IMG/VR virus record: IMGVR_UViG_3300025108_007749
Coordinates: 1-37,480 of that record
Reading direction: 5' to 3' (one strand)
Length of the DNA: 37,480 bases
Source of the DNA: a virus
The notes beneath the pieces are model-generated. The model saw only the letters and a list, made by a program, of their open reading frames with translations, was not told the origin of the DNA and did not search any database. Positions 1-37,480 of this stretch are shown here, piece by piece. Within the stretch, counting starts at the first letter, position 1; each line of letters begins with the position of its first letter. The translations under genes were made by a program, and so were the position numbers.

Positions 1-246
1 TCACAATATATGCTCACACCAATTCACAGAATCAGGGTTGTGATTAGCGTCACAAACATTATCCCAAAGCTCGACCTGAGCAAAGCAAAGTGGGGTTGAA
101 TTGTTTTTAAAAGCCGATTCCATTTCGAGTAATTGTTTGTTTATCTGTGCTGATTTATGAACCGCACTTTTAAATGTCTTTGTTGCCAAACATTCATCTG
201 CGCCATTTATATAAACACACCATTTTTTATTGTCATAAAAACTCAT
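1..246 (-). CDS. Small Cys-containing phage protein with W-x-V domain
   Basis: 81 residues, function unknown. The ATG at 246 is chosen because AGGTGA lies about five bases before it and the upstream gene stops at 248. The protein opens with a Lys-Trp-Cys-Val strand, a turn, a helix ending Ile-Asn, and a strand with Cys-Phe-Ala-Gln-Val-Glu. The same strand-helix-strand plan with W-x-V, Asn and C-x-V-E marks recurs in the genes at 2638 and 2972, so these look like members of one small phage family. The TGA stop occupies the first three bases of the window. It is the last gene here of the leftward operon that also encodes integrase. Confidence 0.75.
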   Translation of the reverse strand: MSFYDNKKWCVYINGADECLATKTFKSAVHKSAQINKQLLEMESAFKNNSTPLCFAQVELWDNVCDANHNPDSVNWCEHIL

Positions 247-247
247 A

Positions 248-448
248 TTATTCACCTGTTGACTCTATGAAATGAATGTCTTCAATCATATATCTATGCT
301 TACCGCTCGACATATCATCACCGTTTTCTTTATGGTCAACCACAAATCTTACTGTTAGCTTAGTAACATCAATAACCTTTACTTTTGAAACTGTGGTGTT
401 ACTGCCAATTTGTATAAACCACCATTGACCCACTTCTAAACCGCCCAT
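248..448 (-). CDS. Hypothetical small beta-rich protein
   Basis: 66 residues, not recognised. AGGAG six bases before the ATG makes the start secure. The sequence alternates hydrophobic residues (Gly-Gln-Trp-Trp-Phe-Ile-Gln-Ile, then Thr-Val-Arg-Phe-Val-Val-Asp), suggesting a small beta barrel like other short phage accessory proteins of the form 'x-V-G-x-W'. It lies 20 bases downstream of integrase in the same operon and its TAA is two bases before the next ATG, so the two are probably translated together. No catalytic motif is visible. Confidence 0.7.
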   Translation of the reverse strand: MGGLEVGQWWFIQIGSNTTVSKVKVIDVTKLTVRFVVDHKENGDDMSSGKHRYMIEDIHFIESTGE

Positions 449-467
449 AAAATACTCCTATAAAAAA

Positions 468-1505
468 TTATTCAACAGCATCATGACTCGCTATCTGCTT
501 GTCATAAAGATTTTTCATTCTATCCGTTAATCCGGCCATGTCTTTGTCTTTGGCATCAGTCAAACCCTTAGATTTAAGCAAATGCAGCGACCAAAACCCA
601 GCCCCCATTTTAGCCTTAACCCTGCCCATCGCAGACTTTAAGCCCTCACGTTTAATACTTTCACCATTGGCATTGCAAAATATGTGCCTGTCCTCACCCA
701 TGACGGTTATTTTCTGCTTTGGCCGTAACTCCTTGGCACTTTCGATAGCCGCCCTAAGACGCTCTGAGACTCTTATATAATTATGTTTCGACCCCTTGGT
801 GCGCTTTATTAGTAACTTATCCCCTAAGTCGTCAGATTCGCGTAATTGGCGTACTTCTATGGCTCTACAGGCACAAAGGTACTGCACCTCATAGAACGCC
901 CTTAATAAAGGCGGTGATATGTTGTATTGTGCCCAATATTCTTGATGTGTAACATACCGCTCATTCTGTGGTGCTTTTATCATTTCCAGCTTGTGTAGGG
1001 GATTTTCAGTTATACTCACTTCTGGTTCGAAGTTAAGACCCCATGTGATCATTGCTGATAGATACCTCACCTCGTAATTCACTGCTGATTCACCCTTGAA
1101 ACCCCGCTCTTTGTAGTCAGCTAGTCTAATCTCCATGATTTTCTGCATCTTGGGCTTTGTTAGCTCCGGTAGTGGCATTTGCGCCAGTTTCTTACCGTTG
1201 GGTAGCATGTGGTCTAATATCCCCGCTGCGGTCTTGTAACGCGGCTTGGTGTTGTGGCTTAACCCTTTGAACTTTCTGCTCGCTTGGTACTTCTCTGACA
1301 ACCATCCTAACGTGTCCGGCGTGGTCTTACCCTCAATGTCATTTATGACCGTCTGGTAGTTCCGCAAAATGGTCATGAGGCCATCCGTGACCTTGCCAAG
1401 CCTACAGCAGTATTTCTCACCATCTATCTGCTTTTTAAAGACCACATAAACACCCCTGTCAATGTAACAGTTCGCCGGTAGCTGCTTTTTGAATCTCGTG
1501 GTCAT
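468..1505 (-). CDS. int: Tyrosine recombinase (phage integrase)
   Basis: 345 residues. It catalyses site-specific recombination between phage and host att sites. Residues 1-60 form an N-terminal arm-binding-type domain, about 70-180 a core-binding helical domain, and 180-345 the catalytic domain. Visible active-site residues are Arg214 (Cys-Ala-Cys-Arg), Lys237 (Arg-Thr-Lys-Gly), His308, Lys311 in the HxxR position and the nucleophile Tyr334 (Leu-Tyr-Asp-Lys). The second His/Trp position appears to be Leu326 (Ala-Gly-Leu). HxxK is common in one proteobacterial phage integrase group; the Leu is unusual. ATG at 1505 overlaps the TGA of the upstream DUF4224-like gene (ATGA) and is preferred over a TTG at 1514. 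The N-terminal 50 residues are strikingly like those of the HNH protein at 36929-37480. Confidence 0.95.
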   Translation of the reverse strand: MTTRFKKQLPANCYIDRGVYVVFKKQIDGEKYCCRLGKVTDGLMTILRNYQTVINDIEGKTTPDTLGWLSEKYQASRKFKGLSHNTKPRYKTAAGILDHMLPNGKKLAQMPLPELTKPKMQKIMEIRLADYKERGFKGESAVNYEVRYLSAMITWGLNFEPEVSITENPLHKLEMIKAPQNERYVTHQEYWAQYNISPPLLRAFYEVQYLCACRAIEVRQLRESDDLGDKLLIKRTKGSKHNYIRVSERLRAAIESAKELRPKQKITVMGEDRHIFCNANGESIKREGLKSAMGRVKAKMGAGFWSLHLLKSKGLTDAKDKDMAGLTDRMKNLYDKQIASHDAVE

Positions 1506-1693
1506 ACGTCCCAATTTTCCTTGGTGCCGTCACTCTTGTTGATGATGGCCTCAGGGCATGTGCTTATGGTCTTATAGCCCTCAATGTACTTAATGCCGTT
1601 CTCGTCTAGCACCTCTTTGATTTTAGCAATGGTGTTTCTGCCAGTCATCACTTTTAAGGCTTCAAGGTCGTAGAATTTGGCTGGTTGTTTCAT
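1502..1693 (-). CDS. DUF4224-like protein, possible excisionase/recombination directionality factor
   Basis: 63 residues. The N-terminal pattern Phe-Tyr-Asp-Leu-Glu-Ala-Leu-x-x-Met-Thr-Gly-Arg, followed by a helix and Leu-x-x-Asn-Gly-Ile, matches DUF4224, a short domain typically encoded just upstream of integrases. It is translationally coupled to integrase by an ATGA overlap. A role in excision or integrase control is inferred from position and size; no experimental function is known to me for this family. It also overlaps the upstream YopX-family gene by four bases, so the three genes form one tightly coupled unit. Confidence 0.75.
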   Translation of the reverse strand: MKQPAKFYDLEALKVMTGRNTIAKIKEVLDENGIKYIEGYKTISTCPEAIINKSDGTKENWDV

Positions 1694-2070
1694 TGCTCTA
1701 ACAGTTCAGGGTTTTCGTATTTGTTGCCCAATTTATCGATAATGACACTGTTTGTTATCCTAAGAGGATATATCTCATCAGGGGCAGAGAAAAAGAACCG
1801 ACTTTCATTTACTAACCACTTAATTACAGCAATTCTGTAAGGCTTAGGATGATCTCGGAATTTCACCACATCACCTTCAAAAATCAAAACCCCGTTCTTA
1901 TCCCGCAGGCCGGTGGATTGCATGATTACAGCGTTTTTTATCTCTGAATAATAACCGTGGCCAGCCATATCAAGCGCATCAACAAAATAATAAGGTAGCC
2001 CTTCTTTAATTTGAATATGGTATATCAAGCGTTTACCATTCCACGCCCTAAACCTAAACCTATCGTTCAT
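1690..2070 (-). CDS. YopX-family protein
   Basis: 126 residues. The family signature is clear: an N-terminal Phe-Arg-Ala-Trp-Asn-Gly-Lys strand, a central Gln-Ser-Thr-Gly-Leu-Arg-Asp-Lys-Asn-Gly followed by Ile-Phe-Glu-Gly-Asp-Val-Val, and the C-terminal Gly-Asn-Lys-Tyr-Glu-Asn-Pro-Glu-Leu-Leu. YopX proteins are abundant in phages and prophages; their biochemical function is unknown. AGGAG six bases before the ATG supports the start. The gene lies in the accessory part of the leftward operon between a zinc-finger-like protein and the DUF4224/integrase pair. Confidence 0.92.
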   Translation of the reverse strand: MNDRFRFRAWNGKRLIYHIQIKEGLPYYFVDALDMAGHGYYSEIKNAVIMQSTGLRDKNGVLIFEGDVVKFRDHPKPYRIAVIKWLVNESRFFFSAPDEIYPLRITNSVIIDKLGNKYENPELLEQ

Positions 2071-2084
2071 ATCAATCTCCTACG

Positions 2085-2339
2085 TTAATAATTTTCCCAG
2101 TCAATCGGTTGGCCACGTTTTGAGCAAGCAAATTCAAAATGGCCATCGTCACAATTAGACCAGTCAGTGTTATTCATAGCTTGATAGCATTCAGGATGTT
2201 GGTAATCAGTTAAAAAATCACCACAATCAGGCCCTGCCCTATACTGAGCCTTTTCACCTTTATCTATGTCTTCGCCACACCATGAGCACTGACGCTCCTT
2301 TCTGGTTGTTACTTCTTTGTTTTTAAGTTCAAAATACAT
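2085..2339 (-). CDS. Small zinc-ribbon-like protein
   Basis: 84 residues. Residues about 14-55 carry Cys-Ser-Trp-Cys, then Gly-Pro-Asp-Cys-Gly-Asp and His-Pro-Glu-Cys, a set suited to binding one zinc ion; a further Asn-Cys-Asp and Ala-Cys-Ser follow. The ATG at 2339 has GGAG six bases upstream, better than the TTG at 2351. The SD of this gene lies inside the 3' end of the 21-codon ORF upstream. Zinc binding is inferred from Cys/His spacing; no function is assigned. Confidence 0.75.
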   Translation of the reverse strand: MYFELKNKEVTTRKERQCSWCGEDIDKGEKAQYRAGPDCGDFLTDYQHPECYQAMNNTDWSNCDDGHFEFACSKRGQPIDWENY

Positions 2340-2340
2340 A

Positions 2341-2406
2341 TCAATCTCCAACAGGCTCCAGCATTCCCATTTCGCGCATCATGTCTTGCCATTCTGCATC
2401 ACTCAT
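2341..2406 (-). CDS. 21-residue micro-ORF
   Basis: A very short reading frame (Met-Ser-Asp-Ala-Glu-Trp-Gln-Asp-Met-Met...). Three facts favour expression: GGAG six bases before the ATG, a four-base ATGA overlap with the preceding gene's stop, and an end two bases before the next gene's ATG, whose SD it contains. The peptide is acidic and would form an amphipathic helix. It may serve mainly to couple translation between neighbours. Function unknown. Confidence 0.5.
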   Translation of the reverse strand: MSDAEWQDMMREMGMLEPVGD

Positions 2407-2648
2407 TGCTTTCTCCGTATTAAAGTATCTCGCCAATTAAGGGTGGTTTCTGGTTGGTTTTTACAGTAACCAACACATGTGATTACACTTTCCCATATTC
2501 CATAATGTTCATCTGGCCGTGGTCTTGATTCAGACATATAACACCAACGACCAGCACTGCTCATGTAAAAATATTCTGCATCTGGTGGCGCACCCTCGAA
2601 TAAAATCGGCCGCAACCGCTCATGCTCTGCTTTAATTTCAGCTTTCAT
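2403..2648 (-). CDS. Hypothetical phage protein
   Basis: 81 residues, not recognised. A basic helical N-terminus (Met-Lys-Ala-Glu-Ile-Lys-Ala-Glu) is followed by an aromatic-rich middle with Tyr-Phe-Tyr-Met, Trp-Cys-Tyr-Met and Trp-Glu, then Cys-Val-Gly-Tyr-Cys. GAGG six bases before the ATG supports the start. It overlaps the upstream gene by 11 bases and the micro-ORF downstream by four, so it belongs to the coupled leftward operon. Confidence 0.75.
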   Translation of the reverse strand: MKAEIKAEHERLRPILFEGAPPDAEYFYMSSAGRWCYMSESRPRPDEHYGIWESVITCVGYCKNQPETTLNWRDTLIRRKQ

Positions 2649-2979
2649 TGCTTACCTCTTTGATTTCTACTTGTACGCATGAATGGCCAGCAGACAGTCT
2701 TTGGTTCATTTCTGCTGCTACTGATACACATGATGATTGGTCGTTGAATAATTGACTAAGCATAATGCCGTTAGGTTTCTTAACAGCCCATAATTCATGC
2801 GAAACTGACTCTTTATGTCTAGCAAAGTCATCCTGAATCATTGAACGCCCATAACTGTTGTAATTCCCTCTTTTGGGACCAGACCATCCACAAAGACACT
2901 CAGCCCACCCGTAATCGTCAATCCCAAAGCCTGACCTTTTAAAAGTAAGAACGTGCTTACTTGTATTTAGTTTATTCAT
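2638..2979 (-). CDS. Hypothetical two-part protein: Cys/His segment plus W-x-V domain
   Basis: 113 residues. The N-terminal half has Glu-Cys-Leu-Cys-Gly-Trp-Ser-Gly followed by a helix with Ala-Arg-His-Lys-Glu-Ser-Val-Ser-His, an arrangement that could coordinate zinc. The C-terminal half (about residues 60-113) reads Leu-Trp-Ala-Val-Lys-x-x-x-Gly ... Met-Asn ... Ser-Cys-Val-Gln-Val-Glu and resembles the whole of the next gene upstream (2972-3148) and the gene at 1-246. ATG at 2979 has GAGG six bases before it. Probable domain duplication; function unknown. Confidence 0.72.
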   Translation of the reverse strand: MNKLNTSKHVLTFKRSGFGIDDYGWAECLCGWSGPKRGNYNSYGRSMIQDDFARHKESVSHELWAVKKPNGIMLSQLFNDQSSCVSVAAEMNQRLSAGHSCVQVEIKEVSNES

Positions 2980-3148
2980 TATTAACCTCAACAATCTCTA
3001 CTTCTACCACCTTACAAGAACGGCCGCCAACACCATGCTTGTTCATGTAGTGACATATTTTGACCGCGTCTTTTCTTATTTTTTCGCATGTACCAGGATT
3101 CAGATTGCCTTGTGAATCTTTAACACACCATGCCTTTACCTTATTCAT
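2972..3148 (-). CDS. Small W-x-V domain phage protein
   Basis: 58 residues. The ATG at 3148 is favoured over one at 3160 by GGAG exactly six bases upstream. The sequence is a minimal version of a fold repeated in this operon: Trp-Cys-Val-Lys, a Gly turn, a helix with Cys and Met-Asn, then Ser-Cys-Lys-Val-Val-Glu-Val-Glu. It resembles the C-terminal half of the downstream neighbour, including the final Glu-Val-Asn/Ser-Asn-Glu, which suggests tandem duplication. Short W-x-V proteins of this kind are frequent in phage genomes and uncharacterised. Confidence 0.72.
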   Translation of the reverse strand: MNKVKAWCVKDSQGNLNPGTCEKIRKDAVKICHYMNKHGVGGRSCKVVEVEIVEVNNE

Positions 3149-3159
3149 GTCACACTCCA

Positions 3160-3558
3160 TCAGAAGGGGATATCATCATCAAAATCATCAAAATCATCAA
3201 AGTTCGGGGCTTGTTTATCCATACCTGGCCGCGTGTCTTTGGCTGGCTTCTGACCGCCTTTAGTGTTGATGTCCATAATATCCAGCACAAACACTTTCAT
3301 GCGTGCCGGATAGTCACCGGCTGGCTCAAGTTCAAGTTCGCCCATGATGGAAACCTTCGTGCCTTTGACCAGCAAGTCAGTCAGCTTGGGGTTTTCTGCT
3401 TTCTCACCCCATAGACTGCACTCGAACCATTGTGTTTTGGCATTGTCACCATATCCGACCTGATCGGCCACGGAAAATCCGCAGACCGTTTTGCCGTTGG
3501 GTGTGACTCTGACCGCACCCTTGCCAATATTCCCACTGATAAAAATTTTGTTGCTCAT
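3160..3558 (-). CDS. ssb: Single-stranded DNA-binding protein
   Basis: 132 residues, one OB fold. N-terminal Asn-Lys-Ile-Phe-Ile-Ser-Gly-Asn-Ile-Gly, the central Thr-Gln-Trp-Phe-Glu-Cys-Ser-Leu-Trp-Gly and Lys-Gly-Thr-Lys-Val are typical of SSB. The C-terminus is an acidic tail with a short Asp-Phe-Asp repeat, encoded by an imperfect nine-base tandem repeat, ending Asp-Asp-Asp-Ile-Pro-Phe, the peptide by which bacterial SSB recruits partner proteins. It should bind ssDNA during phage replication and recombination together with RecT upstream. Start and upstream stop overlap as ATGA. Confidence 0.95.
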   Translation of the reverse strand: MSNKIFISGNIGKGAVRVTPNGKTVCGFSVADQVGYGDNAKTQWFECSLWGEKAENPKLTDLLVKGTKVSIMGELELEPAGDYPARMKVFVLDIMDINTKGGQKPAKDTRPGMDKQAPNFDDFDDFDDDIPF

Positions 3559-3806
3559 ACTTTTGCCTGTTCTAAAAGTTTTTCACGGTTCGCTTTAGCG
3601 TTCCTGTAGACTGCCCAATGATGCCAATGCTCTAAACCTTCAACGCCATCCCATCGCAGCCAATAATAATAGGTTTCATCACTGTTAAGCATTAGCGCAT
3701 AACCATCCGGCATTTGTATCGCGCCAAGACTTATTTGGATAGAACCAAGGTTCATGTGGTCTGCAATGTGTTCACCAAGGGCTGCTCTTTGGTTCTCTGA
3801 AATCAT
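3555..3806 (-). CDS. Hypothetical phage protein
   Basis: 83 residues, not recognised. An N-terminal helix (Asn-Gln-Arg-Ala-Ala-Leu-Gly-Glu-His-Ile-Ala-Asp-His) is followed by beta strands and an aromatic stretch Tyr-Tyr-Tyr-Trp-Leu-Arg-Trp, then His-Trp-His-His-Trp. Start overlaps the preceding stop as ATGA, and its own stop overlaps the SSB start, so it is expressed with the recombination genes. The high Trp/His content is notable, but I cannot assign a function. Confidence 0.72.
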   Translation of the reverse strand: MISENQRAALGEHIADHMNLGSIQISLGAIQMPDGYALMLNSDETYYYWLRWDGVEGLEHWHHWAVYRNAKANREKLLEQAKV

Positions 3807-4003
3807 TTGTCACCGTCCTGTTTTTTTAACCTGTATCTGTATGGAAGCGTTGTTGTTTCGATCAAACCATCAGCCTCTAACTTTTCAAGCGCTTCTACTG
3901 CTTTGTTATATCCAAGTCTGAATGTCCTTTGAACCTTAGACGGTCCAAAATCAAACTGCGTTTCAGCCCAATCCATAAAATCTTGTTTATCCAATTCACT
4001 CAT
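3803..4003 (-). CDS. FtsK-gamma-like winged-helix DNA-binding protein
   Basis: 66 residues. Residues about 16-55 read Phe-Gly-Pro-Ser-Lys-Val-Gln-Arg-Thr-Phe-Arg-Leu-Gly-Tyr-Asn-Lys-Ala, then Leu-Glu-Lys-Leu-Glu-Ala-Asp-Gly-Leu-Ile. This closely follows the gamma domain of the DNA translocase FtsK (Leu-Gln-Arg-x-Phe-Arg-Ile-Gly-Tyr-Asn-Arg-Ala ... Met-Glu-x-x-Gly-Ile-Val), the winged helix that reads the KOPS polarity sequence. No motor domain is attached. It lies in the recombination cluster beside SSB. GAGG four bases before the ATG supports the start. KOPS-like binding is inference. Confidence 0.75.
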   Translation of the reverse strand: MSELDKQDFMDWAETQFDFGPSKVQRTFRLGYNKAVEALEKLEADGLIETTTLPYRYRLKKQDGDK

Positions 4004-4181
4004 AAATCCTCACCTTTGTTGTAATAGAGCCGTCTTTGTTGCGGCAGCTATCCTCAAACCCATCAACCCTCGTTTTTGTACCTATGTACTCACCCCATGC
4101 ACCACACACGCTGTTGGGTACTTTTATATAGCCGCTGGTTGTGGCTGTCGTGCTGAATAGGAGTAGTGCCAGGGTTTTCAT
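3996..4181 (-). CDS. Small exported protein (signal peptide)
   Basis: 61 residues starting at the ATG at 4181, which overlaps the upstream TGA (ATGA). The N-terminus Met-Lys-Thr-Leu-Ala-Leu-Leu-Leu-Phe-Ser-Thr-Thr-Ala is a short signal peptide with probable cleavage after Thr-Ser-Gly or nearby. The mature part is about 43 residues with two cysteines (Ser-Val-Cys and Ser-Cys-Arg) that could form a disulfide in the periplasm. A secreted microprotein inside an early leftward operon is a candidate for exclusion or lysogenic conversion, but this is inference from export alone. Confidence 0.6.
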   Translation of the reverse strand: MKTLALLLFSTTATTSGYIKVPNSVCGAWGEYIGTKTRVDGFEDSCRNKDGSITTKVRIYE

Positions 4182-4639
4182 GATTCCCACTTACTCACTA
4201 TCTGATTCTTTCCGTAATCACTATGGCGCTTGTCATATTTATGATAATTATTTGACGGCTCGTTGTCCTCTATCCAGTCATCAACCATTTTTTTATCAAT
4301 ATATCTGCTGAAAAAAACATGACATTCATCTAGCTCACACAAAGACGAAACACCCATCTTGTAAACCAAGTCATCATAACTATCTGGACGTGCATCCCAC
4401 CATTGACCAGATGCCTTAACAACATCACCATTTTTAAGGTTTATATCAAACTTTCGACCGGCAAACGCCTCAAATCCATTTGATGGCGGTATGTGCTTAT
4501 AAAAGTTAAACAATCCTGAGTCCTCACCAATCAAATAATCACCTTCTTTTTCATATAAAAAATCAGGTGTTCTATCAATAACCACAAATTCCTGTGTGCC
4601 GTATTTGTTTCTGTGATGTATAACGTCTTTAATATTCAT
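4178..4639 (-). CDS. Hypothetical phage protein
   Basis: 153 residues from the ATG at 4639, which has GGAG seven bases upstream; an in-frame start further up is less likely because it would lie in the terminator hairpin. The sequence has Phe-Val-Val-Ile-Asp-Arg-Thr-Pro-Asp, then a Gly-Gln-Trp-Trp-Asp-Ala-Arg turn in the middle, an acidic Cys-Glu-Leu-Asp-Glu-Cys region and a basic Lys/Tyr/His-rich tail. I do not recognise it and see no nuclease motif, although its place next to recT made an exonuclease worth looking for. Confidence 0.72.
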   Translation of the reverse strand: MNIKDVIHHRNKYGTQEFVVIDRTPDFLYEKEGDYLIGEDSGLFNFYKHIPPSNGFEAFAGRKFDINLKNGDVVKASGQWWDARPDSYDDLVYKMGVSSLCELDECHVFFSRYIDKKMVDDWIEDNEPSNNYHKYDKRHSDYGKNQIVSKWES

Positions 4640-4649
4640 AACTCGCTCC

Positions 4650-4697
4650 AAAAAACACAAAAGGCCAGGAAAGAGGGAGGAAGCCCAGCCCTTTGTG
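4650..4697 (-). terminator. Intrinsic terminator/attenuator after recT
   Basis: On the minus strand CACAAAGGGC (4697-4688) pairs with GGCCTTTTGTG (4666-4656), ten pairs with one G-U, loop about 21 bases, followed directly by six T (4655-4650). It begins just after the recT stop. Since the operon continues to integrase, it probably acts as a partial terminator or as an antitermination target. Confidence 0.75.
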
Positions 4698-4699
4698 GT

Positions 4700-5803
4700 T
4701 TACTGCTCATTAGCCCACTCGGTGAACTTTTGTTTTGCGTAGTCTGTTGGCAAGTCCTCAAGTAAATCTGCCAACATGCCATCCTCACGGCCATCTGACA
4801 CGTTTTGCTTGAACGCCTCAGTTAAATCTAAGTACTGAGATTGAGCCTTTGATACCATTGCCTTAACTTTGTTCTTTTTGCCCGTCAGTTGCTTGTCAGA
4901 GCGTTTAAACAAATCCCATAACATAGGCCATTGCTCATCGGTGCAGCGGTCGCTGACCTCAAACATTAGCCACTCATTGCCGGATGGTTTGCCGACCTCA
5001 TCGCCTTCGTTGTGCCAGTAGAATGCCTGAAAAAACGGCTCTACCAATTCACCTGATAAACTGTACTTGTCAGGGTCGGCCTTTTCGCCGGTGTCCTCTA
5101 AGCCTTCATGCTCGTTAAGGTGGTTTATAGCTTCCTCAAGGCGGTTGTCGTTGCCTTTAGGCCATTGCTTTTGGGCGCGTTTGATAATGGATTTTTTCCC
5201 CATTTCTTCATAGTATTTCTTCCATGCAGGGCCGTTACTGTTTTTGCTGGTTTCTCTGATAACATCAACTTCATCCTTGCTCATAAAGTCGCAGATATAA
5301 CCGCCATCTTTAGCGATTGCCACACAGTAGAACCCAATAGTTTTTCCGCGCTTTTCTAAGCAGAAAGGATGTTCAACAATATGTTCAGGCATTTCATAAA
5401 TACCCTTATAATGAAATTTATCATTTTCCCTTACCGTTTCGGCTTTGCCTCTTGCAATCGCGCCTGAATCAGTCGCCAGCTTCAGCAAACCTTTCCATGA
5501 AATATCCAAACAGATTTGGCCATCGCGCGGCACCAAGTAGGCATAATCAAGTGCAGGGTTCAAAGATAAACCAATTGAAGCAACCTTAATAACCGCCCTT
5601 TGTACTGAACGGGGGTTCTGCTGTGCTGTTTTCATAGTAAAGTCATTGCCCATCAACAACTCAACAGCGTGGCCTGCTTCCTCATCAAAGTTCATCAAGC
5701 CTGAATATGACTGCTTACTGAACTTAGGCTGTGCATCTACAATAGCCTGCATGTAAGGAGCCATGCCGCGTCCTGGTTTCTCTTGTACTGCTAACTCACT
5801 CAT
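4700..5803 (-). CDS. recT: RecT-family single-strand annealing protein
   Basis: 367 residues. The core (about residues 15-250) shows RecT-family features: Phe-x-Lys-Gln-Ser-Tyr, Ala-Val-Ile-Lys-Val-Ala-Ser-Ile-Gly-Leu-Ser-Leu-Asn-Pro, Ala-Tyr-Leu-Val-Pro-Arg, then Ser-Trp-Lys-Gly-Leu. It would anneal complementary ssDNA during phage recombination and replication. The last hundred or so residues are acidic and rich in Trp, longer than a minimal RecT. ATG at 5803 overlaps the preceding gene by eight bases; a GTG at 5812 is an alternative. No exonuclease partner (RecE, lambda Exo, YqaJ) is recognisable nearby. SSB is encoded further down the same operon. Confidence 0.92.
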   Translation of the reverse strand: MSELAVQEKPGRGMAPYMQAIVDAQPKFSKQSYSGLMNFDEEAGHAVELLMGNDFTMKTAQQNPRSVQRAVIKVASIGLSLNPALDYAYLVPRDGQICLDISWKGLLKLATDSGAIARGKAETVRENDKFHYKGIYEMPEHIVEHPFCLEKRGKTIGFYCVAIAKDGGYICDFMSKDEVDVIRETSKNSNGPAWKKYYEEMGKKSIIKRAQKQWPKGNDNRLEEAINHLNEHEGLEDTGEKADPDKYSLSGELVEPFFQAFYWHNEGDEVGKPSGNEWLMFEVSDRCTDEQWPMLWDLFKRSDKQLTGKKNKVKAMVSKAQSQYLDLTEAFKQNVSDGREDGMLADLLEDLPTDYAKQKFTEWANEQ

Positions 5804-6149
5804 CACTTTCACCCATAATCGCCTTGATACGGTCTATTTGGTCTTGGGTGAGTTCTTTTCTTTTCCAGTCTGTGCCTTTATGATTCTCAAGGGTAAAGCT
5901 GTAAAGCCAACGCTCAGGCTCCACCACCACATCCTCTGGTGTTAGTTTGAAAAATTCGTCAAGGGTGATTAACTTTTCAACAGGACTGTCATAAGAAAAA
6001 AAGTCACCGTCTGAGCAAAAAGTGACGCGCTTGCGTAGGCTGAAATCCTCGTCCCAAAAAGTATAACCAAGATGTTTAGCATGCTTAAAAACAGCTTTCT
6101 TAATATACTTATTGTCCGTTCTAACACAAAAACCCTTAAACTTTTTCAT
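5796..6149 (-). CDS. Hypothetical phage protein
   Basis: 117 residues, not recognised. The N-terminus Lys-Lys-Phe-Lys-Gly-Phe-Cys-Val-Arg-Thr is followed by a Lys-rich helix, Phe-Trp-Asp-Glu-Asp-Phe, and then Leu-Ile-Thr-Leu-Asp-Glu-Phe-Phe; the C-terminus (Leu-Thr-Gln-Asp-Gln-Ile-Asp-Arg-Ile-Lys-Ala-Ile) is an amphipathic helix. It is coupled at both ends: ATGA overlap with the HTH gene upstream and eight bases overlap with recT. The arrangement suggests early expression at a fixed ratio with RecT. Confidence 0.75.
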   Translation of the reverse strand: MKKFKGFCVRTDNKYIKKAVFKHAKHLGYTFWDEDFSLRKRVTFCSDGDFFSYDSPVEKLITLDEFFKLTPEDVVVEPERWLYSFTLENHKGTDWKRKELTQDQIDRIKAIMGESDE

Positions 6150-6385
6150 GCCGCCACCTCTAACTCAGTCTTAACCAGTTCATACGAGCCGAACCGCTTA
6201 CCGTTTTTCTCAACCATGTGGGTCACGATGTACCAGCCCTTGTATAGTGGATTGGTGCGAAGCTCGTCTTTGATGTCGTAGATGCGCTGTGCTAGTGACA
6301 TACAGCCGTATTTGCTCAATGCACACAATGGTGTTATTTGCTGACCTGATAACAGGTGTTGGAATATCATGTCAATCTGACTCAT
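6146..6385 (-). CDS. Winged helix-turn-helix protein (HTH_39-like)
   Basis: 79 residues. The pattern Ile-x-x-His-Leu-x-x-Gly-x-x-Ile-Thr-x-x-x-Ala-Leu-x-x-Tyr-Gly-Cys-Met-x-Leu-Ala-x-Arg-Ile-Tyr-Asp-Ile-Lys-Asp-Glu-Leu matches the HTH_39 family of small phage DNA-binding proteins, with a basic C-terminal wing (Lys-Asn-Gly-Lys-Arg). It may regulate early genes or help load replication or recombination proteins; target unknown. Start overlaps the upstream stop as ATGA. Confidence 0.8.
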   Translation of the reverse strand: MSQIDMIFQHLLSGQQITPLCALSKYGCMSLAQRIYDIKDELRTNPLYKGWYIVTHMVEKNGKRFGSYELVKTELEVAA

Positions 6386-6519
6386 GAGACTTTCTCCACT
6401 GGGTTAAACTCTTTGTTATGACGCTCGTGGGCTTCTATAAGCTCGATTAGAGCGTCAAACCATTGTTGTGTTGTTTCATCTAAGTTGCGTTGGGCTGTTT
6501 CGATGTCTTGCTTGTTCAT
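6382..6519 (-). CDS. 45-residue coiled-coil-like protein
   Basis: Read directly from the sequence. The ATG at 6519 has GGAG seven bases upstream, overlaps the preceding stop as ATGA, and its own TGA overlaps the next ATG in the same way, so it fits the operon exactly. The peptide (Met-Asn-Lys-Gln-Asp-Ile-Glu-Thr-Ala-Gln... Trp-Phe-Asp-Ala-Leu-Ile-Glu-Leu-Ile-Glu-Ala-His) is a single acidic amphipathic helix. Function unknown. Confidence 0.75.
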   Translation of the reverse strand: MNKQDIETAQRNLDETTQQWFDALIELIEAHERHNKEFNPVEKVS

Positions 6520-6842
6520 GCTGACACTCCACGAATATATTCATCTCTGTGGCCATATAAGCTAGGCTCGTTGTTTTCGTCATCCAGACTCATGTCGAGG
6601 TCATCTGCTACACCCTCTGTCATGTGATAGATAAACTCACATTCAGCCGCGTTGATTCTTTTAACCAATGACTGAGCCAAGTTGTCAAAAGTGATTGAGT
6701 GGACTCTTATGGTTCTATAGCGGTCGCTTTCGTAATACTTGTAAGTAACCTCGAAGCCACAAATCCGGCCTGAACCACTTTTGAGCCTTGAATCTCTGAA
6801 ACCGTCATTAGGGTCTGGAAAATAATTATCTGCATATGACAT
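6516..6842 (-). CDS. First gene of the leftward operon, hypothetical
   Basis: 108 residues. AGAGG six or seven bases before the ATG and a short leader from the promoter at 6872-6900 make the start secure. The sequence has an early Phe-Pro-Asp-Pro-Asn-Asp-Gly, a strand Phe-Glu-Val-Thr-Tyr-Lys-Tyr-Tyr-Glu-Ser, a helix with Leu-Ala-Gln-Ser-Leu-Val-Lys-Arg-Ile and a very acidic stretch Asp-Asp-Leu-Asp-Met-Ser-Leu-Asp-Asp-Glu. Its first position and acidic character recall early phage proteins that antagonise host factors or act as antiterminators, but I see no specific motif. Confidence 0.75.
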   Translation of the reverse strand: MSYADNYFPDPNDGFRDSRLKSGSGRICGFEVTYKYYESDRYRTIRVHSITFDNLAQSLVKRINAAECEFIYHMTEGVADDLDMSLDDENNEPSLYGHRDEYIRGVSA

Positions 6843-6871
6843 GCTGTTACCTCTTTTCAGTTGATGTGTAT

Positions 6872-6892
6872 ATAGTAACCTAAAGTTGTTAT
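6872..6892. promoter_or_regulatory. Operator OL1, 21-bp palindrome
   Basis: Reads ATAG-T-AAC-C-TAA-AGTT-G-TTAT. It fits the consensus ATAG-n-AACT-nnn-AGTT-n-CTAT deduced from the site at 7691-7711 with two differences. It overlaps the -10 and spacer of the leftward promoter, so repressor or Cro binding would block transcription. Confidence 0.75.
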
Positions 6893-6900
6893 AGTGTCAA
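6872..6900 (-). promoter_or_regulatory. Leftward early promoter (PL-like)
   Basis: On the minus strand a perfect TTGACA (6900-6895), 17-base spacer and TACTAT (6877-6872). Predicted start near 6865 gives a 23-base leader to the ATG at 6842. The -10 and spacer are covered by operator OL1. The layout is the same, base for base, as the rightward promoter at 7683-7711. Confidence 0.85.
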
Positions 6901-6905
6901 CTAAA

Positions 6906-6926
6906 ATAGCAATATAAACTTACTAT
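6906..6926. promoter_or_regulatory. Operator OL2, weaker 21-bp palindrome
   Basis: Reads ATAG-C-AATA-TAA-ACTT-A-CTAT: outer ATAG/CTAT are perfect while inner positions diverge. Its centre is 34 bp from OL1, about three helical turns, suited to cooperative binding of two repressor dimers upstream of the leftward promoter. Confidence 0.6.
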
Positions 6927-6943
6927 TATTTATCGCAGGCAAC

Positions 6944-6968
6944 AAAAAACCCGCACGAATGGCGGGTT
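6944..6968 (-). terminator. Intrinsic terminator of the repressor transcript
   Basis: AACCCGC (6948-6954) and GCGGGTT (6962-6968) form a seven-pair stem with a seven-base loop; on the minus strand it is followed by a run of T (6949-6944). It lies about 25 bases beyond the repressor stop and insulates the leftward promoter from repressor transcription. Confidence 0.85.
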
Positions 6969-6993
6969 ATATATAAGGAGTATTTTCTGTTTT

Positions 6994-7668
6994 TTAGAGC
7001 ATGCCAGACCTGTAGACGGCCTGACCTATTATATGCAGATGTTCTAATTCTGACGGTGGGATTGTCTCAGTGGTGTGCATTGGATTGTCGCTGATGACTT
7101 CGATTGAGCCATCGAACTTTTGAGAAAGTCTTTTTATCTTGCATTCACCACCAAGCACAATGCCGTATATCTTACGGTCAATGATTTTGGTGCGTGATTT
7201 GTCAATCAGGACGCTGTCACCATCTTCCATGGTTGGCAGCATAGAGTCACCGGCGACATACAGCACCATTAGATTGTGGGGCTTTAAATCGTGCTTCTGG
7301 AGCCATTGGCTGTCAAAGGGTAGCTTCTTTTTGGTTTCGATATATTCGGGGGCTTCCATTCCATTTCCTGCTGATAGTTCTACATCATAGACAGCAATAA
7401 GCGTGTCGCGTTCCGTTAAATATTCGCTTGTGTGTTCTCTTACGCCCGTTGGTGTCTCACCGGCCACGATCCAGACGTAATCAGTTTTGAGTAAGTCACA
7501 CAATTCGCGTAAGTGCTTGTCGTCTATGGTCCCATGCTTAAACCAGTTCTGCACACTGGTGTATGACACGCCCATGCTACGCTCTATCGCCTTTTTGCTA
7601 AGTGGCGAGGCTTTGAGCGCATCACGTAAACGAGCGGCCATTTCTTGCTTGTAATTATTAGAAACCAT
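6994..7668 (-). CDS. CI-like repressor, S24/LexA family
   Basis: 224 residues from the ATG at 7668. The N-terminal HTH (about residues 10-60; Lys-Lys-Ala-Ile-Glu-Arg-Ser-Met-Gly-Val-Ser-Tyr-Thr-Ser-Val-Gln-Asn-Trp) binds operators. The C-terminal half is an S24 self-cleaving domain: Ala100-Gly101 as the likely scissile bond, Ser142 in Ala-Gly-Asp-Ser-Met and Lys179 in Lys-Ile-Lys-Arg-Leu as the catalytic pair. It should maintain lysogeny and be inactivated by RecA-stimulated autocleavage after DNA damage. There is no clear SD; an AT-rich -10-like element ends six bases upstream of the ATG, so the message may be leaderless as for lambda cI. An ATG ten codons downstream is an alternative start. 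Confidence 0.93.
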   Translation of the reverse strand: MVSNNYKQEMAARLRDALKASPLSKKAIERSMGVSYTSVQNWFKHGTIDDKHLRELCDLLKTDYVWIVAGETPTGVREHTSEYLTERDTLIAVYDVELSAGNGMEAPEYIETKKKLPFDSQWLQKHDLKPHNLMVLYVAGDSMLPTMEDGDSVLIDKSRTKIIDRKIYGIVLGGECKIKRLSQKFDGSIEVISDNPMHTTETIPPSELEHLHIIGQAVYRSGML

Positions 7669-7678
7669 GTCTTTATAT
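7658..7678. promoter_or_regulatory. Possible third operator (weak) over the repressor start
   Basis: Matches 11 of the 16 specified positions of the operator consensus and is centred 33 bp from OR1, nearly the same spacing as OL1-OL2. It spans the repressor ATG, where binding could limit repressor synthesis. Weak by sequence alone. Confidence 0.35.
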
Positions 7679-7703
7679 ATAGTTGACAAAATAGAAACTA
7701 TAA
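7674..7703 (-). promoter_or_regulatory. Possible repressor maintenance promoter (PRM-like)
   Basis: On the minus strand TATATA (7679-7674) or the overlapping TATATA (7681-7676) could serve as -10, with only a poor -35 (TTATAG) about 16-18 bases upstream, as expected for an activator-dependent promoter. Transcription would start at or next to the ATG at 7668. Confidence 0.4.
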
Positions 7704-7711
7704 GTTACTAT
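7683..7711 (+). promoter_or_regulatory. Rightward early promoter (PR-like)
   Basis: TTGACA (7683-7688), 17-base spacer, TACTAT (7706-7711). The expected start, about seven bases after the -10, is 7718-7719, which is the A of the Cro ATG. The Cro message therefore appears to be leaderless, and no SD is present upstream. Confidence 0.85.
7691..7711. promoter_or_regulatory. Operator OR1, 21-bp palindrome
   Basis: ATAG-A-AACT-ATA-AGTT-A-CTAT, a palindrome whose defined half-sites all match. It covers the -10 and spacer of the rightward promoter and begins two bases after its -35, exactly as OL1 does on the other side. Probable binding site of both repressor and Cro. Confidence 0.82.
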
Positions 7712-7718
7712 TCTGGTT

Positions 7719-8039
7719 ATGAAAAATACAGCAATAGCAAGAGCGGTTTCTATTATAGGTAGAGAGCCGCTAAGACAATTACTTGAGACCGTGTTTGGCA
7801 ACATGTCGCGACAAATGATTAACAAGGCAATCAAGAACGGTTATGCACCCTCTGATTGGTACGAGTTAATCGAAATCGCCACAGACCACCAAGTCACGGT
7901 TAATCAGCTTTTTAACGATTGTTATATCAATAAACGACATTGTAAACCAAAGGTTGTTAGGCGACAAGCCGAGTTATTCTCAACTCAGTGCCAAAAATGC
8001 CGACAGCTTGTAGGAAAAAGTAGACAAAAGGCTGCGTGA
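7719..8039 (+). CDS. Cro-like HTH regulator
   Basis: 106 residues, divergent from the repressor. The N-terminal 65 residues form a Cro/YdaS-like helix-turn-helix (Ala-Ile-Ala-Arg-Ala-Val-Ser-Ile-Ile-Gly, Met-Ser-Arg-Gln-Met-Ile-Asn-Lys-Ala-Ile-Lys-Asn-Gly, Trp-Tyr-Glu-Leu-Ile-Glu-Ile-Ala-Thr). The C-terminal 40 residues are basic with Cys-Gln-Lys-Cys and another Cys, an extension not usual in minimal Cro. It probably represses repressor synthesis early in infection. The ATG coincides with the predicted transcription start and has no SD. Confidence 0.82.
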   Translation: MKNTAIARAVSIIGREPLRQLLETVFGNMSRQMINKAIKNGYAPSDWYELIEIATDHQVTVNQLFNDCYINKRHCKPKVVRRQAELFSTQCQKCRQLVGKSRQKAA

Positions 8040-8188
8040 TGGTTTTCTTATTTGCCACCTCTGTTGCGTTTATTCTAATTCATGTTTTTTCTGTTGTTTG
8101 CATGGAATGTGAATTTGGGTTCGTGGCTGATATATTTGCTGTTTTGGCTATGGGTTTGGCACTTTATTCCTGGTTCAAATTATCATGA
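8039..8188 (+). CDS. Small membrane protein, 49 residues
   Basis: Its ATG overlaps the Cro stop (TGATG) with AAAGG seven bases before it, and its TGA overlaps the next ATG. The sequence is nearly all hydrophobic: Val-Phe-Leu-Phe-Ala-Thr-Ser-Val-Ala-Phe-Ile-Leu-Ile and Ile-Phe-Ala-Val-Leu-Ala-Met-Gly-Leu-Ala-Leu form two membrane helices joined by Cys-Met-Glu-Cys-Glu. A tiny inner-membrane protein made right after Cro could act in superinfection exclusion, but that is only positional inference. Confidence 0.65.
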   Translation: MVFLFATSVAFILIHVFSVVCMECEFGFVADIFAVLAMGLALYSWFKLS

Positions 8189-8301
8189 GCCACACAGAAA
8201 CCACAGAACGACCTAAACCAAAGCGGGGTTCATTGACCCTTTGGTCGCAGTCTGGCCGCGCTGCGCCTCCACAAAGCGGCCATCTTGGGGTGTGTAAATG
8301 A
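8185..8301 (+). CDS. 38-residue coupled ORF
   Basis: Overlaps the membrane protein's stop (ATGA) and the replication initiator's start (ATGA). The peptide is basic and proline-rich (Arg-Pro-Lys-Pro-Lys-Arg-Gly-Ser). It has no SD of its own and depends on coupling. It fills exactly the gap between two genes, which argues that it is translated; its product need not have a function beyond coupling. Confidence 0.45.
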   Translation: MSHTETTERPKPKRGSLTLWSQSGRAAPPQSGHLGVCK

Positions 8302-9065
8302 CTGAGAAATTTATGCAGATTCGATACTCATTCATACGCGATAAAGGCACGACACCACAAGAAAAATTCTTGCTGATTGAGATAGCCGACATCCTAAAAA
8401 AGACAGGTAAATGCTTTGCCCAAAATACATACTTTTCTGAGTTGTTAGGCGTAAAAAAAGAAGCAATCAGCCGGTCTTTAAATTCACTGGTAGAAAAGGG
8501 CTATTTAGACATCCAAATCACCAAGGGAAGCCGTAATACTGAGAGAAACATTACTATTAACAAAATGTTATCGACCGATAACAAAATGTTATTTACCCCC
8601 TTAACAAAATGTTTAGAGACTAAAGATACTATACCAAGTACTACTATACCATCTACTATAAAAGATATAGCGCCCTCACACGGATTTGACCAATGGTACG
8701 AGTTGTACCCAAGGAAAAAATCAAGGTCTAAAGCTTTAGAAATTTGGAAGCGTAAAAAGTTAGCCCATCAATCTGATTCCCTGATTGAAAAACTCCAGAA
8801 CCAGGTCAACCACTGTTCAAGCATGAATGGTGACATCAAGTACATCAAACATCCAACAACGTATCTCAATGCAGGCGCATGGGATGACGACATCGAACCA
8901 ATACAGGAGCAATCCCATGGAAATCAAAACCACCAGAAAACCGAAACACCATTCGAGCGAACAGAACGACTTGCCAAAGAACTCAAGGCTCAAGCAACTG
9001 CAATGGATATGGGCAACAATGTCCATCAAATACCCCAACAACGTTTGGCAAACCCGAAACGGTGA
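8298..9065 (+). CDS. Replication initiator, lambda O-like
   Basis: 255 residues. Residues about 10-85 form a helix-turn-helix domain (Thr-Pro-Gln-Glu-Lys-Phe-Leu-Leu-Ile-Glu-Ile-Ala; Phe-Ser-Glu-Leu-Leu-Gly-Val-Lys-Lys-Glu-Ala-Ile-Ser-Arg-Ser-Leu; Leu-Val-Glu-Lys-Gly-Tyr-Leu) of the HTH_36 kind. A C-terminal segment with Trp-Tyr-Glu-Leu-Tyr-Pro-Arg-Lys ... His-Pro-Thr-Thr-Tyr-Leu-Asn-x-x-x-Trp-Asp-Asp is typical of phage initiators. Between them the DNA carries three iterons (8558-8614). It should bind the iterons and recruit the P-like protein encoded next. GGGG seven bases before the ATG. The last 149 bases overlap the P-like gene in another frame. Confidence 0.85.
   Translation: MTEKFMQIRYSFIRDKGTTPQEKFLLIEIADILKKTGKCFAQNTYFSELLGVKKEAISRSLNSLVEKGYLDIQITKGSRNTERNITINKMLSTDNKMLFTPLTKCLETKDTIPSTTIPSTIKDIAPSHGFDQWYELYPRKKSRSKALEIWKRKKLAHQSDSLIEKLQNQVNHCSSMNGDIKYIKHPTTYLNAGAWDDDIEPIQEQSHGNQNHQKTETPFERTERLAKELKAQATAMDMGNNVHQIPQQRLANPKR
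8558..8614 (+). repeat. Replication origin: three dyad iterons inside the initiator gene
   Basis: TAACAAAATGTTA occurs at 8558-8570 and 8579-8591, and TAACAAAATGTTT at 8602-8614, start to start 21 and 23 bp apart, so on about the same helical face. Each copy is an inverted repeat (TAACA/TGTTA). An A+T-rich stretch with a repeated ACTATACCA follows (about 8628-8672), a likely unwinding element. The position inside the initiator gene is the lambda arrangement. Confidence 0.8.
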
Positions 9066-9798
9066 AAACTACGTTGATGAAAATGGCGAAATAACGGAAA
9101 CGGCCAATAATTGGCTAACTGAGTTAAATAAGCTGTCAGCCGAACAAATACGGCACGGGATAAACAACCTTGATAGTTTAGGCAATCCGGCATTTCCACC
9201 AACAGCCATTGAATTTGTTGCGCATTGCAAGAAAAAGGGCGCAGAGGAGTGTGCTGAGGAAATCTTTGAGTACCTGCAAAAAAGTGGCGACAGCGATTGG
9301 TGGTGGCGTACTGAAACAGCCTTTACTGTTTTTACTAAGCTGAACTACAACCCTGCCAATAACAAACAGGCACATCAGACACTTGATGAAATCAAAAAGA
9401 TTTATGGCCGTTTGGACATGGACAACCTAAAGCCTATACCCAAACAAGCAGCTTATATTCCTTACAAGCCACCAAGCAAGGTAGAGCGTGATCGTGGCAA
9501 ATTTCAATCATTGATAGCTATAACGCTTATGCGATTAAGGCCGGACTTATTTTTATCTGAGCCAACAAAGGACGACTACCCAAAAACCACAAGGGAGTTT
9601 ATGCAGAAGTTTTATGAAACCGGCAGGCCGTCAGAGCAGCTTGTTGATTTTGTTTGTGAGCAAAAGGGAATGCAGCCAGATGCAGAAACCGTGCAGATGT
9701 TTATGCCTCACAACTCAAACAAATTAATGGTTGATTGGTACAAGCAAGGACAGCCAAACATGACCGATTTTTTAAGAACCAACGGCATAGCCGTATAA
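8917..9798 (+). CDS. Replication protein P-like (helicase loader)
   Basis: 293 residues. The ATG at 8917 has AGGAG seven bases upstream although it lies inside the preceding gene. Residues about 30-100 (Gln-Trp-Ile-Trp-Ala-Thr-Met-x-x-x-Tyr-Pro; Trp-Leu-Thr-Glu-Leu; Ile-Arg-His-Gly-Ile-Asn-Asn-Leu; Phe-Pro-Pro-Thr-Ala-Ile-Glu-Phe) follow the lambda P-like pattern, in which an aromatic helix, 'Trp-x-x-x-Leu' and 'Pro-Pro-x-x-x-Glu-Phe' recur. The remaining 190 residues, ending in a segment rich in Lys/Met/Phe, are not recognised and make it longer than lambda P. It is expected to deliver host DnaB helicase to the initiator at the origin. Confidence 0.75.
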   Translation: MEIKTTRKPKHHSSEQNDLPKNSRLKQLQWIWATMSIKYPNNVWQTRNGENYVDENGEITETANNWLTELNKLSAEQIRHGINNLDSLGNPAFPPTAIEFVAHCKKKGAEECAEEIFEYLQKSGDSDWWWRTETAFTVFTKLNYNPANNKQAHQTLDEIKKIYGRLDMDNLKPIPKQAAYIPYKPPSKVERDRGKFQSLIAITLMRLRPDLFLSEPTKDDYPKTTREFMQKFYETGRPSEQLVDFVCEQKGMQPDAETVQMFMPHNSNKLMVDWYKQGQPNMTDFLRTNGIAV

Positions 9799-9815
9799 GC
9801 AATACAGGAGTCGAT

Positions 9816-10058
9816 ATGAACCTGATAACACACATGGCCAAAGAGATAAATATAAGAGGCTTTGAATCACGAACTCAGCGGTTATTCAAGTTGATTTCCA
9901 TTTTAGAGTGCGGTGAGTTTTCAATTGACGAACTCCAATCAAGGCTGGATGTTTCAAAGGCAACGGTGTATCGGCTGCTGTCACAAATTAAGGACGTTTT
10001 GTGGAACTACGAGGTGGTTAACACATTTGGTTATTTTTCATTGGAGAGGCGAGCATGA
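9816..10058 (+). CDS. Small HTH protein
   Basis: 80 residues; ACAGGAG five bases before the ATG. Residues about 18-65 form a classical HTH: Arg-Leu-Phe-Lys-Leu-Ile-Ser-Ile-Leu, Phe-Ser-Ile-Asp-Glu-Leu-Gln-Ser-Arg-Leu-Asp-Val-Ser-Lys-Ala-Thr-Val-Tyr-Arg-Leu-Leu, the DeoR/HTH_11-like pattern. It probably binds DNA, either regulating delayed-early genes or assisting replication; target unknown. Its stop overlaps the next ATG. Confidence 0.75.
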   Translation: MNLITHMAKEINIRGFESRTQRLFKLISILECGEFSIDELQSRLDVSKATVYRLLSQIKDVLWNYEVVNTFGYFSLERRA

Positions 10059-10273
10059 CCATCCAACGCTACACCATACCCGAATTTGCCCACAAGCACC
10101 CTGACAAGGATGGCGAGTGGCTGCATGACCCAGACAGGGAGATTGAGCGGAAGCTAAACAAGGCAGAAGTTCTGGCAGAACGTCTTGAAATAATCAGCAG
10201 GCTAAAAAACCAAGCAGAAAAGCTTCTTACTGAATCATACGAAAAGAACGAAGCCCAAGCCAAGGAGATATAG
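10055..10273 (+). CDS. Hypothetical coiled-coil protein ending at an amber codon
   Basis: 72 residues. GGAGAGGCGAG precedes the ATG, which overlaps the upstream stop. The N-terminus (Pro-Glu-Phe-Ala-His-Lys-His-Pro) is followed by a long heptad-like helix (Leu-Asn-Lys-Ala-Glu-Val-Leu-Ala-Glu-Arg-Leu ... Leu-Lys-Asn-Gln-Ala-Glu-Lys-Leu-Leu). It ends at TAG 10271-10273, yet the same frame stays open for 44 more codons that continue the helix. Stop usage in the rest of the window is almost entirely TAA and TGA. Confidence 0.65.
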   Translation: MTIQRYTIPEFAHKHPDKDGEWLHDPDREIERKLNKAEVLAERLEIISRLKNQAEKLLTESYEKNEAQAKEI

Positions 10274-10408
10274 GAGCTTGAAAAGTTACTGGTGGCCGTT
10301 CGTGAGGACTTGGTTGCGAGAGCAGACCTAAAAGGCGAAAAGTATGTCGGTTTATCCAGTTCACTTTGGATTGGGTTATGTGATTTAAATATGCCAGAGA
10401 AAATCTAA
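10274..10408 (+). other. In-frame open extension beyond the amber stop
   Basis: Same frame as the gene at 10055. The 44 codons to TAA at 10406-10408 read Glu-Leu-Glu-Lys-Leu-Leu-Val-Ala-Val-Arg-Glu-Asp-Leu-Val-Ala-Arg, then Tyr-Val-Gly-Leu-Ser-Ser-Ser-Leu-Trp-Ile-Gly-Leu. There is no well-spaced start for independent translation: the SD-like AGGAG overlaps the TAG and the nearest in-frame GTG is 15 bases away. Possibilities are a nonsense mutation, a sequencing error, amber readthrough, or an unrecognised start. Confidence 0.5.
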
Positions 10409-10426
10409 TGACATGGATGAAAACTT

Positions 10427-10693
10427 ATGGCAACAAAAAAGACCAAGCCGAGGTCATCGGTGAATATGGGCGTAGTTCAGGCCAAGGCCGAACGAGTACC
10501 GACCGAAAAGCTGGCCGAATGGGTAGAAAGCCAGAACCTAAACAAAGAACAGACAGACAGGCTGAGAAGCCACTTGATGACGGTCAGGAGACTAAAGCAT
10601 GAACATATTTTTATGGGTGCTAACAATAACACTAATCGCCATCATCGGCATAGTACTGGCATGGGTGGCGATAGCAGCAAAGATAAACGATAG
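10427..10693 (+). CDS. Hypothetical basic protein
   Basis: 88 residues as open frame, but only about the first 60 look protein-like (Val-Pro-Thr-Glu-Lys-Leu-Ala-Glu-Trp-Val-Glu-Ser ... Gln-Thr-Asp-Arg-Leu-Arg-Ser-His-Leu). The last 30 (Asn/His/Ser-rich) overlap the membrane micro-ORF at 10599 and may be an unselected tail. The SD is weak (GGAT about nine bases before the ATG). A competing frame, 10408-10602, couples to the preceding TAA but encodes a low-complexity polar peptide, so this frame is preferred. Confidence 0.5.
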   Translation: MATKKTKPRSSVNMGVVQAKAERVPTEKLAEWVESQNLNKEQTDRLRSHLMTVRRLKHEHIFMGANNNTNRHHRHSTGMGGDSSKDKR

Positions 10694-10706
10694 GAGAAGC
10701 AGATGA
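10599..10706 (+). CDS. 35-residue membrane microprotein
   Basis: AGGAG eight bases before the ATG, and its TGA overlaps the next gene's ATG. The peptide has one membrane helix, Ile-Phe-Leu-Trp-Val-Leu-Thr-Ile-Thr-Leu-Ile-Ala-Ile-Ile-Gly-Ile-Val-Leu-Ala-Trp, and a basic tail ending Asp-Arg-Arg-Ser-Arg, predicted to stay in the cytoplasm. Expressed with the replication genes. Function unknown. Confidence 0.65.
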   Translation: MNIFLWVLTITLIAIIGIVLAWVAIAAKINDRRSR

Positions 10707-11059
10707 TCGTGCAAGAACTAACACCAATGAGCGCAGCACAGTGCCGCAGAATCCATGAGGCTCCAGGCGAGTTGCATCTATACCAAGATGAAGCATTCAA
10801 CCAAGGCGGTGACAAGAAGCTTGAAAAGCGCATCAAAGCCAAACGTGAGGGCTTAACACAACGCGCCATGCGATTACTGGACATGATGCCCATTGACGAG
10901 TGGCATCCAGTGACAACCTACTGCTATGTAAACACACGTGGGGCTGTGAGGCGGCAGTTATTCCTGTTGGCCAAGTTGGGCTATGTGGGGCATAAAAAAG
11001 ACTTCGTGCATTTCAGCCGAGGCAAAAAGATGGCTGATTTTTTTAAGAGGCTCCCATGA
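10703..11059 (+). CDS. Hypothetical protein, possible winged helix
   Basis: 118 residues; AGGAG six bases before the ATG. The middle has Arg-Ala-Met-Arg-Leu-Leu-Asp-Met-Met-Pro, and the C-terminal part Tyr-Val-Asn-Thr-Arg-Gly-Ala-Val-Arg-Arg-Gln-Leu-Phe-Leu-Leu-Ala-Lys-Leu-Gly-Tyr-Val is compatible with a recognition helix and wing. It ends basic (Arg-Gly-Lys-Lys). The following gene also has a small winged-helix pattern, so the two could be a pair of DNA-binding proteins. Confidence 0.65.
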   Translation: MIVQELTPMSAAQCRRIHEAPGELHLYQDEAFNQGGDKKLEKRIKAKREGLTQRAMRLLDMMPIDEWHPVTTYCYVNTRGAVRRQLFLLAKLGYVGHKKDFVHFSRGKKMADFFKRLP

Positions 11060-11256
11060 GTACACCGATTGAACGCGACCGTAGAATTGTGGAAATTTGC
11101 AAGGGCATGAGAAAGGGGCGCAGATACCGCCCACATGAGCTGAATGAATTTGGCGTTGGCTCCGGTGTTATCCAAAAGGATTTTGATTTGTTGGATGACT
11201 TGGGAATCATTGAGCGACAGGTTGACCGTGGCCTTGTTTGGTACACCAAGCGATGA
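11056..11256 (+). CDS. Small winged-helix-like protein
   Basis: 66 residues; AAGAGG five bases before the ATG, ATGA overlap with the upstream stop. It follows helix-turn-helix-wing order: Arg-Arg-Ile-Val-Glu-Ile-Cys-Lys-Gly-Met, Tyr-Arg-Pro-His-Glu-Leu-Asn-Glu-Phe-Gly-Val-Gly-Ser-Gly-Val-Ile-Gln-Lys-Asp-Phe-Asp-Leu-Leu-Asp-Asp-Leu-Gly-Ile-Ile-Glu. A DNA-binding role is likely; the target is not known. Confidence 0.7.
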   Translation: MSTPIERDRRIVEICKGMRKGRRYRPHELNEFGVGSGVIQKDFDLLDDLGIIERQVDRGLVWYTKR

Positions 11257-11561
11257 AACGAACGGACAAACAAAACCGCTCATTGCACAAATGGTTTGAA
11301 CAGGTAGCCAACGAAATGAACGAGCGTGGCATGACTGTAGAAATGGTTTTGAGTACCTACAAAGTCCAGATTGACTGGAATAAGACCAGATTCAAGGAAC
11401 TGGTATGGCGACCAGTACAAGAAGCCCTAACCAACAAGGCAAGCAGTACCGAGCCAGAAACCAACGAGTATATCGAGATTTACGACCACATAAACCGATG
11501 GCTATCAGAACAGGGTGTGCATATCCCGTGGCCGGATCGGTTCAGCCAGATGGGGGAATGA
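11253..11561 (+). CDS. Conserved phage protein of the delayed-early region
   Basis: 102 residues from the ATG at 11253 (ATGA overlap). It begins Arg-Thr-Asp-Lys-Gln-Asn-Arg-Ser-Leu-His-Lys-Trp-Phe-Glu-Gln-Val-Ala and later has Lys-Glu-Leu-Val-Trp-Arg-Pro-Val-Gln-Glu-Ala-Leu-Thr-Asn-Lys and Tyr-Asp-His-Ile-Asn-Arg-Trp-Leu. This 'S/T-D-K-Q-x-x-x-L-H-x-W' plus 'L-W-R-P-V-Q' pattern is a family I recall from many phages, next to recombination genes and without known activity. Here it precedes a zinc-binding DUF1364-like protein and RusA. Confidence 0.72.
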   Translation: MKRTDKQNRSLHKWFEQVANEMNERGMTVEMVLSTYKVQIDWNKTRFKELVWRPVQEALTNKASSTEPETNEYIEIYDHINRWLSEQGVHIPWPDRFSQMGE

Positions 11562-11878
11562 TGAAAACCTACCTAAAACAACCACCATTTAAATCAAAGG
11601 CATTTACCAACAAAAGCAAAGGCAATACTTGCATTAACTGTAACCAACCAAACGCTTATGCTTGCCACTATAACGGCACATGGCAACACGTATTTGGTAA
11701 GGGCAGGGGCATCAAGTGCAACGATTTGGCAACTGCTGACTTATGCAAGCAATGTGATGATAACCACAGCGAGGGCGTGAATATTTATTCAAGCAATGAG
11801 GAGCGCGACCAAATGTGGTTTAAATTTATCATGCTGACAAATATTAGACGGCTAAATAATGGAGTTCTAAAAACATGA
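11558..11878 (+). CDS. DUF1364-like zinc/HNH-type protein
   Basis: 106 residues from the ATG at 11558 (or 11561), preceded by GGGGGA. Residues about 25-85 show Cys-Ile-Asn-Cys, Ala-Cys-His-Tyr-Asn, Gly-Lys-Gly-Arg-Gly-Ile-Lys-Cys-Asn-Asp and Leu-Cys-Lys-Gln-Cys-Asp-Asp-Asn-His. This follows the DUF1364/Ref-like order (C-x2-C, A-H-x-N, G-x-G-x-K, C-x2-C-H/D), a family of phage proteins thought to be HNH-type nucleases aiding recombination. The usual Cys-His pair at the end is Cys-Asp here. Nuclease activity is inferred from the family. Confidence 0.7.
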   Translation: MMKTYLKQPPFKSKAFTNKSKGNTCINCNQPNAYACHYNGTWQHVFGKGRGIKCNDLATADLCKQCDDNHSEGVNIYSSNEERDQMWFKFIMLTNIRRLNNGVLKT

Positions 11879-12126
11879 CATTCCATGAACACTACGAAAA
11901 GCGAATCAAGCACCTACAGGAATTGCTGACAGAAAAAAACAAGCTGATTAAAAAGGTAGTTGGTAGATTTGACAGCCTTGATGACACGCCAGAGGTTATC
12001 GAGGGGCTGCAAGAAAATAGGGTTGATTCAAACGGAAAATATAATTATTGGGTAGGTGAGGCGCAGGTTAATTTGATGGCCTATGCTGACATTGCCAAGG
12101 ATTTAAAGGAGCTGGTAAATGATTGA
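11875..12126 (+). CDS. Hypothetical protein with N-terminal coiled coil
   Basis: 83 residues. A charged helix (Tyr-Glu-Lys-Arg-Ile-Lys-His-Leu-Gln-Glu-Leu-Leu-Thr-Glu-Lys-Asn-Lys-Leu) opens the protein; the rest is mixed with Tyr-Asn-Tyr-Trp-Val-Gly-Glu and a C-terminal helix. GGAG lies ten bases before the ATG, which overlaps the upstream stop. Not recognised. Confidence 0.68.
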   Translation: MTFHEHYEKRIKHLQELLTEKNKLIKKVVGRFDSLDDTPEVIEGLQENRVDSNGKYNYWVGEAQVNLMAYADIAKDLKELVND

Positions 12127-12358
12127 ACTAATAGCCTACATAAGCCTGATATTCCCATGCGCAATAGGCATCATGACGATTTACTTCTGGTGCAAGAAAC
12201 CCAAACCACCAGCCGATGACAGCAACCGGATCAACAACATAACCGCGTGGTGGATAGGACTGACAAGGCCGGAAGTGTTGGCCATGAGTCTCAAATATTT
12301 TGGTAACGATGTCTTAGAGAACATCAAGAAAGTACAGGAGAGTGAGAATGGAAAGTGA
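12119..12358 (+). CDS. Small membrane-anchored protein
   Basis: 79 residues; AGGAG seven bases before the ATG. One N-terminal membrane helix (Ile-Ala-Tyr-Ile-Ser-Leu-Ile-Phe-Pro-Cys-Ala-Ile-Gly-Ile-Met-Thr-Ile-Tyr-Phe-Trp) is followed by Lys-Lys-Pro-Lys-Pro-Pro and a 45-residue soluble part with Ala-Trp-Trp-Ile-Gly-Leu-Thr-Arg-Pro-Glu. By the positive-inside rule the tail should be cytoplasmic. It overlaps both neighbours. Confidence 0.68.
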   Translation: MIELIAYISLIFPCAIGIMTIYFWCKKPKPPADDSNRINNITAWWIGLTRPEVLAMSLKYFGNDVLENIKKVQESENGK

Positions 12359-12515
12359 AAAGCTATACAGCATCTATTCAAACAAAAGCCCCTCAGAACA
12401 GGGCATATTAGCCAGAAACAAGCAGCGCATGAGGTGGTTAAGAAGCTACCAGCGCAACGGCTCATGTCAGCGTAAGCTAGAGAAGTGTGGCGTATTGAAG
12501 CGAGGTGATGAGTGA
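12348..12515 (+). CDS. 55-residue basic protein
   Basis: Read directly from the sequence. AGGAG lies seven bases before the ATG and its TGA overlaps the RusA GTG (GTGA). The product is Lys/Arg-rich, including Arg-Asn-Lys-Gln-Arg-Met-Arg-Trp-Leu-Arg-Ser-Tyr and two Cys (Gly-Ser-Cys, Lys-Cys-Gly), and may bind nucleic acid. It lies between a membrane protein and the Holliday-junction resolvase. Confidence 0.75.
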   Translation: MESEKLYSIYSNKSPSEQGILARNKQRMRWLRSYQRNGSCQRKLEKCGVLKRGDE

Positions 12516-12880
12516 ACACCACGAAAATAAAGCCAATGAGCATTAACCAAGCATGGCAGGGTAAGCGGTACAAGACACCCAAGTACAAAGCATGGCGTGA
12601 GCAGGTCAGCTTTATGCTGCCACCACAGATTGACTTACCGGAAGGCAGGAAAGCCCTTTGTGTGACGTTCGGGGTATCGTCAAAGCTATTCGATACAGAC
12701 AACGGTATAAAGCCTTTCCTTGACGCACTGCAAGATAAATATGGCTTCAATGACCGTGAGATTTACGTTCTATGTTCTGCCAAGGTTGACGTGCCAAAGG
12801 GCAAAGAGTACATCAAGTGGGAACTATCGAGCCTTGCAGCCTTTGACGATTTTGTTGATGTTTTAAAGAGTATCGAATGA
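12512..12880 (+). CDS. rusA: RusA-family Holliday junction resolvase
   Basis: 122 residues. It starts at GTG (GTGA overlap with the preceding stop). The RusA signature is present: an N-terminal Pro-Met-Ser-Ile-Asn-Gln-Ala-Trp-Gln-Gly with Arg-Tyr-Lys-Thr, and the acidic active site Asp61-x-Asp63-Asn-x-x-Lys67 ... Asp71-Ala-Leu followed by Asp81-Arg. RusA dimers cut four-way junctions at CC-dinucleotide sites; in phages they resolve recombination intermediates and branched DNA before packaging. It completes a recombination set with RecT and SSB from the opposite operon. Confidence 0.93.
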   Translation: MNTTKIKPMSINQAWQGKRYKTPKYKAWREQVSFMLPPQIDLPEGRKALCVTFGVSSKLFDTDNGIKPFLDALQDKYGFNDREIYVLCSAKVDVPKGKEYIKWELSSLAAFDDFVDVLKSIE

Positions 12881-13059
12881 TTAAAGCCTTACCCGACCCA
12901 GAACTAAACGACCTTGAGAACTCGCTAATTGAGGTAATCAACAACTACAGTCGCAGGGCTGAGAAAAACGGGGAAGTCTTATTGCTAGACCACGTTATAA
13001 CCAGATTAGAGGTGGTCAAACAGATTTACATCCTTGAATATATAGAGGCGACCAGATGA
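12877..13059 (+). CDS. Hypothetical small helical protein
   Basis: 60 residues, acidic and helical (Asn-Asp-Leu-Glu-Asn-Ser-Leu-Ile-Glu-Val-Ile-Asn-Asn-Tyr; Val-Ile-Thr-Arg-Leu-Glu-Val-Val-Lys-Gln-Ile-Tyr). It overlaps the RusA stop (ATGA) and the next start. No recognised family. Confidence 0.68.
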   Translation: MIKALPDPELNDLENSLIEVINNYSRRAEKNGEVLLLDHVITRLEVVKQIYILEYIEATR

Positions 13060-13658
13060 GCATAAAAACAGCCATATCCAAAATGCTGCCCAAGTCGGTT
13101 AATTACATGTCATCCGGTGGCAGTGCATTCGAGGCTTTAACCTGTGGCGACATACAAGGGCTACTAATGAGCTGCGAGGCCACACCGCTTATATGGTCAA
13201 TGCTTCACGCCCAACAAAAAATCGGGCTACAGACAGAAAGGCATAAGGTTGTCTGGCATTCAAAAGAATATCTTGATGAGGACGGAGAAGCGCAGACTAA
13301 ACACTGGTGTACTGTTGAGAAAAACACAAATGACACCGCGCTTAATGAATTTCAAAGATTGCTTGTGCCGTGGACATACAACCGCCTGCAAGACAAACAC
13401 AAGGGTATGCCACTGTCCTACATAGCCAAGAACCACACAAACGCCCTGAATGCGTCCTACGAGCTGTCAGAGGGTTTGGCTAAGTACCTTGCACGGCATA
13501 AGGTGAAGGCTGACAAGATGGGCATGTACTTCGAGATAGAAAAGAGCAAGTTTAGCCGGTACTATGCACCGTTTATCCGTGAGTGTGTGGCTGACTTAGA
13601 GGCACAATTGGGTAGGCTTGAAAGGCAGATTAAAGAAAAATTGCAAAATAATGAATAA
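13056..13658 (+). CDS. Unknown 200-residue protein in the antiterminator (Q) position
   Basis: GAGG seven bases before the ATG. It is the last gene before the probable late promoter and terminator, the place of lambda Q. I do not recognise a Q, RinA or ArpU signature. The sequence has a Ser-Ser-Gly-Gly-Ser turn near the N-terminus, Cys-Gly-Asp and Ser-Cys-Glu, a central Trp-Cys-Thr-Val-Glu-Lys, and a long basic helical C-terminus (Leu-Glu-Ala-Gln-Leu-Gly-Arg-Leu-Glu-Arg-Gln-Ile-Lys). A late-gene activator role is inferred only from position. Confidence 0.7.
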   Translation: MSIKTAISKMLPKSVNYMSSGGSAFEALTCGDIQGLLMSCEATPLIWSMLHAQQKIGLQTERHKVVWHSKEYLDEDGEAQTKHWCTVEKNTNDTALNEFQRLLVPWTYNRLQDKHKGMPLSYIAKNHTNALNASYELSEGLAKYLARHKVKADKMGMYFEIEKSKFSRYYAPFIRECVADLEAQLGRLERQIKEKLQNNE

Positions 13659-13662
13659 AAAT

Positions 13663-13691
13663 TTGACAATGCAACCCGAATATGCAAGAAT
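13663..13691 (+). promoter_or_regulatory. Probable late promoter (PR'-like)
   Basis: Perfect TTGACA (13663-13668), 17-base spacer, and an extended -10 (TGC before AAGAAT, 13686-13691). It sits just past the last early gene. A strong hairpin terminator follows about 40 bases after the expected start, so the short transcript should end unless antitermination occurs, as for lambda PR'. Confidence 0.6.
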
Positions 13692-13739
13692 TAGTAAGCT
13701 GTTTGTAGTTTCCCCTATAGATAGCGCAATAAAAACACC

Positions 13740-13772
13740 AAAGCCTGCTCCATCACGGAACGGGCTTTTTTT
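13740..13772 (+). terminator. Late-leader terminator (tR'-like)
   Basis: AAAGCC (13740-13745) pairs with GGCTTT (13763-13768); the helix continues through T-G, G-C, one C/A mismatch and TCC/GGA, with a five-base loop, then a seven-T run. It lies between the late promoter and the lysis genes. Confidence 0.85.
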
Positions 13773-13869
13773 ATGGGAAAAATTTATGAAACATGAAGAT
13801 TTTGGCGTGTCAGATGGATGGCACGGACAAGTAAACTAAGAAGGATTCCAAGTAATCTAAACCAAGCAC

Positions 13870-13975
13870 GGGCGGACAGTACACTAAACAACAGACGCTA
13901 AAAGCATTGCAACCGCGAGAGCCACCGCAATGTGGTAGCACAGGCAAACGCCATTATCTGAAAGACTGACCGCCC
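13870..13975 (+). ncRNA. Foldable RNA segment upstream of the endolysin
   Basis: GGGCGGACAGT (13870-13880) pairs with ACTGACCGCCC (13965-13975) apart from one A/A mismatch. Inside, GCTA plus GCATTGC (13897-13910) pairs with GCAATGT plus TAGC (13927-13939), and GGC-AAAC-GCC (13943-13952) forms a small hairpin, giving a three-way junction. It ends ten bases before the endolysin ATG, which has no SD. No convincing ORF covers it. It could control lysis timing or be a leader RNA; no known RNA family was recognised. Confidence 0.45.
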
Positions 13976-13985
13976 ACACTACACT

Positions 13986-14291
13986 ATGAAACTTAAACGA
14001 GGCGTAAAACTTGGGGGCGTACAGCCCGAAACAGTTTTGGCCTGCTTTGTCGTGGATGAGATTTACAAAGACCACGGCAGACCCGAAGGTGTGACCATCA
14101 CCTCTATCTGTGACGGTAAGCACATGCCCAACAGTAAGCACTACAGTGGCCACGCCATAGACACCCGCACAAGGTACTTCAACCGCTCCAAGCAAAAGGA
14201 ACTCACACAGGACATAAAAGAGGCTTTAGGGGCTGAGTTTGACGTGATACTGGAACGAGACCACATCCACATTGAGTACGACCCAAAATGA
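13986..14291 (+). CDS. Endolysin, peptidase M15 family (L-Ala-D-Glu / DD-peptidase fold)
   Basis: 101 residues. The zinc site is clear: Ser-Lys-His52-Tyr-Ser-Gly-His56-Ala-Ile-Asp59 and, near the C-terminus, Glu90-Arg-Asp-His93-Ile-His95-Ile-Glu. The pattern 'L-x-R-G-V-x-L-x-G-L/V-x-P-E' at the start is shared with other phage M15_4 peptidases. It would cut peptide crosslinks in peptidoglycan at the end of the lytic cycle. There is no signal peptide, so it depends on the holin encoded next. No SD is visible; the start is adjacent to the foldable RNA at 13870-13975. Confidence 0.88.
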   Translation: MKLKRGVKLGGVQPETVLACFVVDEIYKDHGRPEGVTITSICDGKHMPNSKHYSGHAIDTRTRYFNRSKQKELTQDIKEALGAEFDVILERDHIHIEYDPK

Positions 14292-14530
14292 CTGAACTTA
14301 AACAAAAAGTAGTTGCAAAAGCTGCCAAGGCTAAGCAAGCAGTCAAGCTGTCGTTATACCAAGCCTTTGACGGCATTCTGATTATATGGGCATTGTCGGT
14401 CATCACCTATTTTGCATGGGCAATTATCAAACCTGAGTACATAGCCCAAGCTAACGCAGGGTTTTGGTCATTCGTGACGCTGATGATTACATCCTTGTTT
14501 GTGATTATTCATTCGAGGTTTAAGAAGTAA
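14288..14530 (+). CDS. Holin candidate
   Basis: 80 residues. A basic, Lys/Ala-rich N-terminal 28 residues is followed by two membrane helices (Gly-Ile-Leu-Ile-Ile-Trp-Ala-Leu-Ser-Val-Ile-Thr-Tyr-Phe-Ala-Trp and Phe-Trp-Ser-Phe-Val-Thr-Leu-Met-Ile-Thr-Ser-Leu-Phe-Val-Ile) and a short basic tail. Size, topology and coupling to the endolysin (ATGA overlap) fit a class II holin, which opens the inner membrane and releases the endolysin. Confidence 0.75.
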   Translation: MTELKQKVVAKAAKAKQAVKLSLYQAFDGILIIWALSVITYFAWAIIKPEYIAQANAGFWSFVTLMITSLFVIIHSRFKK

Positions 14531-14754
14531 TGTGGCACGATAGAGCAGGCATGTTAGCTTACATGAAAAACCTTGATTTCTATAATGGAAAGCCTGTTGA
14601 CCCTGAATTGAAAAAAGAGTATTGGCAACTGGTTAAGAAACAAGCAGAAAGGAAGTTAAAGGAGCTTGAAAAACCCGCAATTCATAGAGAAAGTGAGAAG
14701 CCGCCTGCAATTGGTTTTGTCTTGACAGGAGAAAGTTCAAAGTGGCTTGGCTAA
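14530..14754 (+). CDS. Hypothetical soluble protein in lysis module
   Basis: 74 residues, starting at a TAATG overlap with the holin stop. It is soluble and basic with a helix (Pro-Glu-Leu-Lys-Lys-Glu-Tyr-Trp-Gln-Leu-Val-Lys-Lys-Gln-Ala-Glu-Arg-Lys-Leu-Lys-Glu-Leu) and no membrane segment. Its 3' end carries the AGGAG of the spanin gene. A lysis role is suggested only by position. Confidence 0.65.
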   Translation: MWHDRAGMLAYMKNLDFYNGKPVDPELKKEYWQLVKKQAERKLKELEKPAIHRESEKPPAIGFVLTGESSKWLG

Positions 14755-15203
14755 CTGGCTTATTCAACCTACGCAACGTGGCCATCATAGCCGCATTGTG
14801 CTTAACCGCTTTCACAGTCCAGTCACTGCGCATTAAGTGGCTCAAATCAAGCAAAGAATCACTTAAGGCCGAAGTGGTGAAACTTGAGGACAAGCGCGAT
14901 GCATGGAAAGCCAAGTACAACCTTGAGCATGACAAGCACATGGAAACAGTCAAGGCTAATCAATCAAATCAAGAAGCTATCGCAGAACTTGAACAAGAGA
15001 ATCAGCAGTGCGCTCTAACCCGCGAATTGAACGAAACACATGCCGCAAAGGAACTAACCCGACATCAAGGGCGTATCGCTGATATACAGAACAAATATGA
15101 CAAACTCAAAAAGAACTTACCCACTACTGGCTGTGGTTATACAGAGCGTATTGATCGTGCTGTTATTGACCTCATGCAAGCCTCAAGTGGTCAAAGAGAC
15201 TGA
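14742..15203 (+). CDS. Rz: i-spanin (Rz-like)
   Basis: 153 residues starting at GTG, with AGGAG nine bases upstream. One N-terminal membrane anchor (Val-Ala-Ile-Ile-Ala-Ala-Leu-Cys-Leu-Thr-Ala-Phe-Thr-Val-Gln) precedes a long periplasmic coiled coil (Ser-Leu-Lys-Ala-Glu-Val-Val-Lys-Leu-Glu-Asp-Lys; Ile-Ala-Glu-Leu-Glu-Gln-Glu-Asn). This is the Rz layout. With the nested o-spanin it should bridge the periplasm and fuse the inner and outer membranes in the last step of lysis. Its 3' 107 bases overlap the o-spanin gene in a different frame. Confidence 0.85.
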   Translation: MAWLTGLFNLRNVAIIAALCLTAFTVQSLRIKWLKSSKESLKAEVVKLEDKRDAWKAKYNLEHDKHMETVKANQSNQEAIAELEQENQQCALTRELNETHAAKELTRHQGRIADIQNKYDKLKKNLPTTGCGYTERIDRAVIDLMQASSGQRD

Positions 15204-15381
15204 GACCGTAACGGTTTACGTACCTCAGTACAAAGAGTTTGACACATCCCAACTAAACTGCACCCGTCCTGAGTTATCCATAGAGATGACATGGGCAGAT
15301 GCGTTATTGGCATTAAGTGAAGCATTAGATTTGTGTGTATCAAGTGTGGAGCTTGTTTCTAAAACTTTAAACGATGAATGA
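15097..15381 (+). CDS. Rz1: o-spanin lipoprotein (Rz1-like)
   Basis: 94 residues. A hydrophobic signal with lipobox Leu-Leu-Leu-Thr-Ser-Cys27 predicts processing by signal peptidase II and lipid anchoring in the outer membrane. The start lies inside the i-spanin gene, the usual embedded/overlapping Rz-Rz1 arrangement. The mature domain has Tyr-Val-Pro-Gln-Tyr and two further Cys, longer than lambda Rz1. Presence of the pair implies a host with an outer membrane. Confidence 0.85.
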   Translation: MTNSKRTYPLLAVVIQSVLIVLLLTSCKPQVVKETETVTVYVPQYKEFDTSQLNCTRPELSIEMTWADALLALSEALDLCVSSVELVSKTLNDE

Positions 15382-15662
15382 TGGACGCATGGCAATTAGT
15401 GAGTATTGCTGGCTCTTCGCTGGTTGTTGTAATCGGTGTACTGTGGAAAATCATCACGAGTGTGTGGAAAGAAAATAAAGAGCGACTGAAGCGGTACGAA
15501 CAACGAGAACAAGAGTGGCACGATGAGATGCGAAGCCTATCGAACCAAGTTTCCAATATGGAAGGGCGGCGAGAAGGTGAGAAAAAAGGCGTTGAACTTG
15601 TTGTAAGTGCAGTAATAGAAGACATTCGCGCATCCCGACGCGAATTTCAGGACAAACAATAA
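15378..15662 (+). CDS. Membrane-anchored coiled-coil protein
   Basis: 94 residues; ATG at 15378 overlaps the o-spanin stop. One membrane helix (Val-Ser-Ile-Ala-Gly-Ser-Ser-Leu-Val-Val-Val-Ile-Gly-Val-Leu-Trp) is followed by a highly charged helix (Glu-Arg-Leu-Lys-Arg-Tyr-Glu-Gln-Arg-Glu-Gln-Glu-Trp; Arg-Arg-Glu-Gly-Glu-Lys-Lys). The plan resembles small phage membrane proteins of the lysis region; a holin-like or lysis-accessory role is possible but unproven. Confidence 0.68.
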   Translation: MMDAWQLVSIAGSSLVVVIGVLWKIITSVWKENKERLKRYEQREQEWHDEMRSLSNQVSNMEGRREGEKKGVELVVSAVIEDIRASRREFQDKQ

Positions 15663-15667
15663 CACAC

Positions 15668-16093
15668 ATGTACGAGATAATAACTTTACTATCCATTGCG
15701 TTAGTGCCATTGACGATAGTGGCCAGTGCCGCAGTGGTTTACATATTCCGAACGCCTTTCATTAGGGCTTTATCCCACAAGGATAAGACAGCAGTCCAGT
15801 GGATGATTATCGGCATAACGATAAACTTCATTGGTGCAATATTCGACAACTTGTGGTGGTTAATTGCATGGTCATTCCATTATGTTGACCCTGTATCACC
15901 AGCAAAGGTGTTTTTCTTTGATAACGGCTCTTATTCCAACGTGATAGCAAGGCAGATATGCGGAATTATCGGAGCCATGTGTCACATTTTCTCAGGTGCT
16001 ATGGCTCGCAACCAGACAATCAAGCGAGTCACCTGGACAGGCGGTGTATTGGGCGTGTTGTGGGTATCGTATCTAATTTATTTAAAGGGTTAA
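15668..16093 (+). CDS. Polytopic membrane protein
   Basis: 141 residues with three or four membrane segments: Ile-Ala-Leu-Val-Pro-Leu-Thr-Ile-Val-Ala-Ser-Ala-Ala-Val-Val-Tyr-Ile, Trp-Met-Ile-Ile-Gly-Ile-Thr-Ile-Asn-Phe-Ile-Gly-Ala-Ile-Phe, Ile-Cys-Gly-Ile-Ile-Gly-Ala-Met-Cys-His, and Gly-Gly-Val-Leu-Gly-Val-Leu-Trp-Val-Ser-Tyr-Leu. It lies between the lysis and packaging genes and could be an antiholin or a second holin. Not recognised as a named family. Confidence 0.7.
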   Translation: MYEIITLLSIALVPLTIVASAAVVYIFRTPFIRALSHKDKTAVQWMIIGITINFIGAIFDNLWWLIAWSFHYVDPVSPAKVFFFDNGSYSNVIARQICGIIGAMCHIFSGAMARNQTIKRVTWTGGVLGVLWVSYLIYLKG

Positions 16094-16095
16094 AC

Positions 16096-16167
16096 ATGTT
16101 CACATACAACGGCACGATCCAGCCAATTATCTACTACATTGCACCAGCACCTATACAATACAGCTAA
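16096..16167 (+). CDS. 23-residue ORF leading into the HNH gene
   Basis: AAAGGG lies about six bases before the ATG, two bases after the previous TAA. It encodes Met-Phe-Thr-Tyr-Asn-Gly-Thr-Ile-Gln-Pro-Ile-Ile-Tyr-Tyr-Ile-Ala-Pro. It overlaps the TTG-initiated HNH gene by 29 bases; translating it would bring ribosomes to that weak start. Confidence 0.35.
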   Translation: MFTYNGTIQPIIYYIAPAPIQYS

Positions 16168-16810
16168 ATGGAAGCGGTTTAGACAGGACTTCTTGTTTGA
16201 TAACCCGCGTTGTGTGATGTGCCTTGCATCAGGCAGGCAGACACCAGCTAACGAGGTTGACCACATTATCCCACACGGTGGTGATGAGGAACTATTCTGG
16301 CATGGTGAGTTTCAGGCATTATGTAAACGCTGCCATAGTGAAAAGACATGGTACGAAACCACCCACAGTAAACGACTACCTAAGAACATAAGACCCAAGA
16401 GCAAGGACATCACATTACTATTCGGTGCGCCATGCTCAGGTAAGACAACATGGGCTAAGAAGCAACCAGCCAAGGTTATAGACTTCGATGATATTAAGAG
16501 AACAATATCAGGACATGACCCATACGACATGCCATCACACTACATACCCACATGCATAGCAGTACGCAATCAGATGATTGAAAAGACAACAGGTGCATTG
16601 ATTGTGATTGGGACTTTGGCCAACCCACGACATAGAGAAGATTGGATAAACAAGCTATCTGCTAAACCTAAGATGATGATAACACCAGAGCATGAGTGTA
16701 TTAAGAGACTCAAGGCATCAGGCAGACCCAACATAGCTGGACAGGTAGCACTAATCAAACGATGGTTTGCTGAATTCAGACCATTAGGCAACGAGGCTTT
16801 TATATCATGA
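16139..16810 (+). CDS. HNH endonuclease fused to a P-loop kinase/ATPase domain
   Basis: 223 residues from a TTG at 16139; no ATG lies in frame upstream. Residues 1-80 are an HNH nuclease: Leu-Tyr-Asn-Thr-Ala-Lys-Trp-Lys-Arg-Phe-Arg, Cys25-x2-Cys28, Val-Asp41-His42-Ile-Ile-Pro-His and Leu-Cys62-Lys-Arg-Cys65-His66. Residues 90-223 contain a Walker A, Gly96-Ala-Pro-Cys-Ser-Gly-Lys102-Thr, then Val-Ile-Asp-Phe-Asp-Asp, in the style of AAA_33 or polynucleotide-kinase-like phage proteins. HNH proteins beside terminase are needed for cos cleavage in several HK97-like phages, and this position fits. The two activities often appear as separate neighbouring genes. Confidence 0.82.
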   Translation: MHQHLYNTAKWKRFRQDFLFDNPRCVMCLASGRQTPANEVDHIIPHGGDEELFWHGEFQALCKRCHSEKTWYETTHSKRLPKNIRPKSKDITLLFGAPCSGKTTWAKKQPAKVIDFDDIKRTISGHDPYDMPSHYIPTCIAVRNQMIEKTTGALIVIGTLANPRHREDWINKLSAKPKMMITPEHECIKRLKASGRPNIAGQVALIKRWFAEFRPLGNEAFIS

Positions 16811-17061
16811 TTAGAGAAGTAGATGCTGTCATAGAATTAAGGGTGAATGAAATGATGGATAAGGGATTAAAGCCACCGTTTAGAGTAACAGTAAGCGAAC
16901 ATGAGTGGGCTATGCTCAATGACGGCGTTATATACCAAACAACTATGGACTGTGATATTAAATGGAATGACTCAGTGGTGGTTATAAATCCAAATATTAA
17001 CGAGCAATCAACACAAGATGGCTCAGACGATAGACGCAAAGACGGTAAGGATTATTTCTGA
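16807..17061 (+). CDS. Hypothetical protein
   Basis: 84 residues, coupled to the HNH gene (ATGA). It has an early Ile-Glu-Leu-Arg-Val-Asn-Glu-Met-Met-Asp helix, Pro-Phe-Arg-Val-Thr-Val-Ser-Glu and an acidic Asp-Gly-Ser-Asp-Asp-Arg-Arg-Lys tail. Not recognised; lies in the packaging approach region. Confidence 0.62.
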   Translation: MIREVDAVIELRVNEMMDKGLKPPFRVTVSEHEWAMLNDGVIYQTTMDCDIKWNDSVVVINPNINEQSTQDGSDDRRKDGKDYF

Positions 17062-17273
17062 TGGCAAAGACAAACACAAAGAACATGGTCAAGATAGTAA
17101 ACGATGACCTGAGAACATACACGAAGCGTGAGGTTGATAACATCATATCAAACTACACCTATGAGAAAGCAGAGCTACTTGACCAAATCGCTGTACTAAG
17201 AGAAGAACTACATAAGGAATCAGAACTGGCTGACAAGTTTAGACAATTAAAGGAGCTTCTAAGAGATGACTGA
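17061..17273 (+). CDS. Hypothetical coiled-coil protein
   Basis: 70 residues with TGATG overlap upstream. The C-terminal half is a coiled coil (Glu-Leu-Leu-Asp-Gln-Ile-Ala-Val-Leu-Arg-Glu-Glu-Leu-His-Lys-Glu-Ser-Glu-Leu). Not recognised. AAGGAT lies about nine bases before the start. Confidence 0.62.
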   Translation: MAKTNTKNMVKIVNDDLRTYTKREVDNIISNYTYEKAELLDQIAVLREELHKESELADKFRQLKELLRDD

Positions 17274-17325
17274 AGAACAACACAGAGAGCTAAAACACCC
17301 TCAAATCAATTCTAAGGCTGGCTAA
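17266..17325 (+). CDS. 19-residue ORF
   Basis: Starts inside the end of the preceding gene with AGGAG about ten bases upstream; encodes a short polar peptide (Met-Thr-Glu-Glu-Gln-His-Arg-Glu-Leu). The overlap pattern fits this genome, but the size makes it doubtful. Confidence 0.3.
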   Translation: MTEEQHRELKHPQINSKAG

Positions 17326-17515
17326 TAAAAGCATGGACGGCTCATTGAAATACACCATTATCGCACAGTGGCGGTGTATAGACGTTGCCACAATGGGTAC
17401 GGGGGTGTCTGAAAGTAGAAACATGCCAGCCCAGAAAAACGAACGCCCAGAAGGAATTTTATTTTTCCAGAATTTCATTAATCACTTTTAAAATGCAAGT
17501 AATCACCTAACTACC
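17326..17515. other. Non-coding region before terminase, candidate cos site
   Basis: 190 bases without a convincing ORF between the HNH block and terS. ATACACC and GGTGTAT around 17350-17374 form a seven-pair inverted repeat, and GGAA/TTCC near 17452-17468 a smaller one. In HK97-like phages with an HNH gene next to terminase, cos is commonly in this position. The exact nick sites cannot be read from the sequence. Confidence 0.35.
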
Positions 17516-17929
17516 ATGGCCAGACATCCACAACCAAATAACATCAAAGCGTTAAAAGGCGAGGCACGTCCTGAACGTTTCCAGCCTGACGGTGTGGAAA
17601 CTGAAAAGCTGATGGAGCTGCCAGACCCGCCAGAATGGTGGCCAATCAAAACGGTTCAATTCTACCAAAAGAAAGGCGCACAGATGATTGCTCATAAAAT
17701 GCTCACTGTATTGGACATTGAGTATTTAGAAATGTACTGCTTACTTTACTGCAAGATGAACAAGCTGTGGCAAGCTGATGAAACACCATCCATGAGCATG
17801 TACACACAGTTAAATTCATTCGCTGCACAGATGGGCTTGAACCCAATCTCACGCGAAAAGATGAAAGCACCCACCGCTGATAAGAAGCAGAACAAGTACG
17901 CTAAGAAAGGAAAGCCTAAGAAACCTTAA
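17516..17929 (+). CDS. terS: Terminase small subunit, P27/Terminase_4 family
   Basis: 137 residues. It opens with the family hallmark Pro-x-x-Asn-Ile-Lys-Ala-Leu-Lys-Gly and Arg-Pro-Glu-Arg, then Pro-Asp-Pro-Pro-Glu-Trp-Trp, a helical middle and a Lys-rich tail. It recognises the packaging site and recruits the large subunit encoded four bases downstream. No SD is visible before the ATG, although the genomic context leaves no better start. Confidence 0.9.
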   Translation: MARHPQPNNIKALKGEARPERFQPDGVETEKLMELPDPPEWWPIKTVQFYQKKGAQMIAHKMLTVLDIEYLEMYCLLYCKMNKLWQADETPSMSMYTQLNSFAAQMGLNPISREKMKAPTADKKQNKYAKKGKPKKP

Positions 17930-17932
17930 AAA

Positions 17933-19621
17933 ATGTCCTATGTCGAACGCGCCATTGAATATGCAAAAGCTGCTCAAGGCTCAGACACGCATGGAAAATG
18001 GTCGCAGCTTGCATGTCAAAGGTTCCTGGATGACCTGAAACGAGCTGAACAAGATGAATGCCCTTTCTACTTCTCAGAATGGCACGCCACTGATGTATGT
18101 GAGTTTGTTGAGAAGATGCCGCACATTGAGGGTACGTGGGAAAGCCGAGAGCTTACCTTGTACGATGCACAGGTTTTCTTTTTGGTTAATGTCTTTGGCT
18201 TTCGCAACAAGTCAGATGATAAGCGCAGATTCACAAATGCGTTATGGGCATCAGGTCGTAAGAATGGCAAGTCTACACTGGCTGCACCTATCGGCCTTTA
18301 CTGTCAATTTGAGGAAGGTGAGAACGGCGCACAGGTTATCAGCGCAGCACCAACAGGTAAACAGGCTCGTATTGTTTTCGACTATGCAAAGAACATGGTC
18401 AACAAGGAGCCAGAGTTCAGAGAGTTTCACCAAGCCGAATGCTACGCTAATTCAATCGCTGGCTTTGGTAACAGTTCCAGTTTTAAGCCGGTAAATTCTA
18501 AAGCAGACACCCTTGACGGTCTAAACCCTTATTGTGTGATTATTGATGAGGTACACGCCCACAAAGACAATCACCTGATAGCGGTTTTAAAATCTGCCAT
18601 TGGTGCGCGGTTGAGTCCTTTGTTTCTGTATGTGACCACTGAGGGTTATCTTAAAGCCGATTCACCATGGCCAGAAATCAGGATGTACATCCAGCAGATT
18701 CTATCTGGTGCGCGTGAGGCGGATAACTTCTTTGGTGTTATCTTTTCCATTGATGACAATGACGATGAGTTTGACGAAACCAAGTGGATTAAAGCCAATC
18801 CGATAATCGAAGTAAACCCAAACATGCTTAAAACCATTGCAGAGGACGCACTGGAAGCCCAAGCCATGCCATCAAAAATGGCTGAGTTCAGGATTAAACG
18901 CCTTAACAGACCAAGCGCAGCAGCAGAGGCGCACATTGATTTACGCAAGTTTGAGGAAAACAAGACCGTATTACCGCTTGATGAGCTTGAGGGTTATCCC
19001 TGTTGGCTATCTTTGGACTTATCAGCCACAAGAGATTTAACCTCATTGCGCATGTTGTGGTTGGTTGGTGATGAATATCACACCCACGGCTGGCGATTCC
19101 TACCTGAAAACGGCATACACCAGCAAACAGCGTCCGGTGGTGACATTTACGCTGGTTGGAAAGAACAAGGTCTGATTATTGAGACCAAAGGCAAAACGGT
19201 CAACCATGCAGTGATTATTGACAAGATTGTTGAGCTTTGTCACAGGTTTAACCCTGTTTCGGTAGGCTCCGACCCTTGGAACGCCACGGAAGTGATGCGA
19301 GTACTCAAGGATGACCACGACATTCAAGTGGAACCGTTCAGGCAAGGCGCACAAAGCTACCACCCTGCTATTAAGAAATTCGATGAGACTTACTACTCAG
19401 GCAATCTATACCACGGCTGCGACCCTATTTTAACTTGGTGTGCCGGTAACTTAGTGATGCGCCACGATCAAAACATGAACCAATCACCAGACAAGAAAAA
19501 CAGCGCAAACAAAATTGATGACATTGTAACGCTCTTAATGTGTTTCGGCATGTCATTGGAATATGAACCGAACATGACCTTTGACGATGTCATGACCAAC
19601 AGAATATCAATGACATTATGA
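17933..19621 (+). CDS. terL: Terminase large subunit, HK97-type
   Basis: 562 residues, packaging motor and nuclease. The ATPase domain has Walker A Gly108-Arg-Lys-Asn-Gly-Lys-Ser-Thr115, an adenine-contacting region before it, and Walker B Cys-Val-Ile-Ile-Asp205-Glu206-Val-His. The RNase H-like nuclease begins at Leu-Ser-Leu-Asp-Leu-Ser-Ala-Thr-Arg-Asp (about residue 360) and ends with Lys-Ile-Asp-Asp-Ile-Val-Thr (about residue 535), supplying the metal-binding acids. It works with the small subunit, the portal and probably the HNH protein upstream. The stop overlaps the portal start. Confidence 0.95.
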   Translation: MSYVERAIEYAKAAQGSDTHGKWSQLACQRFLDDLKRAEQDECPFYFSEWHATDVCEFVEKMPHIEGTWESRELTLYDAQVFFLVNVFGFRNKSDDKRRFTNALWASGRKNGKSTLAAPIGLYCQFEEGENGAQVISAAPTGKQARIVFDYAKNMVNKEPEFREFHQAECYANSIAGFGNSSSFKPVNSKADTLDGLNPYCVIIDEVHAHKDNHLIAVLKSAIGARLSPLFLYVTTEGYLKADSPWPEIRMYIQQILSGAREADNFFGVIFSIDDNDDEFDETKWIKANPIIEVNPNMLKTIAEDALEAQAMPSKMAEFRIKRLNRPSAAAEAHIDLRKFEENKTVLPLDELEGYPCWLSLDLSATRDLTSLRMLWLVGDEYHTHGWRFLPENGIHQQTASGGDIYAGWKEQGLIIETKGKTVNHAVIIDKIVELCHRFNPVSVGSDPWNATEVMRVLKDDHDIQVEPFRQGAQSYHPAIKKFDETYYSGNLYHGCDPILTWCAGNLVMRHDQNMNQSPDKKNSANKIDDIVTLLMCFGMSLEYEPNMTFDDVMTNRISMTL

Positions 19622-20847
19622 ACTTTAAATTTTGGACATGGGGCGGTGGTAGTTCATCAACCTCTAACGACAAAGGCGAGCAATACACAAGGCCAAAGTC
19701 TAAGGCGTTCACGCGCCAGAAAAGCCCAACATTAGACCAAGCACTGCAATTGTCAGCATTTTGGGCTGGGATTACCCGTTGGACACGCACCATATCATCC
19801 TTGCCAGTACAGATGCAGGTGTGGGATGAGTCAGAAAATCAGTGGGTGGCCGATAAAGAAAACCCTTTGCAACAGCTATTCGACTACAAAGTAAACCGAT
19901 ACCAGACCCGCATTGAATTTATGAACGAGCTTTCGTTCAATCTGATGTCAACTGGTAACGCTTATGTGCTGGTAAGACGGGATAAAAACAAGGTTGTATC
20001 ACTCCTACCGCTGTCATCTACTCAGATGGAAGTACGGGTATTGGATGATGGCACAAAAGTTTTTGTTTACACTAGAGATGGCCGTCAAAGCGTTATAGCT
20101 GCGGATAATATCTGGCACACCATGTTATTCGGAAACAACGTTGTTGGTATGTCACCGCTGTCATACGGTGCTACTGCTATTGGTGTTGGTCTTTCTGCTG
20201 ACGAGCGAAGCACCCAAGTTTTAGACAATGCAGCCAAGCCGTCAGGCATCTTGTACTTTGATTCAGCCCTGAAACTGACTGACAAGCAAAGAGCGCAATT
20301 AAAGACCGAGTTTAAAGCCTTAAAGGAAGGTACAGACAACGTATTGATGACCCTTGAGAGCGGTTGGAAGTACGAGCAAATCGGATTAAACCCACAAGAC
20401 ATCCAGTTATTAGAATCACGCAAGTTCTCAATCGAGGACATTGGCCGATTCTTAGACATTCCAAGCATTTTACTGAACGACATGAGCGCATCTACTGGTT
20501 GGGGTTCAGGCATCACACAGATTATTGAGGGCTGGTACAAGCTGAGTTTGCGACCGATGACCGACTACATAGCGCAATCTGCTGGCGTTCACTTAATAGA
20601 AGCTGGTAAGCGTAAAAAGACCCGCGTTCACTTTGATTTTGATGCCTTGTTGCAGCTATCACGCAAAGACCGAGCCGAAGCCAATCAGAAAGAGATTAAT
20701 TCAGGAACCATGACACCCAACGAAGCCAGATTATCAGAGGGCAGATTGCCCAAAGATGGCGGTGACGAACTACTCATTAACACAGCACTGCAACCCATTG
20801 ACCAATATTTAACAGATTTAGCCAGAGGCCAGAGCAATGAAGTATAA
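19618..20847 (+). CDS. Portal protein, HK97 family
   Basis: 409 residues. Characteristic segments are Leu-Gln-Leu-Ser-Ala-Phe-Trp-Ala-Gly-Ile (N-terminal helix), Met-Ser-Thr-Gly-Asn-Ala-Tyr, Gly-Met-Ser-Pro-Leu-Ser-Tyr-Gly-Ala, the Glu-Ser-Arg-Lys-Phe-Ser-Ile-Glu-Asp-Ile-Gly-Arg-Phe-Leu-Asp-Ile-Pro motif and Met-Thr-Pro-Asn-Glu-Ala-Arg near the end. It forms the dodecameric DNA channel at one capsid vertex. Coupled to terL (ATGA) and overlapping the protease gene by 11 bases. Confidence 0.95.
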   Translation: MNFKFWTWGGGSSSTSNDKGEQYTRPKSKAFTRQKSPTLDQALQLSAFWAGITRWTRTISSLPVQMQVWDESENQWVADKENPLQQLFDYKVNRYQTRIEFMNELSFNLMSTGNAYVLVRRDKNKVVSLLPLSSTQMEVRVLDDGTKVFVYTRDGRQSVIAADNIWHTMLFGNNVVGMSPLSYGATAIGVGLSADERSTQVLDNAAKPSGILYFDSALKLTDKQRAQLKTEFKALKEGTDNVLMTLESGWKYEQIGLNPQDIQLLESRKFSIEDIGRFLDIPSILLNDMSASTGWGSGITQIIEGWYKLSLRPMTDYIAQSAGVHLIEAGKRKKTRVHFDFDALLQLSRKDRAEANQKEINSGTMTPNEARLSEGRLPKDGGDELLINTALQPIDQYLTDLARGQSNEV

Positions 20848-21442
20848 GCACTTTCAAACCGATTCAGTCAAAGTCAAGGATGCCACAAAGGGCATTGTGA
20901 CAGGCTATGGCTCCCAATTCATGAATGTAGATTCCTATGGTGACAGGGTTTTCCCAGAAGCCTTTGATAAAACATTACAGAACCGTTCCAGACCCGTTCG
21001 TATGAGGTGGAACCACCACGGCGCAGTTATTGGCAAATGGGATGCAATCACACCAGATGATGCCGGATTGTACATGGAAGGAAGTTTGACACCTGGACAC
21101 TCAGTGGCAGAGGACACCAAAGCATCTATTTTGCACGGTGCAATTGATGGCATGAGCATTGGTTACATTGAGAAGCGCGTTGAAAAGAACGATTTTGGCG
21201 GTGTTGACATCTACGAACTGGACTTAATCGAGGTTTCTATTGTAGAGGAACCGGCCAATTTAGGCGCAAGTATTACAGCTATCAAGGCCATTGAGGAACT
21301 TGACAGCATAAAAGAGATTGAAAGATACCTCCGCGATGGTTTAGGACTTTCACAAAAAGCGGCAATGACGTTAATAAGCCGCATCAAAAATCACCGCGAT
21401 GGTGATGTCATTGACTGTTCAGGAATAAGACTGAGCATCTAA
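20837..21442 (+). CDS. Prohead maturation protease, HK97 family
   Basis: 201 residues. The fold signature is present: Gly-Ile-Val-Thr-Gly-Tyr-Gly-Ser, Val-Arg-Met-Arg-Trp-Asn-His60-His61 and Ala-Ile-Asp-Gly-Met-Ser107-Ile-Gly-Tyr, followed by Glu-Val-Ser-Ile-Val-Glu-Glu-Pro. One of the adjacent His and Ser107 form the catalytic pair of this U35-type serine protease. It removes the capsid protein's N-terminal scaffold (delta) segment during assembly. GAGG lies eight bases before the ATG. Confidence 0.93.
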   Translation: MKYKHFQTDSVKVKDATKGIVTGYGSQFMNVDSYGDRVFPEAFDKTLQNRSRPVRMRWNHHGAVIGKWDAITPDDAGLYMEGSLTPGHSVAEDTKASILHGAIDGMSIGYIEKRVEKNDFGGVDIYELDLIEVSIVEEPANLGASITAIKAIEELDSIKEIERYLRDGLGLSQKAAMTLISRIKNHRDGDVIDCSGIRLSI

Positions 21443-21452
21443 TTTAAACCAA

Positions 21453-21509
21453 GCGCATTTTGAATGCCTACCCAGAAATGGGCGGGGCGGTTCGACTGTG
21501 CGCGTAATT
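21453..21509 (+). promoter_or_regulatory. Structured leader element copy 1, before the capsid gene
   Basis: Outer GCGCA (21453-21457) pairs with TGCGC (21499-21503). Inside, CCT-A-CCCA (21467-21474) pairs with TGGG-C-GGG (21479-21486) around a GAAA tetraloop. It is about 77% identical over 57 bases to the element at 27305-27361, the same length and the same 18 bases from the ATG. Two base pairs of the hairpin differ in a compensatory way between copies. Probably an RNA element controlling translation or stability of the most abundant virion messages. Confidence 0.75.
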
Positions 21510-21521
21510 TACGAGATCACT

Positions 21522-22745
21522 ATGGAAATTAAAAACGCAGACGACTTGTTAGCACAGGTCGAAACACAGGTTAAATCATTGAATGAGGCACAAGCTTCTA
21601 AGATTGATTTAATGGTTAAGAAATACACCGATGAAGTGAAAGCTAATGGCGAGGCTTCAGAGGAAACCAGAGAGAAGCTAAAGCAGACATGTGACCAAAT
21701 GGAAGAAATGCGCGAGAAAACCGCGGAACTTTCAGAAAAGTTACTGGATTTGCAACAAAAGCTGACGGAAGGTTTTAACCCCGGTACAACTAAGTCTATT
21801 GGTGAACAACTGACTGAATCAGAAAGTTACAAGCAGTTTGCCAATAAAGAGCGAAACCAGATGGTTATCGAGGTCAAAAACACCATTTTGACTGAATCAG
21901 GCTCACCATTAGAGCCATCTTCTGACTTGGTTCAGCAAGATTATAGGGCTTTGAATGCCGCACCATTTCGACAGTTGAATTTGTTGGACATCATCCCTAC
22001 TGGCTCAACTGCATCTAACATGATTCATATCCCTAAAGAGACATCGCACACTAATGCTGCTGCTGAGACTTCTCAGGGTGAAACCATGCCTGAATCAGCA
22101 ATCGTTTATGGTTCGCAAGAGCTGCCAGTTAGAGATATTGACCATTTCATTGAAGTTGCAGAACAGGCTTTGGCTGATGCGCCTTTCATTGAAGGTCACA
22201 TCAATATGAGAATGAACCACGGCATTAGACACCGTTTGCAGACTCAAATTATATCTGGCAACGGCACCACTCCGAACTTGTCTGGATTGACCGATACAGG
22301 AAACTTCACAGCTTTCACACCAGCCACTGGTGATACCGCTATGGATTCTTTGAACAAGGCCAAGTATTCAATTGTTGGTGGTGACTATCAGGCAACACAT
22401 ATCCTGATGAACCCAGCAACGTTTGGATCAATTGAGCGTGTCAAAGTTGGCACATCCAGAAATGATTATGCTTCTGGTGATGGCGTTGCTTTGACCTACA
22501 TCAATGGACAGCCTTATATCTGGGGCTTGCCTGTTGTGCTGAATAATGATGTCACTGCTAACAAATTGTTGGTAATTGACAACATGAACACAGGCTTGTG
22601 GACACGACAAGGTGTTGAGATTGAAATGACTAAATCTGATGGTACTAACTTCCAGAAGAAAATTGTCACTATCCGAGGCACAGGACGCTTTGCGTTCGGC
22701 GTGTTTAGAAATGCCGCTGTCCAATACGGCGACTTAACTGTTTAA
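21522..22745 (+). CDS. Major capsid protein, HK97 fold
   Basis: 407 residues from the ATG at 21522. The first 95 or so residues form a charged coiled coil (Leu-Ala-Gln-Val-Glu-Thr-Gln-Val-Lys-Ser-Leu; Thr-Arg-Glu-Lys-Leu-Lys), the delta scaffold removed by the protease. The rest is the Phage_capsid domain: Phe-Arg-Gln-Leu-Asn-Leu-Leu-Asp, Glu-Leu-Pro-Val-Arg-Asp-Ile, Gly-His-Ile-Asn-Met-Arg-Met, Asn-Gly-Thr-Thr-Pro-Asn-Leu-Ser-Gly-Leu and the C-terminal Arg-Gly-Thr-Gly-Arg-Phe-Ala-Phe-Gly-Val. ACGAG is the only SD-like sequence; the structured leader precedes it. A strong terminator follows. Confidence 0.95.
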   Translation: MEIKNADDLLAQVETQVKSLNEAQASKIDLMVKKYTDEVKANGEASEETREKLKQTCDQMEEMREKTAELSEKLLDLQQKLTEGFNPGTTKSIGEQLTESESYKQFANKERNQMVIEVKNTILTESGSPLEPSSDLVQQDYRALNAAPFRQLNLLDIIPTGSTASNMIHIPKETSHTNAAAETSQGETMPESAIVYGSQELPVRDIDHFIEVAEQALADAPFIEGHINMRMNHGIRHRLQTQIISGNGTTPNLSGLTDTGNFTAFTPATGDTAMDSLNKAKYSIVGGDYQATHILMNPATFGSIERVKVGTSRNDYASGDGVALTYINGQPYIWGLPVVLNNDVTANKLLVIDNMNTGLWTRQGVEIEMTKSDGTNFQKKIVTIRGTGRFAFGVFRNAAVQYGDLTV

Positions 22746-22751
22746 CCCTTT

Positions 22752-22784
22752 AAGGGGTGGGCTAATAACCTGCCCCTTTTTTTA
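22752..22784 (+). terminator. Terminator after the capsid gene
   Basis: AAGGGGTGGG (22752-22761) pairs with CCTGCCCCTT (22769-22778), two G-T wobbles, loop CTAATAA, then a seven-T run continuing to about 22783. Being inside the late operon, it should lower expression of downstream neck genes relative to capsid. Confidence 0.88.
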
Positions 22785-22786
22785 TT

Positions 22787-22981
22787 ATGAAATACAAAGC
22801 AAATTGCGACTTTCACGATTCCCGCGTTGGCCGGATGAGAAAAGGTGACATTATTGACGAAAAGCCGGGTTGTAAGGATTTGGCTGTAGCTGGTTATCTG
22901 ACCGAGTATAAAACCAAAGTTGTACAGCAACGTCCTGAGAAAGTCACCAAAAAGAAAACCAAGAAAAAAGCCAAGAAATGA
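22787..22981 (+). CDS. Small Lys-rich protein between capsid and connector
   Basis: 64 residues. The N-terminal 45 residues look like a small beta fold (Tyr-Lys-Ala-Asn-Cys-Asp-Phe; Lys-Gly-Asp-Ile-Ile-Asp-Glu), followed by a tail of nearly alternating Lys and Thr (Lys-Lys-Lys-Thr-Lys-Lys-Lys-Ala-Lys-Lys). The start is two bases after the terminator T-run and lacks an SD. It could be a head decoration or DNA-contacting minor protein; not recognised. Confidence 0.7.
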   Translation: MKYKANCDFHDSRVGRMRKGDIIDEKPGCKDLAVAGYLTEYKTKVVQQRPEKVTKKKTKKKAKK

Positions 22982-23532
22982 GATATTCAGTCACCACAAC
23001 AACGCCGGATTATTACCCTGTAACACTGGCTCAGTGTAAAGATGTTTTAAACATATCTGACACTGCGCATGATGACAAAATCACCATCATGTTACAGGCC
23101 GCTACTAATGAGGCTGAAAACTTCACAGGTGCTATGTTTGCACAGCGTACGGTTACTTTGTACTTTGAAGATGTGGTGGCTTACTATCGTTTACCCGTTT
23201 ACCCTGTCCGTGCTATTGATTCTGTTGAATATCTAAGCACAACATACACGGCGTTCACAGACTACGAAGCTGATTTAAACGATGCGCCACCACTGGTAAG
23301 GTTTAAATCATTGCCAAGTGTTGATGACACCATAGTACCCATTAAATTTACACTGTCTGCTGGCTACCCATCAGGCACAAGTCCTGCAAGTGCTGACCAA
23401 ATACCTGACGCAGTAAAACAAGCGATTATCTTTCACGTTTACCAGTCTTTTATATCACCCGGTGAGATGTCAGGTGATGCCCAGCGTACTTTCTGGAACA
23501 TGTTATCACCTTACAGGGTTTTGGGTTTGTGA
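22978..23532 (+). CDS. Head-tail connector, HK97 gp6-like
   Basis: 184 residues. The N-terminal Val-Thr-Leu-Ala-Gln-Cys-Lys-Asp-Val-Leu-Asn-Ile, Asp-Asp-Lys-Ile-Thr-x-Met-Leu-Gln-Ala-Ala-Thr-Asn-Glu-Ala-Glu-Asn-Phe-Thr-Gly and Leu-Pro-Val-Tyr-Pro-Val-Arg-Ala-Ile, with a C-terminal Ile-Pro-Asp-Ala-Val-Lys-Gln-Ala-Ile, is the gp6-like connector pattern. It forms the ring below the portal. Its stop overlaps the GTG of the first glycosyltransferase gene (GTGA), so that insertion is translationally coupled to a virion gene. Confidence 0.9.
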   Translation: MRYSVTTTTPDYYPVTLAQCKDVLNISDTAHDDKITIMLQAATNEAENFTGAMFAQRTVTLYFEDVVAYYRLPVYPVRAIDSVEYLSTTYTAFTDYEADLNDAPPLVRFKSLPSVDDTIVPIKFTLSAGYPSGTSPASADQIPDAVKQAIIFHVYQSFISPGEMSGDAQRTFWNMLSPYRVLGL

Positions 23533-24215
23533 TAGCGGGCATATCCAGAATGAGAAACGAGTCCTTAATACTTGAGGACACTTTGAGTCACTTTTTCAAA
23601 CACTGTGACCACATTTATATCTATGACGACTGTTCTACAGATAACAGCGTTGAAATAATGAAATCCTTTGATGATGTGACCGTTATTGAGGGTAAGGAAT
23701 GGAGTCCAAACCAGTGGCATGAGGAAAGCAAACACAGAGGCCAATTATTAGACCTTGTTGATGCCGATATGTGCCTATGCTTTGATGCAGATGAACGCCT
23801 TGGTGGTGATTTGCCGAGTCAGAAAGGCGGGTTTACCCTTGATTTGTATGACGGATATTTAACGCCCGACAGACAAGAGCCTTACACCAAAGGTGATTTA
23901 TCCCGATTGCCACGGTTATGGGGAACCGAATGCAGGCAAATACTGATGTATTTTGACCCTAAAAAAGCCAGATACGACCGAAGCGGCCAAAGAGAGCCGA
24001 CATACACAGGGAATGTACAAAAATCAGGCATAAAAGTTAAACATTATGGCAAATGCTTGAGTATTGACCATTGGGATGATACGTGCGACTTCTACGCCAC
24101 ATATTTTCCACAATGGCGCGATAAATGGAACGCCAGAAAAGGAAAAGCGATTCACACCAAGTCAGATTTTGGCTCAGAACTACATACATGGTCTGAATTA
24201 TGCAAAAAATACTAA
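23529..24215 (+). CDS. Glycosyltransferase, GT2-like (GT-A fold)
   Basis: 228 residues, starting at GTG. Residues 1-55 match family 2 glycosyltransferases (Ile-Ser-Arg-Met-Arg-Asn-Glu-Ser, Ile-Tyr-Ile-Tyr-Asp-Asp-Cys-Ser-Thr-Asp-Asn-Ser), with a metal/nucleotide-sugar DxD in Cys-Phe-Asp-Ala-Asp-Glu (about residue 85). The C-terminal half has Arg-Leu-Pro-Arg-Leu-Trp-Gly and Lys-Val-Lys-His-Tyr-Gly-Lys. No signal peptide or membrane helix is visible. Donor and acceptor are unknown. It lies between two neck genes and must be expressed late with the virion proteins. Confidence 0.85.
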   Translation: MIAGISRMRNESLILEDTLSHFFKHCDHIYIYDDCSTDNSVEIMKSFDDVTVIEGKEWSPNQWHEESKHRGQLLDLVDADMCLCFDADERLGGDLPSQKGGFTLDLYDGYLTPDRQEPYTKGDLSRLPRLWGTECRQILMYFDPKKARYDRSGQREPTYTGNVQKSGIKVKHYGKCLSIDHWDDTCDFYATYFPQWRDKWNARKGKAIHTKSDFGSELHTWSELCKKY

Positions 24216-24997
24216 TCACAGGCAAATTCAGCCCTTTTGGTAGCCGTCCCATAGGTGGGCTTCAATCATGGATATTAACCGTTCACAATGAGCTTGTGAG
24301 GCTTGGACATGATGTAACTGTGTGGGAACCACATGACTGCAAATACTATCCAGAAGGTACGACCTTTGATTTAGGTATATTTGCAAACATAGATTTAACC
24401 AGAAACGCAATTGTTACATGTAAAAAATCAATCCTTATCAGCCACGGCATTATTGACGCTGAAAAACCAGATAATTCATGCGATGCGTTGATGTTTGTTA
24501 GTGAGGGTGTCCGCGATCACTGGAAAATGGATGGCGAGATTATCAGACAGCCAATTGACCTTGAGTTTTGGAAGCCAGAACGATTGGAAAAGAACAAATT
24601 AACCCGTTATTCCTACCGATACGGAAACATCCACGGCGAAAAGGTCGCTGACATGCTTGATATGGATTATCTACACGCAAAGGACTTAACCCACAGACAA
24701 GCGCGTGATGTGATTAATTCTAGTCATTTAGTGTTCGCTACAGGCCGTGCAGCACTTGAGGCAATGGCTTGTGACGTTCCCACGGTTATTTATGACCACC
24801 GTGACGCTTACCAACCAGCTTTAATGGGTGAATGGCTTCATAAAGAAATGAAACAAAGCTATTCAGGCCGTTCAGGTTACACACCAAGCCTATCTAAAGT
24901 GTTGGCAAAGGCGAAAAAAGAGCTTAACCATTATGGGTGGCGAAAATGGGTGGCTGAAAACCACGATGTAAGGAAAATCGTTAAGCAGCTATGCTAA
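24200..24997 (+). CDS. Glycosyltransferase, GT4-like (GT-B fold)
   Basis: 265 residues. The N-terminus Lys-Ile-Leu-Ile-Thr-Gly-Lys-Phe-Ser-Pro with Gly-Gly-Leu-Gln-Ser-Trp and Glu-Leu-Val-Arg-Leu-Gly-His-Asp-Val-Thr-Val-Trp is the GT4 acceptor domain. The donor-side signature is Thr-Gly-Arg-Ala-Ala-Leu-Glu-Ala-Met-Ala-Cys-Asp-Val-Pro-Thr-Val-Ile-Tyr-Asp. At 265 residues it is shorter than bacterial GT4 enzymes (about 350-400), with a reduced middle. It overlaps the preceding GT2 by 16 bases and the next gene by seven. Confidence 0.85.
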   Translation: MQKILITGKFSPFGSRPIGGLQSWILTVHNELVRLGHDVTVWEPHDCKYYPEGTTFDLGIFANIDLTRNAIVTCKKSILISHGIIDAEKPDNSCDALMFVSEGVRDHWKMDGEIIRQPIDLEFWKPERLEKNKLTRYSYRYGNIHGEKVADMLDMDYLHAKDLTHRQARDVINSSHLVFATGRAALEAMACDVPTVIYDHRDAYQPALMGEWLHKEMKQSYSGRSGYTPSLSKVLAKAKKELNHYGWRKWVAENHDVRKIVKQLC

Positions 24998-26193
24998 AGG
25001 TCATAACACCCACTGGTGGCCGTCCAGAAGCGTTAAATCTGCTTAATAGCTACTTAGAAAGGCAGACATATCAAGATTTTCAATGGATTGTACTGGATGA
25101 CTGCGAGCCGGTTAGCGAAATACCGTCAAGATGTGATGTTTTTATCCAATCTGACTGGATTTGGAACGGTGAAAACACACAGCACAGGGCAATGGCCAGA
25201 TTGCTTGATGAAGTGGGGAAAAATGACAGTGTGATTGTATGTGAGGATGACGACTGGTATGCACCGGAATACATCGAGAAAACAGCCAATTTACTGCAAA
25301 AACACGACCTTGTAGGGCAAAAAAAGAGCCTTTATTACAACATTCAGAACAAAACATACCGAAAATTTAACCACAAAGACCATGCTTGCTTATGTCAGAC
25401 GGCATTAAAAGGCAAAGCAGTAGAAAAACTAAGGGAAATATGTCGTAAAAGCAACAAACCGATTGATATCACTCTATGGCAGAGCTTTAAAGGTCATTTA
25501 ACGGCTGCTATGGATGTTGTCGGGATAAAGGGGTTAAAAGGCCGTGGTGGGATTGGAATTGGCCACAAAATGGAAGGTAAAAAGGATGATTGGTCATATC
25601 TTGAATCAATTATTGGCAAGGATGTGACCAACTACCGTAAACGCTTCTTTATTTGCGCGTCCGGCGGTTCATTAACTCAAGAAGATGTGGATTATATCAA
25701 AGGAAAGGGAACGGTGATTGTAATCAACAACACTTTCCAACTGGCACCTTGGGCTGACATCGTTTATGCGTGTGATGTGCCGTGGTGGAAAAAATATCCA
25801 GAAGCCTTAGACCATCAAGGCCAAAAGATGTCCATTTTGTATGACCACCCGAAAGTTAAAAAATGGCCGTACGATAACACCAGAAACGGCATTGGATTAG
25901 ACCGAATCAGAACTGGCGGCAACTCAGGCCACCAGTGCATAAACCTTGCCTACTTATTGGGCGCAAATGAAATCATTTTATTAGGCTATGACATGCAGAA
26001 CACCAATGGTAAATCACATTGGCACGGCGACCATGTTAAGGGCTTGAATCAGCAGACCTGCTTTAGCGGATGGATTAATCACATGCGCATTGTTGCACAA
26101 GATTGCGAACGATTGGGCGTGAAGGTTTACAACTGCTCAAGACAAACCGCGCTTGAATGCTTTGAACGCAGAGAATTAAGAGAATTATGCTAA
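24991..26193 (+). CDS. Two-domain protein: GT2-like domain plus DUF115-like domain
   Basis: 400 residues. Residues 1-200 are GT-A-like: Val-Ile-Thr-Pro-Thr-Gly-Gly-Arg-Pro, Trp-Ile-Val-Leu-Asp-Asp-Cys and Val-Cys-Glu-Asp-Asp-Asp-Trp-Tyr as the acidic metal motif. Residues about 215-400 resemble DUF115/MptE-like modules seen in phages: Cys-Ala-Ser-Gly-Gly-Ser-Leu-Thr, Val-Ile-Val-Ile-Asn-Asn-Thr, Trp-Ala-Asp-Ile-Val-Tyr-Ala-Cys-Asp-x-x-Trp-Trp, Gly-Asn-Ser-Gly-His-Gln and Ile-Ile-Leu-Leu-Gly-Tyr-Asp-Met. Some DUF115 proteins are sugar transferases. It overlaps the head-closure gene by seven bases. Both this and the preceding protein end Leu-Cys, their last codons sharing TATGCTAAA. Confidence 0.82.
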   Translation: MLKVITPTGGRPEALNLLNSYLERQTYQDFQWIVLDDCEPVSEIPSRCDVFIQSDWIWNGENTQHRAMARLLDEVGKNDSVIVCEDDDWYAPEYIEKTANLLQKHDLVGQKKSLYYNIQNKTYRKFNHKDHACLCQTALKGKAVEKLREICRKSNKPIDITLWQSFKGHLTAAMDVVGIKGLKGRGGIGIGHKMEGKKDDWSYLESIIGKDVTNYRKRFFICASGGSLTQEDVDYIKGKGTVIVINNTFQLAPWADIVYACDVPWWKKYPEALDHQGQKMSILYDHPKVKKWPYDNTRNGIGLDRIRTGGNSGHQCINLAYLLGANEIILLGYDMQNTNGKSHWHGDHVKGLNQQTCFSGWINHMRIVAQDCERLGVKVYNCSRQTALECFERRELRELC

Positions 26194-26525
26194 ACCTCAA
26201 ACCCGCTGATATGCGCTTTCGCGTCACAATCCAATCACAACAGCGTGTGGTTGATTCTAACGGCCTTGAGACAGTCACATGGGTAGATGTGGCCACAAAC
26301 GTTCCAGCGGGCATCATAGCCCTGTCAGGCCGTGAATTAGAGGCTTTAGCACAGCCAATAGCGCAGTATAACGCCCGTGTGACCATTTATAAGCGCAATG
26401 ATATTGATGAGTCCATGCGCCTCGTTTTTGATGGCAGAAACTACGACATTAAGGACATCATACCCGACCCAACAAACAATGTTTACATGTCACTGATGTG
26501 TAAGACAGGCTACACCAATGGCTGA
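26187..26525 (+). CDS. Head closure / head-tail adaptor protein
   Basis: 112 residues. It matches the phage head-tail joining family (SPP1 gp16/HK97 gp7-like): Met-Arg-Phe-Arg-Val-Thr-Ile-Gln, Gly-Leu-Glu-Thr-Val-Thr-Trp-Val-Asp-Val, Ala-Gly-Ile-Ile-Ala-Leu-Ser-Gly-Arg-Glu-Leu-Glu, and the C-terminal Val-Phe-Asp-Gly-Arg-Asn-Tyr-Asp-Ile-Lys. It seals the connector after packaging. In related phages it follows the gp6 gene directly; here 2.65 kb of glycosyltransferase genes separate them. Confidence 0.88.
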   Translation: MLNLKPADMRFRVTIQSQQRVVDSNGLETVTWVDVATNVPAGIIALSGRELEALAQPIAQYNARVTIYKRNDIDESMRLVFDGRNYDIKDIIPDPTNNVYMSLMCKTGYTNG

Positions 26526-26937
26526 CGTTGAAATCTTAGGGCTAAAGGAGTTAGACCGCAAAATAAGACAGCTAACCCGCGCCACTGGCAAAAACTTTCT
26601 ATCACCCGCATTGCGTAAGGGTGCCAATGTGATACGTGACCAAGCAATCGAGAACGCACCACGCGACCCGACACCGGATGACATCAACATTGAGGATGAA
26701 ATCAAGGTCAGGCGTGACCCTAATCCCAAGCTGCAAGGCCAAAATGAAATCATGTACGTAAAGCCGTTTAAAAAGAACGTGTTTTACTGGCGATTCGTGG
26801 AGCTGGGAACAATTAAACAACCTGGACAAAGGTTTCTAACCAAAGCCTATGACCAAAAGAAAATGGAAGCTGTTCGAGCATTTATGGAAAACCTTTCAAA
26901 AGCAATAATTCGTGAAACCAAGAAGCTATCGAAATGA
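26518..26937 (+). CDS. HK97 gp10-like tail completion/neck protein
   Basis: 139 residues. Family features are Ile-Leu-Gly-Leu-Lys-Glu-Leu-Asp-Arg-Lys-Ile at the start, Ala-Leu-Arg-Lys-Gly-Ala-Asn-Val-Ile-Arg-Asp-Gln-Ala and Tyr-Trp-Arg-Phe-Val-Glu-Leu-Gly-Thr followed by Pro-Gly-Gln-Arg-Phe-Leu. It acts at the junction of neck and tail. It overlaps the upstream gene by eight bases and the next by four. Confidence 0.9.
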   Translation: MADVEILGLKELDRKIRQLTRATGKNFLSPALRKGANVIRDQAIENAPRDPTPDDINIEDEIKVRRDPNPKLQGQNEIMYVKPFKKNVFYWRFVELGTIKQPGQRFLTKAYDQKKMEAVRAFMENLSKAIIRETKKLSK

Positions 26938-27281
26938 CCGTCTATTCCTTACTTGCCGCCGACTCAGGCGTTACAGCTATCACCACCAAAATATATACCT
27001 CACAAGCACCACAAGGCACCACGCCGCCTTATGTTGTCGTTCGTATTATTAATACAAATCCTGAAAACCTACTTGCCGAAGTGCCAAACATCGAAAGCCA
27101 ATACACAGGCATTGAATGTATTGGCACCGACCAGTCCGGCTCAGTGAGTTTGTTTCTCGCATGTCGTGCCGCTTTAGAGCCACACGGCTACATGCAGGGC
27201 TTGCCTATCTATGGCGACCGCGATGCAGAGACAGGATATTACCGAACATTGATGGATTATTCCTACTGGAATAGCCGCTGA
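26934..27281 (+). CDS. Tail completion protein, DUF3168-like (gp17)
   Basis: 115 residues. Tyr-Ser-Leu-Leu-Ala-Ala-Asp-Ser-Gly-Val, Ile-Tyr-Thr-Ser-Gln-Ala-Pro-Gln-Gly-Thr-Thr-Pro-Pro-Tyr-Val-Val-Val and Ile-Glu-Cys-Ile-Gly-Thr are typical of the DUF3168 tail-terminator family. It should cap the tail tube at the neck. It is the last gene before the second structured leader. Confidence 0.88.
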   Translation: MTVYSLLAADSGVTAITTKIYTSQAPQGTTPPYVVVRIINTNPENLLAEVPNIESQYTGIECIGTDQSGSVSLFLACRAALEPHGYMQGLPIYGDRDAETGYYRTLMDYSYWNSR

Positions 27282-27304
27282 TGTAACTTAGTTTTTTAAC
27301 CAAA

Positions 27305-27361
27305 GCGCATATCGCATGCCTACCTCTAACGAGGCGGGGCGGCTTTTCTGTGCGCGTAATT
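27305..27361 (+). promoter_or_regulatory. Structured leader element copy 2, before the tail tube gene
   Basis: GCGCA (27305-27309) pairs with TGCGC (27351-27355). The inner hairpin has CCT-A-CCTC (27319-27326) with GAGG-C-GGG (27331-27338) around a TAAC loop. Compared with copy 1, C-G is replaced by T-A and A-T by C-G at equivalent pairs, so pairing is conserved while sequence changes. It ends 18 bases before the ATG, the same as copy 1. Confidence 0.75.
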
Positions 27362-27373
27362 CAGGAGTTTAAT

Positions 27374-27841
27374 ATGGCTTTAGGGCTTAAAACACAAGGC
27401 ACAGAGATTCTCTTGTTGGATGCTACCGACAGCGGGAACGAAGTGCGCAAATTGGGCAATATTACAGACATCGGGGAATTTGGCCCGACTGCCGGTGATA
27501 TTGATGTTACTAACATGGATTCAACCGCCATGGAGTATTTTTCAGGGCTGGTTGATAACGGCACTGTGACCATCGGGTTCAACTACGACCCGGCTAATGT
27601 CACACAGCAAACCTTAAGTGATTTGGCCGGTGGTGCAAACAAGCGTTTTGTTATCGCATGTTCAGAATCAGATACAGATGTGACATACACATCTACCTTT
27701 GTTATTCCAACCGACCGAACCACTCTGGACTTCCAAGCCAGTGTACAAGGTATGCCAAAAGGCGCGTCAGTTAATGACGTGTGGCGAGGCACTATCTCAT
27801 TGCGTGTATCAGGCGCAATCACTACTCAGGAAGCCGCTTAA
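27374..27841 (+). CDS. Major tail (tube) protein
   Basis: 155 residues from the ATG at 27374, with CAGGAG six bases upstream. It matches the phage tail tube family: Gly-Thr-Glu-Ile-Leu-Leu-Leu, Asp-Ile-Gly-Glu-Phe-Gly-Pro-Thr-Ala-Gly-Asp-Ile-Asp-Val-Thr-Asn-Met-Asp-Ser, Tyr-Phe-Ser-Gly-Leu-Val-Asp-Asn-Gly, and a C-terminal Gly-Thr-Ile-Ser-Leu-Arg-Val-Ser-Gly. It polymerises into the flexible tail tube. It is bounded by the structured leader and a terminator, as the capsid gene is, which should make it an abundant separate message. Confidence 0.9.
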   Translation: MALGLKTQGTEILLLDATDSGNEVRKLGNITDIGEFGPTAGDIDVTNMDSTAMEYFSGLVDNGTVTIGFNYDPANVTQQTLSDLAGGANKRFVIACSESDTDVTYTSTFVIPTDRTTLDFQASVQGMPKGASVNDVWRGTISLRVSGAITTQEAA

Positions 27842-27851
27842 CCGCGTTAAT

Positions 27852-27894
27852 GGGTGGGATTGTCGTTAATTCGGCTTTCCCATCCACCCTTTTT
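27852..27894 (+). terminator. Terminator after the tail tube gene
   Basis: GGGTGG (27852-27857) pairs with CCACCC (27884-27889), with an inner GTCG/CGGC helix (27862-27865, 27872-27875), then five T. Probably a partial terminator within the late operon. Confidence 0.75.
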
Positions 27895-27915
27895 AAACCA
27901 ACCCATTAAAACATT

Positions 27916-28383
27916 ATGAACTTATTAGACTACGTTTCTAAAACACACGTTAAAACGGCCAAATTTCACTATGACGGCCAAGAATTAGAGTTTTTCTACA
28001 AAGACCTGACAGGCGAAGAAGCCGAAATGGTCACAGAAAAACTATCCACCATTATGGCCATGATCGGCAAGCAAAAGAAAGACGCCGATTATATGCCCTC
28101 ATCAGATGAGCTAAAGGACATGAACTTGCAGCGTGACTTCACGTTGATGTTGCAGTTATGTGATGAGTCTGGCGTTAGGTCATTTGATTCTGTTGAAGAA
28201 ATGCGAAAGCAGATACCAGCACGGATTCTTGACTTGGCATCTAAAGCCACGGCCAAAGTGACCACTGAGGACGCTGGAAAAAACTTAAAGAGTCTGAGTG
28301 GCTCCGCTGGCTATTCAGATTCGCAGACCGACAAAACACCAGCGTTGAGTCCATCCTCAAAAACTACTCAAGCAGTGAGTTAA
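27916..28383 (+). CDS. Tail assembly chaperone, gpG-like
   Basis: 155 residues. The N-terminal domain (Phe-Lys-like strand Ala-Lys-Phe-His-Tyr-Asp-Gly-Gln-Glu-Leu-Glu-Phe-Phe-Tyr-Lys-Asp-Leu-Thr-Gly-Glu-Glu-Ala) and a helical middle resemble short siphovirus tail chaperones. They keep the tape measure in a soluble form during tail assembly. The last 33 residues after Gly-Lys-Asn are Ser/Thr-rich. The signal at 28278-28318 predicts that a fraction of ribosomes shift to make the longer GT protein. Confidence 0.85.
   Translation: MNLLDYVSKTHVKTAKFHYDGQELEFFYKDLTGEEAEMVTEKLSTIMAMIGKQKKDADYMPSSDELKDMNLQRDFTLMLQLCDESGVRSFDSVEEMRKQIPARILDLASKATAKVTTEDAGKNLKSLSGSAGYSDSQTDKTPALSPSSKTTQAVS
28278..28318 (+). 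promoter_or_regulatory. Programmed -1 frameshift signal (G to GT)
   Basis: Slippery heptamer A-AAA-AAC at 28278-28284 in the gpG frame (GGA AAA AAC), a nine-base spacer and a hairpin: CTGAGTGGC (28294-28302) pairs fully, with two G-T wobbles, with GCTATTCAG (28310-28318), loop seven bases. A -1 slip continues CTT AAA GAG TGG into the long downstream frame. Confidence 0.88.
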
Positions 28384-28595
28384 AACACTGGCAAGTCTAT
28401 TGTGCAAAAGAGCCATCAGAGCAAGAGAAGTTGCAACTCATGCTCGCTCAAATGATGGCTATTTACATCAATAGCAACTCACGTAAAGGAACCACACCGA
28501 AAAAACCAAATGACTTCTTAATCAAGTCATTCTGGAAAACAGACGTTGAGCAAGACGTTGACATCATCAAGAAAGCATTCGGGATTAAAAAATAA
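28284..28595 (+). CDS. gpT portion of the G-T fusion chaperone
   Basis: Reading frame -1 to gpG, entered at the slippery site and ending TAA at 28593-28595. It adds about 103 residues: Leu-Lys-Glu-Trp-Leu-Arg-Trp-Leu-Phe-Arg-Phe-Ala-Asp, Lys-His-Trp-Gln-Val-Tyr-Cys-Ala-Lys-Glu-Pro and a basic C-terminus with Lys-Ala-Phe-Gly-Ile-Lys-Lys. There is no independent start. In lambda the T part contacts the tape measure and recruits tail tube protein. The stop overlaps the tape measure ATG (TAATG), a strong sign that this frame is translated. Confidence 0.88.
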   Translation, partial: LKESEWLRWLFRFADRQNTSVESILKNYSSSELKHWQVYCAKEPSEQEKLQLMLAQMMAIYINSNSRKGTTPKKPNDFLIKSFWKTDVEQDVDIIKKAFGIKK

Positions 28596-31500
28596 TGGCA
28601 GCTCAAGAACTAGCAAACATAGCGATTAAATTAAGCGCGAATATGGCCTCGTTTGAAAACGACTTAGGCCGTGCCTCGCGCATTGCTAAAAAAGAATCAG
28701 GGCGCATAAAACGTGATTTTGAACAAGCCATGTTGGCTGTGAAAGCAGCTACATTGGCCGCTGGTGGTGGTGTCCTCTATGCTGTGAGCAAATTTGCTAA
28801 GTTTGAGCAAGGCATAGCGAAAGTTGGTGCGGTTGCTGGCGCGACAACAAAGGAACTAAAGTTATTAATTAGTGCTGCTTTGCAATACGCGAGCAGCACT
28901 CGCTTTAATCCAGAACAGGTAACAAACGCTCTTTACTCTTTGTCCTCTGCTGGGCAAACAGTTAATCAGCAGTTAGCAACTTTGCCCAATGTATTGAACT
29001 TGGCCGAGGCGGCGGGCGCGGATTTAGGCAGAACTACAGAGTTACTTGTATCAACTATGTCACAGTTCGACATCGCGGCAAGTGATACACAACGGGTCTC
29101 AGATGTTCTAACTGCATCAATATCAAACAGTGCGACAAATGTAGAACGCTTACAAGTCGCAATGCGAAATGCTGGCTCAGTGGCCACCTCGTTTAATCAG
29201 AGCTTTGAGGACACTGTGACGGCTGTTTCCATACTGACAACTTCATTTGGAAATGGTGAGAAAGCAGGTACTTCATTCTCATCAGGTCTTGACCAGTTAT
29301 TAAAGAATGGTAACAAGTTGGGAATCAATATCACAGATGCAACAGGGAAGATTAAGCCTTTTGTAGAGATATTGAAAGACCTGGAGAATCAAGGTCTGAC
29401 AAGTGCGCAAGTAATCAGCGAACTTGGCAAAGAAGGTGGTGTAGGTCTTGCTACTTTATTAAACAAAGGCTCGGCAGCTTTCGAGGAGATGAGGGCTAAG
29501 TTAGAGTCATCTGGACAAGCATCCTTAGTAGCTGCGCAACAAATGAATACGCTTCAAGGTGATATCGACCAGCTAAAAAGTGCCTTTGATTCAACAGTTA
29601 TTCAGATTGGTCAGTTTGTTAATGAAAATACAGACGTAAGGGAGATTGTTCAAGAAGTAACCGAAGTGGTTAAAAACCTAGCAGAAACAATAAATTCAAT
29701 CATAGGAACGATTGTCAAATACAGCGATGAAATAATTTTGTTAGGTAAAGCCTACGTTGGTCTGTTTATTGTCAGGAAGATGAAGGGCTTGCTTGGTGAC
29801 TTGGCTTTATCTTTGGCAGTCTCATCCAATGCATTCCAGAAGGGAAGTAAAGAAGTATTTGGTTACACCGTACAACTGACAAACGCACAGAGAGCAATGA
29901 TAGCAACGAAGCGTGTTGCTACTGGTCTTTATTCAGCAATCGGCGGTCCAATTGGTTTAGCTTTATTTGGTGGTTATGCCGCATGGCAGGGCATCAATGA
30001 ATTAATTGATGACCGCAGGGAAAAGGTCGAGGAATTAGCAAAGGTCTCAGACGTTGCAGCTAAAGCAATGGAAGACTTCATAAGTGCTACTGAGTCAGGC
30101 CAAGAGGCTCAAGCATTGCAATCTGTAGCTGATGAAATGGATGTCATTATTGGCAAAATTGAGGAGCTTAAAAAGAAAAGAGCAGAACTTTATTCTGGTG
30201 CGGAATTTGGCAGCGGCAGGATGATAGGTTCTGCGGCTTTACAGAACACCCAAGATGAAATAGACGGCTTAGAAAAACAACTACAAACCTTAAAAGGTTT
30301 CCAGGCTGTTGCTGGTGGGGTGAAGATGGCCTCAGAAGCAATGGGCAAATTAGGTGATGCCTATACCTACATAGTCGCAAAAGGTAATGAGCTTACTCAG
30401 ACGGTAGATAGCCAAGTTAAATCTGTTGATGACTGGATTAAGGCATCAGAAAAACAGCTTGAAGCCCTTATCCAACAGAATGCCGAATATGGAAAATCAG
30501 CAGAGCAAATAGTCCTTATGAACGCAGCTAAACAGTTGTCATTAACGACTGACGCTGAACAAATTGCCCGAATCAATAAAGTAACTCAAGCACTGATAGA
30601 ACAAATACGGGTTCAAGAAAGGAACATAAAAGCAACGGAAAAGAAAAACAAGGCAGCAGCACTTGCAGCTAAGTTCCAAGCCGGACTTGCTAACGTTGGC
30701 ATTGGTTTTGTTCAGAGCATGGACATATCAAACGAAGCCTTGCAATCAGTTGGGCTTACTGCAACCGATACTGAGCAAAGAGCTAAAGAGTTAGAGAACA
30801 CCATTCTGGCACTGGCACTGGCATTCGGTGAGAACAATCCAGTTATAGAGGAACTAAAAGAGCAGCTTGAAAGTATTGGTGAGGAAGTTGAAAAGATTGA
30901 CTTCGAGGGAATATTCGATGGCTTCGCTGCTGGTTTAAATCCTGTTCTCAGTGGGTTGCAAAGGTTCAAGGATGAGATAGCCGCAATAGATAAACTTTCA
31001 AGCGACCCTGAGTTCGCGGGTTCAGCCGCATTCTATAAAACTGGATTGGCTGCTGAGTTTGCGCTTAATTCGATGGCTTCAATGGCTGAGGAAGGTTCAA
31101 GGTCACAAGCTAAATTGGCCGCTGCCGCAGAAGTAGCAAATACTGTTCTTGGTATATCAGCAATTCTAACACAGGGGCAAGGCGACCCATGGACAGCCAT
31201 TCCACGGATGATTGCAATGGCCGCTATGGTAGCAAGCACAGGAACCAAAGTGACTGGTTCATTCAGTGGTAGTGGTTCTGGCGGGGCTGAACAGAGACAA
31301 GAAGTTCAAGGCACAGGCACAGTGTTGGGTGATGCAGAGGCTAAGTCTGAAAGCATCCAAAACGCATTAGACATTATTGCCAGCGCGTCAGAAAAGATTG
31401 TCGGCATCAACAGCAGTATGCTTCGTTCGCTTAAATCTATGAATGATGCCATATCTGGAACTGCTACAGAGATTGCTAAATTTGGTGGGATTGGTGAACT

Positions 31501-33808
31501 TGGAACAAAAGCCGGTGGTTTTAGTGGACTATCCAGCATATTTGGGGGAACAGGCGTTACAGGTTTTCTTGATGGCCTAATATTCGGAAAGTCTAAAGTT
31601 AAAGACCGTGGCATTGAAATTCTAGGGGGTAGGATAGCAGATGCGATTAATGGTGACATATTCCAAGCCTACGAAGTAGCACGCAGAAGCGGCATTTTTG
31701 GCTCAAGCACTAGAACAGGGCGCGGTGATTTAGATGATGGAATAACAAGCCAAATCAGTCTGATTTTTGAATCAATGGGTGATGCTGTTTTAGCTGGTGC
31801 CGAAGCGTTAGGGATGAACATGGATGATGTTCAAAACGCCTTAGAAACGTACCAGATTGAAGCGCAAAGAATCAGCTTAATGGATTTGAATTCAGAGGAG
31901 CAACAAGCGCAATTAGAGGCTGTTTTCTCAAGTATATTTGACGGCCTGACCGCCTTTTCAATTCCATTTATCACACAGTTTCAAGAAGCTGGCGAGGGGC
32001 TTGGTGAAACATTGGCAAGGGTATCAACTACCGTGTTGGTGTTTGAGGAAGCCATCGACTCAATGGGGCTTGATTTCATTGCCAAAGAACTTGACCCAGA
32101 ACTATTCGCACAAGCCGCTGTTGCTATTTCAGAGTTTGCCGGTGGCATGGATGAGTTCATAGACGGGTACACGACCTACATCAGTAAGTTTTTGTCTGAG
32201 TCCGAGCAACTAGACATATTAACTGACCGCATCAGTGGCGTGTTTGGTGATTTAGGTTTGACCTTGCCTGGAACCCGTGATGGCTTTAAGGAATTGATGG
32301 AAGGTTTAGACCTGACCACAGAGGCGGGGCGTGAAGCATTTGGAACGCTCATTGCTTTATCAGGACAAATGGACTCCTATTATTCAAGCATTGAATCAAA
32401 CGAGCAAGAAGCCATTGCAGCTCGTGAAAAACTAGATGCCATCCTGAGTGATATTACAGATTCAACCATGTCTGATTTTGCGTTGAGTCTAAAGAATATC
32501 CGTAAAGCCTTTGAGCAGAACATCAAAACAGCCAGAGAGCTTGGAGCCTCAGAGCGTGAACTTGCCATGATCCAGACACATGCCACACGCCAGATACAAC
32601 AAGCAATCCAAGCCCTTGAGGATGACATAGGTTCTGCATTGACCGACCTATACGGCACAGAGTTAGACCGAATCAATGAACAAATTGCTTTACTTGAATC
32701 ACAAGAAAGTCAAATCAGCGCGGTTCAATCAGCCAGTGATAATCTTTACGAATCACAATTAAGAGCTGTTCAAGGCATTAAGGGTTTTCTTGATAGCATC
32801 TTGTTAGATGAGCAGCTTTCACCGCTTAATCCACAAGAACAATTAGCAGAAGCGCAAAGCCAGTTTGATGCTCTGTTGGCAGCGGCACAAGGCGGTGATG
32901 TTGATGCCATGAACGCATTACCTGCAATTGCTCAGACGTTGTTAGGTTTTGGGCAACAGGTGTTTGCCTCATCCAGTGATTATGTTGCTATTTTCGATAA
33001 TGTAATGGCTGCGCTTGAATCAGTTGGTGTGACAGCAACCGAGCCAACAAGCGACCCACAAAGCATCATCATCGGTCAAAACGGTCAAATGATTGAACTG
33101 CTGGCCGAACGCAACCGGCTAGAGGATGAGTTCAACTCAGAGGCGAGATTACAGGCTGCTTTAGCCATTGCTGACCAAATAAGAGATTTGGCAAGTGTTA
33201 CAGGTGAGTCATTTGGACAATTGGCTGAACGGCTTGGAATCCCTGTTGAATTGTTCCTTGCTGACTTGGGCGTGTCTCTTGACACCTTGACTGTTGAAAC
33301 TGCTTTGGCGTTAGGACAAACCGCTCAATTGTTGGGTGTTGAAATAACCGAACTGGCTGCAAGTGTTGGTGTTTCGTTGGGTGATTTGGCAGACCAAAAC
33401 AGCCTTATCAATGATGCACTAGAGGCAACCATCGAGTCATTGCCAGATGGCATCCAAGGTACATTATCACCACTATTAACAGCCATTGAGACAGCCACAG
33501 ACCCGGAGATAAGAGAGCAATTACTTAACCAAATGGTTGAGTACATAGACGGCCTACCAGAAGCGGAACGTGACCTATTGGCTCCTTACTTTGACCAAAT
33601 CGACCCAACCACTGAAGCACAACAACAGGTTAATCAAATGAGCTTGATTAATGATTCAACCATACAAGTTAGGGATGAGCTGGTCAGGTTGATTGGTGTC
33701 ATTGAGCTAAATGAGGTTGATAACAATCGTGACCGTGATGCGCTACACAGAGAGGTGCAACAACTGAATACCAACATCACTAATTTAGTGGCTATTAACG
33801 GGGGTTGA
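28595..33808 (+). CDS. Tail tape measure protein
   Basis: 1737 residues, the longest gene. The N-terminal 100 residues are helical and basic; about 60-340 is the conserved tape measure core (Phe-Glu-Gln-Gly-Ile-Ala-Lys-Val-Gly-Ala-Val-Ala-Gly-Ala; Leu-Ser-Ser-Ala-Gly-Gln; Asn-Ala-Gly-Ser-Val-Ala). Hydrophobic stretches occur near 380-460 (Ala-Tyr-Val-Gly-Leu-Phe-Ile-Val; Gly-Gly-Pro-Ile-Gly-Leu-Ala-Leu-Phe-Gly-Gly-Tyr). The middle has coiled coils, then a Gly/Ser-rich linker near 890, and the C-terminal third has heptad-rich repeats such as Leu-Gly-Val-Ser-Leu/Leu-Gly-Val-Glu-Ile. At the usual 0.15 nm per residue the tail would be about 260 nm, long for a genome of this size. No lysozyme or peptidase motif was recognised. 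Confidence 0.95.
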   Translation: MAAQELANIAIKLSANMASFENDLGRASRIAKKESGRIKRDFEQAMLAVKAATLAAGGGVLYAVSKFAKFEQGIAKVGAVAGATTKELKLLISAALQYASSTRFNPEQVTNALYSLSSAGQTVNQQLATLPNVLNLAEAAGADLGRTTELLVSTMSQFDIAASDTQRVSDVLTASISNSATNVERLQVAMRNAGSVATSFNQSFEDTVTAVSILTTSFGNGEKAGTSFSSGLDQLLKNGNKLGINITDATGKIKPFVEILKDLENQGLTSAQVISELGKEGGVGLATLLNKGSAAFEEMRAKLESSGQASLVAAQQMNTLQGDIDQLKSAFDSTVIQIGQFVNENTDVREIVQEVTEVVKNLAETINSIIGTIVKYSDEIILLGKAYVGLFIVRKMKGLLGDLALSLAVSSNAFQKGSKEVFGYTVQLTNAQRAMIATKRVATGLYSAIGGPIGLALFGGYAAWQGINELIDDRREKVEELAKVSDVAAKAMEDFISATESGQEAQALQSVADEMDVIIGKIEELKKKRAELYSGAEFGSGRMIGSAALQNTQDEIDGLEKQLQTLKGFQAVAGGVKMASEAMGKLGDAYTYIVAKGNELTQTVDSQVKSVDDWIKASEKQLEALIQQNAEYGKSAEQIVLMNAAKQLSLTTDAEQIARINKVTQALIEQIRVQERNIKATEKKNKAAALAAKFQAGLANVGIGFVQSMDISNEALQSVGLTATDTEQRAKELENTILALALAFGENNPVIEELKEQLESIGEEVEKIDFEGIFDGFAAGLNPVLSGLQRFKDEIAAIDKLSSDPEFAGSAAFYKTGLAAEFALNSMASMAEEGSRSQAKLAAAAEVANTVLGISAILTQGQGDPWTAIPRMIAMAAMVASTGTKVTGSFSGSGSGGAEQRQEVQGTGTVLGDAEAKSESIQNALDIIASASEKIVGINSSMLRSLKSMNDAISGTATEIAKFGGIGELGTKAGGFSGLSSIFGGTGVTGFLDGLIFGKSKVKDRGIEILGGRIADAINGDIFQAYEVARRSGIFGSSTRTGRGDLDDGITSQISLIFESMGDAVLAGAEALGMNMDDVQNALETYQIEAQRISLMDLNSEEQQAQLEAVFSSIFDGLTAFSIPFITQFQEAGEGLGETLARVSTTVLVFEEAIDSMGLDFIAKELDPELFAQAAVAISEFAGGMDEFIDGYTTYISKFLSESEQLDILTDRISGVFGDLGLTLPGTRDGFKELMEGLDLTTEAGREAFGTLIALSGQMDSYYSSIESNEQEAIAAREKLDAILSDITDSTMSDFALSLKNIRKAFEQNIKTARELGASERELAMIQTHATRQIQQAIQALEDDIGSALTDLYGTELDRINEQIALLESQESQISAVQSASDNLYESQLRAVQGIKGFLDSILLDEQLSPLNPQEQLAEAQSQFDALLAAAQGGDVDAMNALPAIAQTLLGFGQQVFASSSDYVAIFDNVMAALESVGVTATEPTSDPQSIIIGQNGQMIELLAERNRLEDEFNSEARLQAALAIADQIRDLASVTGESFGQLAERLGIPVELFLADLGVSLDTLTVETALALGQTAQLLGVEITELAASVGVSLGDLADQNSLINDALEATIESLPDGIQGTLSPLLTAIETATDPEIREQLLNQMVEYIDGLPEAERDLLAPYFDQIDPTTEAQQQVNQMSLINDSTIQVRDELVRLIGVIELNEVDNNRDRDALHREVQQLNTNITNLVAINGG

Positions 33809-33810
33809 TT

Positions 33811-35208
33811 ATGACAAGGAATGTTTATGTTGAATTGGATTACCTAAACCCAGGCAAACTTACACGTACGTTTTCATTATACCCAGATGAAGATGGTGAG
33901 GGGCGCTTAATGGGCGACCTTATTTTCAAAACTAAGGTAAGGGCATGGATGATGGCTGACCGCAGCACATCAGGTTTTAACAAGATAACTATTGCTAATG
34001 CAGATGGTGAGCTAGACAGCTTTGCAGACTTTACATTTAGCGAATGCAGAATTAAGTCCGGTACACCATCAAGCAACACACTGCTTGTAACTGCACAAGT
34101 TGAGCGCGTAGTTTTAGATGGCGAAAGACACTTAGAGGTTTACTTAAAGGACGCGACAAAATTACTAGATAAACCAATTCAGGATAATTTATTCCCGGCA
34201 TCAGAAACTTCAATCACAGGTTCAGGAACCAACACATATTATGCTCTTGAAAACCAACCAAGGCCAATTTGCTTTGGAAATACTGTCAAGTCAATCAAGC
34301 CTGTTTCTGCTAAACGTTCAAACAATGAATACATTTGCCATGATGAGGATGTATATACAATTCAAACTGTTTATGACAACGGCGTATCAGTTACATATAC
34401 GCATTATGGCGAAGGTTTTACACTGTCCACAGACCCTGCCGGGATAATAACTGTAACGCTTAGAGGTCAAGAAAACAATGCCAATACCAACAGAATAAGG
34501 TATTTCAATGAAGTAATTGATTATCTATTGGACGTTAGGGAGTCAATCAGTTATAGCTCCAGCGATGTGTCATCAATAAATTCTGATAAGGGTTACAACT
34601 ATCAATACTATCAGGACAACAACACAAACCGAACAATCAGAGAAGTTATTCAGTGGTTAAGTGATAGTCATTCTGGATGGTTTTATGCTGATGAAGATGG
34701 TGTTATTAGGTTTGGTTATTTAGACGAGCCAGCAGTATCACAGGATGTTGAGATTGGACAATATGACGTAATAGGCAATATTAAGGTCTTTGATGACACT
34801 GCTCCCAATATCAAGACACGGGTTGGTGGTAATAGAAATTGGTACGTATTAAACGCTGATGACATAGCAAGCAGTGTCACACAACAGGTCAGACTTGAAT
34901 TATCAAGCCAATGGCAAAACGTGACCGAAGGTGCCAGTTCTCTTGATTCATTTTATACAGATACGGGGGAAGTTCATGATGCCTTATGCTCGCTTGCAGA
35001 TGCACAAGACGAGGCAGACCACGTAACAGACCTTTACTCACAAAGGCGCAAATTCTACCAGTTTACCAGTGCGGTTGACGCTGAAATCGGCCAAACCGTT
35101 GAACTAACTTACCCAAGATTCGGGCTTGATTCAGGCGTTAATTTGCTCGTGTTAGGCCGTGAAATTGATTTTATAAACAACACTTACACTCTGACCTTGT
35201 GGGGATGA
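33811..35208 (+). CDS. Tail tip/baseplate hub protein
   Basis: 465 residues from the ATG at 33811, preceded by GGGGG eight bases upstream. Position directly after the tape measure and beta-rich composition suggest a distal tail or hub protein. Visible features are Glu-Leu-Asp-Tyr-Leu at the start, Ser-Gly-Trp-Phe-Tyr-Ala-Asp-Glu-Asp-Gly-Val-Ile-Arg-Phe-Gly in the middle (a strand-turn seen in hub domains) and a C-terminal Gly-Gln-Thr-Val-Glu-Leu-Thr-Tyr-Pro ... Leu-Val-Leu-Gly-Arg-Glu-Ile. Exact homologue not certain. Confidence 0.75.
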   Translation: MTRNVYVELDYLNPGKLTRTFSLYPDEDGEGRLMGDLIFKTKVRAWMMADRSTSGFNKITIANADGELDSFADFTFSECRIKSGTPSSNTLLVTAQVERVVLDGERHLEVYLKDATKLLDKPIQDNLFPASETSITGSGTNTYYALENQPRPICFGNTVKSIKPVSAKRSNNEYICHDEDVYTIQTVYDNGVSVTYTHYGEGFTLSTDPAGIITVTLRGQENNANTNRIRYFNEVIDYLLDVRESISYSSSDVSSINSDKGYNYQYYQDNNTNRTIREVIQWLSDSHSGWFYADEDGVIRFGYLDEPAVSQDVEIGQYDVIGNIKVFDDTAPNIKTRVGGNRNWYVLNADDIASSVTQQVRLELSSQWQNVTEGASSLDSFYTDTGEVHDALCSLADAQDEADHVTDLYSQRRKFYQFTSAVDAEIGQTVELTYPRFGLDSGVNLLVLGREIDFINNTYTLTLWG

Positions 35209-35209
35209 T

Positions 35210-36037
35210 ATGAGTAAAATAATTTATAACGACGGCATTTCAGAATATGCAACTATTACACACACCACTTCAAGCGGCACAATTACAGAGATAACCGACC
35301 CAGAAAACATAGCCAATAGGGCGGTTCTGAATGGATATGAGTATAGTATAAGCACGCCAAATTCAGGAACATCAACAATAACTATTGGATGGACTAACCC
35401 AGATTACCCAACATGTTCAGCCGTTGGTTTAATAGGGCTTTATAGCGATATTGATGAAAGCGCAAATATCACGATAAAGACTTATAATAGCTCCTTAGTT
35501 TTGGTTGACACAATCACAACCATTGCAGCACAAAGAACAAGAATTATTAATGATTTAGAATATAACGATTTTTTGTTCACATTTGACGAGCAAGAAGTTC
35601 GACAAATTAAGATTGAATACGACAACTCCATCACAGTTACCTTACCGCAAATAAACCCTTATATTGGCAAAGTCTATGTGGGTAAAACGCTTGACGTGGA
35701 TGTAAAGCCAAGTTCTATCAAGTATTCTTTTGGCACCCAAGGCGATAAACAGCGCACGCTTGGCGGTCAGATTTACGCCAGTACTAACAACAGCTATTTG
35801 AGAGCTTCGTTCACTACAACAGCAATAGCTGAAACATCGGTTGTATCAACATACTTTAACCTGAATTACATTGATAGCATATCAGAGCCGTTGATATTCG
35901 CACCTCAATCCGGTGGCAATATACTTCTATACGGCACCCAAGAAAAGCCAAGCAACACCAGCGTTACAAGCCCAATCGGCAAACAAGATGGCGAATGGCT
36001 TTATGAGACATCCTTTCAGATAGAAGAAGAAATCTAA
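35210..36037 (+). CDS. Tail protein, probable receptor-binding or tip component
   Basis: 275 residues, beta-strand and Thr/Ser/Ile-rich (Ile-Thr-His-Thr-Thr-Ser-Ser-Gly-Thr-Ile-Thr; Asn-Ile-Thr-Ile-Lys-Thr-Tyr-Asn-Ser). GGGGA precedes the ATG, one base after the previous stop. As the last gene of the tail block it is the likeliest candidate for host recognition, since no long tail fibre is encoded. It ends converging by four bases with the minus-strand exported-protein gene. Confidence 0.68.
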   Translation: MSKIIYNDGISEYATITHTTSSGTITEITDPENIANRAVLNGYEYSISTPNSGTSTITIGWTNPDYPTCSAVGLIGLYSDIDESANITIKTYNSSLVLVDTITTIAAQRTRIINDLEYNDFLFTFDEQEVRQIKIEYDNSITVTLPQINPYIGKVYVGKTLDVDVKPSSIKYSFGTQGDKQRTLGGQIYASTNNSYLRASFTTTAIAETSVVSTYFNLNYIDSISEPLIFAPQSGGNILLYGTQEKPSNTSVTSPIGKQDGEWLYETSFQIEEEI

Positions 36038-36234
36038 AATCCGTCTTTAAAAATCCTGTCTGTTCGTAGTTCAACCCATCTATCCTGACCATGCACGGCC
36101 ACAAACTCAATGGCGCAACCAACACAGTCAGCAGGCACGGGGGTTATGTAAATCTCACCATCAACGGTTGTCACCCAATCCGAACCGACCGCATTAGTAG
36201 CGACCATCATTATGACTAAAAAAACCTTTTTCAT
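36034..36234 (-). CDS. Small exported protein with C-terminal F-K-D-G-F
   Basis: 66 residues from the ATG at 36234, with AGGAG eight bases upstream. A clear signal peptide (Met-Lys-Lys-Val-Phe-Leu-Val-Ile-Met-Met-Val-Ala-Thr-Asn-Ala-Val-Gly-Ser) precedes a short mature domain with Cys-Val-Gly-Cys and the ending Arg-Ile-Phe-Lys-Asp-Gly-Phe. It runs against the late operon and its first 23 bases overlap, divergently, the exported protein at 36212. It uses a TAG stop, rare in this window. Candidate lysogenic-conversion gene. Confidence 0.65.
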   Translation of the reverse strand: MKKVFLVIMMVATNAVGSDWVTTVDGEIYITPVPADCVGCAIEFVAVHGQDRWVELRTDRIFKDGF

Positions 36235-36760
36235 TTTATTACTCCTATCTAACCCTTCACGGGCTGTCTTTAAAAATGGCTTTGAGCCACCCTGTACTGA
36301 TATACCCACACCTGTTGTCACCGTGGCCGAATATCACGACTATCCAAGCCTGAACGATAACGAACCTTTCGGTGAGTCTGTGAGCACCTCGTTCGAGCTG
36401 AATCTCAAGACCGACCGTTACGCTGTGGTCTCTGGCTTCTCGTTAAATGCTGACCGTAGGCGCATGGTCTTTGAGAACGCCCCAACAAACTACAATCTCA
36501 TGTCAGAGGTGACTATTTCAGTCAGTACGTGTCCAGGTGACTTCACCAGTACCGCAGCTTGTTTATTTCAGGCCAGCAATTCATCAACACTGATATTCAC
36601 CACAAAGGCCAATGACCCGGACAACTGGTGCAAACTGGAACGAGGTAAACAGTACTATATAAACTACATCCTGACACCTGAGCCATTCACCACTGCACCG
36701 GCTTGTGCTAATCCATCCCATTCAAGATGCGCTATCTTTTACACTGAGGCTGCGCTTTAA
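36212..36760 (+). CDS. Secreted protein with N-terminal F-K-N-G-F-E motif
   Basis: 182 residues. A signal peptide (Met-Thr-Lys-Lys-Thr-Phe-Phe-Ile-Leu-Leu-Leu-Leu-Ser-Asn-Pro-Ser-Arg-Ala) is followed at once by Val-Phe-Lys-Asn-Gly-Phe-Glu. The mature part has Ser-Val-Ser-Thr-Cys-Pro-Gly-Asp-Phe, Ala-Ala-Cys-Leu-Phe, Trp-Cys-Lys-Leu-Glu-Arg-Gly-Lys-Gln-Tyr-Tyr-Ile-Asn and further Cys, consistent with disulfides outside the cytoplasm. I recall similar Cys-Pro-Gly-Asp-Phe and Tyr-Tyr-Ile/Leu-Asn patterns in secreted proteins of Lysobacterales-like bacteria, suggesting host origin. No good SD was seen. It might be a moron exposed on the lysogen. Confidence 0.68.
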   Translation: MTKKTFFILLLLSNPSRAVFKNGFEPPCTDIPTPVVTVAEYHDYPSLNDNEPFGESVSTSFELNLKTDRYAVVSGFSLNADRRRMVFENAPTNYNLMSEVTISVSTCPGDFTSTAACLFQASNSSTLIFTTKANDPDNWCKLERGKQYYINYILTPEPFTTAPACANPSHSRCAIFYTEAAL

Positions 36761-36895
36761 CTGCTCCACCTCTGCCTGTAGTTCCTCAATGGCTTTGAGG
36801 TAGTCAGTCTCTCTGACCCACTTTGTTGTTGTAACCTCATCTTGTTTTACAGGTGTCATTACTCCGCTGACCGTGTATCTTTGAACATCACTCAT
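36722..36895 (-). CDS. 57-residue coiled-coil protein
   Basis: Read directly from the minus strand. AGGTG lies four or five bases before the ATG at 36895. It encodes Arg-Tyr-Thr-Val-Ser-Gly-Val-Met-Thr-Pro-Val, then Lys-Trp-Val-Arg-Glu-Thr-Asp-Tyr-Leu and a heptad helix (Ala-Ile-Glu-Glu-Leu-Gln-Ala-Glu-Val-Glu-Gln-Leu). This 'strand, W-V-x-x-x-D-Y-L, coil' plan is common among small phage proteins. Its last 39 bases overlap, tail to tail, the secreted-protein gene. It lies 33 bases downstream of the HNH gene in the same direction. Confidence 0.72.
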   Translation of the reverse strand: MSDVQRYTVSGVMTPVKQDEVTTTKWVRETDYLKAIEELQAEVEQLKRSLSVKDSAS

Positions 36896-36928
36896 AAATC
36901 ACCTTTTGGTTGGGGTTATTCTGCATTT

Positions 36929-37480
36929 TTACCATCGACGTTTAATCGGTAAAACCTTGTTCATTTCTTCAACAATTCGGTCAATGGGTTCGCCATTGCG
37001 CAACATCTTTAAGACTACTCGTTGTCTCTTTTGTACACGTGTATTATTGGCCTGTGTCACGGGGTCTGCCCATCGACAGTTGCTAGGCTCATAATTCCCG
37101 TCATTGTTAATACGGTCAATGCTGTGTTTTGGGCTTGGTTTCTTACCCATGTCCTTAGCAAACAATTCAAAGTTGTTAGCCCACCGGCTGCAAATAGATA
37201 TACCTCGACCGCCATAATGCTTGTAACCCTGAGAGTCTGGATTGGTGCATCTTTGAATTATCCCTTTCCATGTCTTATATAAAGGATGTTTTGAGTGGCA
37301 CTTTCTCTTGATGGGCTTGCCCTGAACGACATGTTTTTGATATGCAGCCCAGATTTTTTTGAGACCATCATCAATTTTCCCCAATGACATACTGTGCTTC
37401 TTACCCTTGATTTGTTTTTTCCAAATGACATACTTGCCTTTGTCAATACTGCAATTTGGAGGGAGATTTTTATTACTCAC
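36929..37480 (-). CDS. HNH-type endonuclease with integrase-like N-terminal domain
   Basis: 183 residues starting at a GTG on the very edge of the window, so an upstream extension cannot be excluded. Residues 1-50 (Asn-Leu-Pro-Pro-Asn-Cys-Ser-Ile-Asp-Lys-Gly-Lys-Tyr-Val; Lys-Lys-Gln-Ile-x-Gly-Lys; Ser-Leu-Gly-Lys; Asp-Asp-Gly-Leu) align with integrase residues 7-54 at roughly half identity. Residues 66-150 are the phage HNH-like family with Trp-Lys-Gly-Ile-Ile-Gln-Arg-Cys, Tyr-Gly-Gly-Arg-Gly-Ile, Met-Gly-Lys-Lys-Pro and Ser-Ile-Asp-Arg-Ile-Asn-Asn-Asp-Gly-Asn-Tyr-x-Pro-x-Asn-Cys-Arg-Trp. The C-terminus is basic. It may be a homing endonuclease or may act at integrase-related DNA sites. Confidence 0.82.
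   Translation of the reverse strand: MSNKNLPPNCSIDKGKYVIWKKQIKGKKHSMSLGKIDDGLKKIWAAYQKHVVQGKPIKRKCHSKHPLYKTWKGIIQRCTNPDSQGYKHYGGRGISICSRWANNFELFAKDMGKKPSPKHSIDRINNDGNYEPSNCRWADPVTQANNTRVQKRQRVVLKMLRNGEPIDRIVEEMNKVLPIKRRW

Follow-up and report, generated by a model that had tools for sequence, protein, structure and literature searches.

The window, by which we mean the whole stretch of DNA analyzed, is an IMG/VR virus record of 37,480 bp. Genes for an integrase-like protein, an S24-type repressor-like protein and RecT lie in its left part. The window also contains an HK97-type morphogenesis block encoding terminase, portal, protease, the major capsid protein (MCP), a head–tail adaptor, glycosyltransferase-like proteins, a gp17-like tail completion protein, the major tail (tube) protein (MTP) and the tape measure. 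The identities of MCP and MTP are based on PHROG matches (Table 1). The glycosyltransferase-like genes, three in number (23529–26190), lie within the head–tail block between the head–tail adaptor and the tail genes; all three are kept in one relative, L010, and the first two are without a match in another, L007. A further contig, L003, joins the sequence around window position 37480 with positions 1–102, and the genome is therefore probably circular or circularly permuted.

Table 1. Features of the capsid and tail-tube gene regions, in window coordinates
Feature	Position	Strand	Description
Coding-region hairpin	21390..21406	+	ATCACC-GCGAT-GGTGAT, protease gene 3′ end; window copy of the GNGAN hairpin
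Second hairpin, protease 3′ end	21416..21437	+	TGTTCAG..CTGAGCA, just before the stop codon; formed from other bases in L018, L021, L007 and L010
Repeat unit, copy 1	21443..21525	+	T-rich/AACC lead-in, then the hairpin, the ribosome-binding region and ATGG at the start of MCP
Hairpin, copy 1	21453..21503	+	GCGCAT ... GCCT-A-CCCA GAAA TGGG-CG-GGGC ... GTGCGC; −25.9 kcal/mol, 20 bp
18-nt spacer, MCP	21504..21521	+	Weak ribosome-binding sequence; read from sequence
Major capsid protein gene (MCP)	21522..22745	+	PHROG 10 major head protein, E 2.8e-41; ATG start
Intrinsic terminator 3′ of MCP	22752..22785	+	Terminator-like hairpin; same place in L096 and L020
Repeat unit, copy 2	27295..27377	+	Layout as copy 1, before the MTP gene
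Hairpin, copy 2	27305..27355	+	GCGCATA ... CCTC TAAC GAGG ... TGTGCGC; −22.7 kcal/mol, 18 bp
18-nt spacer, MTP	27356..27373	+	CAGGAG ribosome-binding sequence; read from sequence
Major tail (tube) protein gene (MTP)	27374..27841	+	PHROG 158 major tail protein, E 4.9e-23
Terminator 3′ of MTP	27851..27891	+	Hairpin followed by T5; L096, L020 and L013 have a hairpin at this position

The MCP and MTP genes are preceded by the two copies of an ungapped 83-nt repeat with 76% identity. Each repeat unit runs from a TTTAA–CC lead-in through a hairpin and a ribosome-binding spacer to ATGG, where it ends; outside the unit, the flanks and coding sequences of the two copies are unrelated. This pair is the best repeat of the whole window, with an ungapped score of 43 against 17 for the next best, and the best repeat in Markov-shuffled genomes (n = 25) scored 17.6 (s.d. 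0.9, maximum 19). A covariance model built from the two copies finds exactly two leaders in the window, each before the gene of a high-copy virion protein. These results bear out the original prediction of a structured, duplicated leader placed before only the capsid and tail-tube genes, and our recount agrees with its figure of 44 identities among the 57 positions of 21453–21509 and 27305–27361. The 18-base distance to the ATG is, as proposed, the same in both copies, although it is measured from the end of the stem (21503 and 27355) and not from the ends of those 57-base segments.

Each leader hairpin spans 51 nt with 18–20 pairs, and its 3′ end lies 18 nt before the ATG; the listed GTG 21498 of MCP falls within the first hairpin. 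The two copies have a common architecture: an outer stem (GCGCAT/GTGCGC) is separated by a variable internal loop from a middle stem (GCCT/GGGC), and beyond an A/CG internal loop the hairpin closes with four apical base pairs capped by a tetraloop. Differences between them are confined to the apical pairs, the loop and the internal loop, with the outer stem and TGCCTACC/GGCGGGGCGG invariant. The apical stem-loop reads CCCA-GAAA-TGGG in copy 1 and CCTC-TAAC-GAGG in copy 2, two pairs being changed on both sides. Of the two tetraloops, GAAA is of the GNRA type, and UAAC, as a member of the UMAC class, takes a GNRA-like fold. Folding thus confirms the shared outer pairing, the two co-changed pairs of the inner hairpin and the GAAA and TAAC tetraloops that had been predicted by inspection. 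Minimum free energies in 66-nt windows are −27.3 kcal/mol for copy 1 and −24.1 kcal/mol for copy 2 (z −3.95 and −2.84, respectively); in 83-nt windows, z is −3.03 for copy 1 and only −1.23 for copy 2. The sense strand folds well in both copies, the antisense strand less well. When kept pairs and double changes were compared with random substitution (13 substitutions over 57 positions), P was 0.005–0.025, depending on which copy's structure was used; the covariation between the two copies is supportive, yet only modestly better than random substitution. The probability that the ribosome site is unpaired is higher in the native leaders than the shuffled-leader mean, but not significantly (P 0.33 and 0.14), and the idea that the leader exposes the ribosome site was rejected on this ground.

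Relatives were gathered through their portal, MCP and MTP proteins. An exact-pattern search of viral contigs returned four contigs that are 99.9–100% identical to the window; the other matches of the exact and relaxed DNA patterns in viral contigs were rejected by the covariance model as chance. Among the matches listed, relaxed patterns and the covariance model gave no further member in approximately 210 loci. With E values as high as 5 allowed, no Rfam 15 family matched the leader region; public phages searched by blastn with copy 1 and with the leader of L007 gave no credible hit; and the covariance model had no match in the full HK022 genome. The covariance-model search of phages that was suggested with the original prediction thus recovered, among the matches listed, the same population only and no covarying homologues, and the term “conserved RNA element” has to be withdrawn for a leader that is replaced in relatives. 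The long duplicated form is, among the matches listed, specific to this phage lineage.

Leaders at the corresponding positions in relatives are of several kinds. In L007 (MCP 83% identical), the MCP leader contains a shorter hairpin that has GGCGGTTYRACYGTGC in common with copy 1 and re-pairs GCAC/GTGC, and this leader is the one partial relative of the element (P 0.013 versus shuffles). The MTP leaders of L010 (MTP 84% identical) and L013 (MTP 95% identical) contain the short hairpins GCGCA-ATAA-TGCGC and GCGCC-TTAAT-GGTGC, each 18–19 nt before the ATG; their sequence homology to the element is not significant, the likeness being positional only. Together, the hairpins of the L007 MCP, L010 MTP and L013 MTP leaders end 18–20 nt before the ATG. 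The MCP leaders of the close relatives L018, L021 and L010 are without a hairpin, and the MTP leaders of L007, L097, L011, L095 and HK022 have terminator-like hairpins instead. Thus, the MCP and MTP slots commonly hold a hairpin whose kind varies, and the absence of any hairpin from three MCP leaders, together with the terminators in several MTP leaders, indicates that the leader hairpin is dispensable across the clade.

The expectation that a terminator follows each gene was also confirmed, since strong terminator-like hairpins lie behind both MCP and MTP, and occur there in relatives as well. Separately, an intrinsic-terminator-like hairpin lies directly upstream of MTP in L011, L095, L007, L097, L098, L100, L022 and HK022 (L157, 7218–7240); such hairpins in MTP leaders are common, which suggests that many HK97-like phages insulate the tube gene both upstream and downstream.

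We propose to read the repeat as a 5′ expression unit present in duplicate, comprising the hairpin, the 18-nt ribosome-binding spacer and the ATG, in which a cistron-border hairpin would stabilize the MCP and MTP messages or allow their processing; we give this reading an even chance of being correct. In the polycistronic late mRNA, the hairpin would form slightly beyond the area that an initiating ribosome is expected to cover and would mark the 5′ boundary of each of the two cistrons, MCP and MTP, so that, with the leader hairpin and the terminator hairpin, each message would have a structured start and a structured end. It may protect the message from 5′-end-dependent decay; alternatively, a double-strand-specific RNase may cut the hairpin, as at the RNase III sites of T7, to release stable messages. 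The messages concerned would be those of the two most abundant virion proteins. A cistron-border role is favored because hairpins occur at the same slot in L007, L010 and L013 and because terminators lie behind both genes. We infer that the hairpin forms in vivo, that it is processed or protective, and that it affects protein yield; the present form presumably arose in this phage lineage, one leader having been copied to the other place. How siphophages supply hundreds of capsid and tube copies from one late operon is well understood in few models, such as T7, and a common leader on exactly MCP and MTP would give a compact and portable answer to this copy-number problem.

Other readings of the leader are less probable. 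It may be a functionless leftover of an intragenomic duplication, or of gene conversion between leaders. The restriction of the element to one population among the matches listed, the ability of relatives to manage without it and a chance probability of the compensatory pattern that is not tiny all fit such an origin, but the stem, the invariant core and the spacing have been kept despite 24% divergence, and the similarity ends with the hairpin-to-ATG unit; we regard this as unlikely. Rather doubtful, in our estimation, is a protein-binding operator, in which a phage or host RNA-binding protein would recognize the GCCTACC/GGCGGGGCGG internal-loop helix and the GNRA-type loop and so co-regulate translation of MCP and MTP. 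The invariance of that helix and the interchange of GNRA-like loops are what such a protein would favor; against it, no further copy was found elsewhere, the element is not conserved in relatives whose MCP or MTP is 83–95% identical, and the hairpin lies outside the ribosome-binding site, whereas simple repression would require the two to overlap. We consider it very unlikely that the nascent hairpin modifies RNA polymerase for readthrough of the terminator after each gene, as a put-like antiterminator would. HK022 has two similar put RNAs (PMC9378689) and each copy here lies upstream of a terminator, but put RNAs consist of two stem-loops downstream of early promoters whereas a single hairpin between late genes is found here, the covariance model is without a match in HK022, and relatives retain the terminators without the element. 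Finally, a transcription signal—a weak terminator, or the hairpin at the 5′ end of an RNA started at a late promoter within the T-rich lead-in—is barely credible, for although both hairpins have a T-rich lead-in ahead of them and relatives have terminators at the MTP slot, the hairpins are followed by GTAATT and no T run, they are absent from the terminator scan, no sigma-70-like promoter was found before either leader, and promoter-like sites are fewer than in shuffles.

Turning to the sequence around the leaders, further hairpins lie at the 3′ ends of the genes before MCP and MTP. The hairpin just before the protease stop codon has arms that change together across the window and its relatives (TGTTCAG/CTGAGCA, TGCTCAA/TTGAGCA, GCTCTAA/TTAGAGC and TGTTCAAAA/TTTTGGACA). 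Long-range pairing of a protease-end hairpin arm with the MCP start was considered and, by eye, is not kept in relatives. At approximately 27255–27275, the tail completion gene that precedes MTP has a small hairpin over its final codons (D-Y-S-x-W), and this hairpin is re-formed with different bases in L007, L097, L095 and L011.

The other protease-end hairpin is an instance of a motif that we term GNGAN, located in the final codons of the prohead-protease gene: a stem of at least 5 pairs is closed by a GNRA-like pentaloop in which G-N-G-A is followed by one further base. At least one such hairpin occurs in the 250 nt before MCP in 60 of the 94 distinct loci with an MCP match. GNGAN words are flanked by stems in 88 of 565 cases (15.6%) before MCP and in 215 of 18233 (1.2%) elsewhere in the same loci, a 13-fold higher density, although these counts are not independent events, the set containing related sequences; for other pentamers in the same 250 nt, the figure is 0.9%. 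Hairpins of the GYGAN form number 0.71 per locus in the 250-bp bin before MCP against approximately 0.03 in other bins, with no peak before MTP. Shuffles that preserve protein and codon usage gave 8.1 hairpins (s.d. 2.5, maximum 15, 200 shuffles) versus 41 seen. The motif was first spotted by eye, and a fairer test is a second set of 23 protease genes of the Pfam family from bacterial genomes, which overlaps slightly with the first through a few genomes that also entered by the MCP search; here 17 were seen against 4.2 (s.d. 1.8, maximum 10, 300 shuffles). The G-A of the loop also begins a conserved Asp/Glu codon. At homologous LR[DE]xG codons, taken with no selection for stems, 211 pairs were counted against 177 (s.d. 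5.8, maximum 196, 1000 shuffles). In 5-bp stems with four Watson–Crick pairs, the fifth pair is G·U in 28 cases and A·C in 5, and this tolerance of G·U over A·C points to a coding-strand RNA rather than a DNA palindrome.

Carriers of the GNGAN hairpin include HK97, HK022, Serratia OS31, Klebsiella ST13-OXA48phi12.4, Moraxella Mcat21, a Pseudomonas phage and an Acinetobacter phage; by locus, they are the window, L007, L018, L021, L010, many of L025–L118, L143 (HK97), L157 (HK022), L146, L151, L152, L155 and L156. In HK97 and HK022, one such hairpin lies 88 nt before gene 5. Among carriers there are often two, spaced exactly 69 nt apart. The residues beneath the loop differ (R-D, G-D, G-E, S-D) while GNGAN is constant. 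GNGAN hairpins exceed what protein and codon constraint accounts for and are common to many HK97-like phages; we found no description of them in the literature examined and no Rfam match. It is possible, at somewhat under an even chance, that the HK97-like protease–capsid junction carries a widespread, undescribed RNA element of one or two GNGAN hairpins, mostly 40–140 nt before the capsid start, that controls capsid synthesis or mRNA fate, with the duplicated leader as a lineage-specific addition also copied to the tail-tube gene. The protease-end hairpin deserves separate study, and its presence in the classic phages HK97 and HK022 means that synonymous mutants could ask whether RNA structure in gene 4 sets the capsid level.

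Among known systems, the leader is most usefully set beside the RNase III sites of T7 (R0.3 to R6.5), which are also irregular intercistronic hairpins of approximately 50–60 nt with an internal loop, lie just upstream of ribosome-binding sites and occur as several related copies per genome. Helix lengths from the same folding program are 18–20 bp with internal loops for the leader and 17–26 bp for the T7 sites, which were taken at their known cut positions. The layout of MCP also matches that of T7 gene 10, in which a leader hairpin precedes the capsid gene and a terminator (Tφ) follows it. In contrast to T7, there is an extra A/CG internal loop in the apical part here, and neither sequence similarity nor a phage promoter was seen. 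The likeness to the RNase III sites and the gene 10 leader would be one of working, not of membership.

The start-associated sequences of cluster K mycobacteriophages (SAS/ESAS) are repeated sequences with an inverted repeat directly upstream of starts, for which a translational function has been suggested (PMC3203893). They occur in 11–19 copies per genome, in the genome half with non-structural genes, and have a 13-bp core near the ATG (PMC3203893), whereas the present element has two copies, stands before structural genes only and is unrelated in sequence. The 13-bp core GGGATAGGAGCCC, which lies 3–7 bp before the start, is missing from the spacers GTAATTTACGAGATCACT and GTAATTCAGGAGTTTAAT, and membership was rejected. 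The putL and putR RNAs of HK022 are two similar RNAs of approximately 70 nt that are active without protein factors (PMC9378689); each has two stem-loops, they lie in early operons downstream of early promoters, and they act on RNA polymerase (PMC9378689). The window resembles HK022 in that one phage genome carries a pair of similar structured RNAs, but membership was rejected for a single hairpin between late genes and a model without a match in HK022. The HK97 head gene record (U18319) carries stem_loop annotations where the portal gene ends and behind the capsid gene. Both lie away from the leader slot, and the protease 3′ hairpin is unannotated in that record.
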